This document shows, one piece after another, positions 1 to 64,000 of a stretch of 64,000 nucleotides of DNA. The stretch is taken from the NCBI RefSeq assembly GCF_015711605.1, contig NZ_JABTEZ010000001.1:958001-1022000 (forward strand). The letters run 5' to 3'. The notes under the pieces were generated by a model, which had not been told where the DNA came from, ran no database searches, and was given only the letters and a program-made list of their open reading frames with translations. This DNA is from Planomonospora sp. ID67723. Its GTDB lineage: Bacteria > Actinomycetota > Actinomycetes > Streptosporangiales > Streptosporangiaceae. Made by a program: the position numbers and the translations under genes. Within the stretch, counting starts at the first letter, position 1. Each line of letters starts with the position of its first letter.

Positions 1-1
1 G

Positions 2-151
2 AGGGAGATCATCGCCATGGTGGCACCGGTTGTGGAGGAGTGCGGCTTCGAGGTCGCCACGCTGACCGGTCAGACCTCCGCCTCGACCGGCCTGGTATGC
101 ATCACGGGCAGCCTCCGCCGGGACCTTCGTGACTCCACGGACCAGACCTGA
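2..151 (+). CDS. C-terminal end of a truncated upstream gene, unknown product
   Basis: Reading from base 2 gives 49 codons without a stop until TGA at 149-151; the start lies outside the window. The visible tail includes VVEECGFEVATLTG and ends RDLRDSTDQT. I recognise no domain. The frame is open from the window edge and the next genes lie well downstream, so it is probably the 3' end of a real gene, but coding status rests only on this short open frame. Confidence 0.45.
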   Translation, partial: REIIAMVAPVVEECGFEVATLTGQTSASTGLVCITGSLRRDLRDSTDQT

Positions 152-361
152 GCAGGCCTCCCACCCGTGTCCGCAGGCACCGTCGGTCACCGCCGCGCTC
201 TCCCGGCATGGGCGCCGACCACCTTGCGCTGCTCGCCGATGCGGGTCTCGCGGCAGCCGGACCCGGCGAACGGCGCAGGATCCGCTGACGATGACCGGCT
301 TCAGGCGGGTCCGGACCGGCGCCCCGCGGCGGGACGTGAGGCGGCCGGGGTCAACGGCTCC

Positions 362-1069
362 TCACCGGCCGAGCCGCCAGGCGAGGAGTCCTTCGGGCGC
401 CTCGGACCGGACGAACCCCGCCCCGGTCAGCTCCCCCTCGATCGTCTCCCACCGGGGGCGGTAGGCGTGGCCGGCGACCTCCTCCTCGTTGATCACCTTG
501 TCGCCCTCGGTGATGCGGTAGAGGTAGCGGGCCCTGGCCGACTCCTCGTCCGAGTCGAGGATCTCCGACAGGACCGTGTAGGTGTGCCGGCCCACCTGGC
601 GCGACTCCAGCTCCTGGAGGGGGCGCGGAGCCGGAGGCCCGCCGTCGCGCCAGGTGAAGACCAGCAGGCCGCCGGGCTCCAGCCGGGTCGCCAGCACCGG
701 CCAGAGCCGCTTGCGGTAGTCCGGCTCCAGGGCGTACATCACGTTGATCATCACCATGGCCTCGACCGGCTCGGCCAGGTCCACGCTCAGCGCGTCGCAG
801 GGGAGCACGGTCACACGCTTGAGCAGCTCCGGGCGCGCGCTCAGCCGGGACAGCAGCACCCCGCGCATGCCGGCCGAGGGCTCCAGAGCGAAGATCTCGG
901 CCGGTGTCCAGTCGGCCAGCGACGTGGTGATCAGCCCGGTTCCCGCGCCGATCTCCAGGACGCTTCGCCGTACTCCGGAGAGAAGCGGGGGCAGCTTCTT
1001 GCGGATCTCCGGAACGTGCCCGCTCTCGTGGAGGAGGTCATAGAAGGGGAGGGAGATGAAGTCGGTCAC
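362..1069 (-). CDS. SAM-dependent class I methyltransferase
   Basis: About 235 aa. A Rossmann-type SAM-binding motif I (VLEIGAGTGLIT, about residues 37-48) is followed by an acidic strand end (ALEPSAG) and a motif-IV-like MVMINVMYAL segment, as in small class I methyltransferases of the UbiE/COQ5 type. The substrate cannot be told. I place the start at the GTG at 1067-1069 (MTDFISLPFYDLL) because residues further upstream are low-complexity Arg/Pro; a TTG three codons earlier is the alternative. The longer frame to 1234 is probably not translated. It is divergent from the secreted HExxH protein, with about 200 bp between them. Confidence 0.75.
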   Translation of the reverse strand: MTDFISLPFYDLLHESGHVPEIRKKLPPLLSGVRRSVLEIGAGTGLITTSLADWTPAEIFALEPSAGMRGVLLSRLSARPELLKRVTVLPCDALSVDLAEPVEAMVMINVMYALEPDYRKRLWPVLATRLEPGGLLVFTWRDGGPPAPRPLQELESRQVGRHTYTVLSEILDSDEESARARYLYRITEGDKVINEEEVAGHAYRPRWETIEGELTGAGFVRSEAPEGLLAWRLGR

Positions 1070-1270
1070 GGCGGTCAACGCTACTTCAGATGCAGGGCAC
1101 CGGGCGGGGCGAATCCGGGCGAGACGCCGCATCGGGGGCGGTGTCCTGATCGACGGCGCCCCGGGCGCTCGTGCTCGGCGGCGGTGTCCAGATGGTGGGC
1201 GGACACCACCGTTTTTCCCGATATCTTCGATCATGTATGCGCCGTCGTCCTGATCGTGGCGCGGCTTCCG

Positions 1271-2161
1271 GTGTCATGCCGGGATGGACACGACCGGGGG
1301 GTCGGATTGCGAGGTTCGCGGCGGCGACGGGCCGCGGTGTGGGCGGCGGGGGCGGCGGTGCTGCTGGCGCTCTGCGGCGGGGTGGCGTGGAACCTGACGC
1401 GGTTCGAAGCGCGTCATGAGGCCCTCACCGGGCCACCGGCCGACCTCATGATCCAGCCGGGGGTCAGCGCGGCGGAAGTCGAGGCGGTCAAGGGGGGCCT
1501 GCGCGCGGCCGACCGCTACCTCAGGTCCGCCCTCGGCCGGGGAGCGGACGAGCGGGTGGAGGTCCGCATCGCCCGCGAGCAGGGTTGCCGGTGGCCGATG
1601 AGCGCCACCGGCCCTGCCACCGCCTGGGCCGAGTCGCACTTCCTGTGCGTGAACACCATGTCGCCCACCTGGCGTGAGGTCATGGCCGGCGACGTCACCG
1701 CGGCGCAGAGCATCATCGCCCACGAGCACGTGCACAACCTGCAGGGACAGGTCGGCTGCGTGCGGCCCTCCGGCGAGCACGAATGGCTGTGGTTGTTCGA
1801 GGGCATGGCCGTCCACCTGGCCTATCAGGCCATGGTGGCCGAGGGCCGGTGGAAGGACGGGGAGGCGATCGACCAGATCCGCCGATGGGGGGTGGACGAC
1901 CCGAAGCTGGGACCGCTGCAGGACTACGAGCGCACGGGGACCGGTCTGGGGGATCCGGCCTACGCCCTGTTCCACCTGGCGACCCGCTCACTGGTCGAGC
2001 AGTCCGAAGGGCCCCGGTCTCTCCTGGAGTTCTGCCGGGAGACCGCGCGGGGACGTCCGTGGCGCGAGGCGTTCGCAGGCGCGTTCGGCCTCTCGCCCGA
2101 GGCCTTCTACGCCCGTTTCGAGGAGGAGCGGCGGCGGGTGGCCGGAAGGCCCGGCGCCTGA
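1271..2161 (+). CDS. Membrane-anchored or secreted HExxH metallopeptidase-like protein
   Basis: About 296 aa. An Arg-rich stretch (RRRR) precedes a hydrophobic segment (WAAGAAVLLALCGGVAW), giving an N-terminal membrane anchor or signal sequence. HEHVH at about residues 151-155 is a zinc-binding HExxH motif, and a Glu in LFEGMAVHLA about 20 residues later could be the third ligand, as in gluzincin-type peptidases. The domain would sit outside the membrane. The start is uncertain: GTG at 1271 or TTG at 1307, the latter with a G-run upstream. A longer frame reaching back to 167 is read-through over the antisense methyltransferase. Substrate unknown. Confidence 0.65.
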   Translation: MSCRDGHDRGVGLRGSRRRRAAVWAAGAAVLLALCGGVAWNLTRFEARHEALTGPPADLMIQPGVSAAEVEAVKGGLRAADRYLRSALGRGADERVEVRIAREQGCRWPMSATGPATAWAESHFLCVNTMSPTWREVMAGDVTAAQSIIAHEHVHNLQGQVGCVRPSGEHEWLWLFEGMAVHLAYQAMVAEGRWKDGEAIDQIRRWGVDDPKLGPLQDYERTGTGLGDPAYALFHLATRSLVEQSEGPRSLLEFCRETARGRPWREAFAGAFGLSPEAFYARFEEERRRVAGRPGA

Positions 2162-2256
2162 AGGAAGCCGTAAGTAATCGGTAAACGGGGTCCGCCAAGC
2201 TGAAGGCACATCGAAACAGCGGGCCGGACGGGCCCGCCGCCTCTGAGGAGCGGAAC

Positions 2257-2808
2257 ATGAGCAAGGTCGTCGCAGTCATCTACATCTCGATGGACGGCGT
2301 CGTGGAGGAGCCCGCCTGGACCGCGCCGTTCTGGAACGACGACCACGGCAAGTTCCAGGCCGGCCAGCTCTCCTACAGCCGCGCCCTGCTCCTGGGCCGC
2401 GTCACCTACGACGGCATGTCCCAGGCCTGGCCGGCGATGGAGGCGGCCGGTGAGGACGTGGGCGAGATGAACAGCATCCCGAAGTACGTGGCCTCCACCA
2501 CGCTCAAGGACCCGCAGTGGAACGCCACCGTCCTCGAAGGCGACGTCGCCCGGGCCGTCGCCGAGCTGAAGGCCGAGGACGGCAAGGACCTCCTGGTCTA
2601 CGGCAGCGGCGAGCTGGTCAACTACCTGATCAAGCACGATCTCGTCGACGAGCTCAAGCTCTTCCTCCACCCGGTCATCGTCGGCAAGGGCAGGCGCCTG
2701 TTCCCCGAGGGCATCGACACCAAGACCTGGCGGCTCGCCGGGACCCAGGCCTTCAGCTCCGGTGCCATCGTGCTGGACTACCGTCCGGCGGTTCTTCAGG
2801 AGGCGTAG
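2257..2808 (+). CDS. Dihydrofolate reductase family protein (RibD C-terminal domain-like)
   Basis: 183 aa. The start (MSKVVAVIYISMDGVVEEP) and the LLLGRVTYDGM, LLVYGSGELV and HPVIVGKGRRLF segments are typical of the RibD_C/DHFR-like NAD(P)H reductase family. These small stand-alone actinobacterial members are usually annotated only as dihydrofolate reductase family proteins; the true substrate is unknown and they are not the essential FolA. A Shine-Dalgarno GAGGAGCGG lies just before ATG 2257. It stands alone, with about 95 bp to the gene upstream and 170 bp downstream. Confidence 0.85.
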   Translation: MSKVVAVIYISMDGVVEEPAWTAPFWNDDHGKFQAGQLSYSRALLLGRVTYDGMSQAWPAMEAAGEDVGEMNSIPKYVASTTLKDPQWNATVLEGDVARAVAELKAEDGKDLLVYGSGELVNYLIKHDLVDELKLFLHPVIVGKGRRLFPEGIDTKTWRLAGTQAFSSGAIVLDYRPAVLQEA

Positions 2809-2981
2809 GACCGCAGCCCGGGCATCGCTCCTTCACCGCGGCGGGTGACCGGCACTCGGGGATCCTGCCTCCGGAGAGGGCGCTCCGGCTCCGGGACGAC
2901 GCTCGGCCCCCGGACCTCTGAGCGGCTGAGGCGGGGCCGGACCGGCCCCGCCGGCCGCCGGATCGTCACAGGGGAGAAGCG

Positions 2982-3458
2982 GTGATCGCGATGAGCGACA
3001 ATCAGCGCATGACGGCATCACTGACCGGCGCGATCCGGCTTCCTGACGGGGCCTGGGTTCGAGGTCGCGGACTGCGTGATCCCGCTCCCGGCGGGCCGCT
3101 TCCCGATTTCGGGCTCTACCTCGGCTCCTCGCGGCTGCGGCGCCGTCATCAGGCCGGGCTGCTCTGGCCCTGCGAATGGGTCCCCTGGCCGGACTTCCTG
3201 CTTCCCCTGGACCGGCATGCGGCCGCCCGCTCCATCATCCGCCTGCACGAGCAGGCGCGGTCGGGGCTCGCCGTCGAGGTCGCCTGCGGCGGCGGCGTCG
3301 GCCGGACCGGCACCGTCATGGCCTGCCTGGCCACTCGCACGGGTCTGTCCCCGGACGAGGCCGTCGGGTGGGCGCGCGAGCACCACCACCACCGCGCGGT
3401 CGAGACGCCCTGGCAGCGCCGGTGGGTGGCGTGGTTCTCCGCGCACGGCGGGTCCTGA
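2982..3458 (+). CDS. Small protein-tyrosine/dual-specificity phosphatase-like protein
   Basis: 158 aa. The signature loop CGGGVGRT (Cys102 to Arg108) fits the CX5R P-loop of cysteine-dependent phosphatases, and the downstream helix (TVMACLATRTGLSPDEAVGW) resembles that after the P-loop in bacterial PTPs. The usual general-acid Asp cannot be assigned. GGGGAGAAG precedes GTG 2982 with good spacing; ATG 2991 in the same frame is an alternative. It probably dephosphorylates Tyr or Ser/Thr in the cytoplasm; the target is unknown. It converges on the next, minus-strand gene with only 15 bp between. Confidence 0.75.
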   Translation: MIAMSDNQRMTASLTGAIRLPDGAWVRGRGLRDPAPGGPLPDFGLYLGSSRLRRRHQAGLLWPCEWVPWPDFLLPLDRHAAARSIIRLHEQARSGLAVEVACGGGVGRTGTVMACLATRTGLSPDEAVGWAREHHHHRAVETPWQRRWVAWFSAHGGS

Positions 3459-3473
3459 ACCCGGGCGATCCCC

Positions 3474-4631
3474 TTACCTGATCGTGGAGGAGATCACCAG
3501 CGGTCTGCCGCCGGCGCCGAGGAAGAAGATGCCGGGGAAGCCCTTGGTCTCGAACGCGGCGCTGCGGTTGCGGCGCAGTGCCGAGTGCTCGATGCGCAGG
3601 GTGCCGGTGCGGTCGTTGCTGACGAAGAAGACGGCTCCGCCGCCCTCGCGGGCGTGGTTGTCGCGGACGACCGAACCGGCGATCCGTACGGTGAACCTGT
3701 TCCCGTCGGCGTAGACGGCCCCGCCGCTGCCGCCGCCCGGGGTGCCGGCCTTCGCCGGGTTGGCGCCCCGCCCGACGGCCCTGTTGTGGGTGAAGACGCT
3801 GTTGAGCACCTCCCACGACACCCCGATGCCGCTGAGCGCGCCTCCGTTGGAGCACACCCCGCCCTGGCCGGGGGCTCCGCCGAACGTGCTGTTGACGACG
3901 TAGACCGGCAGGTCCCGCGACTGGTCGAGCACCCGGACGGCCGCCCCTCCCACGTCGGGGCCGGTGGGGTCGCAGCGGTTGCGGACGAACCGGGAGTTGA
4001 CCACTTTGAGCCGGCCCCCGCGTACGAAGACGGCGCCGCCCCCTCCTCCGTCGAGCCGCTCCCCGGTGGCGTTGCCGTCGGCGAACGTCAGGTTCTGGAC
4101 GGTGAGCTGGGGAGTCTTCTGGTCGTCGCAGTGGGACGTGGTCCACACCTGGGCCTTGTCGCAGGTGTTCATGTAGAGGATCCGGCGTTTGCCCCCGCCG
4201 CTGAGCGTCACCTTCCCGCCGCCGTCGATGACGACTCTCGTGCTGGTGTTGCGGATCTTCGCGGTGGCGGTCAGCGTGATGGTCACGGGCCTGGGGCCGC
4301 AGGAGAAGGTGATGACGCCGCCCGCGGCCACGGCCCTCACCACGGCCTGCGAGGTGCAGCTCCCGGGGGTGCCGTCGCCGACGACCCGGGTCGGGCGGGA
4401 GGTGTCGACCGGCCGGGCCTCCGCCGGGACGGGCGCGCGGCCGTCGGGGTTCCCCGGGCCGGACGCCTCCCGCGGTGCCCCGGTCTGCGCGGAACCCGCG
4501 TACGGCAGGGCCGCTGGGAGGCCCGCGCGCGGCGGGGCCGCCACGGCCGGAGACTGGCCGGTCCACGCGCATGTCGAGACGGTGAGTCCCGACACCACCG
4601 AGGCAAGGAGCGCCTTGCGCCGCAATCGCAT
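3474..4631 (-). CDS. Secreted right-handed parallel beta-helix protein
   Basis: 385 aa. The N-terminus (MRLRRKALLASVVSGLTVSTCAWTG, split here as a basic n-region and hydrophobic core) is a Sec-type signal peptide, followed by a Pro/Ala/Gly-rich linker. The rest is built of repeated short strands with Asn/Gly turns (for example LTVQNLTFADGNATG, VRDNHAREGGGAVFF, RIEHSALRRNRSAAF), the pattern of polymorphic-outer-membrane-protein or pectate-lyase-like beta-helices. No catalytic residues can be assigned, so a structural, adhesive or polysaccharide-binding role is as likely as lyase activity. Confidence 0.75.
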   Translation of the reverse strand: MRLRRKALLASVVSGLTVSTCAWTGQSPAVAAPPRAGLPAALPYAGSAQTGAPREASGPGNPDGRAPVPAEARPVDTSRPTRVVGDGTPGSCTSQAVVRAVAAGGVITFSCGPRPVTITLTATAKIRNTSTRVVIDGGGKVTLSGGGKRRILYMNTCDKAQVWTTSHCDDQKTPQLTVQNLTFADGNATGERLDGGGGGAVFVRGGRLKVVNSRFVRNRCDPTGPDVGGAAVRVLDQSRDLPVYVVNSTFGGAPGQGGVCSNGGALSGIGVSWEVLNSVFTHNRAVGRGANPAKAGTPGGGSGGAVYADGNRFTVRIAGSVVRDNHAREGGGAVFFVSNDRTGTLRIEHSALRRNRSAAFETKGFPGIFFLGAGGRPLVISSTIR

Positions 4632-4640
4632 GAGCCGAGG

Positions 4641-4994
4641 CTAGCGGGGGACCAGTGACCGTATTGTCACTTTGGAGTGATCGGTCCCCGGCGTCCGGTC
4701 ACGCGGGCGCGCCGCCTTGGCCCGGGGGCGGTCCGTCTCGTCCGGCAGGCGGAAGGCGAGGACGTCGAGGTCGTCGACGGCGATCCCGGGGTGGCGTGCC
4801 TTCAGGCGGCCGACGGCGGGGTCGGGGTCGTGCAGGTGGAGCCATGTCCTGACCTCGGGAGGCAGGCCCGTCGTGCCGACGTAGATCACCTGGGGGCCGA
4901 GCAGCCAGACATAGATCCAGGAGCCGGAACCGGTCAGTTCCCCGGCGCGGACGCGCAGCTCGACAAGATCACGTGCCATGGGGGAATCATGCAC
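4641..4994 (-). CDS. Small GIY-YIG-like domain protein
   Basis: 117 aa. The stretch WIYVWLLGPQVIYVGTTGLP resembles a GIY-YIG nuclease core, with WIY in place of GIY and YVG in place of YIG, followed by an Arg-containing helix. The C-terminus is basic and disordered (RPRAKAARPRDR). Nuclease activity cannot be claimed because the downstream catalytic Glu is not obvious. The start is ATG 4994 or ATG 4979 (MARDLVELRV). It lies just upstream of the beta-helix gene on the same strand and is divergent from the lysozyme gene. Confidence 0.55.
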   Translation of the reverse strand: MHDSPMARDLVELRVRAGELTGSGSWIYVWLLGPQVIYVGTTGLPPEVRTWLHLHDPDPAVGRLKARHPGIAVDDLDVLAFRLPDETDRPRAKAARPRDRTPGTDHSKVTIRSLVPR

Positions 4995-5057
4995 CGCCCT
5001 TGCGGCCTCTGCGGCGAATCCGCCAGGATCTTCCCCGTTGTTACGCGGAGAGCGGGG

Positions 5058-5071
5058 GATTCACGTGAAAC
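5058..5071. promoter_or_regulatory. parS-like ParB-binding palindrome overlapping the lysozyme start
   Basis: GATTCACGTGAAAC matches the bacterial parS consensus GTTTCACGTGAAAC at 13 of 14 positions; only the second base differs. The GTG start of the GH25 gene lies at its centre. Actinobacterial parS sites cluster near oriC, and this window carries oriC-proximal genes, which supports the reading. One mismatch usually still permits ParB binding. Confidence 0.6.
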
Positions 5072-6156
5072 ATCGTCCCATGGCGGCTGCCGCCATCGCG
5101 GCGGCACTGGCCTCAGGAACCGGAACCGCTCAGGCGGACGTCTCCGCGGGGGCCGCGGTCGGGGACGTGCGCGCGGCTCCGGCGGCCGTCGGGGCGCTGC
5201 ACGGGCCGGCCGTTCCCGGGGTGGACGTCAGCAACTGGACCGGGGAGATCGACTGGGGGAGCGTCGCGGGGAGCGGGACGGCGTTCGCGTTCGTGTACGC
5301 CTCCGAGGGGCTGGACTACGTCAACGAGCGCTTCGAGGCCCAGTACGGCGGTGCCGCCGAGGCCGGGCTGCTGCGGGGGGCCTACCACTTCGCCCAGCCG
5401 CACGAGTCCGGCGGGACCGCGCAGGCCGACTTCTTCGTCGACAACGGCGGCGCCTGGACCCCCGACGGGAAGACCCTGCCGGGCGTGCTGGACGTGGAGG
5501 ACAACCCGTACAACAACCGCAACGGCCTCAATAGCTGCTACGGCCTCGACAAGCAGAAGATGGTCGCCTGGATCGGCGACTTCACCCGCCGCTACCGGCA
5601 GCGGACCGGTCGGGACGCGATCATCTACACCACCACCAGCTGGTGGCGGACCTGCACCGGAGACTCCCCCGCGTTCGGCCGCCACCCGCTCTGGCTGGCC
5701 CGGTGGGGCGCCGAGCCGGGAGAGCTCCCGGCGGGCTGGACCCGGCACACCTTCTGGCAGTCGGCCGACAGGGGGCGGGGCCTGCCCGGCGGGCAGAACT
5801 CCTTCAACGGCACGCTCTCGCAGCTCAAGCTGCTCGCCAGGCCGCGCTCGGCGGTCAAGGCGACGGGCCGGGTCACCGGGAACACCTACACCGTGACGGT
5901 CGCCAACACCACCGGCAAGCCGGTCACGGCGCTCAAGGTCTCCGGCCGCACGTTCGGCGGGCAGAAGATCGCCAAGGTCGGCGAGGGGTGCCGGTTCAGC
6001 GGTACGGCGGTGCGCTGCACGATCGCCAGGCTGGCACCCGGCGCGGCGACGAGGCTGACCATCGTCACCAGGCCCGCCGCGCCGACGGCGGAGACGAAGG
6101 GAATGAAGATCACGGTCGGCACGGTGAACCTGACCCTGACCGCCAGGACGCGGTGA
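5065..6156 (+). CDS. Secreted glycoside hydrolase family 25 lysozyme (N-acetylmuramidase)
   Basis: 363 aa from GTG 5065. The signal peptide ends around AQA (residues 22-24). The GH25 fold follows: PGVDVSNWTG near residue 51, FAFVYASEG, GAYHFAQP, and the catalytic LDVED with Asp133 and Glu135. It should cleave the beta-1,4 bond between MurNAc and GlcNAc in peptidoglycan. The last 100 residues form a beta-rich repeat domain (TVTVANTTGKPVTALKVS) like the DUF11/Fn3-type domains on secreted actinobacterial enzymes. The start codon sits inside a parS-like palindrome, with GGGGGA upstream. Upstream in-frame codons to 4978 are less likely translated. Confidence 0.88.
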   Translation: MKHRPMAAAAIAAALASGTGTAQADVSAGAAVGDVRAAPAAVGALHGPAVPGVDVSNWTGEIDWGSVAGSGTAFAFVYASEGLDYVNERFEAQYGGAAEAGLLRGAYHFAQPHESGGTAQADFFVDNGGAWTPDGKTLPGVLDVEDNPYNNRNGLNSCYGLDKQKMVAWIGDFTRRYRQRTGRDAIIYTTTSWWRTCTGDSPAFGRHPLWLARWGAEPGELPAGWTRHTFWQSADRGRGLPGGQNSFNGTLSQLKLLARPRSAVKATGRVTGNTYTVTVANTTGKPVTALKVSGRTFGGQKIAKVGEGCRFSGTAVRCTIARLAPGAATRLTIVTRPAAPTAETKGMKITVGTVNLTLTARTR

Positions 6157-6279
6157 GCCCGGGCGCCGCCGCGCCCTGCTTGCCGGGCGGTGCGGCCACT
6201 CCCCCTCATGGTCATCTCCCCGGTGGGGAAACCGTGCCGCCGCGTGCCCGCCCGAGCGCGATCTGGCACGCTCGGAGGC

Positions 6280-7053
6280 ATGGCTGAGCGGTGGCGGGAA
6301 ATCGGTGATCGGGTCTACACCCGCAGGCACGAGTCGTTCGACCTGAACGTCGGGCTGGTCGTCGGCGACGAGGGCTGCCTGGTCGTCGACACGCGCATGT
6401 CCCACCGCCAGGCCCGCGAGCTGGTCGCGGCGATCCGCACGGTCACCGCCCTGCCCTGGACCGTGGTCAACACCCACGCCCACTTCGACCACTTCTTCGG
6501 CAACGCGGTCTTCCTGCCCGCCGACATCTGGGGTCACGTCAGGTGCGCCGAGACGGCCGAGGCCACCGGCGAGGCGCAGCGGCGGAAGTGGTCCCACGAG
6601 GGCCCGGAGGAGCTGGCCGAGGTGGAGATCACCCCGCCGGGCCGTACGTTCACCGACACCGTGACCCTCGACCTCGGCGGGCGCGCGGTCCGGCTGCGCC
6701 ACCTCGGCCGGGGGCACACCGACAACGACGTCGTGGCCGAGGTGCCCGACGCCGGGGTGGTCTTCGCGGGGGACCTGGTCGAAGAGGGGGCGCCGCCGCA
6801 GTTCGGGGACGGCTTCCCCCTGGAGTGGCCCGGCACGCTCGCCCGCCTGCTCGACCTGCCGGGCGAGGTGGTCGTGCCCGGCCACGGCGCCGTCGTCGAC
6901 CGCGACTTCGTACGGCGCCAGCACGCCGACCACGTCACCGCCGTCGAGATCCTCACCGCCGGAGGCGACCCCGCCCGCATCCCGTTCCCGGAGGAGACGG
7001 TGGCAGAGATCGTCGCGCGCCTCGGACGTCTCCGCGGCGAGGGTGAGGCATAG
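6280..7053 (+). CDS. Metallo-beta-lactamase fold hydrolase
   Basis: 257 aa. THAHFDH (His66, His68, Asp70, His71) is the HxHxDH metal motif; downstream GRGHTDND supplies another His, AGDLVEEG a bridging Asp and VVPGHGAVVD a last His, as in glyoxalase II-like or quinoprotein-relay MBL hydrolases. It should bind two metal ions and hydrolyse a small ester, thioester or lactam; substrate unknown. GGAGG lies almost against ATG 6280. It stands alone, followed by a short remnant and the PadR gene. Confidence 0.82.
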   Translation: MAERWREIGDRVYTRRHESFDLNVGLVVGDEGCLVVDTRMSHRQARELVAAIRTVTALPWTVVNTHAHFDHFFGNAVFLPADIWGHVRCAETAEATGEAQRRKWSHEGPEELAEVEITPPGRTFTDTVTLDLGGRAVRLRHLGRGHTDNDVVAEVPDAGVVFAGDLVEEGAPPQFGDGFPLEWPGTLARLLDLPGEVVVPGHGAVVDRDFVRRQHADHVTAVEILTAGGDPARIPFPEETVAEIVARLGRLRGEGEA

Positions 7054-7122
7054 CGGGACCCACCGCTCCCTGGCCACGCTCCGCGCGCCCGAGCCGTACA
7101 CGATCTTCGGGGAGGCGAGGGC

Positions 7123-7212
7123 ATGACCATCGGCGAGCTCGTCCGGCAGACCTTCCGTGAGTGGTCGGAAGCCGATCCCGTACGGGAGAGCCGATCCCGC
7201 ACGGCTCGTTGA
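7123..7212 (+). pseudogene. 29-codon ORF resembling a truncated YihY/BrkB-type N-terminus
   Basis: ATG 7123 has GGGGAGG upstream and encodes MTIGELVRQTFREWSEADP followed by ten residues before TGA. The start resembles the amphipathic N-terminus of YihY/BrkB membrane proteins, which usually leads into transmembrane helices; here none follow. The frame breaks at a near-perfect 15-bp direct repeat (7171-7185 and 7190-7204), consistent with a deletion or replication-slippage scar. It could instead be a real small peptide; recognition is by eye only. Confidence 0.35.
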
Positions 7213-7215
7213 TAG

Positions 7216-7241
7216 TGCAGAATGCAATAAAGAAGTCTGCA
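7216..7241. promoter_or_regulatory. Probable PadR operator (TGCAGA-N14-TCTGCA)
   Basis: TGCAGA at 7216-7221 and TCTGCA at 7236-7241 form a perfect 6-bp dyad whose arms start 20 bp apart, two helical turns, directly upstream of the PadR gene. A second small repeat (ATGCA/TGCAT) is nested in it. PadR proteins commonly autoregulate through such dyads. Confidence 0.5.
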
Positions 7242-7253
7242 TGAGGAGAAGCG

Positions 7254-7868
7254 ATGGCCCGGGGCCTGGATCTGACAGGTCTGACCGTGCTCGCGCTGCT
7301 CTCGGTCAAGCCGAGCCACCCCTACGAGATGCACCGGTTCATTCTCGACACGCACAAGGACTACGTGACCGGGCTTCCCCGCAGCCTCTACCACGCGGTC
7401 GATCGCCTGGCCGCCGACGAGCTGATCGTTCCGGTGGAGACGAGCAGGGAAGGGCGGCGTCCCGAGCGCACGGTCTACGAGCTGACCGGTGAGGGCAGGG
7501 CGGAGCTGGCGACGCGGTTGCGGCGGCTGCTGGAGGAACCGGGACCCGACACGCGGGGCTTCCTGGCCGCGATCTCACTGATCGGGTGCCTGCCGGTGCC
7601 CCAGGCCGTACGGGCGCTGCGAGCCCGTACGGCCACGCTCCAGGGCATGATCGTCGGCTTCGACGCCCACCTGAGGGGGCTGGGGGACGGCGGGCTTCCC
7701 CGCGTGCTCACGCTGGAGCTGGAGTGCGAACGCGCGTTGCGGAGCGCCGAGCTCGACTGGGTCGGGGGCGTGCTGGACCGGCTGGAGTCCGGTGAGATCA
7801 CCTGGTCCGGGAGCCTCGGGCGCGACCTCCTCGACCGGCTGGACGGCGAGACAGGAGACCTGGGATGA
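7254..7868 (+). CDS. PadR family transcriptional regulator
   Basis: 204 aa. The N-terminal winged helix (LTGLTVLALLSVKPSHPYEMHRFI, residues about 8-31, with GLPRSLYHAVDRLAADELI as recognition helix and RRPERTVYELTGEGR as the wing) is diagnostic of PadR. The C-terminal part is helical and should mediate dimerisation (Vir_act_alpha_C type). GAGGAGAAG precedes the ATG. A dyad just upstream suggests autorepression. Its last four bases overlap the start of the SRPBCC gene (ATGA), so the two are translationally coupled and that gene is the likely target or partner. Confidence 0.88.
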   Translation: MARGLDLTGLTVLALLSVKPSHPYEMHRFILDTHKDYVTGLPRSLYHAVDRLAADELIVPVETSREGRRPERTVYELTGEGRAELATRLRRLLEEPGPDTRGFLAAISLIGCLPVPQAVRALRARTATLQGMIVGFDAHLRGLGDGGLPRVLTLELECERALRSAELDWVGGVLDRLESGEITWSGSLGRDLLDRLDGETGDLG

Positions 7869-8305
7869 GGAAGACGCTGCTGTGCGAGGTCGCCGGAGTG
7901 ATCGCGGCCCCGGTCGCGCGAGTGGAGGAGCTGGTGCTCACGGTCGGCCCGGGCACGGTCGGTCCGGGCAACGCCTGGCTGCTGTCGGACCACGGCGGCG
8001 TCCTGCGGGGCGGGCCGGGCCGGTTCACGCTCCGGCTGCCCGGACACTCGATGACCGTCGACGTCACCGGCCGCACCTTCGCGGTCCAGGGCGGGTGGTG
8101 GTACCGGGGGGAGTACACCGTGGGACCGCACCCGGAGGGCACGCTCCTGACCCACCGGGTCTACAACGCCGCGAGCCGGGGGCGCTGGGCGGTCCCGCTG
8201 GCCAACCGTTTCTTCGCGGGGTTCGGCGAGAGCACGAGGGACGGCTTCGCGGCCGGGCTGGAGCGGATCGGGCGGGAGCTGGGCTGCGCGACGCACCTGG
8301 CGTGA
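7865..8305 (+). CDS. SRPBCC/polyketide-cyclase-like small protein
   Basis: 146 aa. It starts with a ligand-binding-fold-like strand (LLCEVAGVIAAPVARVEELV) and has the antiparallel pattern TLRLPGHSMTVDVTGRTFAV, WWYRGEYTVGPHPEGTLLTH and a long C-terminal helix (FAGFGESTRDGFAAGLERIG), as expected of the START/SRPBCC fold. No catalytic residues are known for this type. It overlaps padR by four bases, so it is very probably co-regulated; it may bind or modify a small hydrophobic effector. Confidence 0.6.
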   Translation: MRKTLLCEVAGVIAAPVARVEELVLTVGPGTVGPGNAWLLSDHGGVLRGGPGRFTLRLPGHSMTVDVTGRTFAVQGGWWYRGEYTVGPHPEGTLLTHRVYNAASRGRWAVPLANRFFAGFGESTRDGFAAGLERIGRELGCATHLA

Positions 8306-8454
8306 CCCGGCATGGCGGAGCCGGGTCACCCGAGCCGGATGACGCCGCGGCGGGGCGGACGGTGCGACGGCGGAGGCGGCCGGACGGGAGCGGGGGTCAT
8401 GCGCCCGGAAAACCAGTCGCAGTACGGGCGAACCGGAATCTATGCTCCGGGTTC

Positions 8455-9417
8455 ATGAGGCCTGAGTGGGTGCCGCTGTCCCTGGACGACACCGGCGCGC
8501 TGACCGAACTGCTGGCTGCGATCGAGGCCGAGGACAGGACCGGGGAGAACCACGGCGCCGACGACGTCGCCGAGGAGTTCGCCAACCCGCTGGTCGACCT
8601 GGCGGAGGGCACGCTGGCCTGCTGGGACGACGGCAGGCCGGTGGCCTTCGCCGTGCTCATGTCCCGCCCCGCCGCCGAGCCGGTCCACCAGATGATCCTC
8701 TGGGGCGGCGTCCACCCCGCCCACCGCCGCCGGGGTCTGGGCCGGCACCTGCTCGACTGGGCCGCCCGGACCGCGCCGGTGCTCCACGAGCGCCGGTTCC
8801 CGGGGCAACCGCTCGAACTGCACCTGTACACCGACGACCGCAACGAGGGCGCGAAGGCGCTGGCCGCCGCGGCAGGCATGACCCAGGTCCGGTGGTTCTA
8901 CGACATGAGGCGGGACCTGGCCCGCGAGCTGCCGGAGTCGCTCCTCCCCGAGGAGTTGAAGATCACCGGCTACCGCGAGGACCTGGAGGACGCCGTCCGC
9001 GAGGTGCGCAACGCCTCCTTCTCCGACCACTGGGGCAGTGTCCCGCACACGGCGGAGACCTGGCGGGCCGCGCTCGTCGGGACGCGGTCCTTCCGCCCGG
9101 AGAGCTCGTTCGTCGCGGTGGACGGCTCCGGCAGGTGCGTGGGCGTGCTGCTCACGCAGCACTACGAGGCCGACACCGAGGCCACGGGTGTCCGCGAGGC
9201 ATGGATCCAGATCATCGGCACCCTGCGCGAGTGGCGGGGCCGAGGGGTGGCGAGCGCGCTGATCGCCTACGCCCTCGCCGAGTTCCGAGAGCAGGGGTAC
9301 GCCAGGGCGGGCCTGGGGGTGGACGCCGACAACCCGACCGGCGCGCTCGGGATCTACACCCGCGCCGGGTTCGAGATCGAGCACCGCCAGATCACCTACG
9401 CGCTCCCGCTCGGCTGA
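8455..9417 (+). CDS. Tandem GNAT-domain N-acetyltransferase
   Basis: 320 aa with two GNAT domains. The first has the acetyl-CoA loop HRRRGLGRHLLDWA (about residues 87-100), the second WRGRGVASALIAYALAEF (about 260-277) followed by DADNPTGALGIYTRAGF. This layout resembles mycothiol synthase MshD and its paralogues, but the substrate cannot be assigned. TATGCT lies eight bases before ATG 8455 and there is no Shine-Dalgarno, so the mRNA may be leaderless. It converges on the histidine kinase gene. Confidence 0.82.
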   Translation: MRPEWVPLSLDDTGALTELLAAIEAEDRTGENHGADDVAEEFANPLVDLAEGTLACWDDGRPVAFAVLMSRPAAEPVHQMILWGGVHPAHRRRGLGRHLLDWAARTAPVLHERRFPGQPLELHLYTDDRNEGAKALAAAAGMTQVRWFYDMRRDLARELPESLLPEELKITGYREDLEDAVREVRNASFSDHWGSVPHTAETWRAALVGTRSFRPESSFVAVDGSGRCVGVLLTQHYEADTEATGVREAWIQIIGTLREWRGRGVASALIAYALAEFREQGYARAGLGVDADNPTGALGIYTRAGFEIEHRQITYALPLG

Positions 9418-9488
9418 GCCGGACGACCCTCCGGCCGCGCGGGCGGCCCCGGCACGGCGGGGTTCCGCCGCCGAGCCGAGCCCGGGGA

Positions 9489-10907
9489 TCACACCGCCGG
9501 AAGGCGCGCGCGGAGGCGGGCTCCCGGCGGTCCCGGGGCGACCGCCAGAGTGCCGCCGTGCCGCCGTGCGATGTCCCTGGCGATCGCCAGCCCGAGCCCG
9601 GAGCCGCCCGCGTCCCGGTCCCTGGCCTCGTCCAGCCGGGTGAACCGGTCGAAGACCGCCTCGTGGTGCTCGGCGGGGATGCCGGGCCCGTCGTCGCACA
9701 CCTCCAGCACGGCTCCGCTCTCGCCTGCGGTCAGGCGGACGGTCACCGCGGAGTCCGCATGCCGTACGGCGTTGTCCACCAGGTTGGCCACCAGGCGGCG
9801 CAGCTGCCCTGCCGAGCCGCGGACGACCACATCGGCGGCGACCTCCAGGCCGACCCGCACCTCCGGCCGGGGCCGGGACCGGGCGGCCTCCTCCGCGGCG
9901 ACCTGGCCCAGGTCCACCTCCTCGTGCCGGTCCGGCTCACCGGCGTCCAGCCGGGCCAGGAGCAGCAGATCGGAGGTGAGCGCCTGGATCCGCTCCACGT
10001 CCGTCAGCGCCTCGGCGGTCAGCGGCCCGGGCGGGGCCAGTTCCATGCGGGTGCGCAGGATCGCCAGCGGGCTGCGCAGCTCGTGGGCGGCGTCGGCGAC
10101 GAAGCGCTTGTGACGGCTGACGGCCGACTCCAGGCGGTCGAGCGTGCGGTTCATGGTCTCCGCCAGACGGGTGATCTCGTCGCGGGCCCGCGGCACGGGG
10201 ACCCGGCGGTGCAGGTCACTGGCGGTGATGTCGGCCATCTCCGCGCGGATCGCCGAGACCGGGGCGAGGGCCCGGCCGACCGCGAGCCAGGTGAGGGCGG
10301 CGACCAGCAGCAGCAGCGCGGGGATGCCGGGCAGCAGCACGCTCTTCAGCGTCTCCAGCGCGGCGCGCGCCGGTTCCAGGGAGGCCCTGGCCTGGACGAG
10401 CAGCGGGCCTTCGGCGGTGTCGACCGGTGCCGTCGCGGTGACATAGGCGCCCGCGGGGGCCCACTGCGCGGCCGGTACGGCGGGCACGACGGTGGCGCTG
10501 AACTCCGCGGCGGGGGCGCCGGTGAGGCCGGGAGCGCCGTCACCGGACACGGTGGTGCTCTTCCCGCCGGGCGCTGCGGTGGTCTTCCCGCCGAGCGAGG
10601 CGGCCGGATCGGGGTTCTCCACGCCGCTCCGCAGGACGACCGTCACCCATCCGTTCGTGAGCGGTGCGTCCTCTCTGAGGATCTGGACGTCGGGGTCCAC
10701 GGCCCCGCTGACCGTGTCGGAGGAGAGCGTCAGAGAGGAGAGCATCCCGGCCGTGACGTCGGCGCGCCGCCCGGCCTCGGCGACGGCGCTCTCGGCCAGG
10801 CTCCCGCCGAGGACGCCGGCCAGCACGGCCGCGGCGACCCCGAGCGCGACCGCGACGATCGCGGTCGCCGCGAGGGTGGCCCGGACCCGTACCGACAGCC
10901 GTGACAT
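9489..10907 (-). CDS. HAMP-type sensor histidine kinase
   Basis: 472 aa. TM1 is about residues 10-32, an extracytoplasmic sensor region about 33-188, TM2 about 191-211, HAMP to about 263, then HisKA with the phosphoacceptor His275 in FVADAAHELRSPL and an HATPase domain (NLVDNAVRHA N-box, DDGPGIP, GSGLGLAI). The sensor region is Ala/Gly/Pro-rich with no recognised fold. It starts one base after the stop of the response regulator gene, so the two are co-transcribed. Its stimulus is unknown; the divergent secreted protein may be part of the circuit. Confidence 0.9.
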   Translation of the reverse strand: MSRLSVRVRATLAATAIVAVALGVAAAVLAGVLGGSLAESAVAEAGRRADVTAGMLSSLTLSSDTVSGAVDPDVQILREDAPLTNGWVTVVLRSGVENPDPAASLGGKTTAAPGGKSTTVSGDGAPGLTGAPAAEFSATVVPAVPAAQWAPAGAYVTATAPVDTAEGPLLVQARASLEPARAALETLKSVLLPGIPALLLLVAALTWLAVGRALAPVSAIRAEMADITASDLHRRVPVPRARDEITRLAETMNRTLDRLESAVSRHKRFVADAAHELRSPLAILRTRMELAPPGPLTAEALTDVERIQALTSDLLLLARLDAGEPDRHEEVDLGQVAAEEAARSRPRPEVRVGLEVAADVVVRGSAGQLRRLVANLVDNAVRHADSAVTVRLTAGESGAVLEVCDDGPGIPAEHHEAVFDRFTRLDEARDRDAGGSGLGLAIARDIARRHGGTLAVAPGPPGARLRARLPAV

Positions 10908-10908
10908 C

Positions 10909-11577
10909 TCAGGCCTCCAGCCGGTAGCCGGCGCCGCGCACGGTCACCAGGGAGGACCGGCCGAACGGGGCGTCGATCTTCCGGCGGAGCGCGCTGACGT
11001 AGACCTCGACGATGTTCGGGTCGCCGTCGTAGGAGAAGTCCCAGGCCTGGGCGAGCAGCTCGCTCTTGGAGACCACCTCGCCCTGCCGGCGGGCCAGGCC
11101 GTGCAGGACCGCGAACTCCTTCGGGGTGAGGGCGATCTCCGTCCCGCCCCGGCGGCAGCGCAGCCCCGCCGGGTCGACGACCAGGTCGCCGACCGTGAGG
11201 GCGACCGGGCGGGCCGTGCCGCCCCGGCGGATCAGCGCGCGCAGCCGGGCCAGCAGCACCACGTAGGAGAACGGCTTGGACAGGAAGTCGTCGGCTCCGG
11301 TGTCCAGGGCCTCCGCCTCGTCGTGCACCCCGTCCTTGGCGGTGAGCATCAGGATGGGGGTCCAGTTCTCCGCCTCGCGGAGCCTGGCGCAGACGGTGTA
11401 GCCGTTCATCCGGGGCAGCATGACGTCGAGGATGACCACGTCGTAGGCGTTCTCGGTCGCCATCCACAGCCCGTCGCGCCCGTCGTGGGCGACGTCCACC
11501 GCGAACCCCTCGCCGGTCAGTCCGCTTCTCAGCAGGTCGGCCAGGCGCTTCTCGTCCTCCACCAGCAGCACGCGCAT
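10909..11577 (-). CDS. OmpR/PhoB-family response regulator
   Basis: 222 aa. The receiver has the acidic pair E7/D8, phosphoacceptor Asp51 in VVILDVMLP, the conserved Thr in LMLTAKD and Lys in LSKPF. The C-terminal winged helix (LTPKEFAVLHGLARRQGEVVSK, IVEVYVSALRRKID, VRGAGYRL) is of the OmpR type. The start at 11577 is the first Met of the receiver; a longer frame to 13068 is read-through. It is first in a two-gene operon with the kinase. Upstream lie 11-bp-spaced CTTYAGG direct repeats, the expected operator architecture, suggesting autoregulation. Confidence 0.92.
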   Translation of the reverse strand: MRVLLVEDEKRLADLLRSGLTGEGFAVDVAHDGRDGLWMATENAYDVVILDVMLPRMNGYTVCARLREAENWTPILMLTAKDGVHDEAEALDTGADDFLSKPFSYVVLLARLRALIRRGGTARPVALTVGDLVVDPAGLRCRRGGTEIALTPKEFAVLHGLARRQGEVVSKSELLAQAWDFSYDGDPNIVEVYVSALRRKIDAPFGRSSLVTVRGAGYRLEA

Positions 11578-11599
11578 GCCTCCAGCCTGGCGCACGCCA

Positions 11600-11649
11600 C
11601 CTAAAGCCAACCTGAAGACGGGTTCGGGCGCCTTCAGGCCCTCTTCAGG
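11600..11649. promoter_or_regulatory. Paired OmpR-type direct-repeat operators between the response regulator and the secreted-protein gene
   Basis: On the minus strand CTTCAGG (11611-11617) and CTTTAGG (11600-11606) are spaced 11 bp start to start and face the response regulator. On the plus strand CTTCAGG at 11632-11638 and 11643-11649 are again spaced 11 bp and face the secreted-protein gene. OmpR-family regulators bind tandem direct repeats with about 11-bp period, so one regulator probably acts on both promoters. Confidence 0.65.
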
Positions 11650-11760
11650 TGCCGGGCGGGAGTGTGTGCCCGGCGGCTCGTCCCGACCGGCTCGCGACCG
11701 GCCGGGACGAGCGCCGCCGGACGACCTCGACCGATTCCGACCGACCAAGGAGAACCGAGC

Positions 11761-12246
11761 ATGCGGATCCGTTTCCTCGCCGCCGCCGTGGTCACCGCGG
11801 GAGCCCTCATGGCGACCCTGACCGGTGCGGCCAACGCCGACACCCCCGACACCCCCGGCACTCCCAGCCCTCCGCCCTCCGCCGAGAAGGGCTTCTCCAT
11901 CGTCTGCGAAGCGGGCGGGGACCATCCCCACATCACGGCGCACAAGCTCACCGACGAGGAGATGAAGGAACTGGCGGCCGAGGGGCCGAAGATGACCGTG
12001 CGCGTCCAGGCGGTGCCGGCCGACCCCGCCGGGCCGGGCGGCGCGCCGGGGACTCCGCAGGCCGGACACGTGGTGGTCACCGGGCCGGACGGCATCGTGA
12101 AGCGGCTGGCGAAGCTGCCGGAGGCGATCGAGATGACCCTGGCGGCTCCGGCCGAGCCCGGGGAAGCCGGCAACCCGGACATGAAGGTGGAGGTCGTCCC
12201 GGCCCCCGAGGAGGCGGCCGCCGCCTGCGCCGAGAAGCAGGAGTAG
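11761..12246 (+). CDS. Secreted small protein of unknown function, probable two-component target
   Basis: 161 aa from ATG 11761, which has AAGGAGAAC upstream. The Sec signal peptide (MRIRFLAAAVVTAGALMATL) probably ends near ANA-DTP, followed by a Pro/Thr-rich linker. The mature part has only two cysteines (IVCEAGGDHPH and AAACAEKQE), which may form one disulfide, plus acidic Pro/Glu-rich stretches. I recognise no domain. A 72-bp leader separates it from OmpR-type repeats, and it is divergent from the response regulator, so it is likely regulated by that system and may feed back on the sensor. Confidence 0.75.
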   Translation: MRIRFLAAAVVTAGALMATLTGAANADTPDTPGTPSPPPSAEKGFSIVCEAGGDHPHITAHKLTDEEMKELAAEGPKMTVRVQAVPADPAGPGGAPGTPQAGHVVVTGPDGIVKRLAKLPEAIEMTLAAPAEPGEAGNPDMKVEVVPAPEEAAAACAEKQE

Positions 12247-12458
12247 CGCGCGGCGCGGGCCGTACCTGACGGGGACCGGTACGGCTCCCGCCCTCGGCTC
12301 CGGCGTGCGGCCGGAGGCCGGGCGGGCGGAGATCGGGCCGGTCGGGACCCGCGGATCCGGGCGTGCGGCTCGGCTCCGCGGGTCCGGTGGCGCGGGCCCG
12401 GGCGTGCGGCCCGGGCCCGCGTTCCGGGAGGGCGGAGGCGGGGGCCCGGGACGCCGGG

Positions 12459-13574
12459 TCAGTCCTCGGGGAAGGACGGGTGCGGGCCCAGCGCCCAGTA
12501 CTCGTAGAGGCCGTGGCCGACCTGCGGACCCTGCGCGGCCCCCGAAGGATCGTCGTACTCGAAGCGGCCGACCGCGTCGACCAGGCCCCACATGCGGGCG
12601 GCGTCCTCCGGGAAGGTGTGGGTGACGCCCTGCACCACCGGGCCGGGGCCCTGGTACATGCCGTGCTTCCAGTCCGGTTCCAGGCCATACCCGGTGCCCA
12701 CCATCAGGTGGACCGGGAGGATCGGGGTGCAGTGCACGTCGAAGGGCTTCCCGCCCGGCGGGGAGAAGGAGATCGTCGCCTCCCGGACCTCCCGGGTGCC
12801 CTCCAGATAGACCGGACGGTACTCGGGGCGTCCGAGATACTCCTGCTCGCCCTCCCGGTCGGAGCCGAAACCCCACACCCGGACGGCCTCCTCCAGCACC
12901 CGGCGGCCCTTCTCGTCCTCCTGGATGATGCAGAGGATGGCGTGGTCGTCGAACTGCATGGGCGTGTAGAGCCAGTAGAAGGTCCCGGCGTTCTTCGCCT
13001 GGATGCCGGGGGGTTCGGGCTCGCCCACGGGCCGGACGCCCCAGGAGCGGTCGCGGGTGCCCTGCCACCGGTCCGGGGTGACCTCGATCCGCTCGTCACC
13101 GATCATGATGTGCCCGGTCCACCGCCCGGTCTGGGCCATCCGCGCGGAGTCGAACACGACGCGCTCCTGCCAGCGCAGGAAGTGGCGCGGCTCCAGGGTG
13201 GCCGGGACCGTCCCCTCCCAGGTCAGGTCGTAGGAGAGCCCGTGCTCGGTGGGGTCGAGCACGACCCTGAGCCTCCGCAGGCCCTCGATCACCTCGACCC
13301 GGAACGGGCCGATCTCGGTGTTCATCCGGTCGTCGCCCAGCTCCCGGGAGGCACGGACGACCCGGTGCACGTCCCGGTGGCGCACGCAGGCGAAGGCGTC
13401 GGTGACGCCGAGGTTCGGGTACTGGCCGACGCCGATGATCAGCATCAGCTCGTCGGACCCGGCATGGCAGTTGAAGTAGTAGCGGTCGTAGAAGTTGCGG
13501 TCCGAGGTCGTGACGTGCCGCATCACCTCGGGTGACTGGTGGACGGGGTGGTCGTCGAGCGGTGACAGCGTCAT
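12459..13574 (-). CDS. Conserved protein of unknown function (lipocalin-like/CrtC-type beta protein?)
   Basis: 371 aa, no signal peptide or membrane segment. It is strand-rich with many Trp/Arg (GRWTGHIMIGDERIEVTP, RDRSWGVRP, YWLYTPMQFDDHAILC), and the RDRSWGVRP segment recalls proteins with a split lipocalin-like fold such as AttH/CrtC relatives. Family assignment is by impression only. Just upstream is a perfect palindrome CAAGCGCTTG (13609-13618), a pattern often bound by TetR regulators of lipid or steroid metabolism, which hints at a lipid-like ligand or substrate. Confidence 0.7.
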   Translation of the reverse strand: MTLSPLDDHPVHQSPEVMRHVTTSDRNFYDRYYFNCHAGSDELMLIIGVGQYPNLGVTDAFACVRHRDVHRVVRASRELGDDRMNTEIGPFRVEVIEGLRRLRVVLDPTEHGLSYDLTWEGTVPATLEPRHFLRWQERVVFDSARMAQTGRWTGHIMIGDERIEVTPDRWQGTRDRSWGVRPVGEPEPPGIQAKNAGTFYWLYTPMQFDDHAILCIIQEDEKGRRVLEEAVRVWGFGSDREGEQEYLGRPEYRPVYLEGTREVREATISFSPPGGKPFDVHCTPILPVHLMVGTGYGLEPDWKHGMYQGPGPVVQGVTHTFPEDAARMWGLVDAVGRFEYDDPSGAAQGPQVGHGLYEYWALGPHPSFPED

Positions 13575-13608
13575 CCGTGCTCCTCAGTGGCCGGGGAACA
13601 CGTTCTAA

Positions 13609-13618
13609 CAAGCGCTTG
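13609..13618. promoter_or_regulatory. Perfect palindrome CAAGCGCTTG, possible TetR operator
   Basis: The 10-bp palindrome lies about 35 bp upstream of the 371-aa gene's start. No TetR gene is adjacent, so a regulator elsewhere in the genome would have to act here. Confidence 0.45.
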
Positions 13619-13663
13619 GTGGAATCGTCAACACCGCCGCGGACCCGGCCCGGCCGCGCAAAG

Positions 13664-13700
13664 GGGTACGGCCCGCACCGTCGCGGTGCGGGCCGTACCC
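13664..13700 (-). terminator. Strong hairpin terminator of the DUF5324-like gene
   Basis: 17-bp perfect stem (13664-13680 with 13684-13700) and a TCG loop, 16 bp past the stop at 13717. On the minus strand it is followed by CCTTT. It also separates this gene from the 371-aa gene's promoter. Confidence 0.75.
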
Positions 13701-13716
13701 GTGAAGCTCCGCCCGG

Positions 13717-14304
13717 TCAGGGCAGTTTGGTGGCGGAAGTCGAGGACGACTCGGTGCTGATCTTGTTGCCGAACTCGTCCGACGAGGGGTCCGCCTTGTG
13801 GCCGAACTCCTCGGCCCGGTTCCGCACCCCTCCGGCGGCGCTGGAGACCTTGTCCGCCGCGGTCCGGGCCTTGTCGCTCACCCAGTGGGACGCGTCGGCC
13901 GCGCTGCCCTTCACCGAACCCGCCCACTGATCGGTGTTCTTGCGGTACATCGCGAAGCCGGCGGCTCCGACCGCGACGCCGGTGAGCAGCAGGACCATCG
14001 GCCAGTTGCGAGACCTGCCCCGGGGGGCGGGATCGACCTTCGCCGCGGCCTCGGACAGCATCGCGGCTATCCGTGGCGCGAGTTGGTCCTCGAAAGAGTG
14101 GGCGGCGGCGTCTAGTCTTGGTGCGGCCCACCCACGAGCATCGATGATCTTTTCGGCGGCCGCGTGGCGGGCCGTCTCACGGGCTTGGGCGGCCATCGGG
14201 CCGACCTGCTCGGCAGCTCGCATGAGCTGGGTCTTCGCCAGGCGCAGGCGTGTTTCCGGCATCACCGTGGTGGTGCGGCGCTTTCCAAATAGTGCAAGAG
14301 GCAC
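13717..14304 (-). CDS. DUF5324-like single-pass membrane protein
   Basis: 195 aa from GTG 14304, preceded by GGAGGAG. The N-terminal half is helical and basic (TRLRLAKTQLMRAAEQVGPM, ARETARHAAAEKI), a membrane segment sits at about residues 104-122 (MVLLLTGVAVGAAGFAMY), and the tail is Ser/Ala/Lys-rich and disordered. The Streptomyces equivalent lies in the same order beside a cyclophilin, rhomboid and crgA, so it belongs to this conserved neighbourhood; function unknown. Divergent from the cyclophilin gene. Confidence 0.72.
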   Translation of the reverse strand: MPLALFGKRRTTTVMPETRLRLAKTQLMRAAEQVGPMAAQARETARHAAAEKIIDARGWAAPRLDAAAHSFEDQLAPRIAAMLSEAAAKVDPAPRGRSRNWPMVLLLTGVAVGAAGFAMYRKNTDQWAGSVKGSAADASHWVSDKARTAADKVSSAAGGVRNRAEEFGHKADPSSDEFGNKISTESSSTSATKLP

Positions 14305-14484
14305 AGCAACTCCTCCCCTGTCGTTGGGGCCCCGCAGGCACCCCTTCCCGCTCGAAAGCGGCTCAATCATGACCGGCCGTGGGAGGATGCTGGATGGGCC
14401 GGTGACGGCCGCAGTTCCCAAAACACCACAAACGCAGCGCCTTGTACAGGCTTTGCCAGATGATCTGAAGGGGGCAGTCCGATC

Positions 14485-15021
14485 GTGGCTGAGAAGTTGA
14501 TCGCGACCCTCAACACCAACCGCGGCGCCGTGAAGGTCCAGCTCTTCCCGGACCACGCGCCGAAGACCGTGCGCAACTTCGTCGAGCTGGCCGAGGGCAC
14601 CCGGGAGTGGACGCACCCCGAGACCGGCGAGAAGACCAACGCCAAGCTCTACGACGGCACCATCTTCCACCGGGTCATCTCGGGCTTCATGATCCAGGGC
14701 GGCGACCCGCTGGGCCAGGGCATCGGCGGTCCGGGCTACAAGTTCGACGACGAGATCCACCCGGACCTCTACTTCAACCGCCCCTACCTGCTCGCCATGG
14801 CCAACGCCGGCATCCAGATGGGCCGGGGCACCAACGGCTCGCAGTTCTTCATCACCGTGGTGCCCACGCCGCACCTCAACGGCAAGCACACCATCTTCGG
14901 GGAGGTCGTCGAGGGCCAGGACGTCGTCGACGCCATCGCCAAGACCCCCACCGCCCGCGGCGACCGTCCCATCGACGACGTCGTGCTGGAGTCGGTCACC
15001 ATCGACCGCGTCCAGGGCTGA
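14485..15021 (+). CDS. ppiA: Cyclophilin-type peptidyl-prolyl cis-trans isomerase
   Basis: 178 aa from GTG 14485. Cyclophilin signatures are all present: TIFHRVISGFMIQGGDP with the catalytic Arg, GTNGSQFFITVVPTPHLNGK and HTIFGEVVEGQDVV. It lacks a signal peptide, so it acts in the cytoplasm to catalyse proline isomerisation during folding, like mycobacterial PpiA. A 22-bp hairpin follows the stop. Its place beside rhomboid, crgA and the growth kinases is conserved in actinobacteria. Confidence 0.93.
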   Translation: MAEKLIATLNTNRGAVKVQLFPDHAPKTVRNFVELAEGTREWTHPETGEKTNAKLYDGTIFHRVISGFMIQGGDPLGQGIGGPGYKFDDEIHPDLYFNRPYLLAMANAGIQMGRGTNGSQFFITVVPTPHLNGKHTIFGEVVEGQDVVDAIAKTPTARGDRPIDDVVLESVTIDRVQG

Positions 15022-15031
15022 TCCGTCCGTA

Positions 15032-15081
15032 CGGCGGCCGCCGCCGGCGGTCATCCTGTTGACCGCCGGCGGCGGCCGCCG
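15032..15081 (+). terminator. Hairpin after ppiA
   Basis: 22-bp perfect GC-rich stem (15032-15053 with 15060-15081) around a 6-base loop, 10 bp past the ppiA stop. No T-tract follows, so it may act as a stabilising or Rho-assisted 3' end. Confidence 0.65.
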
Positions 15082-15149
15082 CACGCACCCCGGACTCTGC
15101 ATAGGGTGGGCACGGAAGAAAGCACGGTCGAAAGGGCCATCACGACGCC

Positions 15150-16025
15150 ATGACCACCCAGCCTCCCGGCGAGCCCGGCACCCAGGCCGTCCCCACCTGC
15201 TACCGCCATCCGGACCGCGAGACCTACGTGCGCTGCCAGCGGTGCGAGCGGCCCATCTGTCCCGACTGCATGCGCGACGCCGCGGTCGGTTTCCAGTGCC
15301 CCGAGTGCGTGGCCGAGGGCAACCGGGGAGTACGGCAGGCGAAGGCGGTCTTCGGCGGCCGGGCGGTCACCGCGCCCCGGGTCACCTGGGCGCTGCTGGC
15401 CGTCAACGTCCTGGCGTATCTGGCGGAGACGGTCGCCGCCGACCGGGTGCTGGGCGACTTCGCGATGAGCTCGGGCGACGTCGCCTACGGCGGCGAGTGG
15501 TGGCGCCTGCTCACCGGGGCCTTCCTGCACGCCCCGCTGGGCAGCAGTTTCTCGATCACCCACATCCTGTTCAACATGTGGGCGCTCTACACCATCGGCC
15601 CGGAGCTGGAGCGGCGCCTCGGCTCCACCCGGTTCCTGGCGCTCTACCTGCTCTCCGCGTTCGGCGGGTCCGTCGCGGTCTACCTGTTCGGCATCGCCGC
15701 GGTGGGCGCCTCGGGCGCGATCTACGGCATGTTCGGCGCGCTGTTCGTGGTCTCCCGCAAGCTCGGCTACGACGCCCGCGGCGTGATCTGGCTGATCGGC
15801 ATCAACGTGGTGCTCACCTTCGTGATCCCCGGCATCAGCTGGCAGGGCCACCTGGGCGGCCTCGTCACCGGCGCCCTGGTCAGCGCGATCCTCGTCTACG
15901 CCCCGGCCAGGAGCCGGAACGCGGTCCAGTGGGGCGGGTGCGCGGCGGTCCTGCTGGCGCTGGTCGCCGTGGTCCTCTTGCTGCCGCCGTTCGCCTTCGA
16001 CGCGTTGATCACGTCCGGTGGCTGA
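15150..16025 (+). CDS. Rhomboid intramembrane serine protease with N-terminal zinc-binding module
   Basis: 291 aa. Residues 17-53 hold a B-box-like set of cysteines and histidine (CYRHPDRETYVRCQRCERP start, then CPDC and CPEC). Six or seven transmembrane helices follow. Ser188 in GASGAIYGM and His234 in WQGHLGGLV are the catalytic dyad of rhomboids, with the HILFNMWALYTIG helix before them. It should cleave transmembrane helices of client proteins. It lies between ppiA and convergent crgA, a conserved arrangement near the growth operon. Confidence 0.9.
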   Translation: MTTQPPGEPGTQAVPTCYRHPDRETYVRCQRCERPICPDCMRDAAVGFQCPECVAEGNRGVRQAKAVFGGRAVTAPRVTWALLAVNVLAYLAETVAADRVLGDFAMSSGDVAYGGEWWRLLTGAFLHAPLGSSFSITHILFNMWALYTIGPELERRLGSTRFLALYLLSAFGGSVAVYLFGIAAVGASGAIYGMFGALFVVSRKLGYDARGVIWLIGINVVLTFVIPGISWQGHLGGLVTGALVSAILVYAPARSRNAVQWGGCAAVLLALVAVVLLLPPFAFDALITSGG

Positions 16026-16057
16026 TCCACACCCTGATGCGTCCCCAGGGTGTGGAT
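16025..16057. terminator. Bidirectional hairpin between the rhomboid gene and crgA
   Basis: 12-bp perfect stem (16025-16036 with 16046-16057) between two convergent genes; ATAT follows on the plus strand. Confidence 0.65.
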
Positions 16058-16073
16058 ATGTCTGTGGAAACTT

Positions 16074-16319
16074 CTAACGCCAGCGGGTGGAAAGCACCAC
16101 ACCGAAGATGATGAAAGCAAACCCGATCAGCAGGTTCCAGTTCTCGAGCGTGCCGATGAAGGGCGCGTTGGGCGCCACGTAGTAAACGGAGATCCACAGG
16201 ATCCCGATGATCCACGAGGCCACCATGACCGGGGCCAGCCAGCGCGGGCTCACCTTGACCTGCTTGGACATCTGCGGCGGGGTGTAGACCGCCTTCTTGC
16301 GAGCCTTGGACTTGGGCAC
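16074..16319 (-). CDS. crgA: Cell division protein CrgA
   Basis: 81 aa, two transmembrane helices (about residues 29-49 and 60-78) with a basic N-terminus MPKSKARKKAVYTPP and a short C-terminal STRWR. Length, the KSKARKK start and the double-helix layout match CrgA/WhiP, which in actinobacteria binds FtsZ, FtsQ/FtsI and other septal proteins and moderates Z-ring growth. Start GTG 16319 has GGAGAAC upstream. It sits, as in Streptomyces and mycobacteria, close to the pknB operon. Confidence 0.92.
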   Translation of the reverse strand: MPKSKARKKAVYTPPQMSKQVKVSPRWLAPVMVASWIIGILWISVYYVAPNAPFIGTLENWNLLIGFAFIIFGVVLSTRWR

Positions 16320-16594
16320 TGGGGTTCTCCTGCGTCAACCCTGCGCGATCCGGAGCGTGCGCAGGTTCTGTCAGCTAGCGTAATCGCTGGTGAGCGACGA
16401 CCGGAGTAAGGATAGTCGGCGCATGCGGGACATGGCGATCCCGCGGGCGCTCCCATTCTCCGCCGAACGGGTCCCGGCGCCCCGGGTGTCGGGCTCTCGG
16501 CCTCCTCCACAGGGCCCGTATCCTCGGATGTCGTGTTCGCCTGGTCCGAGCCGCGCGCTCGTCATCGTCCCTCCGGCCGCGTGGTCGTGGGCCG

Positions 16595-17167
16595 ATGACC
16601 CGCGTCCTCGTCGTGGACAACCACGACAGCTTCGTCCACACCATCGTCCAGTACCTCCGTGAGCTCGGCGCCGACTGCGACGTGCGTCCCCGCGACCACG
16701 TCGCGGTCGAGGACGCCGACGGCTTCGACGGGGTCCTGATCAGCCCCGGGCCCGGCACTCCCGAGGAGGCGGGGGTGAGCGTCCCGCTCGTCGGGCACTG
16801 CGAGGCCCGCGGGCTTCCGCTGCTCGGCGTCTGCCTGGGGCACCAGGCGATCGCGGTGGCGCACGGCGCGACCGTGGCGCGGGCTCCCGAGCTGATGCAC
16901 GGCCGGACGAGCGCGATCTCCCACGACGGGAAGGGTCTCTTCGCCGGGTTGCCGTCCCCGGTCGTCATGACGCGCTACCACTCGCTGGCCGTACGGCCCG
17001 AGACGGTGCCCGAGGTCCTGGAGGTCACCGCGACCACCGCCGACGGGGTGATCATGGGTTTGCGGCACCGTACGGCCCCGGTGGAGGGCGTGCAGTTCCA
17101 CCCCGAGTCGGTGATCTCCGAGCACGGCCACCGGTTGCTCGGAAACTGGCTCGCCGGAATCGTGTAA
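16595..17167 (+). CDS. pabA: Glutamine amidotransferase subunit of aminodeoxychorismate/anthranilate synthase
   Basis: 190 aa. A class I glutamine amidotransferase: SPGPGTPEEAG, nucleophile Cys in GVCLGHQ (about residue 81), and the His-Glu pair in GVQFHPESV. It releases ammonia from glutamine for the chorismate-using partner, which is not in the window. Its place next to the crgA/pknB region is where actinobacteria keep the gene called pabA or trpG, so it probably serves folate and possibly tryptophan synthesis. A strong hairpin downstream separates it from convergent pknB. Confidence 0.88.
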   Translation: MTRVLVVDNHDSFVHTIVQYLRELGADCDVRPRDHVAVEDADGFDGVLISPGPGTPEEAGVSVPLVGHCEARGLPLLGVCLGHQAIAVAHGATVARAPELMHGRTSAISHDGKGLFAGLPSPVVMTRYHSLAVRPETVPEVLEVTATTADGVIMGLRHRTAPVEGVQFHPESVISEHGHRLLGNWLAGIV

Positions 17168-17300
17168 CGCCGCGAGCGTCCCGACCGACTAACCAGTGAG
17201 CCCTTCCGCCATTGCCCCCGAGTGGCGGAGGGGCTCTTCGCATGCGCAGGCGAACCCGTGCGACCCGCACCCGGTGCGCCTGTGCGCGGCCACGTACGCG

Positions 17301-17330
17301 GCAGGGCCCCGCCGACCGGCGGGGCCCTGC
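17301..17330. terminator. Terminator between pabA and pknB
   Basis: 13-bp perfect stem (17301-17313 with 17318-17330), loop GACC, followed on the plus strand by TCTTT. It lies between convergent genes and may act in both directions. Confidence 0.75.
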
Positions 17331-17348
17331 TCTTTCACGTCTCGTCGA

Positions 17349-19223
17349 TCAGCCGTTGTCTCCCGGGGGATCGGTGATGAACGGGTCCTCGGTCTCCGTC
17401 GGGTCCTCGGTCGGGAACGGGTCCTCCGTCGGGTCCGTCGGGTCCTCGGTCGGGAACGTCGGGTTCTCGGTCGGGACCGGAGGCTCCCCGGTGGACACGG
17501 TCAGCACGATCGTGGTGTTCGGCTGGAGCTTGGAGCCGGCCTCGGGCGTCTGGTTCAGCACGGTCCCCTTGGCCTGGGTGCTCGGCTCCTCGTTGATCCT
17601 GACCCGGAATCCGAGGTCCTCGAGCTGGGCCTTCGCGTCGTCGACGTTGTAGCCGAGGACGTTGGGGAGCTCCTGGGCCTCCGCGGGGATGTAGATCCGG
17701 ACCGAGCCGCCCTTGCTGACCTTCTTGCCCGCCTCGGGGTTGCTCTCGAAGACGACGCCCTGCTTGCGGGCGGACGGCTTGGTCTGCACGGTCGCCTTGA
17801 GGCCCAGGTCCTCGAGGATCTGGGTCGCCTCCTCCACGGTCTTGCCGACCAGGACGGGCACCTCGATCTTCTCCACGCCCTTGGAGACGACGAGCGTCAC
17901 CTCGCTGCCCTTGGCGACGTCGGTGTTGGCGGGGGGCCGGGTCTCGATGACCGAGCCCTTGTCCTGCTCGTCGCTGAACTCCTCGGTCGTCGTGACCTTC
18001 AGTCCCATACCCTCCAGGGTCTTGATCGCCGAGGCCTCCGTCTGGGAGGCCAGCGGCGGGATCGTCACCTTCCCCCCGTCGGTGGTGGTGCCGGGAGAGC
18101 TCAGGAACATGTAGCCGACGCCGATGAAAGCGCCGATGACCAGGAGCGGGATCAGGATCCAGGCGGCCGTCTTGACCGCGGCGTTGCCGCCGCTCTGCTG
18201 GCGGCGGCGGCCGCGCTCGCCGCGCCCGCCCTCCTCCTGGCCGTACTCGTAGGGCGGGACGGCGGTGGTGCGCTGCGTGACAGGGCCGCCGGGACCGGGC
18301 GGCTGCTGCTGCATGGTCCGGGTGGCCCCGCCGTAGCCGCCTGCGGTCATCGCCATCGTCTGGGCGTCCGTCGGCATGCCCGACATGGCCCGCTGGATGT
18401 CGGCCCGCATCTCCCCGGCGTTCTGGTAGCGGTGCGCCGGGTCCTTCGCCATCGACTTGAGCACGATGGCGTCGGCCCACTTGGGGATCTCCGGGTCGAT
18501 CTGCGACGGCGGGATCGGGTCCTCGCGCACGTGCTGGTAGGCGATGGCCACCGGGGAGTCGCCGGTGAACGGCGGCTGCCCGGTCAGCAGCTCGTACAGC
18601 ACGCAGCCGGTGGAGTAGATGTCGCTGCGGGCGTCGACCCGCTCGCCCCGGGCCTGCTCCGGCGAGAGGTACTGCGCGGTCCCGATGACCTGCGCGGTCT
18701 GGGTCATGGTCGCGGCCGAGTCGGCCATGGCGCGGGCGATGCCGAAGTCCATGACCTTGACGTCGCCGTTGCGGGTGATCATGATGTTCGCCGGTTTGAT
18801 GTCCCGGTGCACGATGCCGCCGCGGTGGCTGTAGTCCAGCGCCCGCAGGATCCCGTCGACCAGCTCGGCCGCGCGCTCGGGCAACAGCCGGCGGTCGGCC
18901 CTGAGCAGGTCGCGCAGGGTGCTGCCGTCGACGTACTCCATCACGATGTAGGGGACGGGTGCCCCCTCCGAGGTGTCCTCGCCCGTGTCGTAGACCGCGA
19001 CGATGGACGGGTGGTTCAGTGACGCGGCGGACTGCGCCTCCCGGCGGAACCGCGCCTGGAAGGTGTGGTCCCTGGCCAGGTCCGCGCGAAGGGTCTTGAT
19101 CGCGACCACTCGGTCCAGCCGGATGTCCCGGGCGCGATAGACCTCGGCCATGCCGCCACGGCCGACGACGCCGTCAAGCTCGTAGCGATCGCCGAGGCGT
19201 CGGGGCTGAGTCATTTCCTGCAC
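17349..19223 (-). CDS. pknB: Ser/Thr protein kinase PknB with PASTA domains
   Basis: 624 aa. Kinase domain about 14-275: P-loop GRGGMAEVY (21-29), Lys43, HRDIKPAN with catalytic Asp141, DFG 159-161, and activation-loop Thr172/Thr174 matching the PknB autophosphorylation site. TM about 353-374, then three extracellular PASTA repeats (about 382-575) and a Thr/Glu/Asp/Pro repeat tail (PTEDPTDPTEDP). PASTA domains bind muropeptides or lipid II, and the kinase controls cell-wall growth. Mycobacterial PknB has four PASTA repeats; I count three. Start GTG 19223 or ATG 19214. Last gene of the operon, 73 bp after pknA. Confidence 0.95.
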   Translation of the reverse strand: MQEMTQPRRLGDRYELDGVVGRGGMAEVYRARDIRLDRVVAIKTLRADLARDHTFQARFRREAQSAASLNHPSIVAVYDTGEDTSEGAPVPYIVMEYVDGSTLRDLLRADRRLLPERAAELVDGILRALDYSHRGGIVHRDIKPANIMITRNGDVKVMDFGIARAMADSAATMTQTAQVIGTAQYLSPEQARGERVDARSDIYSTGCVLYELLTGQPPFTGDSPVAIAYQHVREDPIPPSQIDPEIPKWADAIVLKSMAKDPAHRYQNAGEMRADIQRAMSGMPTDAQTMAMTAGGYGGATRTMQQQPPGPGGPVTQRTTAVPPYEYGQEEGGRGERGRRRQQSGGNAAVKTAAWILIPLLVIGAFIGVGYMFLSSPGTTTDGGKVTIPPLASQTEASAIKTLEGMGLKVTTTEEFSDEQDKGSVIETRPPANTDVAKGSEVTLVVSKGVEKIEVPVLVGKTVEEATQILEDLGLKATVQTKPSARKQGVVFESNPEAGKKVSKGGSVRIYIPAEAQELPNVLGYNVDDAKAQLEDLGFRVRINEEPSTQAKGTVLNQTPEAGSKLQPNTTIVLTVSTGEPPVPTENPTFPTEDPTDPTEDPFPTEDPTETEDPFITDPPGDNG

Positions 19224-19296
19224 TGTCCCTTACCGTTCATCTTGGGTGCCGGTGGGCTCTCGGGCCACCGGTGTCCATCATCGACCCCGTGACGCA

Positions 19297-20724
19297 TCAC
19301 GTCTCCCCGTTCGGCGGGGTTGTGTCCCCGGGGTCGGGAGTGTCACTCGGTGTCAGGCTCGGTGTCACCGTCGGGGTCGGGGGTGGCGGGGTCTGGGTGG
19401 TCGGGCTGGGGCTCGGGGTCGGAGGCTTCGTCGGCCGGGCGGTGGGCGTGGCCGACGTACTTACCGTAGCCGACGGCGACGGCGAGGACCGGGGCGACTT
19501 GGCGGGAGAGGCCGAGGGGCGGGTCGTCGCCGGTTTGCTCCTGCCCGGTTTGGCCGTGGGCGACCTCGTCCCCGGAGTGGGAGGCGTGAACGGCTCCGCG
19601 GACCCGCCGTCGTCCCGCCGGTCGGACAGGTCCTGGATCGCCAGCGTGCCCAGCCCCACGGCGGCGGCGCATCCGGCCGTCACCACGACGATCACACCCG
19701 CCCGCCGCAGCCCGCGGCGCCCCGGGGCCATCCGTACGGCCTCCGCCGTACGGGGTGGGGAGTCCGGGCCGCCGACCGGCACGGGCCCCGGGTAGGGGGC
19801 CGGGGAGTCCTGCGTGACGTCCTCCGCCCACGCGGCATCCGGCGGCACGGAGCCGGGCGCCGCCGGCCGGCCGACGGGGTCGGTGAGCATGCTCAGCTCC
19901 ATCGCGCCCGCCGTGACGAGCGACTCGCGCAGCACGTGGGCCCGGTTCGCCAGCTCGCTGGCTCCGGCCGGGCGGCGGGCCGGATCCTTGGCCAGGCACG
20001 CCGTCACCAGGTCCCGCACGGCGGCCGGGACGCTCTCCGGCAGCGGCGGCGGCGGGTCGTTGAGGTGCATCAGCGCGATCGCCACCTGGTTGTCGGCGAC
20101 GAACGGCGGACGGCCGGCCAGGCACTCGTAGGCCACGACGCCCAGCGAGTAGAGGTCGGTGGCGGGCGTCAGCGTGGTCCCGGAGGCCTGCTCCGGGCTG
20201 ACGTACTGCGCGGTGCCGAGGACCGTCCCGGTCTGGGTCACCGGTGCCGCCTCCAGCGCCCTGGCGATCCCGAAGTCGGTGATCTTGACCGTGCCGGTCT
20301 CGGTGACCAGCAGGTTCCCGGGCTTGACGTCCCGGTGGATGATCCCCGAGCGGTGCGCGGCGTGCAGGGCCCTGGCGGTCTGGGCGACCACGTCGAGCGT
20401 GACCTCGGCGCCCAGCGTGCCGTTGCGGGCCAGGATGTTCGCCAGCGACTCCCCGGAGACCAGCTCCATCACGAGGTAGGCGACATCCCCGTCCTCGCCG
20501 TAGTCGTAGACCTGGGCGATGCCGGGGTCGGCCAGCCCGGCTGCGATCCTCGCCTCGGTGCGGAACCGCTCACGGAAGTGCGGGTCGGCCGCCACATGGG
20601 TGCGCAGCAGCTTCACGGCCACCTCGCGGGCGAGCAGCTCGTCCCTGGCCCGCCAGACCTCGCCCATGCCGCCAGCGGCGATCCGCCCCAGCGGGCGGTA
20701 TCGGCCACTGAGCAACGACGTCAT
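19297..20724 (-). CDS. pknA: Ser/Thr protein kinase PknA
   Basis: 475 aa. Kinase domain about 8-265: AAGGMGEVW P-loop, Lys38, HRDVKPGN with Asp132, DFG 150-152 and an activation loop with VTQTGTVLGTAQYVSPEQ. A single TM segment lies at about 345-365 (AGVIVVVTAGCAAAVGLG) and the short outer tail is Pro/Thr/Ser-rich with no PASTA domain. Order and partners identify it as PknA, which phosphorylates division and wall proteins together with PknB. It overlaps pbpA by four bases, indicating translational coupling. Confidence 0.93.
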   Translation of the reverse strand: MTSLLSGRYRPLGRIAAGGMGEVWRARDELLAREVAVKLLRTHVAADPHFRERFRTEARIAAGLADPGIAQVYDYGEDGDVAYLVMELVSGESLANILARNGTLGAEVTLDVVAQTARALHAAHRSGIIHRDVKPGNLLVTETGTVKITDFGIARALEAAPVTQTGTVLGTAQYVSPEQASGTTLTPATDLYSLGVVAYECLAGRPPFVADNQVAIALMHLNDPPPPLPESVPAAVRDLVTACLAKDPARRPAGASELANRAHVLRESLVTAGAMELSMLTDPVGRPAAPGSVPPDAAWAEDVTQDSPAPYPGPVPVGGPDSPPRTAEAVRMAPGRRGLRRAGVIVVVTAGCAAAVGLGTLAIQDLSDRRDDGGSAEPFTPPTPGTRSPTAKPGRSKPATTRPSASPAKSPRSSPSPSATVSTSATPTARPTKPPTPSPSPTTQTPPPPTPTVTPSLTPSDTPDPGDTTPPNGET

Positions 20725-22181
20725 CTACCCAGCACCGCTTCCATCACGCTCTTGGCGATGGGGGCCGCGGTCTGGCCGCCGGAGGCGTCGTTGCCGGCGC
20801 TGCCGGACTCGACGATCAGCGCGACCGCGATCTTCGGGTCGTCGGCCGGGGCGAAGGAGATGAACCACGCGTGCGGGGCGCGGCCTTCGGCGGTCTCCGC
20901 GGTGCCGGTCTTGCCGCCGACCTTCACCCCGGGGATCTTCGCAGCGCCGGCGGTGCCGAGCTCGACGACGTTGACCATCATCTCCTGGAGCTTGGCCGCG
21001 TTCTCCTCGCTGATCGCGGTGTCGAGCTCCTCGGGGTCGGCGGTCTCGATCTCGCCGCCCTCGGCGTCGGCGACCTTCTTCACCAGGTACGGCTTCATGA
21101 CCACGCCGTCGTTGGCGATCCCGGCGGCGATCATGGCCATCTGCAGCGGCGTCATCTGGTTGCTGCGCTGGCCGATCGAGGCCTGGGCGAGCGCGGCCTG
21201 GTCCTCCTCCGGGCCGATGCTGCTGGCGGCGACCGGCATCGGGATCTTCAGCGGGTTCCCGTCGCCGATGCCGAACTTGGCCGCCTGGTCCTTCATCGTC
21301 TCGTAGCCGAGGTCCATGCCGATCTTGCCGAACGGCGTGTTGCAGGACTTCTCCAGCGCGAACGAGAGCGTCACCCGGCCGGCGCCGCACGCCGCGCCGC
21401 CGTAGTTGGGCAGGTCCGCGGTGGTGTTGGGCAGGTCGAGCCGCTGCGGCGCGTCCACCTGGGACTGCGGGCCGAGGGAGTCGTCGCTCTCCAGGTAGGC
21501 CGCCATGGTGACGACCTTGAAGGTCGAGCCCGGCGGGTAGGTGCGCTCGATCGCCCGGTTGACCAGCGGCTTGTCCTCGTCCTTGTCCAGCTTGTTGTAG
21601 GCCGCGTTGACCTTGGCCTTGTCCGCGGGGGCGAGCAGGTTGGGGTCGTAGGTGGGGATGGAGACCATCGCGAGGACGGCGCCGGTCTTCGGCTCGATCG
21701 CGACCAGCGCGCCCTTCCTGCCGCTCGCGCCGAGCGCCTTGTAGGCCGCCTCCTGCGCTTTGGGGTTGATGGTCAGCTCGACGTTGGCGCCCTTGGTCGT
21801 CTTGCCGGTGAACAGGTCGATGCCGCGCCGGATGACCAGGTCGGCGCTGGAGCCGTCGAGCAGGTCGTTCGTCTCCCCCTCGATGTCGCGGGCGCTCTCC
21901 GGGGCGAAGAAGCCGGTGACCGGCGCGTAGACCTCGCCGCCGGGATAGCGGCGCGCGAACCGGGTCTCCGGGTCGCCGGTGTCGACCGACTCGGCGAGCA
22001 CCTTCTTGCCCGCGGTGATCAGACCGCGCTCGACCTCGTAGCGGGCGAAGAAGTTGCGCCGGTCGCGGGAGTCCTTCCGCAGGTCGTCGGCCCGTACGGC
22101 CTGCAGGTAGTTGACGTTGACCATGAGCAGGCCGAACATGACCATGCAGGCCAGGGCGGCGCGCTTGAGGGTGCCGTTCAT
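20721..22181 (-). CDS. pbpA: Penicillin-binding protein PbpA (class B transpeptidase)
   Basis: 486 aa. N-terminal TM anchor (about 7-27), a dimerisation region with RNFFARYEVERGLI, and a transpeptidase domain with the active-site SxxK Ser219-Thr-Phe-Lys222, an SxN-type motif in the KSCNTPFG region, and KTGTAE near residue 424. It cross-links peptidoglycan, works with the neighbouring RodA glycosyltransferase, and is a substrate of PknB in mycobacteria. Four-base overlaps with both neighbours. Confidence 0.93.
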   Translation of the reverse strand: MNGTLKRAALACMVMFGLLMVNVNYLQAVRADDLRKDSRDRRNFFARYEVERGLITAGKKVLAESVDTGDPETRFARRYPGGEVYAPVTGFFAPESARDIEGETNDLLDGSSADLVIRRGIDLFTGKTTKGANVELTINPKAQEAAYKALGASGRKGALVAIEPKTGAVLAMVSIPTYDPNLLAPADKAKVNAAYNKLDKDEDKPLVNRAIERTYPPGSTFKVVTMAAYLESDDSLGPQSQVDAPQRLDLPNTTADLPNYGGAACGAGRVTLSFALEKSCNTPFGKIGMDLGYETMKDQAAKFGIGDGNPLKIPMPVAASSIGPEEDQAALAQASIGQRSNQMTPLQMAMIAAGIANDGVVMKPYLVKKVADAEGGEIETADPEELDTAISEENAAKLQEMMVNVVELGTAGAAKIPGVKVGGKTGTAETAEGRAPHAWFISFAPADDPKIAVALIVESGSAGNDASGGQTAAPIAKSVMEAVLGR

Positions 22182-23563
22182 CGCTGGAACACCTGCGTCA
22201 TTCCTTCGTCCTGGATGGCCTGGGGCGGCGGCCTCCTGGCCGCGTCCGACATCCGTACCAGCAAGGCGATGAGGATCCAGTTGGCCAGCAGCGCCGAGCC
22301 GCCCTGCGACATGAACGGGGTGACCAGGCCGGTGAGCGGGATCAGGTTGGTGACGCCGCCGACGATGATGAAGATCTGCCAGGCGAGGATGAACGACAGG
22401 CCGCCCGCCAGCAGCTTGGAGAACGGGTCGCGGGCCGCGAGCGCGGTGCGCAGGCCCCGCTCGACCAGCAGCCCGTAGATCATCAGCAGCGCCATCAGGC
22501 CGGTCAGGCCCAGCTCCTCGCCGATCGCGGCGAAGATGAAGTCGGAGAAGGCCAGCGGGATCAGCCCGGGGTGGCCCTGGCCGAGCCCGGTGCCGAGGAT
22601 GCCGCCCTGGCTCATGCCGAACAGGCCTTCCATGAGCTGCGCGCTGCCGCCCAGCTCACGGTCGAACAGCGCGCGGTCCTCGGGGTTCTGGAAGACCTCC
22701 CACCGGGCGTAGACGTGATCGAAGAGCGCACCGGCCAGGATCGCGCCGCCGACGAAGAGCAGGACGCCGATCAGGACCCAGGAGGTGCGCTGGGTGGCGA
22801 TGTAGAGCATCGCGATGAACGTGCCGAAGATCAGCAGCGAGGAGCCGAGGTCCTTCTGCAGGACCAGCACGCCGAGGCTGAGCCCCCAGGTGATGAGGAT
22901 CGGGCCGAGGTCGCGGGCCCGGGGCAGGTCGATGAAGAGCAGCCGCCGCCCGGCCAGCGCCAGCACGTCGCGCTTGGCGACCAGGTAGCCGGCGAAGAAG
23001 ACGATCAGGGCGAGCTTGGCGAGCTCGGCCGGCTGCAGCGTGAAGCCGGCGACGCCGATCCAGATGCGGGCGCCGTTGATCTCCTGGCCGAGGAACGGGA
23101 TCAGCGGCGAGATGAGCAGCAGCAGGCCGAGGGCGCCGGCGGTGTAGGTCAGACGCTGCAGCGCGCGGTGGTCGCGCAGCACGATCAGCGTCACGGTGAA
23201 GACGACCACCCCGACGGCGGTCCAGAGCAGCTGGGTGGTGGCCGAGGCGCCGCCCTTGCCGCCCGCGCCCACCTCCAGGCGGTAGATCATCACCAGGCCG
23301 AGGCCGTTGATCAGCGTCACCAGGGGCAGGATCAGGGGGTCGGCCCAGGGCGCGAACTTCGCCAGCACCAGGTAGGCGGCGAGCATGAAGGCGCCCAGGC
23401 CGAGGCCGTAGGTGAGCATGCCCGAGGGGATCTTCTGGTCGATGCCCATGCCGACGGCGGCGTAGGCGGCCATCACGACCAGGACCGCGAAGGCGAGCAT
23501 CACCAGCTGCGCCATCCGCCGCTTGGCCGGCAGGGGGACGGGTTCGACGCTGGGGGCACTCAT
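22178..23563 (-). CDS. rodA: RodA/FtsW-family SEDS peptidoglycan glycosyltransferase
   Basis: 461 aa, about 12 hydrophobic segments. SEDS signatures include the QPAELAKLALIVFFAGYL region, KDLGSSLLIFGTF, and the SDFIFAAIGEELGL and LVTPFMSQGGSALLANW segments. It polymerises lipid II into glycan strands and pairs with PbpA, whose gene it overlaps by four bases. Gene order pstP-rodA-pbpA identifies it as RodA rather than FtsW. Confidence 0.94.
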   Translation of the reverse strand: MSAPSVEPVPLPAKRRMAQLVMLAFAVLVVMAAYAAVGMGIDQKIPSGMLTYGLGLGAFMLAAYLVLAKFAPWADPLILPLVTLINGLGLVMIYRLEVGAGGKGGASATTQLLWTAVGVVVFTVTLIVLRDHRALQRLTYTAGALGLLLLISPLIPFLGQEINGARIWIGVAGFTLQPAELAKLALIVFFAGYLVAKRDVLALAGRRLLFIDLPRARDLGPILITWGLSLGVLVLQKDLGSSLLIFGTFIAMLYIATQRTSWVLIGVLLFVGGAILAGALFDHVYARWEVFQNPEDRALFDRELGGSAQLMEGLFGMSQGGILGTGLGQGHPGLIPLAFSDFIFAAIGEELGLTGLMALLMIYGLLVERGLRTALAARDPFSKLLAGGLSFILAWQIFIIVGGVTNLIPLTGLVTPFMSQGGSALLANWILIALLVRMSDAARRPPPQAIQDEGMTQVFQR

Positions 23564-24903
23564 GTGTTCGTGGGCCTCGGGGTCGCGGTGCCGCCGGACT
23601 TCGGGGTCGCGGTGCCGCCGGGTTTGGGGGTCACGGCGGGGGTCGGCGTGGGGCTCGCGGTGGAGCCGTCCGTGTTCTCCCCGGACGCGACCCTGAGCTC
23701 CTCGACCTTCTTGACGCCCGCAGCCTTGTCGGCGACGGGGATGCCGTTGCGGACCTGCTTCTGCTCGGTGGGGCCCAGCGCGGCGACGGACACGGTGGAG
23801 TGGTGGACCGGGTCGAAGAGCTCGAAGGGGCCGAGCGTGGTGTTCACCCCCTGGTAGACCACGATCTCCTCACCTCGCAATCCCACGAAATACTGGTCGT
23901 CGAGCCACTGGTTGCCGAAATACCAGCCTAGGCCGCCGCCGACGAGGGCGACGCCGCCCACGGCGGCCAGCAGCGGCCACAGCCGGCGCGTCCGGACCGG
24001 TCGTGCCGCGGCCCGGACGCGCGGCTCCTCGTCGTCCAGATCGTCGTCGGTGATGACGGGCTGGGGCATGGTGGCCGGGTTGGCGCGGCCGCCCGGGGCC
24101 TCCGGCGCCTGCTGGGAGCGGCTGAGAGTGGATCCCGCGGCCCCCACCACGGCCGCCTCGCCGGAGGGCGGGACGCCCTCGTCCACCTCCAGCACGTCGG
24201 CGATCACGCAGGTGATGTTGTCCGGGCCGCCGCCGCGGTTGGCCAGGTCGATGAGCGTGCGCACGACCGTCTCGGGGTCGTCGATGGTGGAGAGCGTGTG
24301 GTGCAGCGTCTCCGCGCTCACCACGCCGGACAGGCCGTCGGAGCAGAGCAGGTAGCGGTCGCCGAGCTGGGCCTCGCGCAGCGACAGGTCGGGGTCGACC
24401 TCACCGCTGCCGTCCAGCGCGCGCAGCAGGATCGACCGCTGGGGATGGGTGGCCGCCTCCTCCTGGGTGATCCGGCCGTCGTCCACCAGGGACTGCACGA
24501 GGGTGTGGTCGTGCGTGATCTGGTAGAGCTCACCGGAACGCAGCAGGTAGGCGCGGGAGTCGCCGACATGGACCAGGGCGACCCTCGTGCCGGACCACAA
24601 CATGGCGGTCAGCGTGGTGCCCATGCCCTTGAGGCTGGGGTCCCGCCCCACCATCTCGTGGAGCCGGCGGTTGGCGTCGCGGACCGCGGCCTCGATGGCG
24701 CCGAGCAGGTCGCCCCCGAACGCGTCCTCGTCGAGGGACGACATGGCGGCGATGGCGACCGAGCTGGCCACCTCACCGTGTGCGTGCCCGCCCATGCCGT
24801 CGGCGACGGCGAGCAGACGGCCGCTGGCGTACGCCGAGTCCTCGTTGCCCTCGCGGAGGAGGCCGACGTCGGAGCGGGCTGCGTAACGGAGTGCGATGGT
24901 CAT
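23560..24903 (-). CDS. pstP: PP2C-family Ser/Thr phosphatase PstP
   Basis: 447 aa. The PP2C domain occupies about 1-238 with metal-binding motifs REGNEDS, VADGMGGHAHG, LVHVGDSRAYLL, LLCSDGLSGVV and GGPDNITCVIADV. A linker leads to one TM segment (about 311-330, LLAAVGGVALVGGGLGWYFG) and an outer domain ending in Thr/Pro/Gly repeats. It reverses PknA/PknB phosphorylation. Overlaps of four bases with rodA and fhaB mark a tightly coupled operon. Confidence 0.94.
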   Translation of the reverse strand: MTIALRYAARSDVGLLREGNEDSAYASGRLLAVADGMGGHAHGEVASSVAIAAMSSLDEDAFGGDLLGAIEAAVRDANRRLHEMVGRDPSLKGMGTTLTAMLWSGTRVALVHVGDSRAYLLRSGELYQITHDHTLVQSLVDDGRITQEEAATHPQRSILLRALDGSGEVDPDLSLREAQLGDRYLLCSDGLSGVVSAETLHHTLSTIDDPETVVRTLIDLANRGGGPDNITCVIADVLEVDEGVPPSGEAAVVGAAGSTLSRSQQAPEAPGGRANPATMPQPVITDDDLDDEEPRVRAAARPVRTRRLWPLLAAVGGVALVGGGLGWYFGNQWLDDQYFVGLRGEEIVVYQGVNTTLGPFELFDPVHHSTVSVAALGPTEQKQVRNGIPVADKAAGVKKVEELRVASGENTDGSTASPTPTPAVTPKPGGTATPKSGGTATPRPTNT

Positions 24904-25373
24904 TTGCGCAATTCGATGACGGTCTTACCGATGCGGATCGGAACACCGAGCGGCACCGGGGTCGGACGGGTGACTTTGGAACGGTCGAGATAGGTGCCGT
25001 TGGTCGAACCGAGATCTTCCACGATCCACTGACCGTCCTGGGGGAAGAGCCGGGCGTGCCGGCTGGAGGCGTAGTCGTCGCTGACCACCAGCGTGGCGTC
25101 GTTCGCCCGGCCGATGGTGATGGGCGTTTCCGAGAGGGTAATGGTGGTGCCCTGCAGGGGGCCACCGGTGACCACCATCTGCCGGGGTTCCCCCTTCCCC
25201 TTCTTTGGTTTGGCCGGGGCCTTGACCGGCTTGGGCGCCTTGCGCGCGGGAGCGGCGGCGGCCGTACGGGATCCGAACAAGTCTGTCCGGATCACACCGA
25301 CCGCGGCAATCACGAAGAACCACAGCACCGCGAGGAACGCGAGCCGGATCAGCAGCAGCGTGAGCTCGGACAT
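24900..25373 (-). CDS. fhaB: FHA-domain protein FhaB (FipA-like)
   Basis: 157 aa. An N-terminal TM helix (LTLLLIRLAFLAVLWFFVI, about 4-22) precedes a basic Ala/Lys/Pro linker and an FHA domain: ITIGRANDATLVVSDDYASS, SRHARLF and DLGSTNGTYLD, the phosphothreonine-binding loops. In mycobacteria FhaB/FipA links FtsZ and FtsQ in response to PknA phosphorylation. Four-base overlap with pstP and 17 bp after fhaA. Confidence 0.93.
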   Translation of the reverse strand: MSELTLLLIRLAFLAVLWFFVIAAVGVIRTDLFGSRTAAAAPARKAPKPVKAPAKPKKGKGEPRQMVVTGGPLQGTTITLSETPITIGRANDATLVVSDDYASSRHARLFPQDGQWIVEDLGSTNGTYLDRSKVTRPTPVPLGVPIRIGKTVIELRK

Positions 25374-25390
25374 GGACCGTCTGTTTACCT

Positions 25391-26131
25391 TTAATCGCGC
25401 CGGAAAACCAGAGTCGTCCGCCCCAGCGTCACACGAGTGCCGTTCTGGAGCTCGACCCGGCGAACCGGCTGGCCGTTGACGAAGGTGCCGTTCGTGGAGC
25501 CGAGGTCGACGAGCACGACCTGCGGGCCCTCCACGCGCAGCTCGGCGTGGTGCCGGGACACACCCGGGTCCACCAGCCGGAGATCGCAGTCGGTGCCCCT
25601 GCCGAGCAGGGTCACCGGAGTGGTCAGATCGTAGGACCGCTGGCCCTGCGGATCGTCCTGGGTGGAGACCAGGAGCCGGGGACGGCCGCCGAAGGCCTGC
25701 GGGCGGCCCTGGGGCACGTCGGTGACGGGCTGGCGGATCTCGTCCTGCTCGACCGTCGCGCCGCGGATCACGCCGGAGCGGATGCGGAACAGGCCGACCG
25801 CCAGGTCGTCGGCGGTCTCGAAGCGCACCCGGACCGGCCCGACGAACGAGTAGCCCTGCTCCTTGGCGTACTCCCGGGCGAGGTTGGCCAGTTCGTGGCT
25901 GATGCTGTCGGCGTAGACCTCCAGGCGCTCGCTGTCGGTCGTGGACAGCTCGACCACGAAGTCGTTCGGGACGAGGGTCCGTCCCTGGGCGACGATCGCG
26001 GCTCGCTCGTCCATTTCCCGCTGGACCGCGCTGGCGACCTCGACCGGCTGAAGGTCAGACTTGAACGCCCGCGCAAACGCCCCCTCAACCAAGCCTTCAA
26101 GCCTTCGCTCGAAGCGCTGAAGGACTCCCAC
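25391..26131 (-). CDS. fhaA: DUF3662 and FHA-domain protein FhaA
   Basis: 246 aa. The N-terminal DUF3662 domain (MGVLQRFERRLEGLVEGAFA, about 1-120) is joined by a short linker to an FHA domain (LLGRGTDCDLRLVDPGVSRH, then DLGSTNGTFVNG, ending VTLGRTTLVFRRD). In M. tuberculosis FhaA binds phosphorylated MviN/MurJ and modulates late peptidoglycan synthesis. First gene of the operon; start GTG 26131 has GGAGGAAGGGAGG upstream, an unusually strong ribosome-binding region. Confidence 0.93.
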   Translation of the reverse strand: MGVLQRFERRLEGLVEGAFARAFKSDLQPVEVASAVQREMDERAAIVAQGRTLVPNDFVVELSTTDSERLEVYADSISHELANLAREYAKEQGYSFVGPVRVRFETADDLAVGLFRIRSGVIRGATVEQDEIRQPVTDVPQGRPQAFGGRPRLLVSTQDDPQGQRSYDLTTPVTLLGRGTDCDLRLVDPGVSRHHAELRVEGPQVVLVDLGSTNGTFVNGQPVRRVELQNGTRVTLGRTTLVFRRD

Positions 26132-26296
26132 CGGCTACCTCCCTTCCTCCGTACATATGGTCGCGGCTGCTCGGGTGTTCGTTGGCCCGTTTCCCGTGCT
26201 TTCGCACCCGGCCCCTCCGCTCCGCATCTAGAAGGATCGTATCCGGGTTCGTAGGTACCGGCTGATCCGTGCTAATGTTTCGACCGCACCCAACAA

Positions 26297-26379
26297 GGGC
26301 GGGTGGCGGAACGGCAGACGCGCACGGTTCAGGTCCGTGTGTCCGAAAGGACGTGAGGGTTCAAATCCCTCCTCGCCCA
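26297..26379 (+). tRNA. tRNA-Leu (CAG)
   Basis: 83 nt. Acceptor GGGCGGG pairs with CTCGCCC with one G-U, discriminator A. Anticodon stem CACGG/CCGTG with loop TTCAGGT gives anticodon CAG. The long variable arm TGTCC-GAAA-GGACG and T-arm GAGGG-TTCAAAT-CCCTC fit a class II leucine tRNA. CCA is not encoded. Divergent from fhaA. Confidence 0.95.
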
Positions 26380-26811
26380 CTCAAATCGGTCCCGTGTGGT
26401 TGAGGATGAAGTCCTCTTCCCCGGGGCCTCTTCGTTGTGACGCCCAGGGGGACGACCCCCTGGAGCCCCCGATGCGGGGGCGCCCCACGTCCCCTGCTGC
26501 GCCCGTGGTGGGGCGCGTCCCTGAAGATACAGGTCATGTGGGCCGTCCAATGGGGTGAGGTGGGCGGTCGTGATCAAACTAGCCGTCTGCCTCGCCGCCG
26601 GGAAGTCCTGGTGTGAGCGGGCCGACGAACCCGGTTCGTACGGCACGCGCCTGTGTCCTTTGTAGCCCCGGCCACTTGCTTGTTGCTTTCGAGCGACTTG
26701 CATGGAGTGGCCCATGTGAACGGGGATTACGCCGACAGCGAAATCAGGGGGCTGACCAGGGCGGGGCCGGGGAGACGGCTCCCCGGCCCCGTCATACGGG
26801 CGTCGGACCGG
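26380..26811. other. Gene-free stretch with tandem hairpins downstream of tRNA-Leu
   Basis: No convincing gene. Two adjacent small perfect hairpins lie at 26444-26463 (8-bp stem, loop ACGA) and 26466-26480 (6-bp stem, loop ATG), possibly the tRNA transcript's 3' end. A minus-strand frame overlapping the tRNA is the familiar spurious RRDLNPHVLSDTRT product. A strong hairpin at 26762-26791 closes the stretch. Confidence 0.6.
26762..26791 (-). terminator. Hairpin after the CNNM gene pair
   Basis: 13-bp perfect stem (26762-26774 with 26779-26791) and loop ACGG, 20 bp past the stop of the downstream CNNM gene on the minus strand. No T-tract. Confidence 0.65.
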
Positions 26812-27843
26812 TCAGCGGGCGGGCACGGTTCTGACGTCCAGGAGCTCGCCGAGCAGGTCGGTGAGGCTGACCATCCCGACCACCTCGCCGTCGTCCGTGA
26901 TGAGGCCCACATGGGCGCGGGCGTCCTGGAGGGCGGCGACCGCCTCCGGGACGGTCGTGCCCTTCGCCAGGCGGGGCACCGGGCGGGCCAGCTCGGCGGG
27001 GCTCGCCGCGGGCCGTACCAGGGCGTCCCGGACGTGCAGCACGCCCAGGACGTCGCCGGGCCTGCCGGAGTTCACCAGCAGCCGGAGATGGCCGCTCCCG
27101 GCGGCGGTCCGCCGCACGTCGTCGCCCGTCGCGCCCGAGGTGACGGAGACGACCTCCGCGATGGGCAGCATCAGGCGCTCGACCGGCTGCTGGTGGACTC
27201 TCAGAGCCCGCGTCAGCAGGTCGTGCTCGGCCCGGTCGAGCAGGCCCATCCGGCCGGACTCGCCGACCAGCATGGCGAGCTGGACCGGGGTCCTGGTGGT
27301 GGCCAGCTCGTCCCTCGCGCGCACGCCGAACAGCCGCAGCAGCGCGTTGGTGAGGCCGTTGAGCGCGGCCAGCACCGGCCGGACGAGCCAGGTGAAGCCG
27401 CGGAACGGCAGGGCCAGGCCCATCGCCGCGGTCTCCGGGTGGGTCAGCGCCCACGACTTGGGAGCCATCTCGCCGACGACCATGTGCAGGAAGGTGACCA
27501 GGGCCAGCGCGATGACCAGCGAGATCGGGACCCGGAAGGACTCCGGAACGCCCACGGCGCCGAAGACCGGCTCCAGGAGGTGCTCGATGGCGGGCTCGGT
27601 CACCATGCCCAGGCCGAGCGAGCACAGGGTGATGCCGAGCTGGGCTCCGGCGAGCATCAGGGAGAGCTCCCGCCCGCCGCGTACGGCGGCGCGGGCGGCG
27701 ATGCGGGCGAGACGGCCGCTCTTGCCCGCCAGCTCCTCCAAACGGTGCCTGCGGGCCGAGATGACCGCGAACTCGGCGGCGACGAAGAAGGCGTTGCCGG
27801 CCAGCAGGGCCACGCCGAGCAGCAGGGCTCCGGCGGTGCTCAT
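26812..27843 (-). CDS. CNNM/CorC-type membrane protein with CBS pair (second of two)
   Basis: 343 aa from ATG 27843. An N-terminal DUF21/CNNM domain with TM segments (GALLLGVALLAGNAFFVAAE, LSLMLAGAQLGITLCSLGLG, FLHMVVGEMAPKSWA) is followed by a CBS-domain pair ending GLITDDGEVVGMVSLTDLL. No HlyC/CorC C-terminal domain is visible, so it is the shorter type. The family is linked to Mg2+ or Co2+ transport and, in mycobacteria, to membrane homeostasis. It overlaps the paralogous gene upstream by four bases; the two probably form a heteromeric complex. Confidence 0.88.
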   Translation of the reverse strand: MSTAGALLLGVALLAGNAFFVAAEFAVISARRHRLEELAGKSGRLARIAARAAVRGGRELSLMLAGAQLGITLCSLGLGMVTEPAIEHLLEPVFGAVGVPESFRVPISLVIALALVTFLHMVVGEMAPKSWALTHPETAAMGLALPFRGFTWLVRPVLAALNGLTNALLRLFGVRARDELATTRTPVQLAMLVGESGRMGLLDRAEHDLLTRALRVHQQPVERLMLPIAEVVSVTSGATGDDVRRTAAGSGHLRLLVNSGRPGDVLGVLHVRDALVRPAASPAELARPVPRLAKGTTVPEAVAALQDARAHVGLITDDGEVVGMVSLTDLLGELLDVRTVPAR

Positions 27844-29276
27844 CGTCCGCTCACCCGGCCCCGCCCGATCACCGGGCTGCCGTGGTCGTGCTCCGCCGCA
27901 TCCGGCGTGTCCATCTCGTCCTCCCAGGCGCGCGGCGCGCCGTCGCGGTCGGGCGCCAGCCGTACCCATTCGGGGACCCTGCGGTGCACCGACAGCACGG
28001 TCAGGACCGCGTCGGTCTCGTCCGGCTCGTCCTCCAGGAGGTCGTTCTCCGGGGTCAGCGTGACGGTGGCCACGTCGCCGGGCTCGGCCATCCGGCCGAT
28101 GGTGGCCAGGACCAGGCCGGCGACGGTGTCGTAGTCGTCGCTCTCGGGCAGCGCGAGCCCGGTCGCCCGCTCGACCTCGTCGACGCGGAGCGTGCCGGGC
28201 ACATTCCAGGTGCCGTCGCCGTTGGCGACGACCCCGGCGGGCTCGGGGTCGTTCTCGTCCATCAGCTCGCCGACGAGTTCCTCGGCGAGGTCCTCGACGG
28301 TGACCACTCCGGCCAGCCCGCCGAACTCGTCGATGACGCAGGCGAGGTTGTCGCGGGCCGCCCGCATGCGCTCCAGCACGACCGGGAGCGGAAGGGAGTC
28401 GGGGACCAGCAGGGCCGGGCGGGTGATCTTCTCCAGCGGGCCGTCGACCAGGTGGGAGGCGATCAGCTCGCGCACGCCGGTGACGCCGACCACGTCCTCG
28501 CCGTTCTCGGTGCAGAGCACCGGGTAGCGGGAGTGGCCGTGCTCGCGGATGGCGTCGACCAGGTCGGAGATCGGCCGGTCGTCGCGGAGCAGAACCACGC
28601 GGGGACGCGGCACCATGACGTCCTCCGCGGTGCGGTCGCCGAACTCCAGCGCGCGCTCCAGCAGCTCGGACAGGCGCGGGGGGAGGTCGCCGGCCGCACC
28701 GGACTCGGCGATGATCCTGGACAGTTCCTCGGGGCTCGCGCCGTGCTCGATCTCCTCGACCGGCTCCACGCCCACCTTGCGCAGCAGACCGGTGGCGGCG
28801 GAGTCGAACAGCCGGATGACCGGCCCGGCGACCTTGAGGTAGATCAGGGTCGAGCGGGAGAGGTACTTGGCGACCGGCTCGGGCCGGGCGATGCCGAGGT
28901 TCTTGGGGGCCAGCTCGCCGATGACCATCTGGACGACCGTCGCGACCGCCACGGCCAGGGCGACCGCGACGCCGGGGACGGCGCCCCCGGGCACCCCCGC
29001 GGCCTCCAGCCAGGGGCGGATCACGGTGGCGATGGCGGGCTCGGCGATGAAGCCGACCAGCAGGGCCGTGACGGTGATGCCGAGCTGCGCGCCCGAGAGC
29101 ATGAAGGACAGCCGCCCCGTCACCTCCAGGGCCCGTTTCGCGGCGGCGTCGCCGGCCTCGGCCTGTTCGCGCAGCACGCCGCGGTCGGCGGCCACGAAGG
29201 CGAACTCCTGGGCGACGAAGTAGCCGGTGGCGAGGGTGAGGAGCAGTACGGCCAGCAGGCCGAGAGCCGTGTTCAC
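27840..29276 (-). CDS. CNNM/CorC-type membrane protein with CBS pair and CorC_HlyC domain
   Basis: 478 aa. The DUF21/CNNM domain (about 1-190; VAQEFAFVAADRGVLREQAE, ITVTALLVGFIAEPAI, IGELAPKNLGIA) is followed by a CBS pair (VMVPRPRVVLLRDDRPISDL, then LACVIDEFGGLAGVVTVEDL) and a C-terminal CorC_HlyC domain (about 345-435), then an acidic tail. Proposed Mg2+/Co2+ transporter or exporter. First gene of a two-gene unit with its shorter paralogue. Confidence 0.9.
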   Translation of the reverse strand: MNTALGLLAVLLLTLATGYFVAQEFAFVAADRGVLREQAEAGDAAAKRALEVTGRLSFMLSGAQLGITVTALLVGFIAEPAIATVIRPWLEAAGVPGGAVPGVAVALAVAVATVVQMVIGELAPKNLGIARPEPVAKYLSRSTLIYLKVAGPVIRLFDSAATGLLRKVGVEPVEEIEHGASPEELSRIIAESGAAGDLPPRLSELLERALEFGDRTAEDVMVPRPRVVLLRDDRPISDLVDAIREHGHSRYPVLCTENGEDVVGVTGVRELIASHLVDGPLEKITRPALLVPDSLPLPVVLERMRAARDNLACVIDEFGGLAGVVTVEDLAEELVGELMDENDPEPAGVVANGDGTWNVPGTLRVDEVERATGLALPESDDYDTVAGLVLATIGRMAEPGDVATVTLTPENDLLEDEPDETDAVLTVLSVHRRVPEWVRLAPDRDGAPRAWEDEMDTPDAAEHDHGSPVIGRGRVSGR

Positions 29277-29584
29277 CGGTCGGCTCTCCCGGTCGGTTCA
29301 GCGGTGGGTCCCGTGCGTTCGCACGGGCAGGTACTCCACGGGTCCGGACTGGACACGATCTTCCTTTCGAGCGGTGGTCGTCCTCTACGCTAACGACCGA
29401 CGTGACGCCCGATGTTTCCGGCTCGGGTGGTGACCGTGGTACCGGTAGCCGGATACCTCCCGGTATTTTTACTCAAGGAAACCTTTGGGACGTGTCTGCG
29501 CGGGTGTGAGCCACGAAGTAGCGTCGATGGTGAGGATTTCACCGTTGGTTGGTAAGCGACTTCCGGAAGTGGCGGAGATACGAC
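29277..29584. other. Divergent promoter region between the CNNM pair and the LCP gene
   Basis: 308 bp with no coding frame I can support on either strand and no strong hairpin. It must hold both promoters; I cannot assign -35/-10 pairs with confidence. Confidence 0.5.
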
Positions 29585-30949
29585 GTGGGTGACTGGCAGC
29601 AAGACGACGACCGCACGCGTGCGCTCCGGTCGCCCGAGCCCGCGCAGCCCCGGTCCGCGGGCCAGCCCGCGCACCCCGTCCCGGGACGGGGCGGCCAGGC
29701 GGGCGGTCCTCCTCCCGGCCCGCCGCCGGGCGACGGACCGCGGCCCCCCACGGCCTCTGCGGACTCCGCCTCCGGCGGCGCCGTACGGGACGACACCGTG
29801 CCCCGGGCGGTCTCGCCGGTGTACGGCAAGGCGCGGCAGGGCAAGAGCCCGGCCCGGCCGCTGAAGGGCTCCTCCGGCGGCCCTTCCGGCGGCCCGTCCG
29901 GCTTCCCCGGTGAGCCCTCCGGAGGGAAAGGCGGCGCTGGCGTGTCGAACAAGGCCTGGGGTGCCAAGGGCCCGAGAGCTCCCAAGGGTCCGAGGCGGCC
30001 GGGCAGGACGGTCGCGCGGATCCTCGCGGGCCTGCTCGTCCTGCTTCTGGTGCTCGCCGTAGGGGGATATTTCACCATCGATGCGCGGTTGAAGCGGATC
30101 GACGCCCTCCGCGACTACGAGGGGCGTCCCGCCGACACACCGGGCACGAACTGGCTGCTGGTCGGCTCCGACAGCCGCGCGGGGCTCACCAAGGCTCAGC
30201 GCAGAAAGCTCGCCACCGGCAGCTCCGTCGGCCGGCGCACCGACACGATGATGCTGCTGCACATCCCCGACAACGACGGGCGCCCCACCCTGGTGAGCCT
30301 GCCGCGCGACTCCTACGTGCCCATCGACGGCCACGGCAGCGACAAGCTCAACGCCGCCTACGCCTTCCAGGACGGCGGTCCCCACCTGCTCGCCAGGACG
30401 GTGGAGAAGGTCACCGGCCTGCGCATCGACAACTACATGGAGATCGGCTTCGGCGGCTTCGTGGGCATCGTGGACGCCATCGGCGGCGTCGAGATCGACG
30501 TCAAGCAGAACATCAAGGACCCCAAGGCCGGGATCGATCTGAAGAAGGGGGTGCAGACGCTGGACGGCGGCACCGCCCTCGGCTACGTCCGCACCCGCGC
30601 CACCGGGGCCATCCCCGACTTCGACCGGACCCAGCGCCAGCGCCAGTTCTTCTCGGCGGTGGTGAAGAAGGCCGCCAGCCCGGGTGTCCTGCTCAACCCG
30701 TTCACGTCCGTCCCGCTCGCGTTCAGCGCCACCGACTCCGTGGCCGTGGGCGAGGAGAGTGGCGCCTTCGACCTGCTCTCCCTCGGACTGGCCATGGGCG
30801 GCAACCCGGTCACCACGGTGGTCCCGATCGGCTCCCTGCCCACGATCAACGGCCAGTCCGTGGTCAAGTGGGACCGGGAGAAGGCCCTGCGCATGTTCGA
30901 GGCCCTGGCCCAGGACAAGCAGGTCCCCAAGGACCTCCTCGGCAAGTGA
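29585..30949 (+). CDS. LytR-CpsA-Psr (LCP) family cell-wall glycopolymer ligase
   Basis: 454 aa from GTG 29585, with GGAG upstream. The first 130 residues are a disordered, Pro/Gly/Arg-rich cytoplasmic region (SGGPSGGPSGFPGEPSGG). One TM helix follows (about 143-162, VARILAGLLVLLLVLAVGGY). The LCP domain has the expected RTDTMMLLHIP, SLPRDSYVPI, KLNAAYAFQDG and GYVRTRATGAIPDFDRTQRQ motifs, whose Arg and Asp residues bind lipid pyrophosphate. It attaches undecaprenyl-linked glycopolymers to peptidoglycan at the outer face. Confidence 0.9.
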   Translation: MGDWQQDDDRTRALRSPEPAQPRSAGQPAHPVPGRGGQAGGPPPGPPPGDGPRPPTASADSASGGAVRDDTVPRAVSPVYGKARQGKSPARPLKGSSGGPSGGPSGFPGEPSGGKGGAGVSNKAWGAKGPRAPKGPRRPGRTVARILAGLLVLLLVLAVGGYFTIDARLKRIDALRDYEGRPADTPGTNWLLVGSDSRAGLTKAQRRKLATGSSVGRRTDTMMLLHIPDNDGRPTLVSLPRDSYVPIDGHGSDKLNAAYAFQDGGPHLLARTVEKVTGLRIDNYMEIGFGGFVGIVDAIGGVEIDVKQNIKDPKAGIDLKKGVQTLDGGTALGYVRTRATGAIPDFDRTQRQRQFFSAVVKKAASPGVLLNPFTSVPLAFSATDSVAVGEESGAFDLLSLGLAMGGNPVTTVVPIGSLPTINGQSVVKWDREKALRMFEALAQDKQVPKDLLGK

Positions 30950-31089
30950 CCTGACGCCGTAAGCACCACGTAAGCGCCGGGGGCCGCCGGCGGCGATACC
31001 TTCGAGCTGGGAGCCGATCCGCGGGACTCCGCTCTCCCGTCGCGTGACGGAGAGGGCTCCGCGCAGGGCTCCGAGGCCTGGAGGACATC

Positions 31090-31644
31090 ATGAGAATCAG
31101 GAAGCTGCTCCGCCATCCCGCCACCTGGGTGGTCCTCGGAATCGGAGCCGTCGCGTTCGCCGTCGCCCTCTACCTGTTCCAGCCGTGGAGGCTGTTCACC
31201 ACGGTGGAGGTGAACGAGGCCCCGCCGGCGGCGGTCGCGGCCTCCCGGGCGCCCGGCGCGACCCCGCAGACCACGGGCGGGGAGCCCGCGGGCGGCCCCA
31301 AGGTGCTGGCCACCGGCACCTTCGTCTCCCACGAGCACGACACGGCCGGTACGGCCAGGCTCCTGGAGCTGGCCGACGGCAGCCGGGTGCTCAGGATCGA
31401 GGACCTGGACACCTCCGACGGGCCCGACCTGCGGGTGTGGCTGAGCGACCAGCCCGTCAAGGAGGGCCGGGCGGGGTGGTTCAACCTCGACGACGGCAAG
31501 CACCTGGAGCTGGGCGACCTCAAGGGCAACAAGGGCGACGCCAACTACGCCGTCCCGGCGGGAGCCGACCTGGACGCCCTGAAGACCGTCACCATCTGGT
31601 GCAAGCGCTTCAGCGTCTCCTTCGGCGCCGCGGCACTGACCTGA
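31090..31644 (+). CDS. Membrane-anchored DM13-domain protein
   Basis: 184 aa. A TM/signal anchor (about 11-31, WVVLGIGAVAFAVALYLFQP) is followed by an Ala/Pro linker and a DM13 domain: ATGTFVSHEHDTAGTARLLE, LRIEDLDTSDGPDLRVWLSD and the end TIWCKRFSVSFGAAAL with a single Cys. DM13 has been proposed to be an extracellular redox or cytochrome-related domain; its role in bacteria is not settled. GGAGGAC-like bases precede ATG 31090. It stands alone downstream of the LCP gene. Confidence 0.85.
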   Translation: MRIRKLLRHPATWVVLGIGAVAFAVALYLFQPWRLFTTVEVNEAPPAAVAASRAPGATPQTTGGEPAGGPKVLATGTFVSHEHDTAGTARLLELADGSRVLRIEDLDTSDGPDLRVWLSDQPVKEGRAGWFNLDDGKHLELGDLKGNKGDANYAVPAGADLDALKTVTIWCKRFSVSFGAAALT

Positions 31645-31659
31645 GCCCGCCGCCCGGCG

Positions 31660-32289
31660 TCAGGTGGCGGCGGCGATCGCGCCTCCGGCGGCGGCCGCGT
31701 TCATCGAGGCGATGTGCTTGGCCACGGCCTCGCCGATCCACTCCTCCTCGGTGATCTCCTTGACCCGCTTCTTGTCCAGGCCGGGGAAGGCCTTGCGGTC
31801 GATCTTGGCGGCGCGCAGGACGGCGATCAGCGCGGCCGTGCGGCTGTCGGGCGCGGCCCCGGCCAGCACACTCTGGACGTGCTCACGGATGCCCCGCTCC
31901 ACGCTCGGGTCGAGCTCCGGGTAGCGGGTGCTGGGGAAGATCCCCAGGATCCTGCGGTGGTTCTCGCTCAGCACGCCGCGTTCGGCCAGGCCGGCGAGCA
32001 GGCGTTTGCGGAGCTTGCCGGACTGGAGCTTGTAGACCCACGTCTCGGGCTTGCGCTCCTTGGGGTCGCCGGCGATCCGGGCGAGCACCGCGTCGAGCTC
32101 CTCGTTCCCGACCGGGGTGGTGTCCGTGACCACGACCTTCTTGCCGTTCAGGGCGATCCGGCCGTTGACGGCGAGGTCCGCCAGGAGCGCGCCGCCGAGG
32201 GCGGAGTCCAGGTGGGCGGAGCTGACCAGCTGCTTGCCCTCGATCTCCTCGTGGGCGAGAAGGAGGACCTCTTCGGCGATGATCGTCAC
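31660..32289 (-). CDS. GPP34/GOLPH3-family phosphoprotein
   Basis: 209 aa. It starts MTIIAEEVLLLAHEEIEG and has LGGALLADLAVNGRIAL and LRKRLLAGLAERGVL, the helical pattern of GOLPH3/GPP34. The eukaryotic relatives bind PI4P and sort Golgi enzymes; actinobacterial copies, often several per genome, are of unknown function and may bind anionic lipids at the membrane. It converges with the DM13 gene with 15 bp between and is divergent from tenA. Confidence 0.88.
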   Translation of the reverse strand: MTIIAEEVLLLAHEEIEGKQLVSSAHLDSALGGALLADLAVNGRIALNGKKVVVTDTTPVGNEELDAVLARIAGDPKERKPETWVYKLQSGKLRKRLLAGLAERGVLSENHRRILGIFPSTRYPELDPSVERGIREHVQSVLAGAAPDSRTAALIAVLRAAKIDRKAFPGLDKKRVKEITEEEWIGEAVAKHIASMNAAAAGGAIAAAT

Positions 32290-32405
32290 GTTCCAGATCT
32301 TATGCCGCGGGACGGGGGCGGTGGCGTCACGCGGGCGCCGCGAAGACCCGGCCGCCGGGCCGCGGGAGCGCTCCGCCGTACGAGTCCTGCGACAATCTCC
32401 GGCTT

Positions 32406-33011
32406 ATGAGCATCTCTGAGGAACTCCACGCCATCGGCCGTCCCCTGCTCGACGCCCAGCTCACCCACCCCACGGTGGCGGGGATCGCCAGGGGCGACCT
32501 GGCCGAGCCGGTGTTCCGGTCGTGGCTGGAGCAGGACTACCTGTACCTCCTGGACTACGTCCGGGTGTTCTCCCGGCTGGCCTGGCAGGCCCCCGACGGG
32601 CACCTCGGCGATCTCGTGGACCTGGCGCACTCCACCTTCCACGAGGAACTGAAGCTGCACCGGTCCATGTCGGCGGAGTTCGGCGCCGACCTCGACGGCG
32701 CGGTGAAGGGCCCGGCGTGCGCCGCCTACACCTCGTTCCTGCTGGAGGCGGCGGCGGACTACGCCGAAGGGCTGGCCGCGCTCTATCCCTGCATGTGGGG
32801 CTACTCCATGCTCGGCCGCATCCTGGCCGAGAACCCCCCGGCGGAGCCGCGCTACCGCGCCTGGGTGGACACCTACGCCGACCCGGGCTTCACCGCGCTG
32901 ACCGAGCGCGTCGCGGTGATGCTCGACGAGGTGGACATCGCGCCGGAGCGGGCGAAGGAGCTGTTCACCGAGGGCATGGCCCACGAGCTGGCCTTCTGGG
33001 ACGTGCCCTGA
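32406..33011 (+). CDS. tenA: TenA-family aminopyrimidine aminohydrolase / thiaminase II
   Basis: 201 aa, all-helical haem-oxygenase-like fold. LYPCMWGYSMLG carries the catalytic Cys129 at the position of the TenA nucleophile, SWLEQDYLYLLDYVRVF the early acidic residue, and GMAHELAFWD the C-terminal Glu. It hydrolyses aminomethyl-pyrimidine breakdown products of thiamine to HMP for salvage. A TPP riboswitch-controlled HMP/thiamine permease gene lies 1.5 kb away on the same strand. CAATCT lies seven bases before the ATG with no Shine-Dalgarno: likely leaderless. Confidence 0.88.
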   Translation: MSISEELHAIGRPLLDAQLTHPTVAGIARGDLAEPVFRSWLEQDYLYLLDYVRVFSRLAWQAPDGHLGDLVDLAHSTFHEELKLHRSMSAEFGADLDGAVKGPACAAYTSFLLEAAADYAEGLAALYPCMWGYSMLGRILAENPPAEPRYRAWVDTYADPGFTALTERVAVMLDEVDIAPERAKELFTEGMAHELAFWDVP

Positions 33012-33014
33012 CCT

Positions 33015-33056
33015 CCGGCCGCTGCGGGGCCGCGTCCGGCGCCCCGCAGCGGCCGG
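33015..33056. terminator. Bidirectional terminator between tenA and the cupin gene
   Basis: 16-bp perfect stem (33015-33030 with 33041-33056) around a 10-base loop, between convergent genes. Confidence 0.7.
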
Positions 33057-33090
33057 GCGGGTGGCTCGGCCGCCGTGCCCGCTCAGGCGG

Positions 33091-33465
33091 TCACTGGGCC
33101 CACGGCGGCAGGATGGTCTGGCCGTCGAGGGTGGCCTTGATCCCGGCCGAGGTGCACACGGTGGCGGTGGCCGGTTCGGTGGCCGAGGCGTTGCGGAGCG
33201 AGAACGCGGTGTGCGGCGGCAGGATCATGGCGTCGCCGGCCTCGATCACGTGGTCCACACCGCCGATGACGCCCTCGATCCGGCCCGAACGGGCGACGAA
33301 GACCTCCTCGCGGTCGACGGTGTGCTCCTGGCTGGAGGAGCCCGGCGCCAGCTCGATCGACCAGACGGCCAGCTCCGCGGAGCCCCGCGAAGGGACGGCG
33401 AGCGGGCGGAAGGTGAAGCCGTCGAGCTCGAAGACGGGAGCGTCGGCCAGGGTCGCGGTGGTCAT
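33091..33465 (-). CDS. Single-domain cupin protein
   Basis: 124 aa. The cupin core holds SSSQEHTVDREEVFVARSG (motif 1, His and Glu metal ligands) and GDAMILPPHTAFSLRNAS (motif 2 with His). It is a small monocupin that probably binds one metal ion; activity unknown (a dioxygenase, isomerase or ligand-sensing role are all possible). AGGAGGA precedes ATG 33465. Divergent from a MarR gene through an 89-bp region with two GTCAA/TTGAC dyads, so it is the probable MarR target. Confidence 0.87.
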   Translation of the reverse strand: MTTATLADAPVFELDGFTFRPLAVPSRGSAELAVWSIELAPGSSSQEHTVDREEVFVARSGRIEGVIGGVDHVIEAGDAMILPPHTAFSLRNASATEPATATVCTSAGIKATLDGQTILPPWAQ

Positions 33466-33482
33466 GGTGTCCTCCTAAAATG

Positions 33483-33535
33483 GTCAACGCAATTGACTGT
33501 ATGAAGAAGGTAAACCAGATTGACTACATCGTCAA
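33483..33535. promoter_or_regulatory. Two MarR-type dyads between the cupin and MarR genes
   Basis: GTCAA-N5-TTGAC at 33483-33497 is a perfect inverted repeat, and TTGAC-N6-GTCAA at 33520-33535 is the same half-sites everted. They sit between the divergent starts, so one regulator can control both genes. Confidence 0.62.
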
Positions 33536-33554
33536 CGGCGAAGGGACGGGCGAT

Positions 33555-34016
33555 ATGACGCGCAGGCGGGGCGAGATCCCCTTGCTGCTGGCCATGACGT
33601 GCCGGGCGATGACCGATGCGTTCCACGACCGGCTGGCGGCGGAGGGGCGCGAGCCGCTGCGCCCCGCGCACGGCTACACCTTCCGGCTGCTGGTGGACCA
33701 CGACGACGTCACCGCGGTCGAGCTCGCCGAGCATCTGGGCGTCACCAAGCAGGCCGCCTCCAAGATCGTGTCGGAGCTGGAGGGCTGGGGCTACGTCGAA
33801 CGCCGCCCGCACGCCACCGACGGCCGCGCCCGGGTGCTGGCGCTCACGGACAGGGGGCACGCCTACGTACGGCACGCCGACGAGATGTGGGCCGACATCG
33901 AGGACCGGTGGGGCGAGGCGATCGGGTCCGAGCGGTTGGATCGCATCTACGAAGATCTACGGACGTATGTGGACGAGGTGGCCGGAGGGCGTGCGGTTCT
34001 GCGTCCCATCTGGTGA
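33555..34016 (+). CDS. MarR family transcriptional regulator
   Basis: 153 aa from ATG 33555, with AAGGGA upstream; an in-frame start at 33480 would run through the operator and is unlikely. The winged helix is clear: VTAVELAEHLGVTKQAASKI recognition region, VERRPHATDGRARVLALTDRG wing. MarR proteins usually repress a divergent neighbour until a small ligand binds, here the cupin gene. The rhodanese gene follows after 21 bp and may be co-transcribed. Confidence 0.88.
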   Translation: MTRRRGEIPLLLAMTCRAMTDAFHDRLAAEGREPLRPAHGYTFRLLVDHDDVTAVELAEHLGVTKQAASKIVSELEGWGYVERRPHATDGRARVLALTDRGHAYVRHADEMWADIEDRWGEAIGSERLDRIYEDLRTYVDEVAGGRAVLRPIW

Positions 34017-34037
34017 CGGGCTTGAAACAATGGGTGC

Positions 34038-34361
34038 ATGACTGTTCCTGAGGTGGAAGCGCAGGCCGTACCCAATGACGCGTTCCTGCTGGATGTGAGA
34101 GAAGACGACGAGTGGCACGCCGGGCACGCGCCCGGAGCCGTCCACATACCGCTCGGCGAGCTGCAGACCCGGGTGGCGGAGGTGCCCAAGGACGTGCCCG
34201 TCTACGTGGTCTGCCGGGTCGGAGGCCGTTCCGCGCACGCCGCGGCATGGCTCAACCAGGTCGGATGCGACGCGGTCAACGTCGGCGGGGGCATGCAGTC
34301 CTGGGCCTTCGCCGGGCGCCCCATGGTGAGCGAGACCGGCCAGGAGCCGTTCGTTGCCTGA
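34038..34361 (+). CDS. Single-domain rhodanese-like protein
   Basis: 107 aa. LLDVREDDEWHAGHAPGAVH and the active-site loop VVCRVGGRS with its Cys (about residue 59) match the rhodanese fold and a likely sulfurtransferase; the GGGMQSWAFAG end is typical of single-domain actinobacterial members. It may carry persulfide sulfur. It lies 21 bp after the MarR gene and just before the TPP riboswitch, an order that could reflect sulfur supply for thiazole, though that is inference. Confidence 0.88.
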   Translation: MTVPEVEAQAVPNDAFLLDVREDDEWHAGHAPGAVHIPLGELQTRVAEVPKDVPVYVVCRVGGRSAHAAAWLNQVGCDAVNVGGGMQSWAFAGRPMVSETGQEPFVA

Positions 34362-34415
34362 CCGGCTGCTTGCCAGGAAAGGGGCAGATGGCATACTTCT
34401 GGGCGAAACATTTAC

Positions 34416-34531
34416 CGCGGGAGCTCGGGCGCAACCGGGCTGAGAGGGCGGAACCACGCAGAGGGCCGGGAACGGCCCTCCGGCGCGCCGCCGACCGCAT
34501 GAACCTGTCCGGGTAATGCCGGCGTAGGGAG
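34416..34531 (+). ncRNA. TPP (THI-box) riboswitch
   Basis: The conserved parts are in order: CGGGAGCTCGGGCGC, GGGCTGAGAGGG (the pyrimidine-binding CTGAGA), a variable GC hairpin, GACCGCATGAACCTGT and GGGTAATGCCGGCGTAGGGA. The closing strand runs into GGGAG, five bases from the cytX ATG, so TPP binding probably hides the ribosome-binding site and represses translation. Confidence 0.93.
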
Positions 34532-34537
34532 TGTGTG

Positions 34538-35890
34538 ATGGCGTCCGACGTCGCCGTGTCCAAACATGCCGAAGCCCCCCTCACCCTCGATGAGGCGCCA
34601 CCGAAGACGCTCGGCGTGCTCGACCAGGGCGCGCTCTGGGCCAACCTCGGGGTCAGCCTGCTCGGGTTCTCCGGCGCCATCGCGCTGATCAACCCCCTGC
34701 GCGACCGGCCGCTGAGCTTCCTGGCCGCGATCGCCGCCGCCGTCGTCGGCAGCATCGTCGGCACCGTGATGGTCGCCCTGGCGGCGATCCCCGGCCAGCA
34801 GACCGGCGCTCCGGCGATGGTGCTGCTCCGCGGCCTGTTCGGGGCCAGGCTGTCCTACGTCCCGACCGTGCTCAACATCGTCCAGATGCTCGGCTGGGGT
34901 GCCTTCGAGCTGTGGGTCATCGCCCAGGGCGCCCAGGCCATCGCCGGGTCGTTCGGGGTCGAGGTGCCCTACGCCGTCTGGGTGGTCCTCGGCGGTGTGA
35001 TCACCACCGCGCTGACCATCCGGCCGCTGGGCGCGGTCCGGCTGCTCCGCCGCTACGTCACCGCCGGTGTGATCATCTCGATGATCTGGTTCGCCTTCGA
35101 GCTGTTCAGCCGGGGACCGGCGATCGGCGCGGGAACCTGGGAGGCGTTCACCCCCGCGGTCGACTCCGTGATCGCCCTGTCGGTCTCCTGGGTGCCGCTG
35201 GCGGCCGACTTCGCCCGCTTCTCCCGCTCCGGCAGGGCCGCCTTCGCCGGCGTGGTCGGCGGCTACACGATCGCGCAGGTGGCCTGCCTGACGCTGGGCA
35301 TCGCCGCCCTCGCGCTGGTCGGCAACGACACCGGCAAGGTGTGGGACCCGTTCGTGGCGGCCTCGCTCGGCTGGCTGTTCTTCGGCATCCTCGTGCTGCG
35401 TGAGACCGACCAGTCGTTCGTGAACGTCTACTCCACCACGATGTCGCTGCAGAACCTGCTGCCCCGGCTGGACCGCAGGGTCATCTCCGTCGCCACCGGC
35501 GTGGTGGTCACGCTGATCGCGATCTATGTCGGGGCCGACGGGGCCGACGAGTACATCGCGTTCCTGAGCCTGATCGGCGCGGTCTTCGTCCCGATGTTCG
35601 CCGTCCTGGTGGTGGACTACTTCCTGCTCGGCGGGGCGCGCCGCTGGGACACCTCGGAGAACGCGCCCTCGCGCTGGCTCATGATCGTTCCGTGGGTGCT
35701 CGGTTTCGTGGCCTGGTGGATGCTGGCCGCTCTGCCGATCGACAAGGAAGTGGGATGGTGGACGCGGTTCTGGACGGACGCCCGTGAGCTGATCGGGTTC
35801 GTCCCCCAGTCGTGGATGAGTGCCGCCCTCGCCGCGTTCCTCGTCTCGGGTCTGGTCACGCTCGGCCTGGGCATGCTGCGCCGCCGCTAG
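34538..35890 (+). CDS. cytX: Putative hydroxymethylpyrimidine/thiamine permease CytX (NCS1 family)
   Basis: 450 aa, about 12 transmembrane helices. The start ALWANLGVSLLGFSG and the NPLRDRPLSFLAAI region are typical of NCS1 purine-cytosine-permease relatives; the SWVPLAADFARFSRSGRAAF loop is also characteristic. The TPP riboswitch directly upstream identifies it as a thiamine-pathway transporter, most likely for HMP (CytX), rather than a cytosine permease. It would supply the pyrimidine that TenA also recovers. ATG 34538 is preferred to GTG 34535 from the GGGAG spacing. Confidence 0.9.
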   Translation: MASDVAVSKHAEAPLTLDEAPPKTLGVLDQGALWANLGVSLLGFSGAIALINPLRDRPLSFLAAIAAAVVGSIVGTVMVALAAIPGQQTGAPAMVLLRGLFGARLSYVPTVLNIVQMLGWGAFELWVIAQGAQAIAGSFGVEVPYAVWVVLGGVITTALTIRPLGAVRLLRRYVTAGVIISMIWFAFELFSRGPAIGAGTWEAFTPAVDSVIALSVSWVPLAADFARFSRSGRAAFAGVVGGYTIAQVACLTLGIAALALVGNDTGKVWDPFVAASLGWLFFGILVLRETDQSFVNVYSTTMSLQNLLPRLDRRVISVATGVVVTLIAIYVGADGADEYIAFLSLIGAVFVPMFAVLVVDYFLLGGARRWDTSENAPSRWLMIVPWVLGFVAWWMLAALPIDKEVGWWTRFWTDARELIGFVPQSWMSAALAAFLVSGLVTLGLGMLRRR

Positions 35891-35985
35891 CGGAGCCCGG
35901 AAGGCGCGCGGGCGGGCCGTACGAGATCACCGCCCGCCCCGCGGGTCGGGATCCGCCCGCGAGGCGGCGGCGGAGGCCGGGGGCG

Positions 35986-36555
35986 TCAGCGGAGCCCTTC
36001 GATCCGCAGGAGCCGCTCCTTGACGGCCGTGCCCCCCGCGTAGCCGCCGAGGACGGACTCGCTCTCGACGACCCGGTGGCAGGGCACGATCACGCACACC
36101 GGGTTGCCGGTGAGCGCGTTGCCGACCGCGCGCAGCGCGCGGGGCCTGCCGATCCGCTCGGCGATCTGGCGGTAGGTGGTCGCGGTCCCGTACGGCACCG
36201 CGAGCATCATCTGCAGCACGGTCCTGGCGAACGGGGTGGCGAGCTGGAGGTCGACCGGGGTGGTGAACGTGCGCAGGCGGCCGGAGAAGTAGGCGTCCAG
36301 CTCCCTGCGGACCGGGTCGATCCGCCGGGGATCGGCCCCGATGAACGTGCTGACCTCCCTGGTGAGGCGTCCGAAGACGGCGCTCTCGTCCTCGTAGCCG
36401 CAGGAGACCACCCCCCGGCCGGTCACCGCGAGGATCATGCGGCCCACCGGCCCGTCGTGGGTGCCGAACGCGACGTCGGGATGCCTGTCCCCGATGTAGG
36501 TGGGCGAGGTCGCTCGGAGCAGTGCGTCGAGGTCGCCGGATGAACCGGATGACAT
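35986..36555 (-). CDS. ogt: Methylated-DNA-protein-cysteine methyltransferase
   Basis: 189 aa from ATG 36555, with AAGGGTGGGG upstream. The PCHRV motif holds acceptor Cys159; YGTATTYRQIAERIG and RAVGNALTGNP form the DNA-binding and active-site helices, and GGYAGGTAVKERLL ends the fold. It removes methyl groups from O6-methylguanine in a suicide reaction. Adaptive-response partners (AlkA/Ada) are not adjacent. Divergent from the PAS-GAF kinase; a longer minus-strand frame to 38154 is a shadow of that kinase. Confidence 0.92.
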   Translation of the reverse strand: MSSGSSGDLDALLRATSPTYIGDRHPDVAFGTHDGPVGRMILAVTGRGVVSCGYEDESAVFGRLTREVSTFIGADPRRIDPVRRELDAYFSGRLRTFTTPVDLQLATPFARTVLQMMLAVPYGTATTYRQIAERIGRPRALRAVGNALTGNPVCVIVPCHRVVESESVLGGYAGGTAVKERLLRIEGLR

Positions 36556-36636
36556 GGCCCCACCCTTTCCTGTCCAGGTGTGTGGTGACCGCAGCGTATC
36601 GGACGGCTCATCTCGGGGAGCGCCAGCACATGCGGG

Positions 36637-38577
36637 ATGAAAGTGCCAAGATCCGGCCGTCCGAGGCGGCACTATGAGTACGTGCGTGATGATGTGATCG
36701 CGATCAGTGATGAGACCATCGGCGGGACGGTCGTCGCCAGCTCGCCCAACGCGGTCGTCGCCCTCGACCGGGACCAGGCGATCCTCACCTGGAACCCCGC
36801 GGCGGAGCGCCTGTTCGGCTGGCCTGCGGAGGAAGCCCTGGGACGCCGCCTCCCGCTGGTTCCCGAAGAGCTCACCGCCGAGCACAACGCGGTTCTGGAG
36901 CGGGTCCGCACCGGCGGCCAGGTCTCGTTGCGCACCAAGCGGTTCCGCCGGGACGGCAGGCTGCTGGACGTCCGGGTGGACACCGGCGCGCTCTGCTCGG
37001 AGGCCGGGACGCTGCTCGGCTACGTCAGCGTCTACCACCTGGCCCAGGACGACGAGACCGCCAGCGAGAAGATCCTCCGCCGCGCCCAGCTCGTCCGCAG
37101 GCTGATCGACGTGGTCGCCGACATCAACGCCGAGCTGGAACTGCCCACCGTGCTCGACCGGATCGCCGCCAGCCTCACCGAGCTGACCGGCGCCGACGCG
37201 GGCGGGTTCGTGCTCATCGAGGGCGACCGGCTCCGCCTCGTGGCCTGCCACCGGCTCCCCGACGCGTTGCGCGGCACCACGGCCGACCTGCGCACGAGCC
37301 TGGTGGGCACGCTCCTGCGGGGCGGCCGGACCGTGATGATGGAGACCGGCGACCGGGCCCGGCCCGACGAGCCGGCCTGGTCGTGGCTGCCCGGTCTGCA
37401 CACCATCGCGCTCGGCGTCGCGGCGGTGGGCGGCCGGCCGTACGGCGCCCTCTACGCGCTGTTCGCCAACGGCAGGGCCGGTCACGTCGAGCTGGAGCTG
37501 CTGGAGCTCCTCGCCGGGCACGCGGGGATCGCCGTGGACAACGCCACGGCCTACCAGGAGGCCGTACGGCAGCGCGCCCACGAGCGCGCGGTGTTCGACG
37601 CCAGCGCCGACGGCATCGCGGTCCTCGACAGCATGGGCCGCGTCATCCAGTGGAACCCGGCCGCCGCCGAGCTGACCGGCTTCCACGCCGCCGAGATGAT
37701 CGGTGAGCCGCCGCCGTTCCCGCTGCCCGACCCGGGGGACAAGCTCACCTTCCAGCTGCCCTCGGGCATCTGGCTGGACGTGCTCCGCGCGGAGATCGTG
37801 GAGACCGGGGAGACCGTGGTCGACTTCCGCGACATCACCAGGGCCAAGGAACTGGAGGAGGCCAAGGACCTGTTCCTGGCCACCACCAGCCACGAGCTGC
37901 GCACCCCGATCACCGTGGTCCGCGGCTTCGCCGGCATGCTCGACACGCGCTGGGACAGCCTGACCGACGCCGAGCGCCGCTCCGCGGTCCACACCATCGC
38001 CGAGCGGGCGCGCTCCCTCGGCCAGCTCATGGACCACCTGATGCTGGGCTCGCGCGCCGGGGCGGGCGAGCTCACTCTCAAGATCGAGGGCTTCGACCTC
38101 GGCGCGCTGATCCGGGCCGCCACGCTGGGCCTGCCGGTCCTGTCCGAGGTGCACCGGATGGAGGTGGTCGTCCCCGACGGCCTGCCGGAGGTCTCCGGCG
38201 ACGCGCTCGCCACCGACATCGTGCTGGGCCAGCTCCTGGAGAACGCGTTCAAGTACTCACCGGACGGCGGTCTGATCAGGGTCGAGGCGTGGCCGGACGG
38301 CGACCACGTGGTCCTCGTGGTCGACGACGAGGGTGTGGGGATCGCACCGGCCGACCGGGAGCGTGTCTTCGACCGCTTCGTCCAGGTGGAGAGCGGCAAC
38401 CGCCGCCGGTTCGGCGGGGTCGGCCTCGGTCTCTACATCGTGCGCAGCCTCGCCCGAGCCCAGGGAGGCGACGTGTCCGCCTACCCCCGGCCGGGCGGGG
38501 GGACCCGGATGCGGTTGGTGCTGCGGAGGGCCGACACGCCGGGACCCCTTAGCGGCTCCGACACGCCGGGGCGGTAA
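36637..38577 (+). CDS. Orphan sensor histidine kinase, PAS-GAF-PAS
   Basis: 646 aa with no TM segment, so a cytoplasmic sensor. PAS about 30-140, GAF about 168-308, second PAS about 315-405, HisKA with His419 in FLATTSHELRTPI, and HATPase with LLENAFKYSPDGG and VDDEGVGI, then GVGLGLYIV. No response regulator is adjacent on the same strand, so its output partner is unknown; the RsbW-like gene follows after about 47 bp. Start ATG 36637 or GTG 36682; neither has an ideal Shine-Dalgarno. Confidence 0.88.
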   Translation: MKVPRSGRPRRHYEYVRDDVIAISDETIGGTVVASSPNAVVALDRDQAILTWNPAAERLFGWPAEEALGRRLPLVPEELTAEHNAVLERVRTGGQVSLRTKRFRRDGRLLDVRVDTGALCSEAGTLLGYVSVYHLAQDDETASEKILRRAQLVRRLIDVVADINAELELPTVLDRIAASLTELTGADAGGFVLIEGDRLRLVACHRLPDALRGTTADLRTSLVGTLLRGGRTVMMETGDRARPDEPAWSWLPGLHTIALGVAAVGGRPYGALYALFANGRAGHVELELLELLAGHAGIAVDNATAYQEAVRQRAHERAVFDASADGIAVLDSMGRVIQWNPAAAELTGFHAAEMIGEPPPFPLPDPGDKLTFQLPSGIWLDVLRAEIVETGETVVDFRDITRAKELEEAKDLFLATTSHELRTPITVVRGFAGMLDTRWDSLTDAERRSAVHTIAERARSLGQLMDHLMLGSRAGAGELTLKIEGFDLGALIRAATLGLPVLSEVHRMEVVVPDGLPEVSGDALATDIVLGQLLENAFKYSPDGGLIRVEAWPDGDHVVLVVDDEGVGIAPADRERVFDRFVQVESGNRRRFGGVGLGLYIVRSLARAQGGDVSAYPRPGGGTRMRLVLRRADTPGPLSGSDTPGR

Positions 38578-38624
38578 CGGACCGGCAACGGTAGGGACGA
38601 TCTATCGTCCAGTGTGCACAAGCT

Positions 38625-39269
38625 GTGATCGGGTCACGGTTTCTGCAGACGGAGAACGGGGCATTTCGGTCGTATCTGGGGTGTGTTCCTCAGGGGGAAC
38701 AGAGATACGGGGAGGTGGGTCCGTCGAGCGTCGTGTTGTTGCCGTATGCACCGTCCAGCGTCGCCGTCGCGCGTCAATGCCTCAGCTCTGACCTGCAGGA
38801 ATGGGGCGTCTACGAGAGTGCGATAGACGACGCCGTGTTGGTGGTGAGCGAGCTGCTGAGCAACGCTCTCCGGCATGCGCACCCCCTGCCGTCCGGGCAG
38901 ATCAAAGTGGCATGGCGCTGGACCGATGGACATGTCGAGGTAGCGGTGAGTGACGGGGGTGCCGCCACCGAACCACGCGCCGGAAGGGCTCCGCTCTCCT
39001 CGTTAGGGGGCCGGGGCCTCGGCATCGTCGAATATCTGGCCGACCGATGGGGAGTCAGGCACGAGGGCGAGATCACCACGGTCTGGGCGATCGTCACGAC
39101 CCTCGGTCACGAGGTCGCCGACTACGAGGGGAACGGCCAGGTCGGCGTCGGCCACGCGGGAAGCGGCCGGACGCACAACGACCATCTGGGGAACGGTCAC
39201 GCGGGAAACGGCCATCTGGGAAACGGTCACCGCCCCACCCCCGAAGCCGTCATGCCGGAGTGCATCTGA
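38625..39269 (+). CDS. RsbW/SpoIIAB-like ATP-binding protein (anti-sigma kinase type) with NGH-repeat tail
   Basis: 214 aa. An HATPase_c_2 domain (about 45-165) has LVVSELLSNALRHA (N-box) and GGRGLGIVEYLADRWGV (G-box), as in Streptomyces anti-sigma kinases. The C-terminal 50 residues are unusual: GNGHAGNGHLGNGH and relatives, a Gly/Asn/His repeat that could bind metal or be disordered. The start is uncertain; GTG 38715 (MGPSSVVLLPYAP) is a shorter option. A STAS antagonist lies 3 kb downstream and could be a partner. Confidence 0.8.
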   Translation: MIGSRFLQTENGAFRSYLGCVPQGEQRYGEVGPSSVVLLPYAPSSVAVARQCLSSDLQEWGVYESAIDDAVLVVSELLSNALRHAHPLPSGQIKVAWRWTDGHVEVAVSDGGAATEPRAGRAPLSSLGGRGLGIVEYLADRWGVRHEGEITTVWAIVTTLGHEVADYEGNGQVGVGHAGSGRTHNDHLGNGHAGNGHLGNGHRPTPEAVMPECI

Positions 39270-39276
39270 GCCGTCC

Positions 39277-39335
39277 TGCGGACCGCCGCGGCGGCGGTCC
39301 GCGGGACGCGCCCGCCCCGAGGGCGGGGCGGATGC
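39277..39335. terminator. Two GC hairpins between convergent genes
   Basis: GCGGACCGCCG with CGGCGGTCCGC, then GCCCGCCCC with GGGCGGGGC, lie between the RsbW-like gene and a minus-strand small membrane gene. Coordinates are approximate; no T-tract. Confidence 0.5.
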
Positions 39336-39363
39336 CTCGGCCCGGACCGTCCGGGGAATCCGG

Positions 39364-39531
39364 CTACCTGGAGAGCCTGGCCGCGACGGTGACCGCGGCG
39401 ACGACCAGGAACGCCACGAAGGCCAGCACGAACAGGAACTTGAAGAGCCCGAACAGGGCGGGGAGCACGAGCCCGAAAACCACGTAGAGCGCGAGAATCC
39501 CACCCAGGACTGCCATCACGGTACGACCCAT
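39364..39531 (-). CDS. Small hydrophobic membrane protein
   Basis: 55 aa from ATG 39531. Almost all of it is hydrophobic: MGRTVMAVLGGILALYVVFG and then LFGLFKFLFVLAFVAFLVVA, two probable TM helices, ending AARLSR. GGTGGG precedes the ATG. No family recognised. It is divergent from the following response regulator with 115 bp between, so the two may share regulation. Coding status rests on hydrophobic pattern and start signals. Confidence 0.6.
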   Translation of the reverse strand: MGRTVMAVLGGILALYVVFGLVLPALFGLFKFLFVLAFVAFLVVAAVTVAARLSR

Positions 39532-39646
39532 GTGCCCACCGTACGCCGGTGGCCGGTACGGCAGATGTCCGGACGCATAACGATCGGGTCTTACGGACCG
39601 GTGACGGGATTCGGCGGCCGGTCGCGCCGGGCCTACCGTGTGAAGC

Positions 39647-40342
39647 ATGAGCGCGCGGATTCTGGTGGTCGACGACGATCCGACGGTGGCCGAGGTCGTG
39701 GCCCGCTACCTCGAACGCGACGGGCACACCGTCGAGTGCGTCGGCGACGGCGCCGAGGCGCTCAGACGCGCCATGTCCAGCCCTCCCGACCTGCTCGTGC
39801 TCGACCTCATGCTGCCCAAGATGGACGGCCTGCAGGTCTGCAGGAAGCTCAGGGAGCGCTGGCCGGTCCCCGTGATCATGCTGACCGCGCTCGGCGAGGA
39901 GATCGACCGGGTCGTCGGCCTGGAGACCGGCGCCGACGACTACGTCACCAAGCCGTTCAGCCCCCGCGAGCTGGCCCTGCGCGTGCAGTCGGTGCTGCGG
40001 CGGGCCCGCGGGGCCTCGGTCCCGGCGGGCACGGGCGTGCTGCGGGACGGCGAGCTGGTGGTCGACGTGGGCGCCCACGAGGTCCGGCTCGGCGAGGAGG
40101 AGATCATGCTGACCGCCCGTGAGTTCGACCTCCTGGCCCACCTGATGCGCAACCCCCGCCAGGCCTTCAGCCGCTCGGACCTGCTCGACCAGGTCTGGGG
40201 CTGGTCCTTCGGCGACTCCTCCACCGTGACGGTCCACGTCCGCCGCCTCCGGGAGAAGATCGAAGCCGACCCGACCGTCCCCCGGCGCATCGTCACGGTG
40301 TGGGGCGTCGGTTACCGCTACGAGCCCCTGGTCCCGTCATGA
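39647..40342 (+). CDS. OmpR-family response regulator (second two-component system)
   Basis: 231 aa. Receiver with VVDDDP acidic residues, phosphoacceptor Asp53 in LLVLDLMLPKMDG, the Thr in IMLTA and Lys in VTKPFSP. The winged helix (LTAREFDLLAHLMRNPRQ, STVTVHVRRLREKIE, VWGVGYRYEP) is OmpR-type. It overlaps the kinase gene by four bases (ATGA). Target unknown. Confidence 0.93.
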   Translation: MSARILVVDDDPTVAEVVARYLERDGHTVECVGDGAEALRRAMSSPPDLLVLDLMLPKMDGLQVCRKLRERWPVPVIMLTALGEEIDRVVGLETGADDYVTKPFSPRELALRVQSVLRRARGASVPAGTGVLRDGELVVDVGAHEVRLGEEEIMLTAREFDLLAHLMRNPRQAFSRSDLLDQVWGWSFGDSSTVTVHVRRLREKIEADPTVPRRIVTVWGVGYRYEPLVPS

Positions 40343-41487
40343 TCGTGGAGATCGCGGCGGTCACCGCGGGGCTCGGCCTGGTGGTGGCGCTGACCGGGCT
40401 GGGCGCGATGCGCATGCTGCGGGAGCGGTCGATCGGGGTGATGCTCGCCGTGGTCGCGGTCGTCCCCGTCGTGGCGACGGTGGCGGGCGTGGTGGCGATC
40501 ACCCTGAAAATGATCATCGAGGGCACGCCCAGGGACATCGTGCTGAGCGTGGTCGTGGTCAGCGGCGTGGTCGGGCTGGGCGTGGCGGCCGTGCTCGCCC
40601 GGCGGGTCGTGGCCGCCAGCCGAAGGCTCGTCGCCGCCGTGCACGACGTCCCGGCGTCCGGCGAGTTCACTCCGCCGAGCGGGCTGCCCGCCGAACTCGA
40701 CACGATCGCCGGCGCGCTGGACGAGGCATACCGGCGCATCCGCCGCGGTCACGAGCGCGAGCGGGCGCTGGAGGGCGCCCGCCGCGAACTCGTCGCCTGG
40801 GTCAGCCACGACCTGCGCACCCCGCTGGCCGGGATGCGGGCCATGGCGGAGGCCCTGGAGGACGGCGTGGTGGCCGACCCGGAGACCGTGAGCCGCTATC
40901 ACACCCAGATCAGGCTGGAGGTGGACCGCCTCTCGGGCATGGTCGACGACCTGTTCGAGCTGTCCAGGATCCACGCGGGGGCGCTGCGCCTGTCACGGGG
41001 CCGGATCGGCCTCGGCGACCTGGTCGCCGAGGCGCTGGCCGGGGTGGAGCCGCTGGCCCGGGCCAAGGGCGTGCGGCTGGCGGACGAGGTGGAGCCGGCG
41101 GTGCCCGTCGAGGCGGACGCGGGAGAGCTCTCCCGGGCCGTGCGCAACCTGGTGGTCAACGCGATCAGGCACACCCCGGCCGACGGCACGGTCGTGGTCC
41201 GCGCGACGGTGGAGGACGGCCTGGCCTGCCTGTCGGTGGCCGACTGCTGCGGCGGCATCCCCCCGGAGGACCTGCCCCGGGTGTTCGACGTCGCCTTCCG
41301 CGGTGAGGCGGCCCGGAGCCCGCGCGCCGACGGGGCGGGGGCCGGGCTCGGCCTGGCGATCGCCCGCGGCATCGTGGAGGCCCACGAGGGCGTCATCGGC
41401 GTCGTCAACGAAGGCCCCGGCTGCCGCTTCGAGATCCGCCTTCCCCTAGCGCCGAGGTCCCGCCCTCCGGCTGAGCGGGGATCATGA
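40339..41487 (+). CDS. Sensor histidine kinase (partner of the preceding regulator)
   Basis: 382 aa from ATG 40339, which overlaps the response regulator stop. Three hydrophobic segments (about 4-24, 33-56, 67-87) with very short loops suggest an intramembrane-sensing kinase that lacks a large outer domain. Phosphoacceptor His157 in LVAWVSHDLRTPL; HATPase with NLVVNAIRHTP, GGIPPEDLPRVFD and AGLGLAIARGIV. Its last 83 bp overlap, convergently, the 3' end of the Cys-rich gene on the minus strand. Confidence 0.92.
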   Translation: MIVEIAAVTAGLGLVVALTGLGAMRMLRERSIGVMLAVVAVVPVVATVAGVVAITLKMIIEGTPRDIVLSVVVVSGVVGLGVAAVLARRVVAASRRLVAAVHDVPASGEFTPPSGLPAELDTIAGALDEAYRRIRRGHERERALEGARRELVAWVSHDLRTPLAGMRAMAEALEDGVVADPETVSRYHTQIRLEVDRLSGMVDDLFELSRIHAGALRLSRGRIGLGDLVAEALAGVEPLARAKGVRLADEVEPAVPVEADAGELSRAVRNLVVNAIRHTPADGTVVVRATVEDGLACLSVADCCGGIPPEDLPRVFDVAFRGEAARSPRADGAGAGLGLAIARGIVEAHEGVIGVVNEGPGCRFEIRLPLAPRSRPPAERGS

Positions 41488-41983
41488 CGGTCACCTGGAC
41501 GTGTCCGGGCCTCCCGTCGGGGTCCCCGCCGTCCGGCTCGGCGTCGTCGGGCTCGATGGGGCGGCGGGAGACGCCGGCGGCACCGTCTCCGGCCTCGTCG
41601 CAGGGCTCCCGCGCGGTGCAGAAGGTCTCCGACATCGCGCGGAAGGTCGGGCACGGCCAGCGCCACATGCAGCTCCGGCAGCGCAGGATCGGATGCGCGG
41701 TGTCGCTGGTGATGCCCCCGGCGTCACGGGGCTGGTGAAGGTCGAGGAGCCGGACGCCGAGGTTGGCGAAGTCCAGCAGCTCCTCGCGCGCCGCCTCCAG
41801 GAAGTCGAGGTCGCCGCCGGTCAGGCGGGCCCTGATGGGGACGACCCCGTCGCGGTTCACCAGGCCGCGGAGCGAGGCGGTCGCGTCGCGCCACGACGTC
41901 GACCTCTCGGCGCGGGTGATGGCGGCCTCCAGGCGCTCTCGGAGCCGTTGCCGCTGGGAGTCCTCGGGAAGATCGATGTTCAT
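41405..41983 (-). CDS. Cys-rich protein of unknown function overlapping a kinase gene
   Basis: 192 aa from ATG 41983 (MNIDLPEDSQRQRLRERLEA). The N-terminal half is helical; the middle has LRCRSCMWRWPCPTFRAMSETFC, read here as a four-Cys cluster that may bind zinc or an iron-sulfur centre (motif split: CRSC, then C five residues on and a last C). The C-terminus is acidic and disordered. The last 83 bp overlap the histidine kinase gene tail to tail. No family recognised. Confidence 0.6.
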   Translation of the reverse strand: MNIDLPEDSQRQRLRERLEAAITRAERSTSWRDATASLRGLVNRDGVVPIRARLTGGDLDFLEAAREELLDFANLGVRLLDLHQPRDAGGITSDTAHPILRCRSCMWRWPCPTFRAMSETFCTAREPCDEAGDGAAGVSRRPIEPDDAEPDGGDPDGRPGHVQVTVMIPAQPEGGTSALGEGGSRSGSRGLR

Positions 41984-42250
41984 GAATGTGTCAGGCCCGT
42001 TTCCTTCTCGACGTCCGTCGCCCGTTCGTGCAGCGGCGGTCAGGAGGTTCCGGGCCTCCCCCTTTCCGGCCGAGCCGGCGTTGCACAGGGTCAAGCTTCG
42101 CGCACCAAGGGTTCTCGTGAGGGGAGAACGGGGACAAAGAAACGGGCGAGCCGGATCCGGGGCCGCCCCGTGACGCGCTCCGCCCGAGGCGGACACCCTC
42201 GAGGCGAGAGAAACGTGACCCGGGGCCTTCGCGCCGCTAGTGTGCCCGCT

Positions 42251-42604
42251 GTGGAGCTAAAAGTCTCAACTCGATCTCATGGCGGGCACAACGTCATGGC
42301 CATTGTCGGAGAAATCGACCTATATACCGCGCCTCGCCTGCAAGCCGAGTTCACTCGGCTGCTCGACGAGAGCGCCACGACCTTCGTGGTCATCGACATG
42401 TCCGGAGTGGAGTTCTGCGACTCCACGGGGATGAACGTGCTGCTCTCCGCGCTCAAGCGGCTGCGCGAGCGCGGGGGCTCCCTGGAGGTGGCCGGGCCCA
42501 GGCCCGCCGTCCGCAAGATCCTCCAGGTCACCGGCCTCGACTCGGTGTTCACCGTGCACGAGGCGGTTCCGGAGGAGCTGCTCACGGTGGAACCCCAGGC
42601 GTGA
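42251..42604 (+). CDS. STAS-domain anti-sigma factor antagonist
   Basis: 117 aa. Starts VELKVSTRSHGGHNVMAIVG and has VVIDMSGVEFCDSTGMNVLL, with the phosphorylatable Ser in the DST motif of SpoIIAA/RsbV/BldG proteins. Dephosphorylated, it would bind an anti-sigma kinase, perhaps the RsbW-like protein 3 kb upstream, and free a sigma factor. It differs from BldG in sequence around the motif (FCDSTG against FLDSTG). Start GTG 42251, with GTG 42242 as alternative. Confidence 0.88.
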   Translation: MELKVSTRSHGGHNVMAIVGEIDLYTAPRLQAEFTRLLDESATTFVVIDMSGVEFCDSTGMNVLLSALKRLRERGGSLEVAGPRPAVRKILQVTGLDSVFTVHEAVPEELLTVEPQA

Positions 42605-42683
42605 GCCGTCCCCACCGCGCGGACCCGGGGGGCGGGCGCCGGACGGGTTGCCTTCGCCGGGGGAGAGCGCGGGGGCGAGGGCT

Positions 42684-43382
42684 GTGACCGGCACCGCAGT
42701 GATCATTCCGGCGAAGGACGAGGCCGACCGGATCGGCACCACCGTGACGGCGGCCCTGGCACTCTCCGGCGTGGACCTCGTCGTGGTCGTGGACGACGGC
42801 TCGGCCGACCGGACGGGCCACGTGGCCAGGGCCGCGGGAGCCCGTGTCGTACGGCACAGCCACAACCGGGGCAAGGCCGCCGCCATGGAGAGCGGCGCGG
42901 AGGTCGTGCGCCTGCTGGACGGCGAGGGTGAGAACCCGCGGCACCTGCTGTTCCTGGACGCCGACCTGGGGAGGACCGCGCACACGGCCGAGCCCCTGAT
43001 CGAGCCGGTCCGGGCGGGTGAGGCGGACATGACCATCGCGGTCTTCGCCACCCGCGTCAAGCTGGGCGGCCACGGGTTCGTGGTGAGGCTCGCCCGCGAG
43101 GGCATCGAGCGCGCCACGGGCTGGGCACCCGCCCAGCCTCTCAACGGCCAGCGCTGCCTGACCAGGGCCGCATTCGAGGCGGCGCGCCCGCTGGCGCGGG
43201 GCTTCGGCGTGGAGACGGGTCTCACGATCGACCTGATCCGCAAGGGGTTCCGGGTCCGCGAGGTCGAGGTGGAGATGGCGCACCGGGCCACCGGCACCGA
43301 CTGGAGAGCCCAGATCCACCGGGCCAGGCAGTTCCGCGACGTCGGCCGCGCCCTTCTGGCGCGCAAGGTCCTGCGTCCCTGA
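42684..43382 (+). CDS. Family 2 glycosyltransferase (polyprenyl-phosphate sugar type)
   Basis: 232 aa from GTG 42684, with GGGCGAGGG upstream. GT-A fold: VIIPAKDEADRIG, VVVVDDGSADRT and the metal-binding LLFLDADLGR, then NGQRCLTRAAFEAA and a C-terminal region with VEVEMAHRATGTDWR. No TM anchor. It resembles dolichol-phosphate-mannose synthase relatives, so it may load a sugar onto polyprenyl phosphate for the GT-C enzymes encoded next to it. First gene of a membrane glycosylation island. Confidence 0.83.
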   Translation: MTGTAVIIPAKDEADRIGTTVTAALALSGVDLVVVVDDGSADRTGHVARAAGARVVRHSHNRGKAAAMESGAEVVRLLDGEGENPRHLLFLDADLGRTAHTAEPLIEPVRAGEADMTIAVFATRVKLGGHGFVVRLAREGIERATGWAPAQPLNGQRCLTRAAFEAARPLARGFGVETGLTIDLIRKGFRVREVEVEMAHRATGTDWRAQIHRARQFRDVGRALLARKVLRP

Positions 43383-43471
43383 CGGAGTGCGGTGCGGCGG
43401 GCCGGACGGGGCGCCGCTGCGCTCCGCCGGCCGCCGGGGACCTGTGGACGACGAGTCGCGCGATCCGCCGG

Positions 43472-45106
43472 ATGTGCTGGAATTTGCGGGTGACCCTCGA
43501 AGCGGCGGTGGCCGGGAAGAACACGGTGCGTGACCCGCGTGACGGTCTCGGCGCCTTCGCGCGTGCGGCCATGGGCGTGTCGGTCGCGCTGACCGTCCTG
43601 ATCGGGCTGCTGGGGCCGTCCGCCATGGTGCCGGCGCTGGCCGGGCCGTCCTGGCAGCCGCCCTACTCACTGGACGCGGAGCCGGACGCCCACCTGGTGA
43701 TCGCCATGGCGGCCGTCGCGATCCTGCTGGGCGGGGCCGGGCTGGGAGCGGCATTGCGCTCCCGGTGGCGGCCGGACCCGCGGTGGTCGCTGGCGGCGGG
43801 GTCCGCCGCGGCCGCCGTCCTGGCCTTCCTGCCGCCGTCGGGCTCGGCCGATCACCTGAACTACGCCGCCTACGGCCGGCTGGCCGTCCTCGGGCACGAT
43901 CCGTACACCGTCGCACCCGCGGGGATCCCCGGTGATCCGGTCGTCGGAGCGGTCGAGGAGTGGGCCGGGGCGACGAGCGTCTACGGCCCGGTGGCCACCG
44001 CCGTGCAGGCGCTGGCGAGCCTGGCGGGGGGCGACTCGGTCAGGCTGACCGTCTTCGCGATGGCGCTGTTCAACGCCGCCGCGTTCATCGCGACCGCCCT
44101 GCTGATCCACCGGTTCACCGCCGGAGACCGGGCCCTGCAGTGCCGGGCCGCGCTGCTCTGGGCCGCGAATCCGCTGATGATCTACCATCTCTCCGCCGGG
44201 ATGCACGTCGACACCATGGCCGTCGCCTGCATGGTCGCCGCCCTGGCCGCCCTGGGAGCCGCGCGGCTCGGGCCCGGCCCGGACACGGCGTCGGCCGCGG
44301 GGGCGGAGAACCACCCGAGCGGGCCGAAGACGCGCCCTGGCGGGCCGTGGCGGTCGCTGGTCGCCTCCGGGCTCCTGCTGGGGGCCGGGATCGGAGTGAA
44401 GCTCAACGCCGGCCTCGTCGCCCTCGGGCCGGCCTGGGAGCTGCGGCGCTCGCCCGGACGGCTCGCCGTCGTCGCGGGCACCGCGACCGCCACGGTGGCG
44501 GCGGTCTACGGGATCGCCGGGCCGCACGTGCTGGACCAGGTGGGCGAGGCCAGCAGGAAGGTCTCCTTGGGCACCCCGTGGCAGCTGGTCAAACGCGGCC
44601 TGCAGGCGCTGCTCGGGGACGGCGCCTACACGGTCTGGATCCAGCTCGGTTCCATGGTCCTGCTCGCCACGCTGGCCTGGTTGCTGCTGCGGGCACTGCC
44701 CGCGGACGGGTCCCGGGGCCCGGTCCCGCCCGCCGGCCGGCCCGGGGCCTCGGCCCTGTCCGCCGGGCGGGCCCCGGCGGTGGCCGCGGTGGTCGTGGTG
44801 GCCTGGCTGTTCGCCGCGCCGTACGCCCTGCCCTGGTACGACGGGCTGGCCTTCGCGCTGCTGGCGCTGGCCTCCTGGCCCGCCCTGGAGCTGTTCATGG
44901 TCGCCAGGGTGACGATCCTCTCCCTGGGCTACCTCCCGGCGAGGGAGGCGCTCCGCCCCGAGGACCTGCTCTGGCTGAAGACCGCCGTCAGACAGGAGGC
45001 GGTGCCGTGGTCCCTGCTGGCTCTGACGGTCGCTCTGGCGTGGTGGGCGGCGAGAGCCGGAGCGCGCGCACGCAGGCGGCCAACGTCAGCGGCACCGCGA
45101 CCGTGA
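43472..45106 (+). CDS. Polyprenol-phosphate-mannose-dependent alpha-mannosyltransferase (MptA/MptB-like GT-C)
   Basis: 544 aa with about 12 hydrophobic segments. An early outer loop has SADHLNYAAYGRLAVLGHDP, with the acidic residue expected in GT-C enzymes, and later RAALLWAANPLMIYHL, GMHVDTMAVACM and KLNAGLVALGPAW match the MptA/MptB pattern. It would add mannose from polyprenyl-P-mannose outside the membrane to a lipomannan-like glycan. Its last 119 bp overlap the convergent phosphatase-like gene. Start ATG 43472 or GTG 43490. Confidence 0.83.
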   Translation: MCWNLRVTLEAAVAGKNTVRDPRDGLGAFARAAMGVSVALTVLIGLLGPSAMVPALAGPSWQPPYSLDAEPDAHLVIAMAAVAILLGGAGLGAALRSRWRPDPRWSLAAGSAAAAVLAFLPPSGSADHLNYAAYGRLAVLGHDPYTVAPAGIPGDPVVGAVEEWAGATSVYGPVATAVQALASLAGGDSVRLTVFAMALFNAAAFIATALLIHRFTAGDRALQCRAALLWAANPLMIYHLSAGMHVDTMAVACMVAALAALGAARLGPGPDTASAAGAENHPSGPKTRPGGPWRSLVASGLLLGAGIGVKLNAGLVALGPAWELRRSPGRLAVVAGTATATVAAVYGIAGPHVLDQVGEASRKVSLGTPWQLVKRGLQALLGDGAYTVWIQLGSMVLLATLAWLLLRALPADGSRGPVPPAGRPGASALSAGRAPAVAAVVVVAWLFAAPYALPWYDGLAFALLALASWPALELFMVARVTILSLGYLPAREALRPEDLLWLKTAVRQEAVPWSLLALTVALAWWAARAGARARRRPTSAAPRP

Positions 45107-47162
45107 GCGCCATCGCCGGGATCGCGATGCCCGAGTCGTTCATCAAGAATCCGATGAGCGCGCAGGTCAGCGCGCCGATCAGACCGGCGCGCAGGGCGGG
45201 GGCCAGTGCGTAGGCCCGGCCCAGCGCGGCGGCGCCCCAGCGGGAGGGCCGGTTCAGCACCAGGAACAGGAAGGCCAGCGCGACCAGGGAGAGCAGGGTC
45301 AGCGACCAGTTCCCGACCGTGACCCCGACCATCGCGCTGAACTTGCGGGCCACCACCGTCCCGGCCTCGCCGTCGAGCACCTGCTGGACGAACGCGCCCA
45401 GGTGCGTGCGCCGCTCGGCGGGCCGCAGCCAGTCGACCACCGCGATCGCGCCGATGAGCACGGCTCCGGCCAGCCCCACCAGGCCGAGCCTGGCCACCGA
45501 GACCCGCCGGCCGGACAGCAGGATCACGAAGACGGACAGTCCGACGAGGAACGCCGGGACCCCGCCGAAGTCCGCTCCCCACGCCGGCCAGCCGTCGGCG
45601 AACACCGCGAGCCCTCCGTAGAGCGCGCAGACCGCCAGGGCGGGCCCGCGCCTGCCGCGTGACAGCAGCCACTGGGCGACCCCGGCCAGGGCCAGGATCG
45701 TCCCGGCGGAGTAGACGGCGAAGGCGATGTTGCCGAAGCCGTAGAAGCGCCCGCCGGTCACGGGCTCGTAGCCGGTGACGGCGTTGACCTGGAGCGTGGA
45801 GCCGGTCATCACGTCGGCCAGCAGGGCCAGCGAGGTGGCGCCTGCGACCACGGTCAGCGGGCCGAGCACATGCGCCCGCCACGGTCCGGCGAAAGCGAGG
45901 CCGGCGACCGCGCAGGCGATGCCGAGGATGGTCAGGACCACCCCGGCCATCGGGACCGGGAACGTCCACCAGGGCACGAGCTGGGCGAGGAAGGTGGCGA
46001 CCGCGATCGCCCCGCTGACCGTGGCGACCACCTGGACGGCCGTCAGCGCCCGCGAGCCGCCCCAGCCCCGGCGGATCGCGGCGGCGGCCAGCAGGTAGAA
46101 GAGGACCTGCACGGCCACGAAGGCGGTGAAGAACGGCCCGCGCACCTGGTGCAGCACCCGGCTGGCCAGGTTCTCGCGGGTCAGGTCCGCTACGACGGCG
46201 GAGGTCTGGTCGTCGCTCGGGCCCTCGCTGGTCCAGGCGCGGCCGACGACGGTGTTCGGCGCGTCCAGGCCGAGCAGGGCGAGCGCGGTGGCGGTCAGGT
46301 CGGTGACGGTCACCAGGCCGCCCTGGCGGGTGGAGGCGGCGGTGAGGTAGCCGTGCGGGTACGGCGTGCCGTCGGGGGACGGGCCGGAGGCGATCGCCAC
46401 GTGCAGGTGGGCCACGGGCGCGGTGTCGGAGATCCCGCCGACCAGGAGCGCCGTGCCCGGCGGGAGCCGGTCGAGGACCGCGCCCACCCGCCGGTCGATC
46501 GCGGCCACGGCGTCCTGCCGGCCCTGGCCGGTCAGGGAGGCGTGCTTGCCGTCCGCGTCGGTTCCGGCCGCGATCCACGCCCGCGCGAGGTCGTCGGCCT
46601 CGAGCACGATCAGCCGGTACGGTGCCAGGTCGCCGAGCTGCTCCACGGTTTCCGCGTATTTCCCGACTTTTCCTGATCTGTCGGCGGCGCCGAGTGCGGC
46701 TCCCGGCCCCACGGCGGCGACCTGCCCCCCGGCTTCCACGACGAGCTGCCCGAGCTGCCCGAGCACGGGCTCATAAGAGATCTCGTCCCGGTTGTAGCCC
46801 TGCAGCCCGGCCCAGCCCGGCACGCTCGCCCCGGCGCCGGAGGTCTGCGGGGCCGGGGGGAGGGCGCAGGCCATGCCCGGGGTCCCCGCACGCTGCCCGG
46901 CGGAGACGGTCAGCCAGCCCTCCATCGGGCAGGTCAGTCCCCGGCCCTTCGGCGGGGCCGCCCGGGTGGACAGCGACGCCGACCCCCCGGCCTCCACCAG
47001 CCTCCACAGGTTCGGCGTCCGCGCCTCGTCCAGGTCGCTCCAGAGCAGCCCCGGCACCCCGACCACCACGACCCTGGCGGCCCCGCGATCCCCGGCGGGC
47101 ACTGGGGCGGACGGGCCGGTGGCGGCGGCCGCCGTACCCGGCCAGGACAGGGCCAGGAGCAC
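44988..47162 (-). CDS. Polytopic membrane protein with alkaline-phosphatase-like N-terminal domain
   Basis: About 724 aa from GTG 47162. After a hydrophobic start (LLALSWPGTAAAA) comes an ALP-like region (VVVVGVPGLLWSDLDEARTP, YRLIVLEADDLARAW, ALLVGGISDTAPVAHLHVAI), then about 11 TM helices from residue 340 on with GRFYGFGNIAFAVYSAGT in a loop. It may transfer or remove phospho-groups on a membrane glycan. The start is unclear: TTG 47234 lies within the 47-kb palindrome and would add 24 residues, and no good Shine-Dalgarno fits. It sits between two mannosyltransferase genes on the opposite strand. Confidence 0.72.
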   Translation of the reverse strand: MLLALSWPGTAAAATGPSAPVPAGDRGAARVVVVGVPGLLWSDLDEARTPNLWRLVEAGGSASLSTRAAPPKGRGLTCPMEGWLTVSAGQRAGTPGMACALPPAPQTSGAGASVPGWAGLQGYNRDEISYEPVLGQLGQLVVEAGGQVAAVGPGAALGAADRSGKVGKYAETVEQLGDLAPYRLIVLEADDLARAWIAAGTDADGKHASLTGQGRQDAVAAIDRRVGAVLDRLPPGTALLVGGISDTAPVAHLHVAIASGPSPDGTPYPHGYLTAASTRQGGLVTVTDLTATALALLGLDAPNTVVGRAWTSEGPSDDQTSAVVADLTRENLASRVLHQVRGPFFTAFVAVQVLFYLLAAAAIRRGWGGSRALTAVQVVATVSGAIAVATFLAQLVPWWTFPVPMAGVVLTILGIACAVAGLAFAGPWRAHVLGPLTVVAGATSLALLADVMTGSTLQVNAVTGYEPVTGGRFYGFGNIAFAVYSAGTILALAGVAQWLLSRGRRGPALAVCALYGGLAVFADGWPAWGADFGGVPAFLVGLSVFVILLSGRRVSVARLGLVGLAGAVLIGAIAVVDWLRPAERRTHLGAFVQQVLDGEAGTVVARKFSAMVGVTVGNWSLTLLSLVALAFLFLVLNRPSRWGAAALGRAYALAPALRAGLIGALTCALIGFLMNDSGIAIPAMALTVAVPLTLAACVRALRLSPPTTPERPSEPAGTTAPPPV

Positions 47163-47498
47163 GGCGGCAGGCAGCAGGAGGACGGCTCCTTCGCGGAGGG
47201 GATTGCTGAGCGCAATGAATATTGCGCTCAGCAATCCCCTCCAGGAAGGCACTCCTTCCTGGGAGGAAGGAGACCGGGGCGCGGATCCCGGCGGGGTCGC
47301 CAGAGACGGCGGACGGGCCGCGACCGCGGAGAGCCCGCCGGCCCGCCGGGCCGCCGCGGCGCCGGGCGACGAAGGGGACGGCCAGGCCGGAGCCGTACCG
47401 GACGACCGGTGACGCCCGCATGCTGAGCCCATCCGTTCCCCGCATTCATTCTCGTCGCCGACCTCGTTTTCCGAGAGCTCACGGTAGCCTGCCTCGTC
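47163..47498. other. Divergent intergenic region with nested palindromes
   Basis: 336 bp between the phosphatase-like gene and the GT87 gene. It holds the long palindrome at 47188-47249 and a second hairpin at 47241-47262, then GC-rich sequence with no supportable frame. A TAGCCT at 47485-47490 may be the GT87 -10 element. Confidence 0.6.
47188..47262. repeat. Long perfect palindrome with an adjacent hairpin (REP/MITE-like)
   Basis: Arms 47195-47216 and 47221-47242 are perfect 22-mers around loop GAAT; five further pairs (47188-47192 with 47245-47249) extend the stem after a 2-bp mismatch. The next hairpin, CCAGGAAGG-CACT-CCTTCCTGG at 47241-47262, shares the last bases. The AT-richer core (ATTGCTGAGCGCAAT) differs from its surroundings, suggesting an inserted element. 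Confidence 0.7.
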
Positions 47499-48896
47499 GT
47501 GACGAGTGGCGAGGTGACCATGGAGGGACGGCCGGCGGGCAGGCGGCCGGCGTGGGCGTGGCCGCTGGCGTCGCTGATCGTCGTGGCCGCCGCGGCGCCC
47601 CTGGTGCTCCACTGGCTGGGCAACGTCGACGACCAGCGTCTGGTCGATCTGGACGTTTACCGCACCGGCGGCGAGATGGTCCTCTCGGGGCGGCCGGTCT
47701 ACGACTTCATCACGCCCGCGCCGCAGCTGCTGCCCTTCACCTACCCGCCGATCGCGGCCCTGCTGGCCATGCCGCTGGCGGTGATGTCGTGGCCGGCGGC
47801 GCAGTGGGTGTGGACGGCGGGGATCTTCGTCACGCTGGCGATCACCGTCGGGTACGGCTTCCGCGCGCTGTTGGCCCGCGCCGACCGGCCCGCCGCGGCC
47901 CCGGACGGCGCGGCCCCGGACGGCGCGGAGGCCGCCACGGGCGGCCCGGGGGCTCCGGGGAGCGGCACGGGCGCTGCGGGACGGCTCCGGAGGGTGTCGC
48001 GGCAGGTGCGGATGCCGGTGGCGTTCGCGTTCCTGACGGTCATGTGCACCTACCTGATGCCGATCAGGGACCAGGTCCGCTTCGGGCAGGTGGACATCCT
48101 CCTGGTCGCGCTCTGCCTGGCCGACTGCGCCGCCCGGCGGCCGGTGTGGCCGCGCGGCATGCTGATCGGGCTGGCCACGGCGGTCAAGCTCACCCCGGGC
48201 GTCTTCCTGATCTACCTCCTCGTCACAGGATTCGGCCCCGGGGCACGCGAGGAGCAGCGCAGGACCTTCTTCATGGCCGTCTTCACGGCCACGCTGCTGA
48301 CCCTGCTGCCGTTCCTGGTGATTCCGGCCGACGCCGCAGACTTCTGGTTCCGCGCGCTGCTCGATCCCGAACGGCTCGGCGCCAACGCCGCGACCACCAA
48401 CCAGTCGATGCGCGGCATGCTCATCCGCCTGTACATGCCCGACGCGCTGACCGGCCTGGTCTGGGTCGCCCTGGTGGCGGTGGTCGGCTGGTACGGCTTC
48501 CGCCACGCCCGCAGGGCCCTGCTCGGCGGCGACGGGACGACCGCCGTCGCCCTGGTCGGGCTGATGGCGGTGCTGCTCTCCCCGGTGGCGTGGATCCACC
48601 ACCTGGCCTGGGCGGTCGTGGTGCTCGGCGCGATCGCGGGCGACGGGCGGGACCCGGTGCGGGTCCGGGTTGCGGCCGGGGTGTGGCTCTACTACGTGCT
48701 GCCGATCCCCTGGTGGGGCGTGGCGATCAAGGCGGCGGAGGTCCCGGTCGTCAGCCCGGTGCTGGGCAAGGTCGTGCAGAACGCGTTCGGCCTCGGCGCG
48801 CTGGGTCTGGTGTGGCTGCTCGGCGTCTGGCTGCCGAGACGGCGCGAGGCGTTCCGGGAACCCGGCGCCGGGCTCCCCCGGGCCGAGGTCTCCTGA
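47499..48896 (+). CDS. GT87-family membrane alpha-mannosyltransferase (PimE-like)
   Basis: 465 aa, about 10 TM helices. GT87 (DUF2029) features: DVYRTGGEMVLSGRPVYDF in the first outer loop with the catalytic Asp, FTYPPIAALLAMPL, VRFGQVDILLVALCL and AVKLTPGVFLIYLL. The family transfers mannose from polyprenyl-P-mannose, as PimE in phosphatidylinositol mannosides. An Ala/Gly/Pro loop (about 130-165) interrupts the helices. GTG 47499 lies eight bases after TAGCCT, so translation may be leaderless; GTG 47514 and ATG 47520 are alternatives. Confidence 0.83.
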   Translation: MTSGEVTMEGRPAGRRPAWAWPLASLIVVAAAAPLVLHWLGNVDDQRLVDLDVYRTGGEMVLSGRPVYDFITPAPQLLPFTYPPIAALLAMPLAVMSWPAAQWVWTAGIFVTLAITVGYGFRALLARADRPAAAPDGAAPDGAEAATGGPGAPGSGTGAAGRLRRVSRQVRMPVAFAFLTVMCTYLMPIRDQVRFGQVDILLVALCLADCAARRPVWPRGMLIGLATAVKLTPGVFLIYLLVTGFGPGAREEQRRTFFMAVFTATLLTLLPFLVIPADAADFWFRALLDPERLGANAATTNQSMRGMLIRLYMPDALTGLVWVALVAVVGWYGFRHARRALLGGDGTTAVALVGLMAVLLSPVAWIHHLAWAVVVLGAIAGDGRDPVRVRVAAGVWLYYVLPIPWWGVAIKAAEVPVVSPVLGKVVQNAFGLGALGLVWLLGVWLPRRREAFREPGAGLPRAEVS

Positions 48897-48909
48897 ACCC
48901 GCCTCGGCG

Positions 48910-48974
48910 GACCCGTCCCCGCCTCCGGGAGATCCCCCGGAGCCGGGGACGGGTCCGGGGGATCTCCCGGAGGC
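48910..48974 (+). terminator. Interlocking perfect hairpins after the GT87 gene
   Basis: Two stems compete: A, 13 bp (48910-48922 with 48945-48957), and B, 20 bp (48923-48942 with 48955-48974). The second arm of A overlaps that of B by three bases, so they exclude each other or form a pseudoknot. It starts 13 bp after the stop codon and most likely ends the GT87 transcript; no T-tract follows. Confidence 0.65.
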
Positions 48975-49054
48975 GTCCGCGGGGCCGGAATTCACAGGCG
49001 GTCAGTATGCAGTTCTCCGCACACTTCCGGACACCCACCGGATAACCTGGGAGT

Positions 49055-49975
49055 ATGCCGAAACTCGCCTATCTGGGACCGGAGGGCACCTTCGCGGAGG
49101 AGGCCCTGCGGATCCTGGCTCCGGAAGCCGAGCGCCTGCCGAGCGCCAACGTCAGCGCGGCGCTCGACGCCGCCCGGCGAGGTGAGGCCGACGGTGCCGT
49201 CGTCCCGCTGGAGAACTCGCTCGAAGGCGCCATCGCCACGACCCTGGACGAGCTCGCCTGGGGCGACCCGCTGCTGATCGGCGCCGAGGTGCTGCTGCCG
49301 GTCGAGTTCTCGCTGCTGGCCCGTCCGGGCACCGAGATCGGCCAGATCAAGCGGGTCTTCTCCCACCCGGCGGCCCTCACCCAGTGCCGCGGCTTCATCG
49401 CCCGCGAGCTGCCGGACGCGGTGACCATCGCCGCCCCGTCGACCGCCGGCGCGGCCCAGGAGGTGTCCCTGCCCGCCTCGCCGTACGACGCGGCCATCGG
49501 CGCGCGCATCGCCGGGGAGCACTACGGCCTCGTCGAGCTGGCCGCCCGCATCGGCGACCGCTCCGACACGGTGACCCGCTTCGTCCAGGTGTCCCGCCCC
49601 GGCCCGCTGCCCGAGCCCACCGGCGCCGACCGGACCTCCCTGGTGGTCTTCCTGTCCGACGACCACCCGGGCGCGCTGCTGGAGATGCTGACCGAGTTCT
49701 CGGTGCGCGGGGTCAACCTGACCCGCATCGAGTCGAGACCCACCGGTGACGGCATCGGCCGCTACTTCTTCCACTTCGACTTCGAGGGCCACGTCGCCGA
49801 GGCCCGGGTCGGCGAGGCGATCTCCGGTCTCCACCGGGTCTGCTCCGATGTGCGCTTCCTCGGCAGCTACCCGCGCGCGGACGGCGTCTCCCCGCGGCCC
49901 AAGCGGGGCACGGCCGACGCCGACTTCGCCGAGGCCGGCGACTGGCTGTCCAGGATCAGGACCGGTCGGGTCTGA
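49055..49975 (+). CDS. pheA: Prephenate dehydratase
   Basis: 306 aa. The catalytic domain begins KLAYLGPEGTFAEEALR and has VVPLENSLEGAI and the Thr-Arg-Phe of SDTVTRFVQVSR, which takes part in catalysis. A C-terminal ACT domain (TSLVVFLSDDHPGALLEMLT, NLTRIESRPTGDGIGRY) gives phenylalanine feedback control. It converts prephenate to phenylpyruvate. TAACCT lies six bases before ATG 49055, so the mRNA is probably leaderless. Position beside serS is conserved in actinobacteria. Confidence 0.94.
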   Translation: MPKLAYLGPEGTFAEEALRILAPEAERLPSANVSAALDAARRGEADGAVVPLENSLEGAIATTLDELAWGDPLLIGAEVLLPVEFSLLARPGTEIGQIKRVFSHPAALTQCRGFIARELPDAVTIAAPSTAGAAQEVSLPASPYDAAIGARIAGEHYGLVELAARIGDRSDTVTRFVQVSRPGPLPEPTGADRTSLVVFLSDDHPGALLEMLTEFSVRGVNLTRIESRPTGDGIGRYFFHFDFEGHVAEARVGEAISGLHRVCSDVRFLGSYPRADGVSPRPKRGTADADFAEAGDWLSRIRTGRV

Positions 49976-50060
49976 CCGCCGCCGGCGGGAACCCGTGGGC
50001 CCTCGGCCTGCGGACGCTCCGGTAGGCGGTATATCCGCGCGGGCGCGAGCCGTACGTCGG

Positions 50061-50066
50061 TAGCCT
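50061..50066 (+). promoter_or_regulatory. Probable -10 element of a leaderless serS transcript
   Basis: TAGCCT ends six bases before GTG 50073, the expected distance from -10 to transcription start, and no Shine-Dalgarno is seen. A convincing -35 is not visible. Confidence 0.45.
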
Positions 50067-50072
50067 ATGTCT

Positions 50073-51335
50073 GTGATTGACCTGCGTACCCTTCGTGAGG
50101 ATCCCGACCGGCTACGGGCGTCGCAGCGTGCCCGTGGTGCAGACGACTCCGTCGTCGAGACGCTGCTCGACCTGGACGAGCGCCGCCGCTCCGCGCTGAG
50201 CTCGTTCGAGTCCCTGCGCGCCGAGCAGAAAACCATGGGCAAGTCGGTGTCGAAGGCGTCCGGAGAGGAGAAAACGGCGCTGCTCAACCGCGCCAAGGAC
50301 CTCGCCGCCCAGGTCAAGGCGATGGAGGCCGAAGCCGAGAAGCTGGCGGCCGAGCTCGACGCGGTCCTGCAGACGGTGCCCAACATCGTCGAGGAGAGCG
50401 CCCCGCACGGCGGCGAGGACGACTACGTCGTGCTGGAGGAGGTCGGCGAGAAGCGGGTCTTCGACTTCGAGCCCAAGGACCACCTGGAGCTGGGCGAGCT
50501 GCTCGGCGCCATCGACATGGAGCGCGGGGCCAAAGTCTCGGGTTCGCGGTTCTTCTTCCTCAAGGGCGTCGGCGCCAGGCTCCAGCTCGGCCTGCTCAAC
50601 ATGGCCATGCAGCAGGCGATCGGGGCCGGGTTCACACCGATGATCACCCCTGTCCTGGTGAAGCCCGAGGCGATGCAGGGCACCGGCTTCCACGTGGCCC
50701 ACGACAAGGAGATCTACCGTCTGCCCGAGGACGACCTCTACCTGGTCGGCACCTCGGAGGTGCCGCTCGCGGCCTACCACGCCGACGAGATCCTCGACGC
50801 CGCCGCGCTGCCGCTGCGCTACGCGGGCTGGTCGTCCTGCTTCCGCCGCGAGGCGGGCTCGTACGGCAAGGACACCCGGGGCATCATCCGCGTCCACCAG
50901 TTCGACAAGGTCGAGATGTTCTCCTACTGCCGTCCCGAGGACGCGCACGAGGAGCACCTGCGGCTGCTCGCCTGGGAGAAGGAGATGCTCGCCAAGATCG
51001 AGGTTCCCTACCGCGTCATCGACACGGCCGCGGGCGACCTGGGCACCTCGGCCGCGCGCAAGTTCGACTGCGAGGCGTGGATCCCCACCCAGGGCCGCTA
51101 CCGCGAGCTCACCTCGACCTCCAACTGCACCGACTTCCAGGCCCGCCGCCTGGCCGTGCGCTTCCGCGACTCCGGCGGCAAGCCCCGGCACGCCGCCACG
51201 CTGAACGGCACCCTGGCCACGACCCGCTGGATCGTCGCCATCCTGGAGAACCACCAGCAGGCCGACGGCTCGGTCGTCGTCCCCGAGGCCCTGCGCCCCT
51301 ACGTCGGCCTGGAGGTCCTGGAGCCGGCCAAGTAG
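50073..51335 (+). CDS. serS: Seryl-tRNA synthetase
   Basis: 420 aa from GTG 50073 ([20 protein letters not shown]), the usual SerRS N-terminus; ATG 50067 would add two residues. The coiled-coil tRNA-binding arm spans about 28-105, followed by class II motifs 1-3: [41 protein letters not shown] split across motif 2 (FRRE and RVHQF), and [17 protein letters not shown]. It charges tRNA-Ser and tRNA-Sec with serine. Confidence 0.95.
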
Positions 51336-51466
51336 GGCCCAGGGGTCCCACGCGTCCCAGACGGGGGTCCGGCCGCTCAGGCCGGGCCCTCGCTGCTCTC
51401 CCCGTCCATGACCGCCCGGCGGTCCGTCTCGACGCGTTCGAGCGGTTCCGCAGGTGCGGGCCGCGG

Positions 51467-52012
51467 TCACTCGGCGAGGTAGCGCTGGAGGGTCGGGCCC
51501 AGCCAGTGCACGATCTCCTCGCGGGACATGGCGACGACGGGGGGCAGGCGGAGCACGTAGCGGCACAGGGCCATGCCGAGGACCTGGGAGGCGGCGAGCC
51601 CGGCACGGGAGGGTGCCTGGGAGGGGTCGTCGTGGAGTGCGGCGATCAGCGGGCCGAGCTGGGCGGCGAAGATCCCGCGCAGGCGTTCGGCGACGGCCTC
51701 GTTGGTGACGCCGGTGCGCAGGAGGATCATCATGCCCTCGTCGCCCTCCCACCGGTCGAGGAAGTGGGTGACGAGCGCCGTTCCCACGCTCTCGCGGGGA
51801 AGCCCGGTCAGATCCGGGAAACGCAGGTCGACGTCGGCCGCGGCGGCGAACAGCTTCTCCTTGTTGCCGAAGTAGCGCATGACCATCGACGGGTCGATCG
51901 CGACGTCCGCGGCGATGGCGCGGATGGTGGCCCGTTCGTATCCGTCGGCCGCGAATCGCTCGCGGGCCGCCGCCAGGATCAGCGCCTTGGTGTCCTCCGA
52001 TGACCTTCTCAT
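51467..52012 (-). CDS. TetR family transcriptional regulator
   Basis: 181 aa from ATG 52012. The N-terminal HTH (TKALILAAARERFAADGYER, ATIRAIAADVAIDPSMVMRY) is classic TetR, followed by a helical ligand domain (FLDRWEGDEGMMILLRTGVT). A frame extending to 52348 runs through the neighbour's coding sequence and is not real. It is divergent from an FAD monooxygenase gene, with three or four CCAAC-GTTG dyads between, so it most likely represses that gene and itself. Confidence 0.9.
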   Translation of the reverse strand: MRRSSEDTKALILAAARERFAADGYERATIRAIAADVAIDPSMVMRYFGNKEKLFAAAADVDLRFPDLTGLPRESVGTALVTHFLDRWEGDEGMMILLRTGVTNEAVAERLRGIFAAQLGPLIAALHDDPSQAPSRAGLAASQVLGMALCRYVLRLPPVVAMSREEIVHWLGPTLQRYLAE

Positions 52013-52013
52013 G

Positions 52014-52099
52014 CCAACAAGTGTAGGCCAACAACTGTTGACATCGCCGCGAGGAAGGCGCATCGTTATGCCAACAGACGTTGACCAACAAGCGTTGAC
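52014..52099. promoter_or_regulatory. Array of TetR operators (CCAACA-N-GTTGAC)
   Basis: Three 15-bp dyads of the form CCAAC-N4/5-GTTGAC lie at 52028-52042, 52071-52085 and 52085-52099 (the last two share one base), and a half-site CCAACAAGTGT at 52014-52024. They fill the region between the divergent TetR and monooxygenase genes. Confidence 0.72.
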
Positions 52100-52118
52100 A
52101 TTCCTCATGGAGGCCGAG

Positions 52119-53264
52119 ATGCTCCCCACCCGTACGGACGTCCTCGTCATCGGCGCCGGCCCGACCGGGCTCACCGTCGCCGCCTCCCTCTGCGCGCAGG
52201 GCCGTGACGTGACCGTCGTCGACAGCCAGGCCGCGGGTGACAACACCTCGCGGGCCGCCGTGGTGCACGCCAGGACGCTGGAGGTGCTGGAGCCGCTGGG
52301 GGTCTCCGGCCGGCTCGCCGGGCAGGGCATCCACGCCCCCCGGTTCACGATCAGGGACCGGGACCGGGTGCTCGTCCCGGTCGAGTTCGACGACCTGCCG
52401 ACCGCCTACCCCTACACGCTGATGATCTCCCAGGCCGAGACCGAGCGGACCCTCCTGGAACGCCTCGAAGAGCTGGGCGGCCGGGTCGCCAGGCCGTACA
52501 CGCTGGAGAGCCTCACCCAGGACGGCGAGGAGGTCACCGCGGTCATGACCGACGGAAGCACAGTCCGGGCGAAGTACGCGGTCGGTGCGGACGGCATGCA
52601 CAGCACGGTCCGCGAGCAGGCGGGCATCGGCTTCACCGGCGGGCAGTACGGCGAGTCGTTCAGCCTGGCCGACGTCCGGCTCTCCGGCGGGGTGCCCGAC
52701 GACGAGGTGGTCCTCTACTTCTCGCCCGCCGGGCTGGTCGTGGTCGCCCCGCTGCCCGGCGGGATCCACCGGATCGTGGCCACGGTGGACGCGGCGCCCG
52801 CCGTACCCGACGCGGCCTTCGTGCAGGCGCTGCTGGACGGCCGGGGGCCGCAACGGGAGCGGGCGGTGGTGCGCGAGGTCCTGTGGGGATCCCGGTTCAG
52901 GGTCCACCACCGGGTGGCGGACACCTACCGCGCGGGGCGGGTCGTCCTGGCGGGCGACGCCGCCCACGTCCACAGCCCCGCAGGAGGGCAGGGGATGAAC
53001 ACCGGCATCCAGGACGCCACGGCGCTCGGTGAGGCGCTGGGAGCCGCTCTGAGGGGCGAGGAGGGGGCCGTGGACGCCTACGCGGCCGCCCGGCGCCCGG
53101 TCGCCGAACAGGTGGTGGCCTTCGCGGGCCGCCTGACCGGCCTCGCCACCACGCCCAGGCGCCTGCGCCCGGTGCGCAACCTGGTCCTGCGGACCCTGGC
53201 GCGGGTCCCGGCCTTCCGCCGCAGCCTGGCCTGGCGGCTCTCGGGACTGGTCTACAGGGGCTGA
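52119..53264 (+). CDS. FAD-dependent aromatic-ring monooxygenase (PHBH-type)
   Basis: 381 aa from ATG 52119, with GGAGG five bases upstream; ATG 52107 is an alternative. The Rossmann GxGxxG is VLVIGAGPTGLTVAASL, the NADPH/FAD motif GADGMHSTVRE fits the DG fingerprint, and VVLAGDAAHVHSPAGGQGMN is the GD motif that binds the ribityl chain. It lacks the C-terminal thioredoxin-like domain of some family members. It probably hydroxylates a phenol-like substrate or drug (rifampicin monooxygenase-like enzymes are related) and is controlled by the divergent TetR. Confidence 0.88.
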   Translation: MLPTRTDVLVIGAGPTGLTVAASLCAQGRDVTVVDSQAAGDNTSRAAVVHARTLEVLEPLGVSGRLAGQGIHAPRFTIRDRDRVLVPVEFDDLPTAYPYTLMISQAETERTLLERLEELGGRVARPYTLESLTQDGEEVTAVMTDGSTVRAKYAVGADGMHSTVREQAGIGFTGGQYGESFSLADVRLSGGVPDDEVVLYFSPAGLVVVAPLPGGIHRIVATVDAAPAVPDAAFVQALLDGRGPQRERAVVREVLWGSRFRVHHRVADTYRAGRVVLAGDAAHVHSPAGGQGMNTGIQDATALGEALGAALRGEEGAVDAYAAARRPVAEQVVAFAGRLTGLATTPRRLRPVRNLVLRTLARVPAFRRSLAWRLSGLVYRG

Positions 53265-53287
53265 GCGCCACCGGAGGGGCCGGAAAG

Positions 53288-53328
53288 CACTAGGGCGGAG
53301 TTCGCGTAAAGCGAACCCCGCCCTAGTG
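53288..53328 (-). terminator. Hairpin terminator downstream of cspA
   Basis: CACTAGGGCGG with GTTCGC pairs with GCGAAC and CCGCCCTAGTG around GTAAA, with one bulge or mismatch. It is 17 bp past the cspA stop on the minus strand and also ends the monooxygenase gene on the plus strand. Confidence 0.7.
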
Positions 53329-53345
53329 ATCTAGTGGTCTATGCG

Positions 53346-53549
53346 TCAGACGGCGCGGACCTGCGAAGCCTGCGGACCCTTCTGACCCTGCGTGATCTCG
53401 AATTCGACGCGCTGGCCGTCCTCGAGGCTACGGTAGCCGTTGCCGACGATCTCGGAGAAGTGCACGAACACGTCCGGTGCACCGCCATCCGGTGCGATGA
53501 AGCCGAAGCCCTTTTCAGCGTTGAACCACTTGACGGTTCCCTGAGCCAT
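53346..53549 (-). CDS. cspA: Cold shock protein (CspA family)
   Basis: 67 aa, the standard CSD length. RNP1 GFGFIAPDG and RNP2 VFVHFS are present in the order [18 protein letters not shown] ... [11 protein letters not shown], ending [21 protein letters not shown]. It binds single-stranded RNA or DNA as a chaperone. GGGAGAG precedes the ATG. The 245-bp upstream region fits a long 5' leader, as common in csp genes. Confidence 0.95.
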
Positions 53550-53794
53550 TAAAGCTCTCCCTCAGGATTTGAAACTATGGGATTCACACCTCGTGAACCC
53601 CCGTGTGTCGTACAGCGGGGCCCCGGGTGGCTTCAGATCTCATGCTCTGGTCATGCACTACGGGATCAGCTAATACAACGCCATCACATCTAACACTATC
53701 CCGCCTCCGCGTGTTCCCGCCATCGGGAAGATTTCTCTCCAGATCGATCCCGGGACTGGCGCGGCGGGCGTCACAGTGCAGACTGGGACCTGTT

Positions 53795-54589
53795 ATGGGA
53801 AGTCCCCGGCTTGTCGCCACAGATCTCGATGGTACCGCCCTGCGCTCGGACGGCACCGTCTCGCCCCGTACCGCCGCCGCGTTCGCCCGTGTCGAGAACG
53901 CCGGAGCCACGCTGGTCTTCGTGACCGGCCGTCCGCCGCGGTGGATGCACAGCGTCGCGGGCGCCGTGCACCACCGCGGGCTGGCCATATGCGCCAACGG
54001 CGCCCTCGTGTACGACCTTCACACCGAGCAGATCGTGAAATCGCGTCTCATCGAGCCGGAGGTGCTCGAAGAGGTGGTGCGGAGGCTCCGGGAGAAAGTT
54101 CCGGAGCTTTCCTTCTCTGTGGAGTACGAGGGCGGTTTCGCCCACGAATCGGACTTTCGTCTCGGCGGCTGGGACAGCAAGGCGGTCGCCGGGCTCCGCG
54201 TCGGCACCGACACCCTCACCTCGCGGCCGTGCGCCAAGCTCCTGGCCCTGCATCCCCGGATGGACCCCGACATCCTCCAGGCGGCGGTGTGCGGGCTGGT
54301 CGGGGACCTGGTCACGCCCACCCACTCCAGCGGCCGGGCGCTGATCGAGATGAGCGCCCACGGCGTGACCAAGGCCTCGGCCCTCGCCGAGCTCGCCGAG
54401 GCGCAGGAGATCACGCCGGCCGGAGTGGTCGCCTTCGGCGACATGCCGAACGACCTGCCGATGCTGCGGTGGGCCGGGACCGCCTACGCGGTGGCCAACG
54501 CGCACCCCGAGGTGCTGGCCGCGGTCCACCACGTGACCGCGGCCAACGACGACGACGGGGTCGCCCGGGTTCTCGAAGAACTCTTCTGA
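53795..54589 (+). CDS. Cof-type HAD-superfamily phosphatase
   Basis: 264 aa from ATG 53795. HAD motif I LVATDLDGTALRSDG (nucleophile Asp10, Asp12), motif II VFVTGRPPRW, motif III Lys in GVTKASAL and motif IV VAFGDMPNDLPML. The C2b cap lies between about 85 and 185. Family members dephosphorylate sugar phosphates or cofactors; the specific substrate is unknown. Frames upstream of 53795 are not supported. Confidence 0.9.
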   Translation: MGSPRLVATDLDGTALRSDGTVSPRTAAAFARVENAGATLVFVTGRPPRWMHSVAGAVHHRGLAICANGALVYDLHTEQIVKSRLIEPEVLEEVVRRLREKVPELSFSVEYEGGFAHESDFRLGGWDSKAVAGLRVGTDTLTSRPCAKLLALHPRMDPDILQAAVCGLVGDLVTPTHSSGRALIEMSAHGVTKASALAELAEAQEITPAGVVAFGDMPNDLPMLRWAGTAYAVANAHPEVLAAVHHVTAANDDDGVARVLEELF

Positions 54590-54609
54590 GCCCGGCCCCC
54601 GGACCGCCC

Positions 54610-55119
54610 TCAGAGGTAGGGGCCGGAGCTTCCCTGCTGGGGCCCCTCCTGGTGGAGGGAGGCGCCGCCGGGCAGCGCCCGGCGCATGTTCTCCAACTGG
54701 GCCCGGGCCGCCATCTGCTGGGCGAACAGCGTGGTCTGTATCCCGTGGAACAGCCCTTCCAGCCAGCCGACCAACTGGGCGTGGGCGATCCGCAGCTCCG
54801 CATCGCTCGGCGGGGTGCCGTTCTCCTCGGTGAAGGGAAGCGACAGGCGCTCCAGCTCCTCCACCAGCTCGGGCGCCAAGCCGTCCTCGAGCTCCTTGAT
54901 GGAGCTCTGGTGGATCTCCTTGAGCCGCTTGCGGCTGGCGTCGTCCAGAGGAGCCGCGCGGACCTCCTCGAGGAGCTGGCGGATCATGCTGCCGATGCGC
55001 ATCACCTTGGCGGGCTGCTCGACGAGATCGGTGATCGACCGCTCGTCGCTCTCCTCGGCGGGCTGCATGCCCTGGGGGCCCACTACCACGATGTGCGGGG
55101 TGTTCTCCTCAGCGTTCAT
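54610..55119 (-). CDS. bpa: Bacterial proteasome activator Bpa/PafE
   Basis: 169 aa. The helical core (ITDLVEQPAKVMRIGSMIRQ, ELRIAHAQLVGWLEGLFHGI, QQMAARAQLENMRRALPGG) matches the Bpa/PafE family, which forms 12-fold rings on the 20S proteasome. The C-terminus SSGPYL carries the hydrophobic-Tyr-X motif used to dock into the proteasome alpha ring (GQYL in mycobacteria). It lets the proteasome degrade unfolded proteins without ATP or pupylation. It implies proteasome genes elsewhere in this genome. Confidence 0.9.
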   Translation of the reverse strand: MNAEENTPHIVVVGPQGMQPAEESDERSITDLVEQPAKVMRIGSMIRQLLEEVRAAPLDDASRKRLKEIHQSSIKELEDGLAPELVEELERLSLPFTEENGTPPSDAELRIAHAQLVGWLEGLFHGIQTTLFAQQMAARAQLENMRRALPGGASLHQEGPQQGSSGPYL

Positions 55120-55203
55120 GGAATCAACCTACTCACTGCCGCCACGTGGCGGGACGGTCCGGGGCGCGGACACGGTCTCCGGTCTGCGGCCGTACCACGG
55201 GTG

Positions 55204-56166
55204 TCACGGGGCGTTCGTCAGCAGGACCTTGCCGACGTGCTCCCCGGCCTCCACGATCCGGTGCGCCTGCGCGGCATCGCTCATGGGCACCCGCGCGTGC
55301 ACCACCGGGCGGATCGCACCCGCGTCGACCAGCGGCCAGACGTTGTCCACGACGCCGCGCACGATGACGCCCTTCTCGTCGACCGGACGCGCGCGCAGCG
55401 TGGTGCCGTGCACCGAGGCGCGCTTGACGAGCAGCGACGCCAGGTCCAGCTCACCCTTGGTGCCGCCCTGCATCCCGATCACCACGAGCCGGCCGCCGGT
55501 CTTGAGGGCCCTCACGTTCCGGGCGAGGTAGCTGCCGCCGATGATGTCGAGGATCACGTCGGCCCGGACCTTCTCCGCGAAGTCCTCCTCGCGGTAGTCG
55601 ATCCCCTCGTCCGCGCCGAGCTCCAGGCAGCGGGCGATCTTCTCGGCCGACCCCGCCGTGACGACGACGTGCGAGCCGAACGCCTTGGCGAGCTGTACGG
55701 CGAGCGTGCCGATCCCGCTGGCGCCGCCGTGGACGAGGAGTGTCTCACCCTTGCGCAGGCGCGCGGTCATGAACACGTTGGACCAGACCGTGCACGCGAC
55801 CTCGGGCAGCCCCGCGGCCTCGACCAGGTCCACCCGGTCGGGGACGCGCATGACCTGCTGCCAGGGGACGGCGACACGCTGCGCGTACCCGCCGCCGGCC
55901 AGCAGGGCGCACACCCGGTCGCCCGGGACGAAGCCCTCGACGTCGGCGCCCACCTCGCTGACGACTCCGGAGCACTCCAGCCCCAGGTACGGAGGGGCGC
56001 CGGCGGGCGGGTCGTACAGGCCCTGGCGTTGCAGGAGGTCGGCCCGGTTGACCGCCGAAGCGGCAACATCGATGATGATTTCTCCCCGTTCAGGACGAGG
56101 GTCGGGAACCTCCTGCCAGGAGAGGACCTCGGGCCCGCCGGGGCCTTCAACCATGATGGCGTGCAT
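55204..56166 (-). CDS. NAD(P)H:quinone oxidoreductase, zeta-crystallin type
   Basis: 320 aa. Medium-chain dehydrogenase fold without the zinc ligands: ASAVNRADLLQRQGLYDPP, the quinone oxidoreductase signature GLECSGVVSEVG and AGLPEVACTVWSNVF, then the nucleotide-binding LLVHGGASGIGTLAVQLAKA (AxxGxxG type, NADPH-preferring). It reduces quinones or enones. Divergent from the ParA-like gene. Confidence 0.9.
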   Translation of the reverse strand: MHAIMVEGPGGPEVLSWQEVPDPRPERGEIIIDVAASAVNRADLLQRQGLYDPPAGAPPYLGLECSGVVSEVGADVEGFVPGDRVCALLAGGGYAQRVAVPWQQVMRVPDRVDLVEAAGLPEVACTVWSNVFMTARLRKGETLLVHGGASGIGTLAVQLAKAFGSHVVVTAGSAEKIARCLELGADEGIDYREEDFAEKVRADVILDIIGGSYLARNVRALKTGGRLVVIGMQGGTKGELDLASLLVKRASVHGTTLRARPVDEKGVIVRGVVDNVWPLVDAGAIRPVVHARVPMSDAAQAHRIVEAGEHVGKVLLTNAP

Positions 56167-56280
56167 GCGGTCAACGCTATCGGGGAACCCAACTCGGTGG
56201 TTGCCTGCATCGAAGAGAACACGGGGCGTTAATCTTCAATGTGTTTGCTGCCCCTTTAGCCCATCCCGAGGGGGAACACG

Positions 56281-58365
56281 GTGGCAAGACACGATCGTGA
56301 GGAATCTCTCGAGGAACAGCTCGCTTGGCTCGACGCCATCAAGGAGCAGGAGGAGGCACCCGCCATTGCGGTGACCGTCGCCGCGGCGACGGACGACGCC
56401 GTCATATCGCCATACCCGCAAGACCCGTGGAGCCTGGTGCCCGCGGAGCCCGACACCTCGTCGTCGCCGCTGTTCCGCGCGGCCGCCGAGCCCGAGCACG
56501 CGTCCGCGGACGCCCCCGTGACCGCCACGGATCCGCCGGTGGAACAGCAGGCCGAGGCCGCCGACGCGGCCGAGTGGGCGGAGGCGGCAGGAGCCGCGAG
56601 CTCCTTCACGCTGCCCTCCGCGCCCGCGCCGGAGGACAACGACGGCTTCCTGGCGCCGCTCAAGCCGCTGCCCCGCCCGGAGCCCGGCTCCGGTGGTCCC
56701 GGTCCGGGCTTCGGCTCCGGAACGACCGGCGAGTACGCCCTGGGCGACCTCGCCGGACCGGAGCGGGAGCCGTCCAGGGGCCTGTTCGAGGAGCCCCGGC
56801 GCGGCGAGGCGCCGGCCGACTCCTTCACCCTCCCCTCCGCCGGGCTGCCCGCCCCGGGCGCCGAGCCCTTCGGCCCCAGGAGCGCGGAGTCCGACACCGG
56901 CAGGTTCGCCCCCGGCGCCGAGCCGGACGCTGACCGCTTCAGCCGGGGTGAGACCGATCCCGGATACAACCGGTTCGCGTCCGGCGGCACGGAGGCCGGG
57001 CGCGGCAGGTCCGCGCCGGAGGCCGACACGCCGCCCGCGCCCGCCGAGCCCTTCAACGCCGAGATCCCCGGCTCCTTCGGCGCCGACCGGCAGGACCCGG
57101 CCGCGTCGCCGGAGCGTTCCGCACCCGGTGCGTTCGCCTCCGACCTCTCCGAGACCGCCAAGGTCCGCCCCCGCGGCTGGGATGCGGCCCCCGAACCCGA
57201 CCGCGGCTGGGACACGGCCCCCGAGCCCGACGACAACTCCGAAACCAGCCGGAACGACACCGTCGGAGCCGTCCGGGCCGCGGCCTTCGGCACGGGCCGG
57301 GGCACGACACCCTCGGTCGACGACCAGGACGCGGCCGAGTCCGTGCGGGAGCCGTACCAGGCGCGCCGTCGCCAGGTCCCGACGCCCGCCTTCGGATCTC
57401 CGGCCCGGCGGCAGGACCCGGGCGCCCCCCGGCCGTCGGCCGACAGCCTGGACCCCGAGTCGCTGCTCAAGGGCCGCCGCAACGGCCCCTCCGGCGGCTG
57501 GCGCAAACTGGTCTTCAAGGCCTCGGCCGGCCTGATCAAGCCCGGCGAGTCCCCGGAGGTCCGCCGTCGCGGGGAACTGCTCACCCGGGCCCGCACTCCC
57601 GTGGCCACCGGCCACCACCGCGTCGCCGTACTGAGCCTGAAGGGCGGCGTCGGAAAGACCACCACCACGGTCGGCCTCGGTGCCACCCTCGCGCAGATCC
57701 GCGGCGACCGGGTGATCGCGGTGGACGCCAACCCCGACCGGGGCACCCTGTCGGACAAGGTCGAGCTGGAGACCGCCGCGACCGTTCGCGACCTGCTGAA
57801 CGAGCGCGGCCAGATCAAGCGCTACGTGGACATCCGGGCCTTCACCTCGCAGGCCCCGTCCCGCCTGGAGATCCTCGCCTCCGACCGCGACCCGTCGGTG
57901 TCGGAGGCCTTCAGCGCGTCCGACTACCAGTCGGTGGCCCAGGTCCTGGAGAACTTCTACTCGATCTGCATCACCGACTGCGGCACCGGCCTGCTCCACT
58001 CGGCGATGTCCGGAGTCCTCGGACTGGCCGACCAGCTCGTCCTGGTCAGCTCCCCGTCCGTGGACGGCGCCAGGGCCGCCTCCGCCACGCTCGACTGGCT
58101 GGAGGCCCACCACTACGAGCACCTCGTCCGCTCCGCCACGGTGGTGCTGTGCAGCGTTCGCCCGCGGTCGAAGTCCACGATCGACCTCGACCGGCTGGAA
58201 GCCCACTTCGCCGCCCGCTGCCGCGCGGTCATCCGCGTGCCCTACGACCCCCACCTGGAGGAGGGAGCCGAGATCGACCTGGAGAGGCTGCAGCCCGCCA
58301 CCCGCGAGTCCTACCTCCGCCTGGCCGCCTCGGTGGGAGACGGCTTCGCTCCCGTGCAACCCTGA
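56281..58365 (+). CDS. ParA/MinD-family ATPase with long disordered N-terminal region
   Basis: 694 aa from GTG 56281. The first 430 residues are acidic, Pro/Glu/Ala/Gly-rich and repetitive (RFAPGAEPDADRFSRGETDP, RPRGWDAAPEPDRGWDTAPE), with an opening coiled-coil-like RHDREESLEEQLAWLDAIKE. A short linker leads to a deviant Walker A LKGGVGKTTTTVG at about 454-466 and then VIAVDANPDRGTLS, ITDCGTG and LVLVSSPSVDGARA. It resembles the EspI- and MinD-like proteins of actinobacteria rather than the chromosomal ParA of a parAB operon. No parB is adjacent. Confidence 0.88.
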   Translation: MARHDREESLEEQLAWLDAIKEQEEAPAIAVTVAAATDDAVISPYPQDPWSLVPAEPDTSSSPLFRAAAEPEHASADAPVTATDPPVEQQAEAADAAEWAEAAGAASSFTLPSAPAPEDNDGFLAPLKPLPRPEPGSGGPGPGFGSGTTGEYALGDLAGPEREPSRGLFEEPRRGEAPADSFTLPSAGLPAPGAEPFGPRSAESDTGRFAPGAEPDADRFSRGETDPGYNRFASGGTEAGRGRSAPEADTPPAPAEPFNAEIPGSFGADRQDPAASPERSAPGAFASDLSETAKVRPRGWDAAPEPDRGWDTAPEPDDNSETSRNDTVGAVRAAAFGTGRGTTPSVDDQDAAESVREPYQARRRQVPTPAFGSPARRQDPGAPRPSADSLDPESLLKGRRNGPSGGWRKLVFKASAGLIKPGESPEVRRRGELLTRARTPVATGHHRVAVLSLKGGVGKTTTTVGLGATLAQIRGDRVIAVDANPDRGTLSDKVELETAATVRDLLNERGQIKRYVDIRAFTSQAPSRLEILASDRDPSVSEAFSASDYQSVAQVLENFYSICITDCGTGLLHSAMSGVLGLADQLVLVSSPSVDGARAASATLDWLEAHHYEHLVRSATVVLCSVRPRSKSTIDLDRLEAHFAARCRAVIRVPYDPHLEEGAEIDLERLQPATRESYLRLAASVGDGFAPVQP

Positions 58366-58379
58366 GTCCCGGTACGGCA

Positions 58380-58411
58380 GGCGCCTCGTCCGGCGGTTGG
58401 GACGAGGCGCC
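58380..58411 (+). terminator. Terminator of the ParA-like gene
   Basis: 12-bp perfect stem GGCGCCTCGTCC (58380-58391) with GGACGAGGCGCC (58400-58411), 15 bp after the stop. Confidence 0.7.
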
Positions 58412-58475
58412 GCGCGGTACGGGTCATGAGAGACTAAGGTTCAATCCGACGCGTCTCGAGGGACGCGTCGCCCAG

Positions 58476-58564
58476 GAGAGCTCGCCTAGTGGACGATGGC
58501 GGCGGTCTTGAAAACCGCTAGGTCGGGTGACCGGCCTCGTGGGTTCGAATCCCACGCTCTCCGC
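58476..58564 (+). tRNA. tRNA-Ser (TGA)
   Basis: 89 nt. Acceptor GGAGAGC pairs with GCTCTCC, discriminator G. Anticodon stem GCGGT/ACCGC with loop CTTGAAA gives TGA. The long variable arm TAGGTCGGGTGACCGGCCTC and T-arm GTGGG-TTCGAAT-CCCAC fit a class II serine tRNA. CCA not encoded. Confidence 0.95.
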
Positions 58565-58576
58565 TGAGCACGCGAA

Positions 58577-58618
58577 ACGGCGTCTGACCAGGACTTCTGT
58601 CCAGGTGAGGCGCCGTTG
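58577..58618 (+). terminator. Hairpin downstream of tRNA-Ser
   Basis: AACGGCG pairs with CGCCGTT and the stem continues inward through GGAC/GTCC with one mismatch, 12 bp after the tRNA. It probably ends the tRNA transcript. Confidence 0.55.
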
Positions 58619-58771
58619 ATCGTTTCCGGGGTGCGCAGCCGTATGCCGCTCTGAGCCACCGCATGTCGCTGGTCGTGGGATATCTGTGGGATGGAATCGG
58701 TCGCGTTCGCCCAGGTCAGGTCGAGCGGTGACGGAGTCCTTCACGTGCCTCCAGGCGATCTTCGTGTGTTT

Positions 58772-58897
58772 TCACCAGGAGGTGGCCTCGAAGATCAGGA
58801 AGACGGGACCGAAGGCGTACTCCATCCAGCCGTCATGGGTGATCACGTCGTGAACGCCGTGGAGGACGAAGAACGGCCCGAAGACGAACACCCACAT
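58772..58897 (-). CDS. Possible small membrane protein
   Basis: 41 aa from ATG 58897: MWVFVFGPFFVLHGVHDVIT, then DGWMEYAFGPVFLIFEATSW, two hydrophobic halves. No family known. GGAGGA lies about 14 bp upstream, a little far. It follows the 79-aa ORF by 68 bp on the same strand and the two may be an operon. A longer frame to 59074 is Arg-rich and less likely. Confidence 0.4.
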   Translation of the reverse strand: MWVFVFGPFFVLHGVHDVITHDGWMEYAFGPVFLIFEATSW

Positions 58898-58965
58898 CCC
58901 GGTCTCGCAGTCCTCCCTCCTACTGCGCTGCCTGCTCTCTGATCCTCGGCGTCGGACACGGGACC

Positions 58966-59205
58966 TCAGACCGAACCACAGGTGGCGCAGTGGTGATGGA
59001 TACCGCCGTCCGATGACGGTGGCCGCTGGAGCCGGCGTGCCTTGCGGCGGTCGTGGGTGGCCAGCGCGGCCCATACGGCCAGGTAGATCGTCACGAACAT
59101 GACGACTCCGCTGATCAGCGGAGCGAGGAAGAACAGGAACTCGATCCCGGACGGCGTCAGGGGAGATACGAGCTCACCGGAGATATCGGGAGACTCAGGG
59201 GACAT
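58966..59205 (-). CDS. Possible small membrane protein with C-terminal HHHCxxC
   Basis: 79 aa. A hydrophobic region (FLFFLAPLISGVVMFVTIYL, about 24-43, continuing AVWAALA) is followed by a basic stretch (THDRRKARRLQR) and a tail with GGIHHHCATCGSV, a His3-Cys-x2-Cys group that could bind metal. No family recognised. Ribosome-binding bases are weak. Its place between tRNA-Ser and a tRNA-like 3' end, in a gene-poor stretch, suggests an acquired or eroded segment. Confidence 0.5.
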   Translation of the reverse strand: MSPESPDISGELVSPLTPSGIEFLFFLAPLISGVVMFVTIYLAVWAALATHDRRKARRLQRPPSSDGGIHHHCATCGSV

Positions 59206-59309
59206 GAGGTGCTCACAGTTCGCTGAACGAGGTCACGGGCCGCTCTTACCTTCGACCGCGGCGACGTGTGGCTGAGTTTTCCCATGAAGGGACACTTCGT
59301 TCGCATCGG

Positions 59310-59343
59310 AGGGGTCAGGGGTCTGAATCCCCTCATCTCCACC
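59310..59343 (+). pseudogene. 3' end of a tRNA- or tmRNA-like gene (possible integration scar)
   Basis: A T-arm-like hairpin AGGGG-TCTGAAT-CCCCT is followed by CATCTCCACC, as at the 3' acceptor end of a tRNA or tmRNA, and then by a strong terminator. The T-loop is TCTGAAT, not TTCGAAT, and no pairing 5' GGAGATG or anticodon arm is found upstream. The 3' ends of tRNA and ssrA genes are common phage and island attachment sites. Confidence 0.45.
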
Positions 59344-59350
59344 CAGGCCG

Positions 59351-59383
59351 AAGGCCGTCTCCGGCTACCGGAGGCGGCCTTTT
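59351..59383 (+). terminator. Rho-independent terminator after the tRNA-like fragment
   Basis: AAGGCCGTCTCCGG pairs with CCGGAGGCGGCCTT (one G-T) around loop CTA and is followed by TTCG; the arm itself ends in TTTT. It is one of the few hairpins in this window with a T-run. Confidence 0.75.
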
Positions 59384-59578
59384 CGATCTATCTGCAGTTG
59401 GAGGTCCTGACGCAATGGGCGTTGGAGGCGTCGCCGGAGAGGAGCTCATATCCGTTTGCCGCCGGCCAGTGCGGTCGGATAGGAAGCTCGCATGCTAAGA
59501 GGTGACAAGGTTGGGCTCAGGGCCCGGATCTCGTGGGCCCCATCACTTTCATGACTCGGCGTTCCTGACGGCCGGCCC

Positions 59579-60781
59579 TCAGGGACGGTGGAAGGCCACC
59601 TCGGGGTTGGCGGTGGACGGGCCATCCAGCAGCGGCTGACGCTTGCCGCGCAGGTGCTGGTCGAAGAAGGCGCCCACATAGGCCGTGGTGATCTCGCCCG
59701 ACCGCTTTCCCGAGAGTGGAGCGGAAGGGTCGATGACTCCGGCCTGTCCGCCCAGGACCGGCAGGTCGATGAAGGTGAAGTGACCGGAGTCGGCGACCGT
59801 CAGCCAACGCTTCCAGCCGTTCAGACGCTTCCAGGCCGGCAGCCAGCTCCTGTCGACGGAATCAGGCGAGTGATGGGCCTTGGTGCCGAGCATGAGGAAG
59901 GGCCGCCTGCCGAGGCCGGACTGCGGTACCTGTGAGAAGAACGTGCCGTCCAGGTTCACGCCGGCGCGGACGCGGGGGTCGGCGGCCATGGCGTCGGCGG
60001 CGGCGTTGCCGCCCAGAGAGTGGCCGGCGGCGCCGATGCGCTTCGGGTCGATCATCTTCCGGTGCTTCCAGCCGGACGGGTGTCCGGCGGTGCGGGTCAG
60101 CTCGTCCACCACGAAGGAGATGTCGGCTCCTCGGCCGTCGGCGGCCTCGCCCAGCAATTTCCTCTCCGCTTCATCGGACGGAGCCTCCTCGATGGTGTCG
60201 CAGGCGATGCAGGTCAGGGTACGGCCACCCGGGAACGTGGTGCCGAATGACTCGTAGGCGTGATCCACGAGCGCGACGACGTAGCCCTTCGAAGCCAGTT
60301 CCTCGGCGAGCATCGTCAGAGTGGCGCGGTTGAGCGAGAAACCCGGTGAGAGGACCACCAGGGGATGCCTGCCTCCGACGGGGGGAGCACCGGCGCGGGC
60401 GTTCACACGGACGCCCGTGAGCTGCTCGGCCTTGAACGCGGTGTCGAGTTTCAGCCCTTTGAGCAGGAGTCCGGCCTCATCGGTGGTCATGTACGGGGCC
60501 GGGCTGCCACCGTTCACCGCGGGGTAGTACATCGACACCATCAACTCTCGCCCGCCCGCTGTGGCCACCCAGGGGTCGCGCCGCTCCTTGTCGACGAGAT
60601 GCAGGATGTCGCGCCCGACCGCGTACCGTCCGGTGGGGCGGGGGATCGAGAGGCTCCGGTCGGAACCCTCCGGGGAGGAGGCGGCTGAGGCCGGAACCGA
60701 TGCCGAGACGGTCGTCGCGCCCCACAGGGGCAGCGTCAGGGTGAGGAAGGCGGCCGTGACTCCACGGCGAGATCCGATCAT
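59579..60781 (-). CDS. Secreted alpha/beta hydrolase (PAF-acetylhydrolase-like)
   Basis: 400 aa. A signal peptide (MIGSRRGVTAAFLTLTLPLW, cleavage near ASA) is followed by an alpha/beta hydrolase domain: oxyanion region VVLSPGFSLNRATL, nucleophile Ser255 in AAGHSLGGNAA, an Asp at about 278 in GVNLDGTFF and His at about 340 in ADSGHFTFID. Two close cysteines (TCIACDT) may form a disulfide. It resembles PAF-acetylhydrolase or polyester-hydrolase relatives, so a lipid, ester or plastic-like substrate is possible. Confidence 0.85.
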   Translation of the reverse strand: MIGSRRGVTAAFLTLTLPLWGATTVSASVPASAASSPEGSDRSLSIPRPTGRYAVGRDILHLVDKERRDPWVATAGGRELMVSMYYPAVNGGSPAPYMTTDEAGLLLKGLKLDTAFKAEQLTGVRVNARAGAPPVGGRHPLVVLSPGFSLNRATLTMLAEELASKGYVVALVDHAYESFGTTFPGGRTLTCIACDTIEEAPSDEAERKLLGEAADGRGADISFVVDELTRTAGHPSGWKHRKMIDPKRIGAAGHSLGGNAAADAMAADPRVRAGVNLDGTFFSQVPQSGLGRRPFLMLGTKAHHSPDSVDRSWLPAWKRLNGWKRWLTVADSGHFTFIDLPVLGGQAGVIDPSAPLSGKRSGEITTAYVGAFFDQHLRGKRQPLLDGPSTANPEVAFHRP

Positions 60782-61305
60782 GAGTAGGAGCGTAAGAAGG
60801 GCCCGGCTGCGCTCGACACTCCCGGAAGACCTGTTCGCTCCCTTACTTTCGTAAGAGCTCGGCCGTCCGGGGCGGCCGGGTTACGGGACGGAGGCCACGG
60901 CGGGGCCCTCCTCGTGAGGGTGCGGCCGTGCCCGCCGTGTGCCCGATGGACCGGTACGGCTGCCTCCCCGCACCCCTGAACGCCGGCCACACCTCGAGCC
61001 GGGAGACGTGATCACCATGGCGGCCGGCCCACGCCCTCCGGCGGCGGTTGCCGCACCGCTTCAGGTGATGAGGTCCTTGGCCAGGACGATGCTGTCGTAG
61101 TTGGTGACGCCCCATTTCCACGTCCCGATCGACGTGTAGCCGTGCCGGCCGTCTCGACCCGCCGGCTGACGATCTCTGCTCCGCAACGCTCCGGACAGAC
61201 CAGTCGTTGCGCGGCATCGCCACGGGGCGATCCCAGGAGGAGCGCACCACACATCGCCGCCACATCAACGGTTTGCCTCACACCGGCCGTGGCAGATGTC
61301 CTCGT
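60782..61305. other. 524-bp stretch with only a degraded gene fragment
   Basis: No intact gene. The region upstream of the hydrolase (60782-61060) shows no supportable frame. A possible frameshifted minus-strand fragment occupies 61061-61280. The promoter for the geranylgeranyl reductase-family gene must lie at its right end. Confidence 0.5.
61061..61280 (-). pseudogene. Possible frameshifted small zinc-ribbon-like gene
   Basis: One frame gives VCPERCGAEIVSRRVETAG, with a CxxxC pair; the last 32 codons in another frame read HGYTSIGTWKWGVTNYDSIV and end LAKDLIT. Each half looks protein-like while the rest of its frame is Arg/Pro-rich, as expected after a frameshift near 61145-61160. No family recognised; a sequencing error or chance composition could also explain it. 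Confidence 0.3.
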
Positions 61306-62448
61306 GTGACAGACATGTGGGACCTGGTGATCATCGGGGCGGGCCCCGCCGGCTCGGCGTCGGCTCTGCGCGCCCTGCAGCTACGCCCCCAGGCCCGCGT
61401 GCTGCTGCTGGACCGCGATGCCTTTCCCCGCGACAAGGCCTGCGGAGACGGCATCGCCGCCCACGGCAGTGATGAACTGGCGTTGCTCGGCGTGCCCGGC
61501 CTGATCGACGACTACCGGCCCACACGACACCTGTCGGTGATCTCCCCGGGCGGGGCGCACGTCACGGCCACCGTGGCCCGGCCCAATCACGTCGTCCCCC
61601 GCACCGTCTTCGACGCCCGCCTGGTCGAGGCCGCCCGCGCCCGCGGAACCCACGTGCGCCGCCACCGGGTCCGCACGCTCACCCAGCACGGCGATCACGT
61701 CGTTGTCGACGGGCGCGTGGCCGCCCGCGCCGTCATCGCCGCCGACGGCGCCAACTCCACCGTGCGGCGCCTGCTCGATCTGCCCGCCAGTCCGTCTCGC
61801 CATACCGCGATCGCCGTACGGGGCTACGCCGAGGTGCCCCCGGACGACGACGTGCAGTTCATCGCCATGCAGCACGACGGCTGGCCCGCCTACACCTGGT
61901 CGTTCCCCATCGGCGACGGCACCGCCAACATCGGCTTCGGCATGCTCGTGCCCCGCCTGCGCGCCACCGGCCTGCCCGGCCGCCAGGTCTTGCACGGCCG
62001 GTTGAACGCGCTGCTGCCGCACCTGGCGGCCCGGGATCTGCGCGCTCACCATCTGCCGCTCTCCCCCGGTCGGCCCACGCCGGGCCGCGGCCGGGTCCTG
62101 CTCGCCGGAGACGCCGCCAGCCTGATCAACCCGCTCACCGGTGAGGGCATCTATTACGCGTTGCTGTCGGGCCGGCTGGCGGGGGAGGCCGCCATGCGCG
62201 CCGCCGCACCCCTGCCGGCCTACCGGCGGGCCTTGCGCGCGGCGCTGGGGCGGCACCTGCGCACCACCGATGTGCTGGCCCGGCTGGCCCAATCGCCGGG
62301 CTTCATCGACGCCGCCATCGATGTGGCCGCCCGGCAGGGGAAGGTGTTCGACCTCCTGGTCGAGGTGGGCCTGGGCGCGGGCACGGTGCCGGTGCCGCTC
62401 GCCTATGCGGTGATGCGCCGCTGGCTGCTGGGGGCCGGAGCGCGTTAG
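61306..62448 (+). CDS. Geranylgeranyl reductase-family FAD oxidoreductase
   Basis: 380 aa from GTG 61306 (ATG 61315 alternative). FAD-binding LVIIGAGPAGSASALRAL, the family's RDAFPRDKACGDGIAAHG motif, AADGANSTVRRLLDLP and LLAGDAASLINPLTGEGIYYAL are as in the geranylgeranyl reductase/halogenase-like branch of the PHBH fold. It may saturate an isoprenoid chain such as menaquinone or a polyprenyl lipid, but no terpenoid genes are adjacent, so the substrate is open. Confidence 0.85.
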   Translation: MTDMWDLVIIGAGPAGSASALRALQLRPQARVLLLDRDAFPRDKACGDGIAAHGSDELALLGVPGLIDDYRPTRHLSVISPGGAHVTATVARPNHVVPRTVFDARLVEAARARGTHVRRHRVRTLTQHGDHVVVDGRVAARAVIAADGANSTVRRLLDLPASPSRHTAIAVRGYAEVPPDDDVQFIAMQHDGWPAYTWSFPIGDGTANIGFGMLVPRLRATGLPGRQVLHGRLNALLPHLAARDLRAHHLPLSPGRPTPGRGRVLLAGDAASLINPLTGEGIYYALLSGRLAGEAAMRAAAPLPAYRRALRAALGRHLRTTDVLARLAQSPGFIDAAIDVAARQGKVFDLLVEVGLGAGTVPVPLAYAVMRRWLLGAGAR

Positions 62449-62489
62449 GGGGCCGTCCCCGCGCCCGCGATGGCGCGGGTTCGAGGGGG

Positions 62490-63404
62490 TCAGCCGACTC
62501 GGTGCACCTGGTCGGTCACAGCCCCCAGGAGCGCTCTCAGCGCGGGAGCCGTCGGGCCCTGCCGGGTGACGGCGACGAGGCGACGCCGGATGTCGGCTTC
62601 GGCGACGTCACGGATCACCAGCGCCGTGTCGGCTGCCGGCAGCGTCAAGACCGGCAGCAGTCCGACGGCTCCCGTGGTGCGCACGAGATCGAGCTGGATC
62701 TCCGCGTCGTTGGAGCGGTGCCGTACGTCGGGTTCGTAGCCGCCCAGGGACCGGCAGGTCCCCACCACCATGGCGTGGTGGCCGGTGCCCGCGGCGGAGG
62801 CGACCCAGACCTCCTCGCGCAGCGAGGCCAAAGTGACGGGCCCGTCCTGCCGGGCCAGCGGATGCGCCGGTGAGAGCACCAGCTTGAGTGGTTCCTCGTG
62901 CAGCGGCGCGAAGCGCAGCCCCGCCGGCCGGGGGCGCGGGTGGCCGTCGTACTCGTCGCTGATGACCAGGTCGACCCCTCCCAGGCGCAGCTCCGGCAGC
63001 GCCTGCTCCAGCTCGAGTTCCGAAACCTCCACCCGCACCTGCGGGTGCTGGAGCATCATGCGGGCCACGGCGGGTACCAGCAGGCGACGCGCCGCCGACT
63101 GCAGGCCGCCGGCGCGCACGGCGCCGCGGACCTCACCGCCCAGGGCCGCCAGGTCCGCTGCCGCCGCCTCGGCCGCGGTCAGCAGGACCCGGGCGTGCTG
63201 GGCCAGCAGACGCCCGGCGTCGGTCAGCCGCACCCCGCGCCCGGCCTTCTCCAGCAAGCGCGCGCCGGCTTCCTTCTCCAGAACGCTCAACTGCTGCGAG
63301 ATCGCGGACGGGCTGTAGTCGAGGGCTGCCGAGACCGCGGCCAGCGTCCCGCGTTCCTCGAGTTCGCGCAGCAGGCGGAGCCGACGGAGATCGAACATCA
63401 CCAT
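62490..63404 (-). CDS. LysR family transcriptional regulator
   Basis: 304 aa. HTH about 3-62: LRRLRLLRELEERGTLAAVS, YSPSAISQQLSVLEKEAGAR, then RGVRLTDAGRLL. The periplasmic-binding-like effector domain follows (LRLGGVDLVISDEYDG, LVLSPAHPLARQDGPV). Start at 63404 or Met3 at 63398. Divergent from an EamA exporter gene with a LysR-box dyad between, the usual regulator-exporter arrangement. Confidence 0.92.
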   Translation of the reverse strand: MVMFDLRRLRLLRELEERGTLAAVSAALDYSPSAISQQLSVLEKEAGARLLEKAGRGVRLTDAGRLLAQHARVLLTAAEAAAADLAALGGEVRGAVRAGGLQSAARRLLVPAVARMMLQHPQVRVEVSELELEQALPELRLGGVDLVISDEYDGHPRPRPAGLRFAPLHEEPLKLVLSPAHPLARQDGPVTLASLREEVWVASAAGTGHHAMVVGTCRSLGGYEPDVRHRSNDAEIQLDLVRTTGAVGLLPVLTLPAADTALVIRDVAEADIRRRLVAVTRQGPTAPALRALLGAVTDQVHRVG

Positions 63405-63446
63405 TCACAAATACTAATGAATAAGGTCCAGTAATCGTCGCTGGAC
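63403..63446. promoter_or_regulatory. LysR-type operator and second dyad between LysR and EamA genes
   Basis: ATTCA-N10-TGAAT (63403-63422) is a perfect T-N-A type LysR box starting at the lysR start codon region, and GTCCAG-N9-CTGGAC (63426-63446) is a second perfect dyad nearer the EamA gene. Together they fit the recognition-plus-activation site layout of LysR regulators. Confidence 0.62.
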
Positions 63447-63466
63447 GCGATGAGTCGGGGCGGCCG

Positions 63467-64000
63467 ATGCTGGAGGGCATGGGTCCCGCACTGTGCTTGG
63501 TGTCCGCGGCGTGCTTCGGCGCCATGGCGATCTTCGGCAAGCTCGCCTACTCCGCCGGCGTCTCGCCCGCAGCGCTGCTGCTGGTGCGCTTCGGCCTGGC
63601 GGCCGCCGTGCTGATGCTGCTGCTCCTTCTGCGGCCGAGCCTGCGCCGCAGCCCTTCGCCTCCCGTTTCGCCTCCCGTTTCGCCTCCCGCCTCGCCGACG
63701 CGTCCTGCCCGCGCGGGCGCGGGCGCGGGCGTGCTGGCGACGGCCGTCGGGCTGGGTGCGATCGGGTACGCCGCGCAGGCGAGCCTGTACTTCTCGGCGC
63801 TGGAGGTGATGGACGCCTCGCTGCTGTCGCTGGTCTTCTACACCTATCCGCTGCTGGTCACCGTGACGGCCGTCCTGCTCGGCCGCGACCGCCTGACTTC
63901 TGGACGGGTCGCCGCGCTGGTGGCCGCGTCCTGCGGAACGCTGCTCGTCCTGCTCGGTACCGGCGGGCTGGACTTCGACCCGCTCGGCGCGCTCCTGGCC
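63467..64000 (+). CDS. EamA/DMT-family transporter, 3' end outside the window
   Basis: 178 codons visible, open at the window edge. EamA repeats begin LCLVSAACFGAMAIFGKLAY and continue LLLVRFGLAAAVLMLLLLL, GLGAIGYAAQASLYFSALEV and LVFYTYPLLVTVTAVLLGRD. A Pro/Ser repeat (PVSPPVSPPASP, from a 12-bp DNA repeat at about 63658-63693) lies in the first cytoplasmic loop. It probably exports a metabolite under control of the divergent LysR protein. ATG 63467; ATG 63479 with GGAGGG upstream is an alternative. Confidence 0.88.
   Translation, partial: MLEGMGPALCLVSAACFGAMAIFGKLAYSAGVSPAALLLVRFGLAAAVLMLLLLLRPSLRRSPSPPVSPPVSPPASPTRPARAGAGAGVLATAVGLGAIGYAAQASLYFSALEVMDASLLSLVFYTYPLLVTVTAVLLGRDRLTSGRVAALVAASCGTLLVLLGTGGLDFDPLGALLA

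Follow-up and report, generated by a model that had tools for sequence, protein, structure and literature searches.

The question raised by this locus is whether a single response regulator controls both its own operon and the divergent gene of an exported protein, and whether that protein in turn acts on the sensor kinase. Both had been suggested in an earlier note on the window (the whole stretch of 64,000 nucleotides from Planomonospora sp. ID67723 analysed here), which pointed to direct repeats between the two transcription units and took the exported protein as a candidate ligand or feedback partner. The features on which the argument turns are the following.

9489-10907, minus strand: sensor histidine kinase, 472 aa (Pfam HAMP, HisKA, HATPase_c)
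10909-11577, minus strand: OmpR/PhoB-type response regulator, 222 aa (Pfam Response_reg, Trans_reg_C)
11584-11589, minus strand: -10-like hexamer CAGGCT, predicted regulator promoter (A2 and T6 in 76/77 loci)
11600-11617, minus strand: direct repeat facing the regulator, CTTCAGGTTGGCTTTAGG (exact pattern match)
11621-11627, plus strand: GGTTCGG, candidate for a weak third half-site, 11 bp before the second repeat
11632-11649, plus strand: direct repeat facing the secreted gene, CTTCAGGCCCTCTTCAGG (exact pattern match)
11660-11665, plus strand: -10-like hexamer GAGTGT, predicted secreted-gene promoter (A2 and T6 in 74/76 loci)
11747-11752, plus strand: ribosome-binding site AAGGAG of the secreted gene, from sequence
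11761-12246, plus strand: exported protein, 161 aa, signal-peptide-like start, with C49 and C156 flanking a hypervariable stretch

As the earlier note had described, CTTYAGG occurs as a direct repeat twice, once toward each gene, and the half-site starts are spaced by 11 bp in both repeats. The two copies at 11600-11649, one per gene, are the only exact matches to CTTYAGG-N4-CTTYAGG in the 8,336,304-base genome, whereas the reversed pattern, taken as a control, gave no match in the same genome. When one mismatch was allowed, five genome sites were found against one for the control, and all three of the extra one-mismatch sites lack a -10-like hexamer at the set spacing. With up to three mismatches the window contains 10 sites against a mean of 6.0 in shuffled sequence, and 13 of 100 shuffles reach 10; because this count is not above the shuffles, the signal is the exact pair. 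Across 60 genomes, our own included, there were 15 exact sites in 11 genomes (reversed control, 7), eight of them adjoining a relative of the regulator, and the remaining seven, which do not, correspond to the control level. A chance origin of the repeats was rejected, given their uniqueness in the genome together with their conservation at 77 loci. Elsewhere, one locus (L012 in genome G016, 1501-1529) carries three tandem CTTCAGG half-sites with 11-bp spacing and no such regulator nearby, possibly by chance. For the candidate third half-site, RTTTCGG-like columns are partly kept among relatives.

A search of 297 genomes of the family returned a relative of the regulator at E <= 1e-95 in 85 genomes (86 matches), and the main analysis covers 77 of these matches from 20 genera, the other nine being without fetched flanks. 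Orthologue here means this E-value threshold only, and the rows that are 76-78% identical (L127-L130) may include close paralogues. The regulator-facing repeat was found with at most three mismatches in 77/77 loci (63/77 exact), and in all 77 it begins 22-24 nt upstream of the start codon. The core of the second, outward-facing repeat was detected in 76/77 loci and is exact in 20/77, so conservation in relatives, which the earlier note had set as a check, holds for both sides. The distance between the repeats is 31-32 bp in 67 loci and 25 bp in six, and three single loci have 61, 67 and 83 bp; the core at 67 bp, in L094, has no -10 and is probably a chance match. When each genus was represented by one locus, the regulator-side repeat was present in 20/20 with at most two mismatches and the regulator -10 in 19/20, while the second repeat was present in 19/20, with its -10 in 18 of those 19.

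The few loci in which the divergent gene differs are instructive about the second site. In L094 and L127 we found no such secreted protein, and these loci are also without a second repeat plus -10 where one is usually located. L078 and L125 have a different lipoprotein in the slot; L078 retains the second repeat and its -10, and in L125 a -10 follows an additional repeat at the same distance, suggesting that the site serves whichever gene occupies the slot.

Exactly 10 bp past each repeat stands a hexamer whose second base is A and whose sixth is T, the two bases that are conserved in actinobacterial -10 elements; at the other offsets examined (18 to 35) such an A..T pair occurs in at most 6% of loci. 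These hexamers are an addition to the picture given in the earlier note. In PhoB-type activators the binding site replaces the -35 element at the same spacing to the -10. The regulator-side hexamer has the consensus CANNCT, and since the start codon follows only 6-7 nt past it (6 nt in the window), the regulator mRNA is predicted to be leaderless. The transcript of the secreted gene would be expected to start near 11672 on the plus strand; this gene has a leader and a ribosome-binding site, and in relatives a script found a Shine-Dalgarno-like match at the chosen start. A strong inverted repeat (11676-11712; 15-nt arms, 93% complementary) lies in this predicted leader and is without an Rfam match. 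No Rfam RNA reached its gathering score in 11000-12500, and no intrinsic terminator was detected in 11400-12500. At base 4 of the proximal half-site, 92% of the regulator promoters have T and 99% of the other promoters have C, the latter figure including some wrong-register rows. This difference, together with the stricter repeat on the regulator side, suggests that the two repeats differ in their affinity for the regulator.

Among the literature matches listed, the nearest published parallel is CopRS of Corynebacterium glutamicum. In the available part of that report (PMC3140484), CopR binds a direct repeat between copRS and the divergent cg3286, which encodes a secreted protein without assigned function; the site TGAAGATTTnnTGAAGATTT, whose other strand shows two CTTCA copies with an 11-bp offset, is located 266-285 bp from the start of cg3286 and is reported as the only one in the C. 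glutamicum genome, and both sides are activated. The same source places cg3286 in a resistance operon with a multicopper oxidase and gives copper as the signal. The CTTCA core, the 11-bp period, the divergent secreted protein and the sole genomic location are all found here too, a likeness of arrangement that was compared by description and is not proof of family membership; the two systems differ in that C. glutamicum has one repeat where we see two. The ORFs listed around the locus include no evident copper gene. Assignment to the NCBIfam heavy-metal (CopRS/CusRS/SilRS) two-component family was rejected, the scores being 233.4 bits against a cutoff of 279.2 for TIGR01387 and 194 against 292.55 for TIGR01386.

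Other published regulators resemble this one in part. According to the accessible text, PhoP of M. tuberculosis binds as a cooperative dimer to 7-bp direct repeats separated by 4 bp (PMC4832192); the repeat geometry of this PhoP/PhoB type is alike, but the sequence differs, and here there are two back-to-back repeats with a -10 for each. The Streptomyces pair CutRS (PMC12802291) is of OmpR type and tied to exported proteins; two conserved extracellular cysteines of its kinase matter, and CutR, with the motif TAWATAAA, acts as a repressor from a site 17 bp upstream of the start. The cysteines are in the kinase there and in the exported protein here, and our divergent gene does not encode a protease, whereas CutRS has targets of the htrA type. 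A CutR-type site does not appear to be the conserved element here, which consists of the CTTCAGG repeats. The motif given for MprA of C. glutamicum in the accessible text (PMC12113857) differs from the CTTCAGG repeat, and a description of the module itself was not found among the matches listed in the open-access literature.

The model that we favour is that the phosphorylated regulator would bind each head-to-tail repeat as a dimer, and each repeat would stand in for a -35 element at 10 bp from the actinobacterial -10 downstream of it. The regulator would thereby activate both its own operon, with its leaderless mRNA, and the divergent gene. The result would be a largely self-contained signalling module; no further convincing site was found in the genome. 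We infer binding, activation and the dependence on phosphorylation from sequence; activation of both promoters in particular is predicted from the -10 at a fixed 10-bp spacing on both sides. That the regulator controls both promoters, as the earlier note had proposed for the operon and the secreted protein, appears highly probable given the conservation of both repeats and of their spacing to the -10.

The stricter conservation of the regulator-facing repeat (63/77 exact against 20/77) could also be read to mean that the two repeats form a double site for autoregulation only, with the secreted gene transcribed from an unrelated promoter. However, the second repeat has a -10-like hexamer of its own that points at the secreted gene in 74/76 loci, no sigma-70-like promoter was detected in 11400-12500, and the two loci without the protein lack the second site with its -10, so that we find this explanation hardly credible. 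It is likewise conceivable that the sites repress and that the regulator blocks one or both promoters, because published actinobacterial regulators do either according to the position of the site, CutR being an example in the available part of its report (PMC12802291). Here the repeats lie just upstream of, and not over, the -10-like hexamers and neither promoter has a recognisable -35, which fits activation; in addition, the accessible text on CopR has it activating from a similar repeat (PMC3140484). Repression therefore seems improbable to us.

The product of the divergent gene is 161 aa long and starts like a signal peptide, in agreement with the secreted protein that the earlier note had placed there. 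The protein (P0001) has no Pfam or NCBIfam match; among 44 relatives scanned, seven families were each matched by one member and none recurs, and neither P0001 nor these 44 relatives gave a PepSY, LolA or RseB match in the Pfam scan. A similarity search found homologues in 21 of the 297 genomes, of which 17 are convincing (E <= 2.3e-7), and all 17 adjoin a regulator relative; the four weak matches (L037-L040, E 3e-4 to 9e-4), none of them beside the regulator, were set aside. Locating the protein by gene position finds it more widely than the similarity search, with the reading frames of relatives chosen by our own scoring rule and the cleavage point by a crude AxA rule. The neighbouring gene beyond it (12459-13574, minus strand) encodes a 371-aa protein with no Pfam match above cutoff.

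Cysteines were counted in 73 of the 77 loci. The four left out were L094, which has no divergent candidate protein, L127, whose candidate has no signal-like start, and L078 and L125, in which the slot holds a different lipoprotein with five cysteines that is similar between the two genera. The mature part contains exactly two cysteines in 71/73 loci, the exceptions being L058 with four and L129 with six, and the whole protein does so in 64/73; in the alignment the first cysteine is present in 73/73 and the last in 70/73. Between the two cysteines runs a variable stretch rich in Ala, Pro, Gly and Glu, and the motif [VIL]PA.P was found in 55/72 secreted proteins against a shuffled mean of 3.3. 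The AlphaFold model of the secreted protein was poor (mean pLDDT 52.6), so no fold search was made with it.

In the sensor system itself, every domain of the regulator and of the HAMP kinase scores above its Pfam cutoff, in agreement with an OmpR/PhoB make-up. The kinase outer domain has no recurring Pfam family, only scattered single matches among 42 relatives, and the first member of the outer-domain alignment matches 0 Pfam families. In a fold search with an outer-domain model from L075 (mean pLDDT 85.7), the best match had an E-value of 0.93 and none reached E <= 0.001. Cysteine is absent from 64/72 outer domains, and in the four loci without the two-cysteine protein the outer domain is shorter (p 0.013, n = 4).

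To compare the two parts, we used 72 loci, L080, in which the reading frame taken for the kinase was wrong, being left out besides the four named above. Median pairwise identities were 0.84 for the regulator, 0.69 for the kinase core, 0.35 for the outer domain and 0.28 for the secreted protein, which makes the last two the fastest-changing parts of the module. After linear control for the regulator and the kinase core, their divergences were still correlated (partial r 0.32), and within-genus shuffles of the secreted proteins gave a mean r of 0.11 (sd 0.02), with 0/1000 reaching 0.32. Because the control is linear, with no independent species tree, and the shuffling also breaks shared descent, which may be incompletely controlled, this co-divergence is suggestive only. 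A general strong similarity of the secreted protein to its own kinase outer domain was rejected, z against shuffled sequence being above 3 in only 7/72 pairs (median z 0.7). The excess similarity of matched pairs had a within-genus p of 0.0018 over all genera and 0.33 in Nonomuraea (the largest), 0.07 in Streptosporangium, 0.04 in g34 and 0.16 in g66. The motif [VIL]PA.P occurs in 12/72 outer domains (shuffled mean 2.4, largest 8), and in all 12 loci it is also present in the secreted protein, where about nine would be expected if the two were independent.

Among related regulators the slot is taken by other proteins. A midpoint-rooted tree of 48 regulators contains a clade of 25 rows (support 100/99), made up of the representatives of the 20 genera, four loci from a different family (f19), which carry two-cysteine proteins, and L139, a long branch whose place in the clade is unsure. 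The adjoining clade of five rows, with weaker support (94/72), has a divergent PepSY protein in three (L142, L143, L155); the intergenic regions of these three contain TTCAG repeats. A separate clade of nine rows (99/95; L163, L164-L166, L146, L151-L153, L156; regulators 65% identical) has RseB/LolA/DUF2092-like proteins in the divergent slot, an assignment for which four of the nine were Pfam-scanned, two passing (L151 as MucB_RseB, L165 barely as DUF2092) and two failing, and the remaining five were assigned by eye. L163 is the second copy in the Planomonospora genome itself (contig C2), and its intergenic region has CTCAG-type repeats. In several other rows the divergent partner is unclear or unassigned. 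The PepSY or RseB/LolA-like clades, with regulators 63-68% identical, thus likewise have an extracytoplasmic protein in the divergent slot, from which the two-cysteine protein differs in matching none of PepSY, LolA and RseB. PepSY and RseB proteins are extracytoplasmic modulators.

Our two-cysteine protein would then fill the slot that PepSY or RseB/LolA-like proteins hold in related clades and, less certainly, might act outside the membrane on the kinase via the equally variable outer domain, most probably as feedback. A ligand or feedback role, as raised in the earlier note, is plausible in view of the slot proteins of related clades, the hypervariability of both parts and their correlated divergence, and we judge it so mainly because PepSY and RseB modulators occupy the slot in those clades. 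That the protein is a feedback partner acting on the kinase we would put at somewhat below an even chance. Almost evenly balanced is the other reading, in which both promoters are regulated but the secreted protein is a mere output with no action on the kinase, such as a protein of the cell wall or one with redox activity, and its variability is the drift of a disordered, low-complexity chain. The low-confidence and mostly unstructured AlphaFold model, the Ala/Pro/Gly/Glu-rich composition and the fact that a matched secreted protein and outer domain are rarely more alike than shuffled sequence all agree with a mere output, as does the divergent secreted protein of C. glutamicum CopRS, which belongs to a resistance operon in the available part of that report (PMC3140484). 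Less easily reconciled with it are the two cysteines kept in 71/73 retained loci, the PepSY and RseB/LolA-like proteins in the slot of related clades and the residual co-divergence with the outer domain. We consider less likely than not the more specific idea of a two-cysteine protein dedicated to its own kinase as an extracytoplasmic partner, with co-evolution of both hypervariable parts. Taken as a whole, the model of dual activation, with feedback as its most likely but not certain part, seems to us likely.

These results give an exact and testable promoter map for an unstudied actinobacterial system, consisting of two sites, two -10 elements and one leaderless start, and they bring out a group of fast-evolving exported proteins in which gene position reveals what a similarity search largely misses. 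Should the idea of a dedicated partner hold, the circuit would close on itself, with the sensor system and its partner as its targets, and the swapping of partners (two-cysteine, PepSY, RseB/LolA-like) would be a general design rule for these actinobacterial two-component systems. If the partner role is true, the co-evolution of a sensor with its partner would be open to study across dozens of natural pairs.
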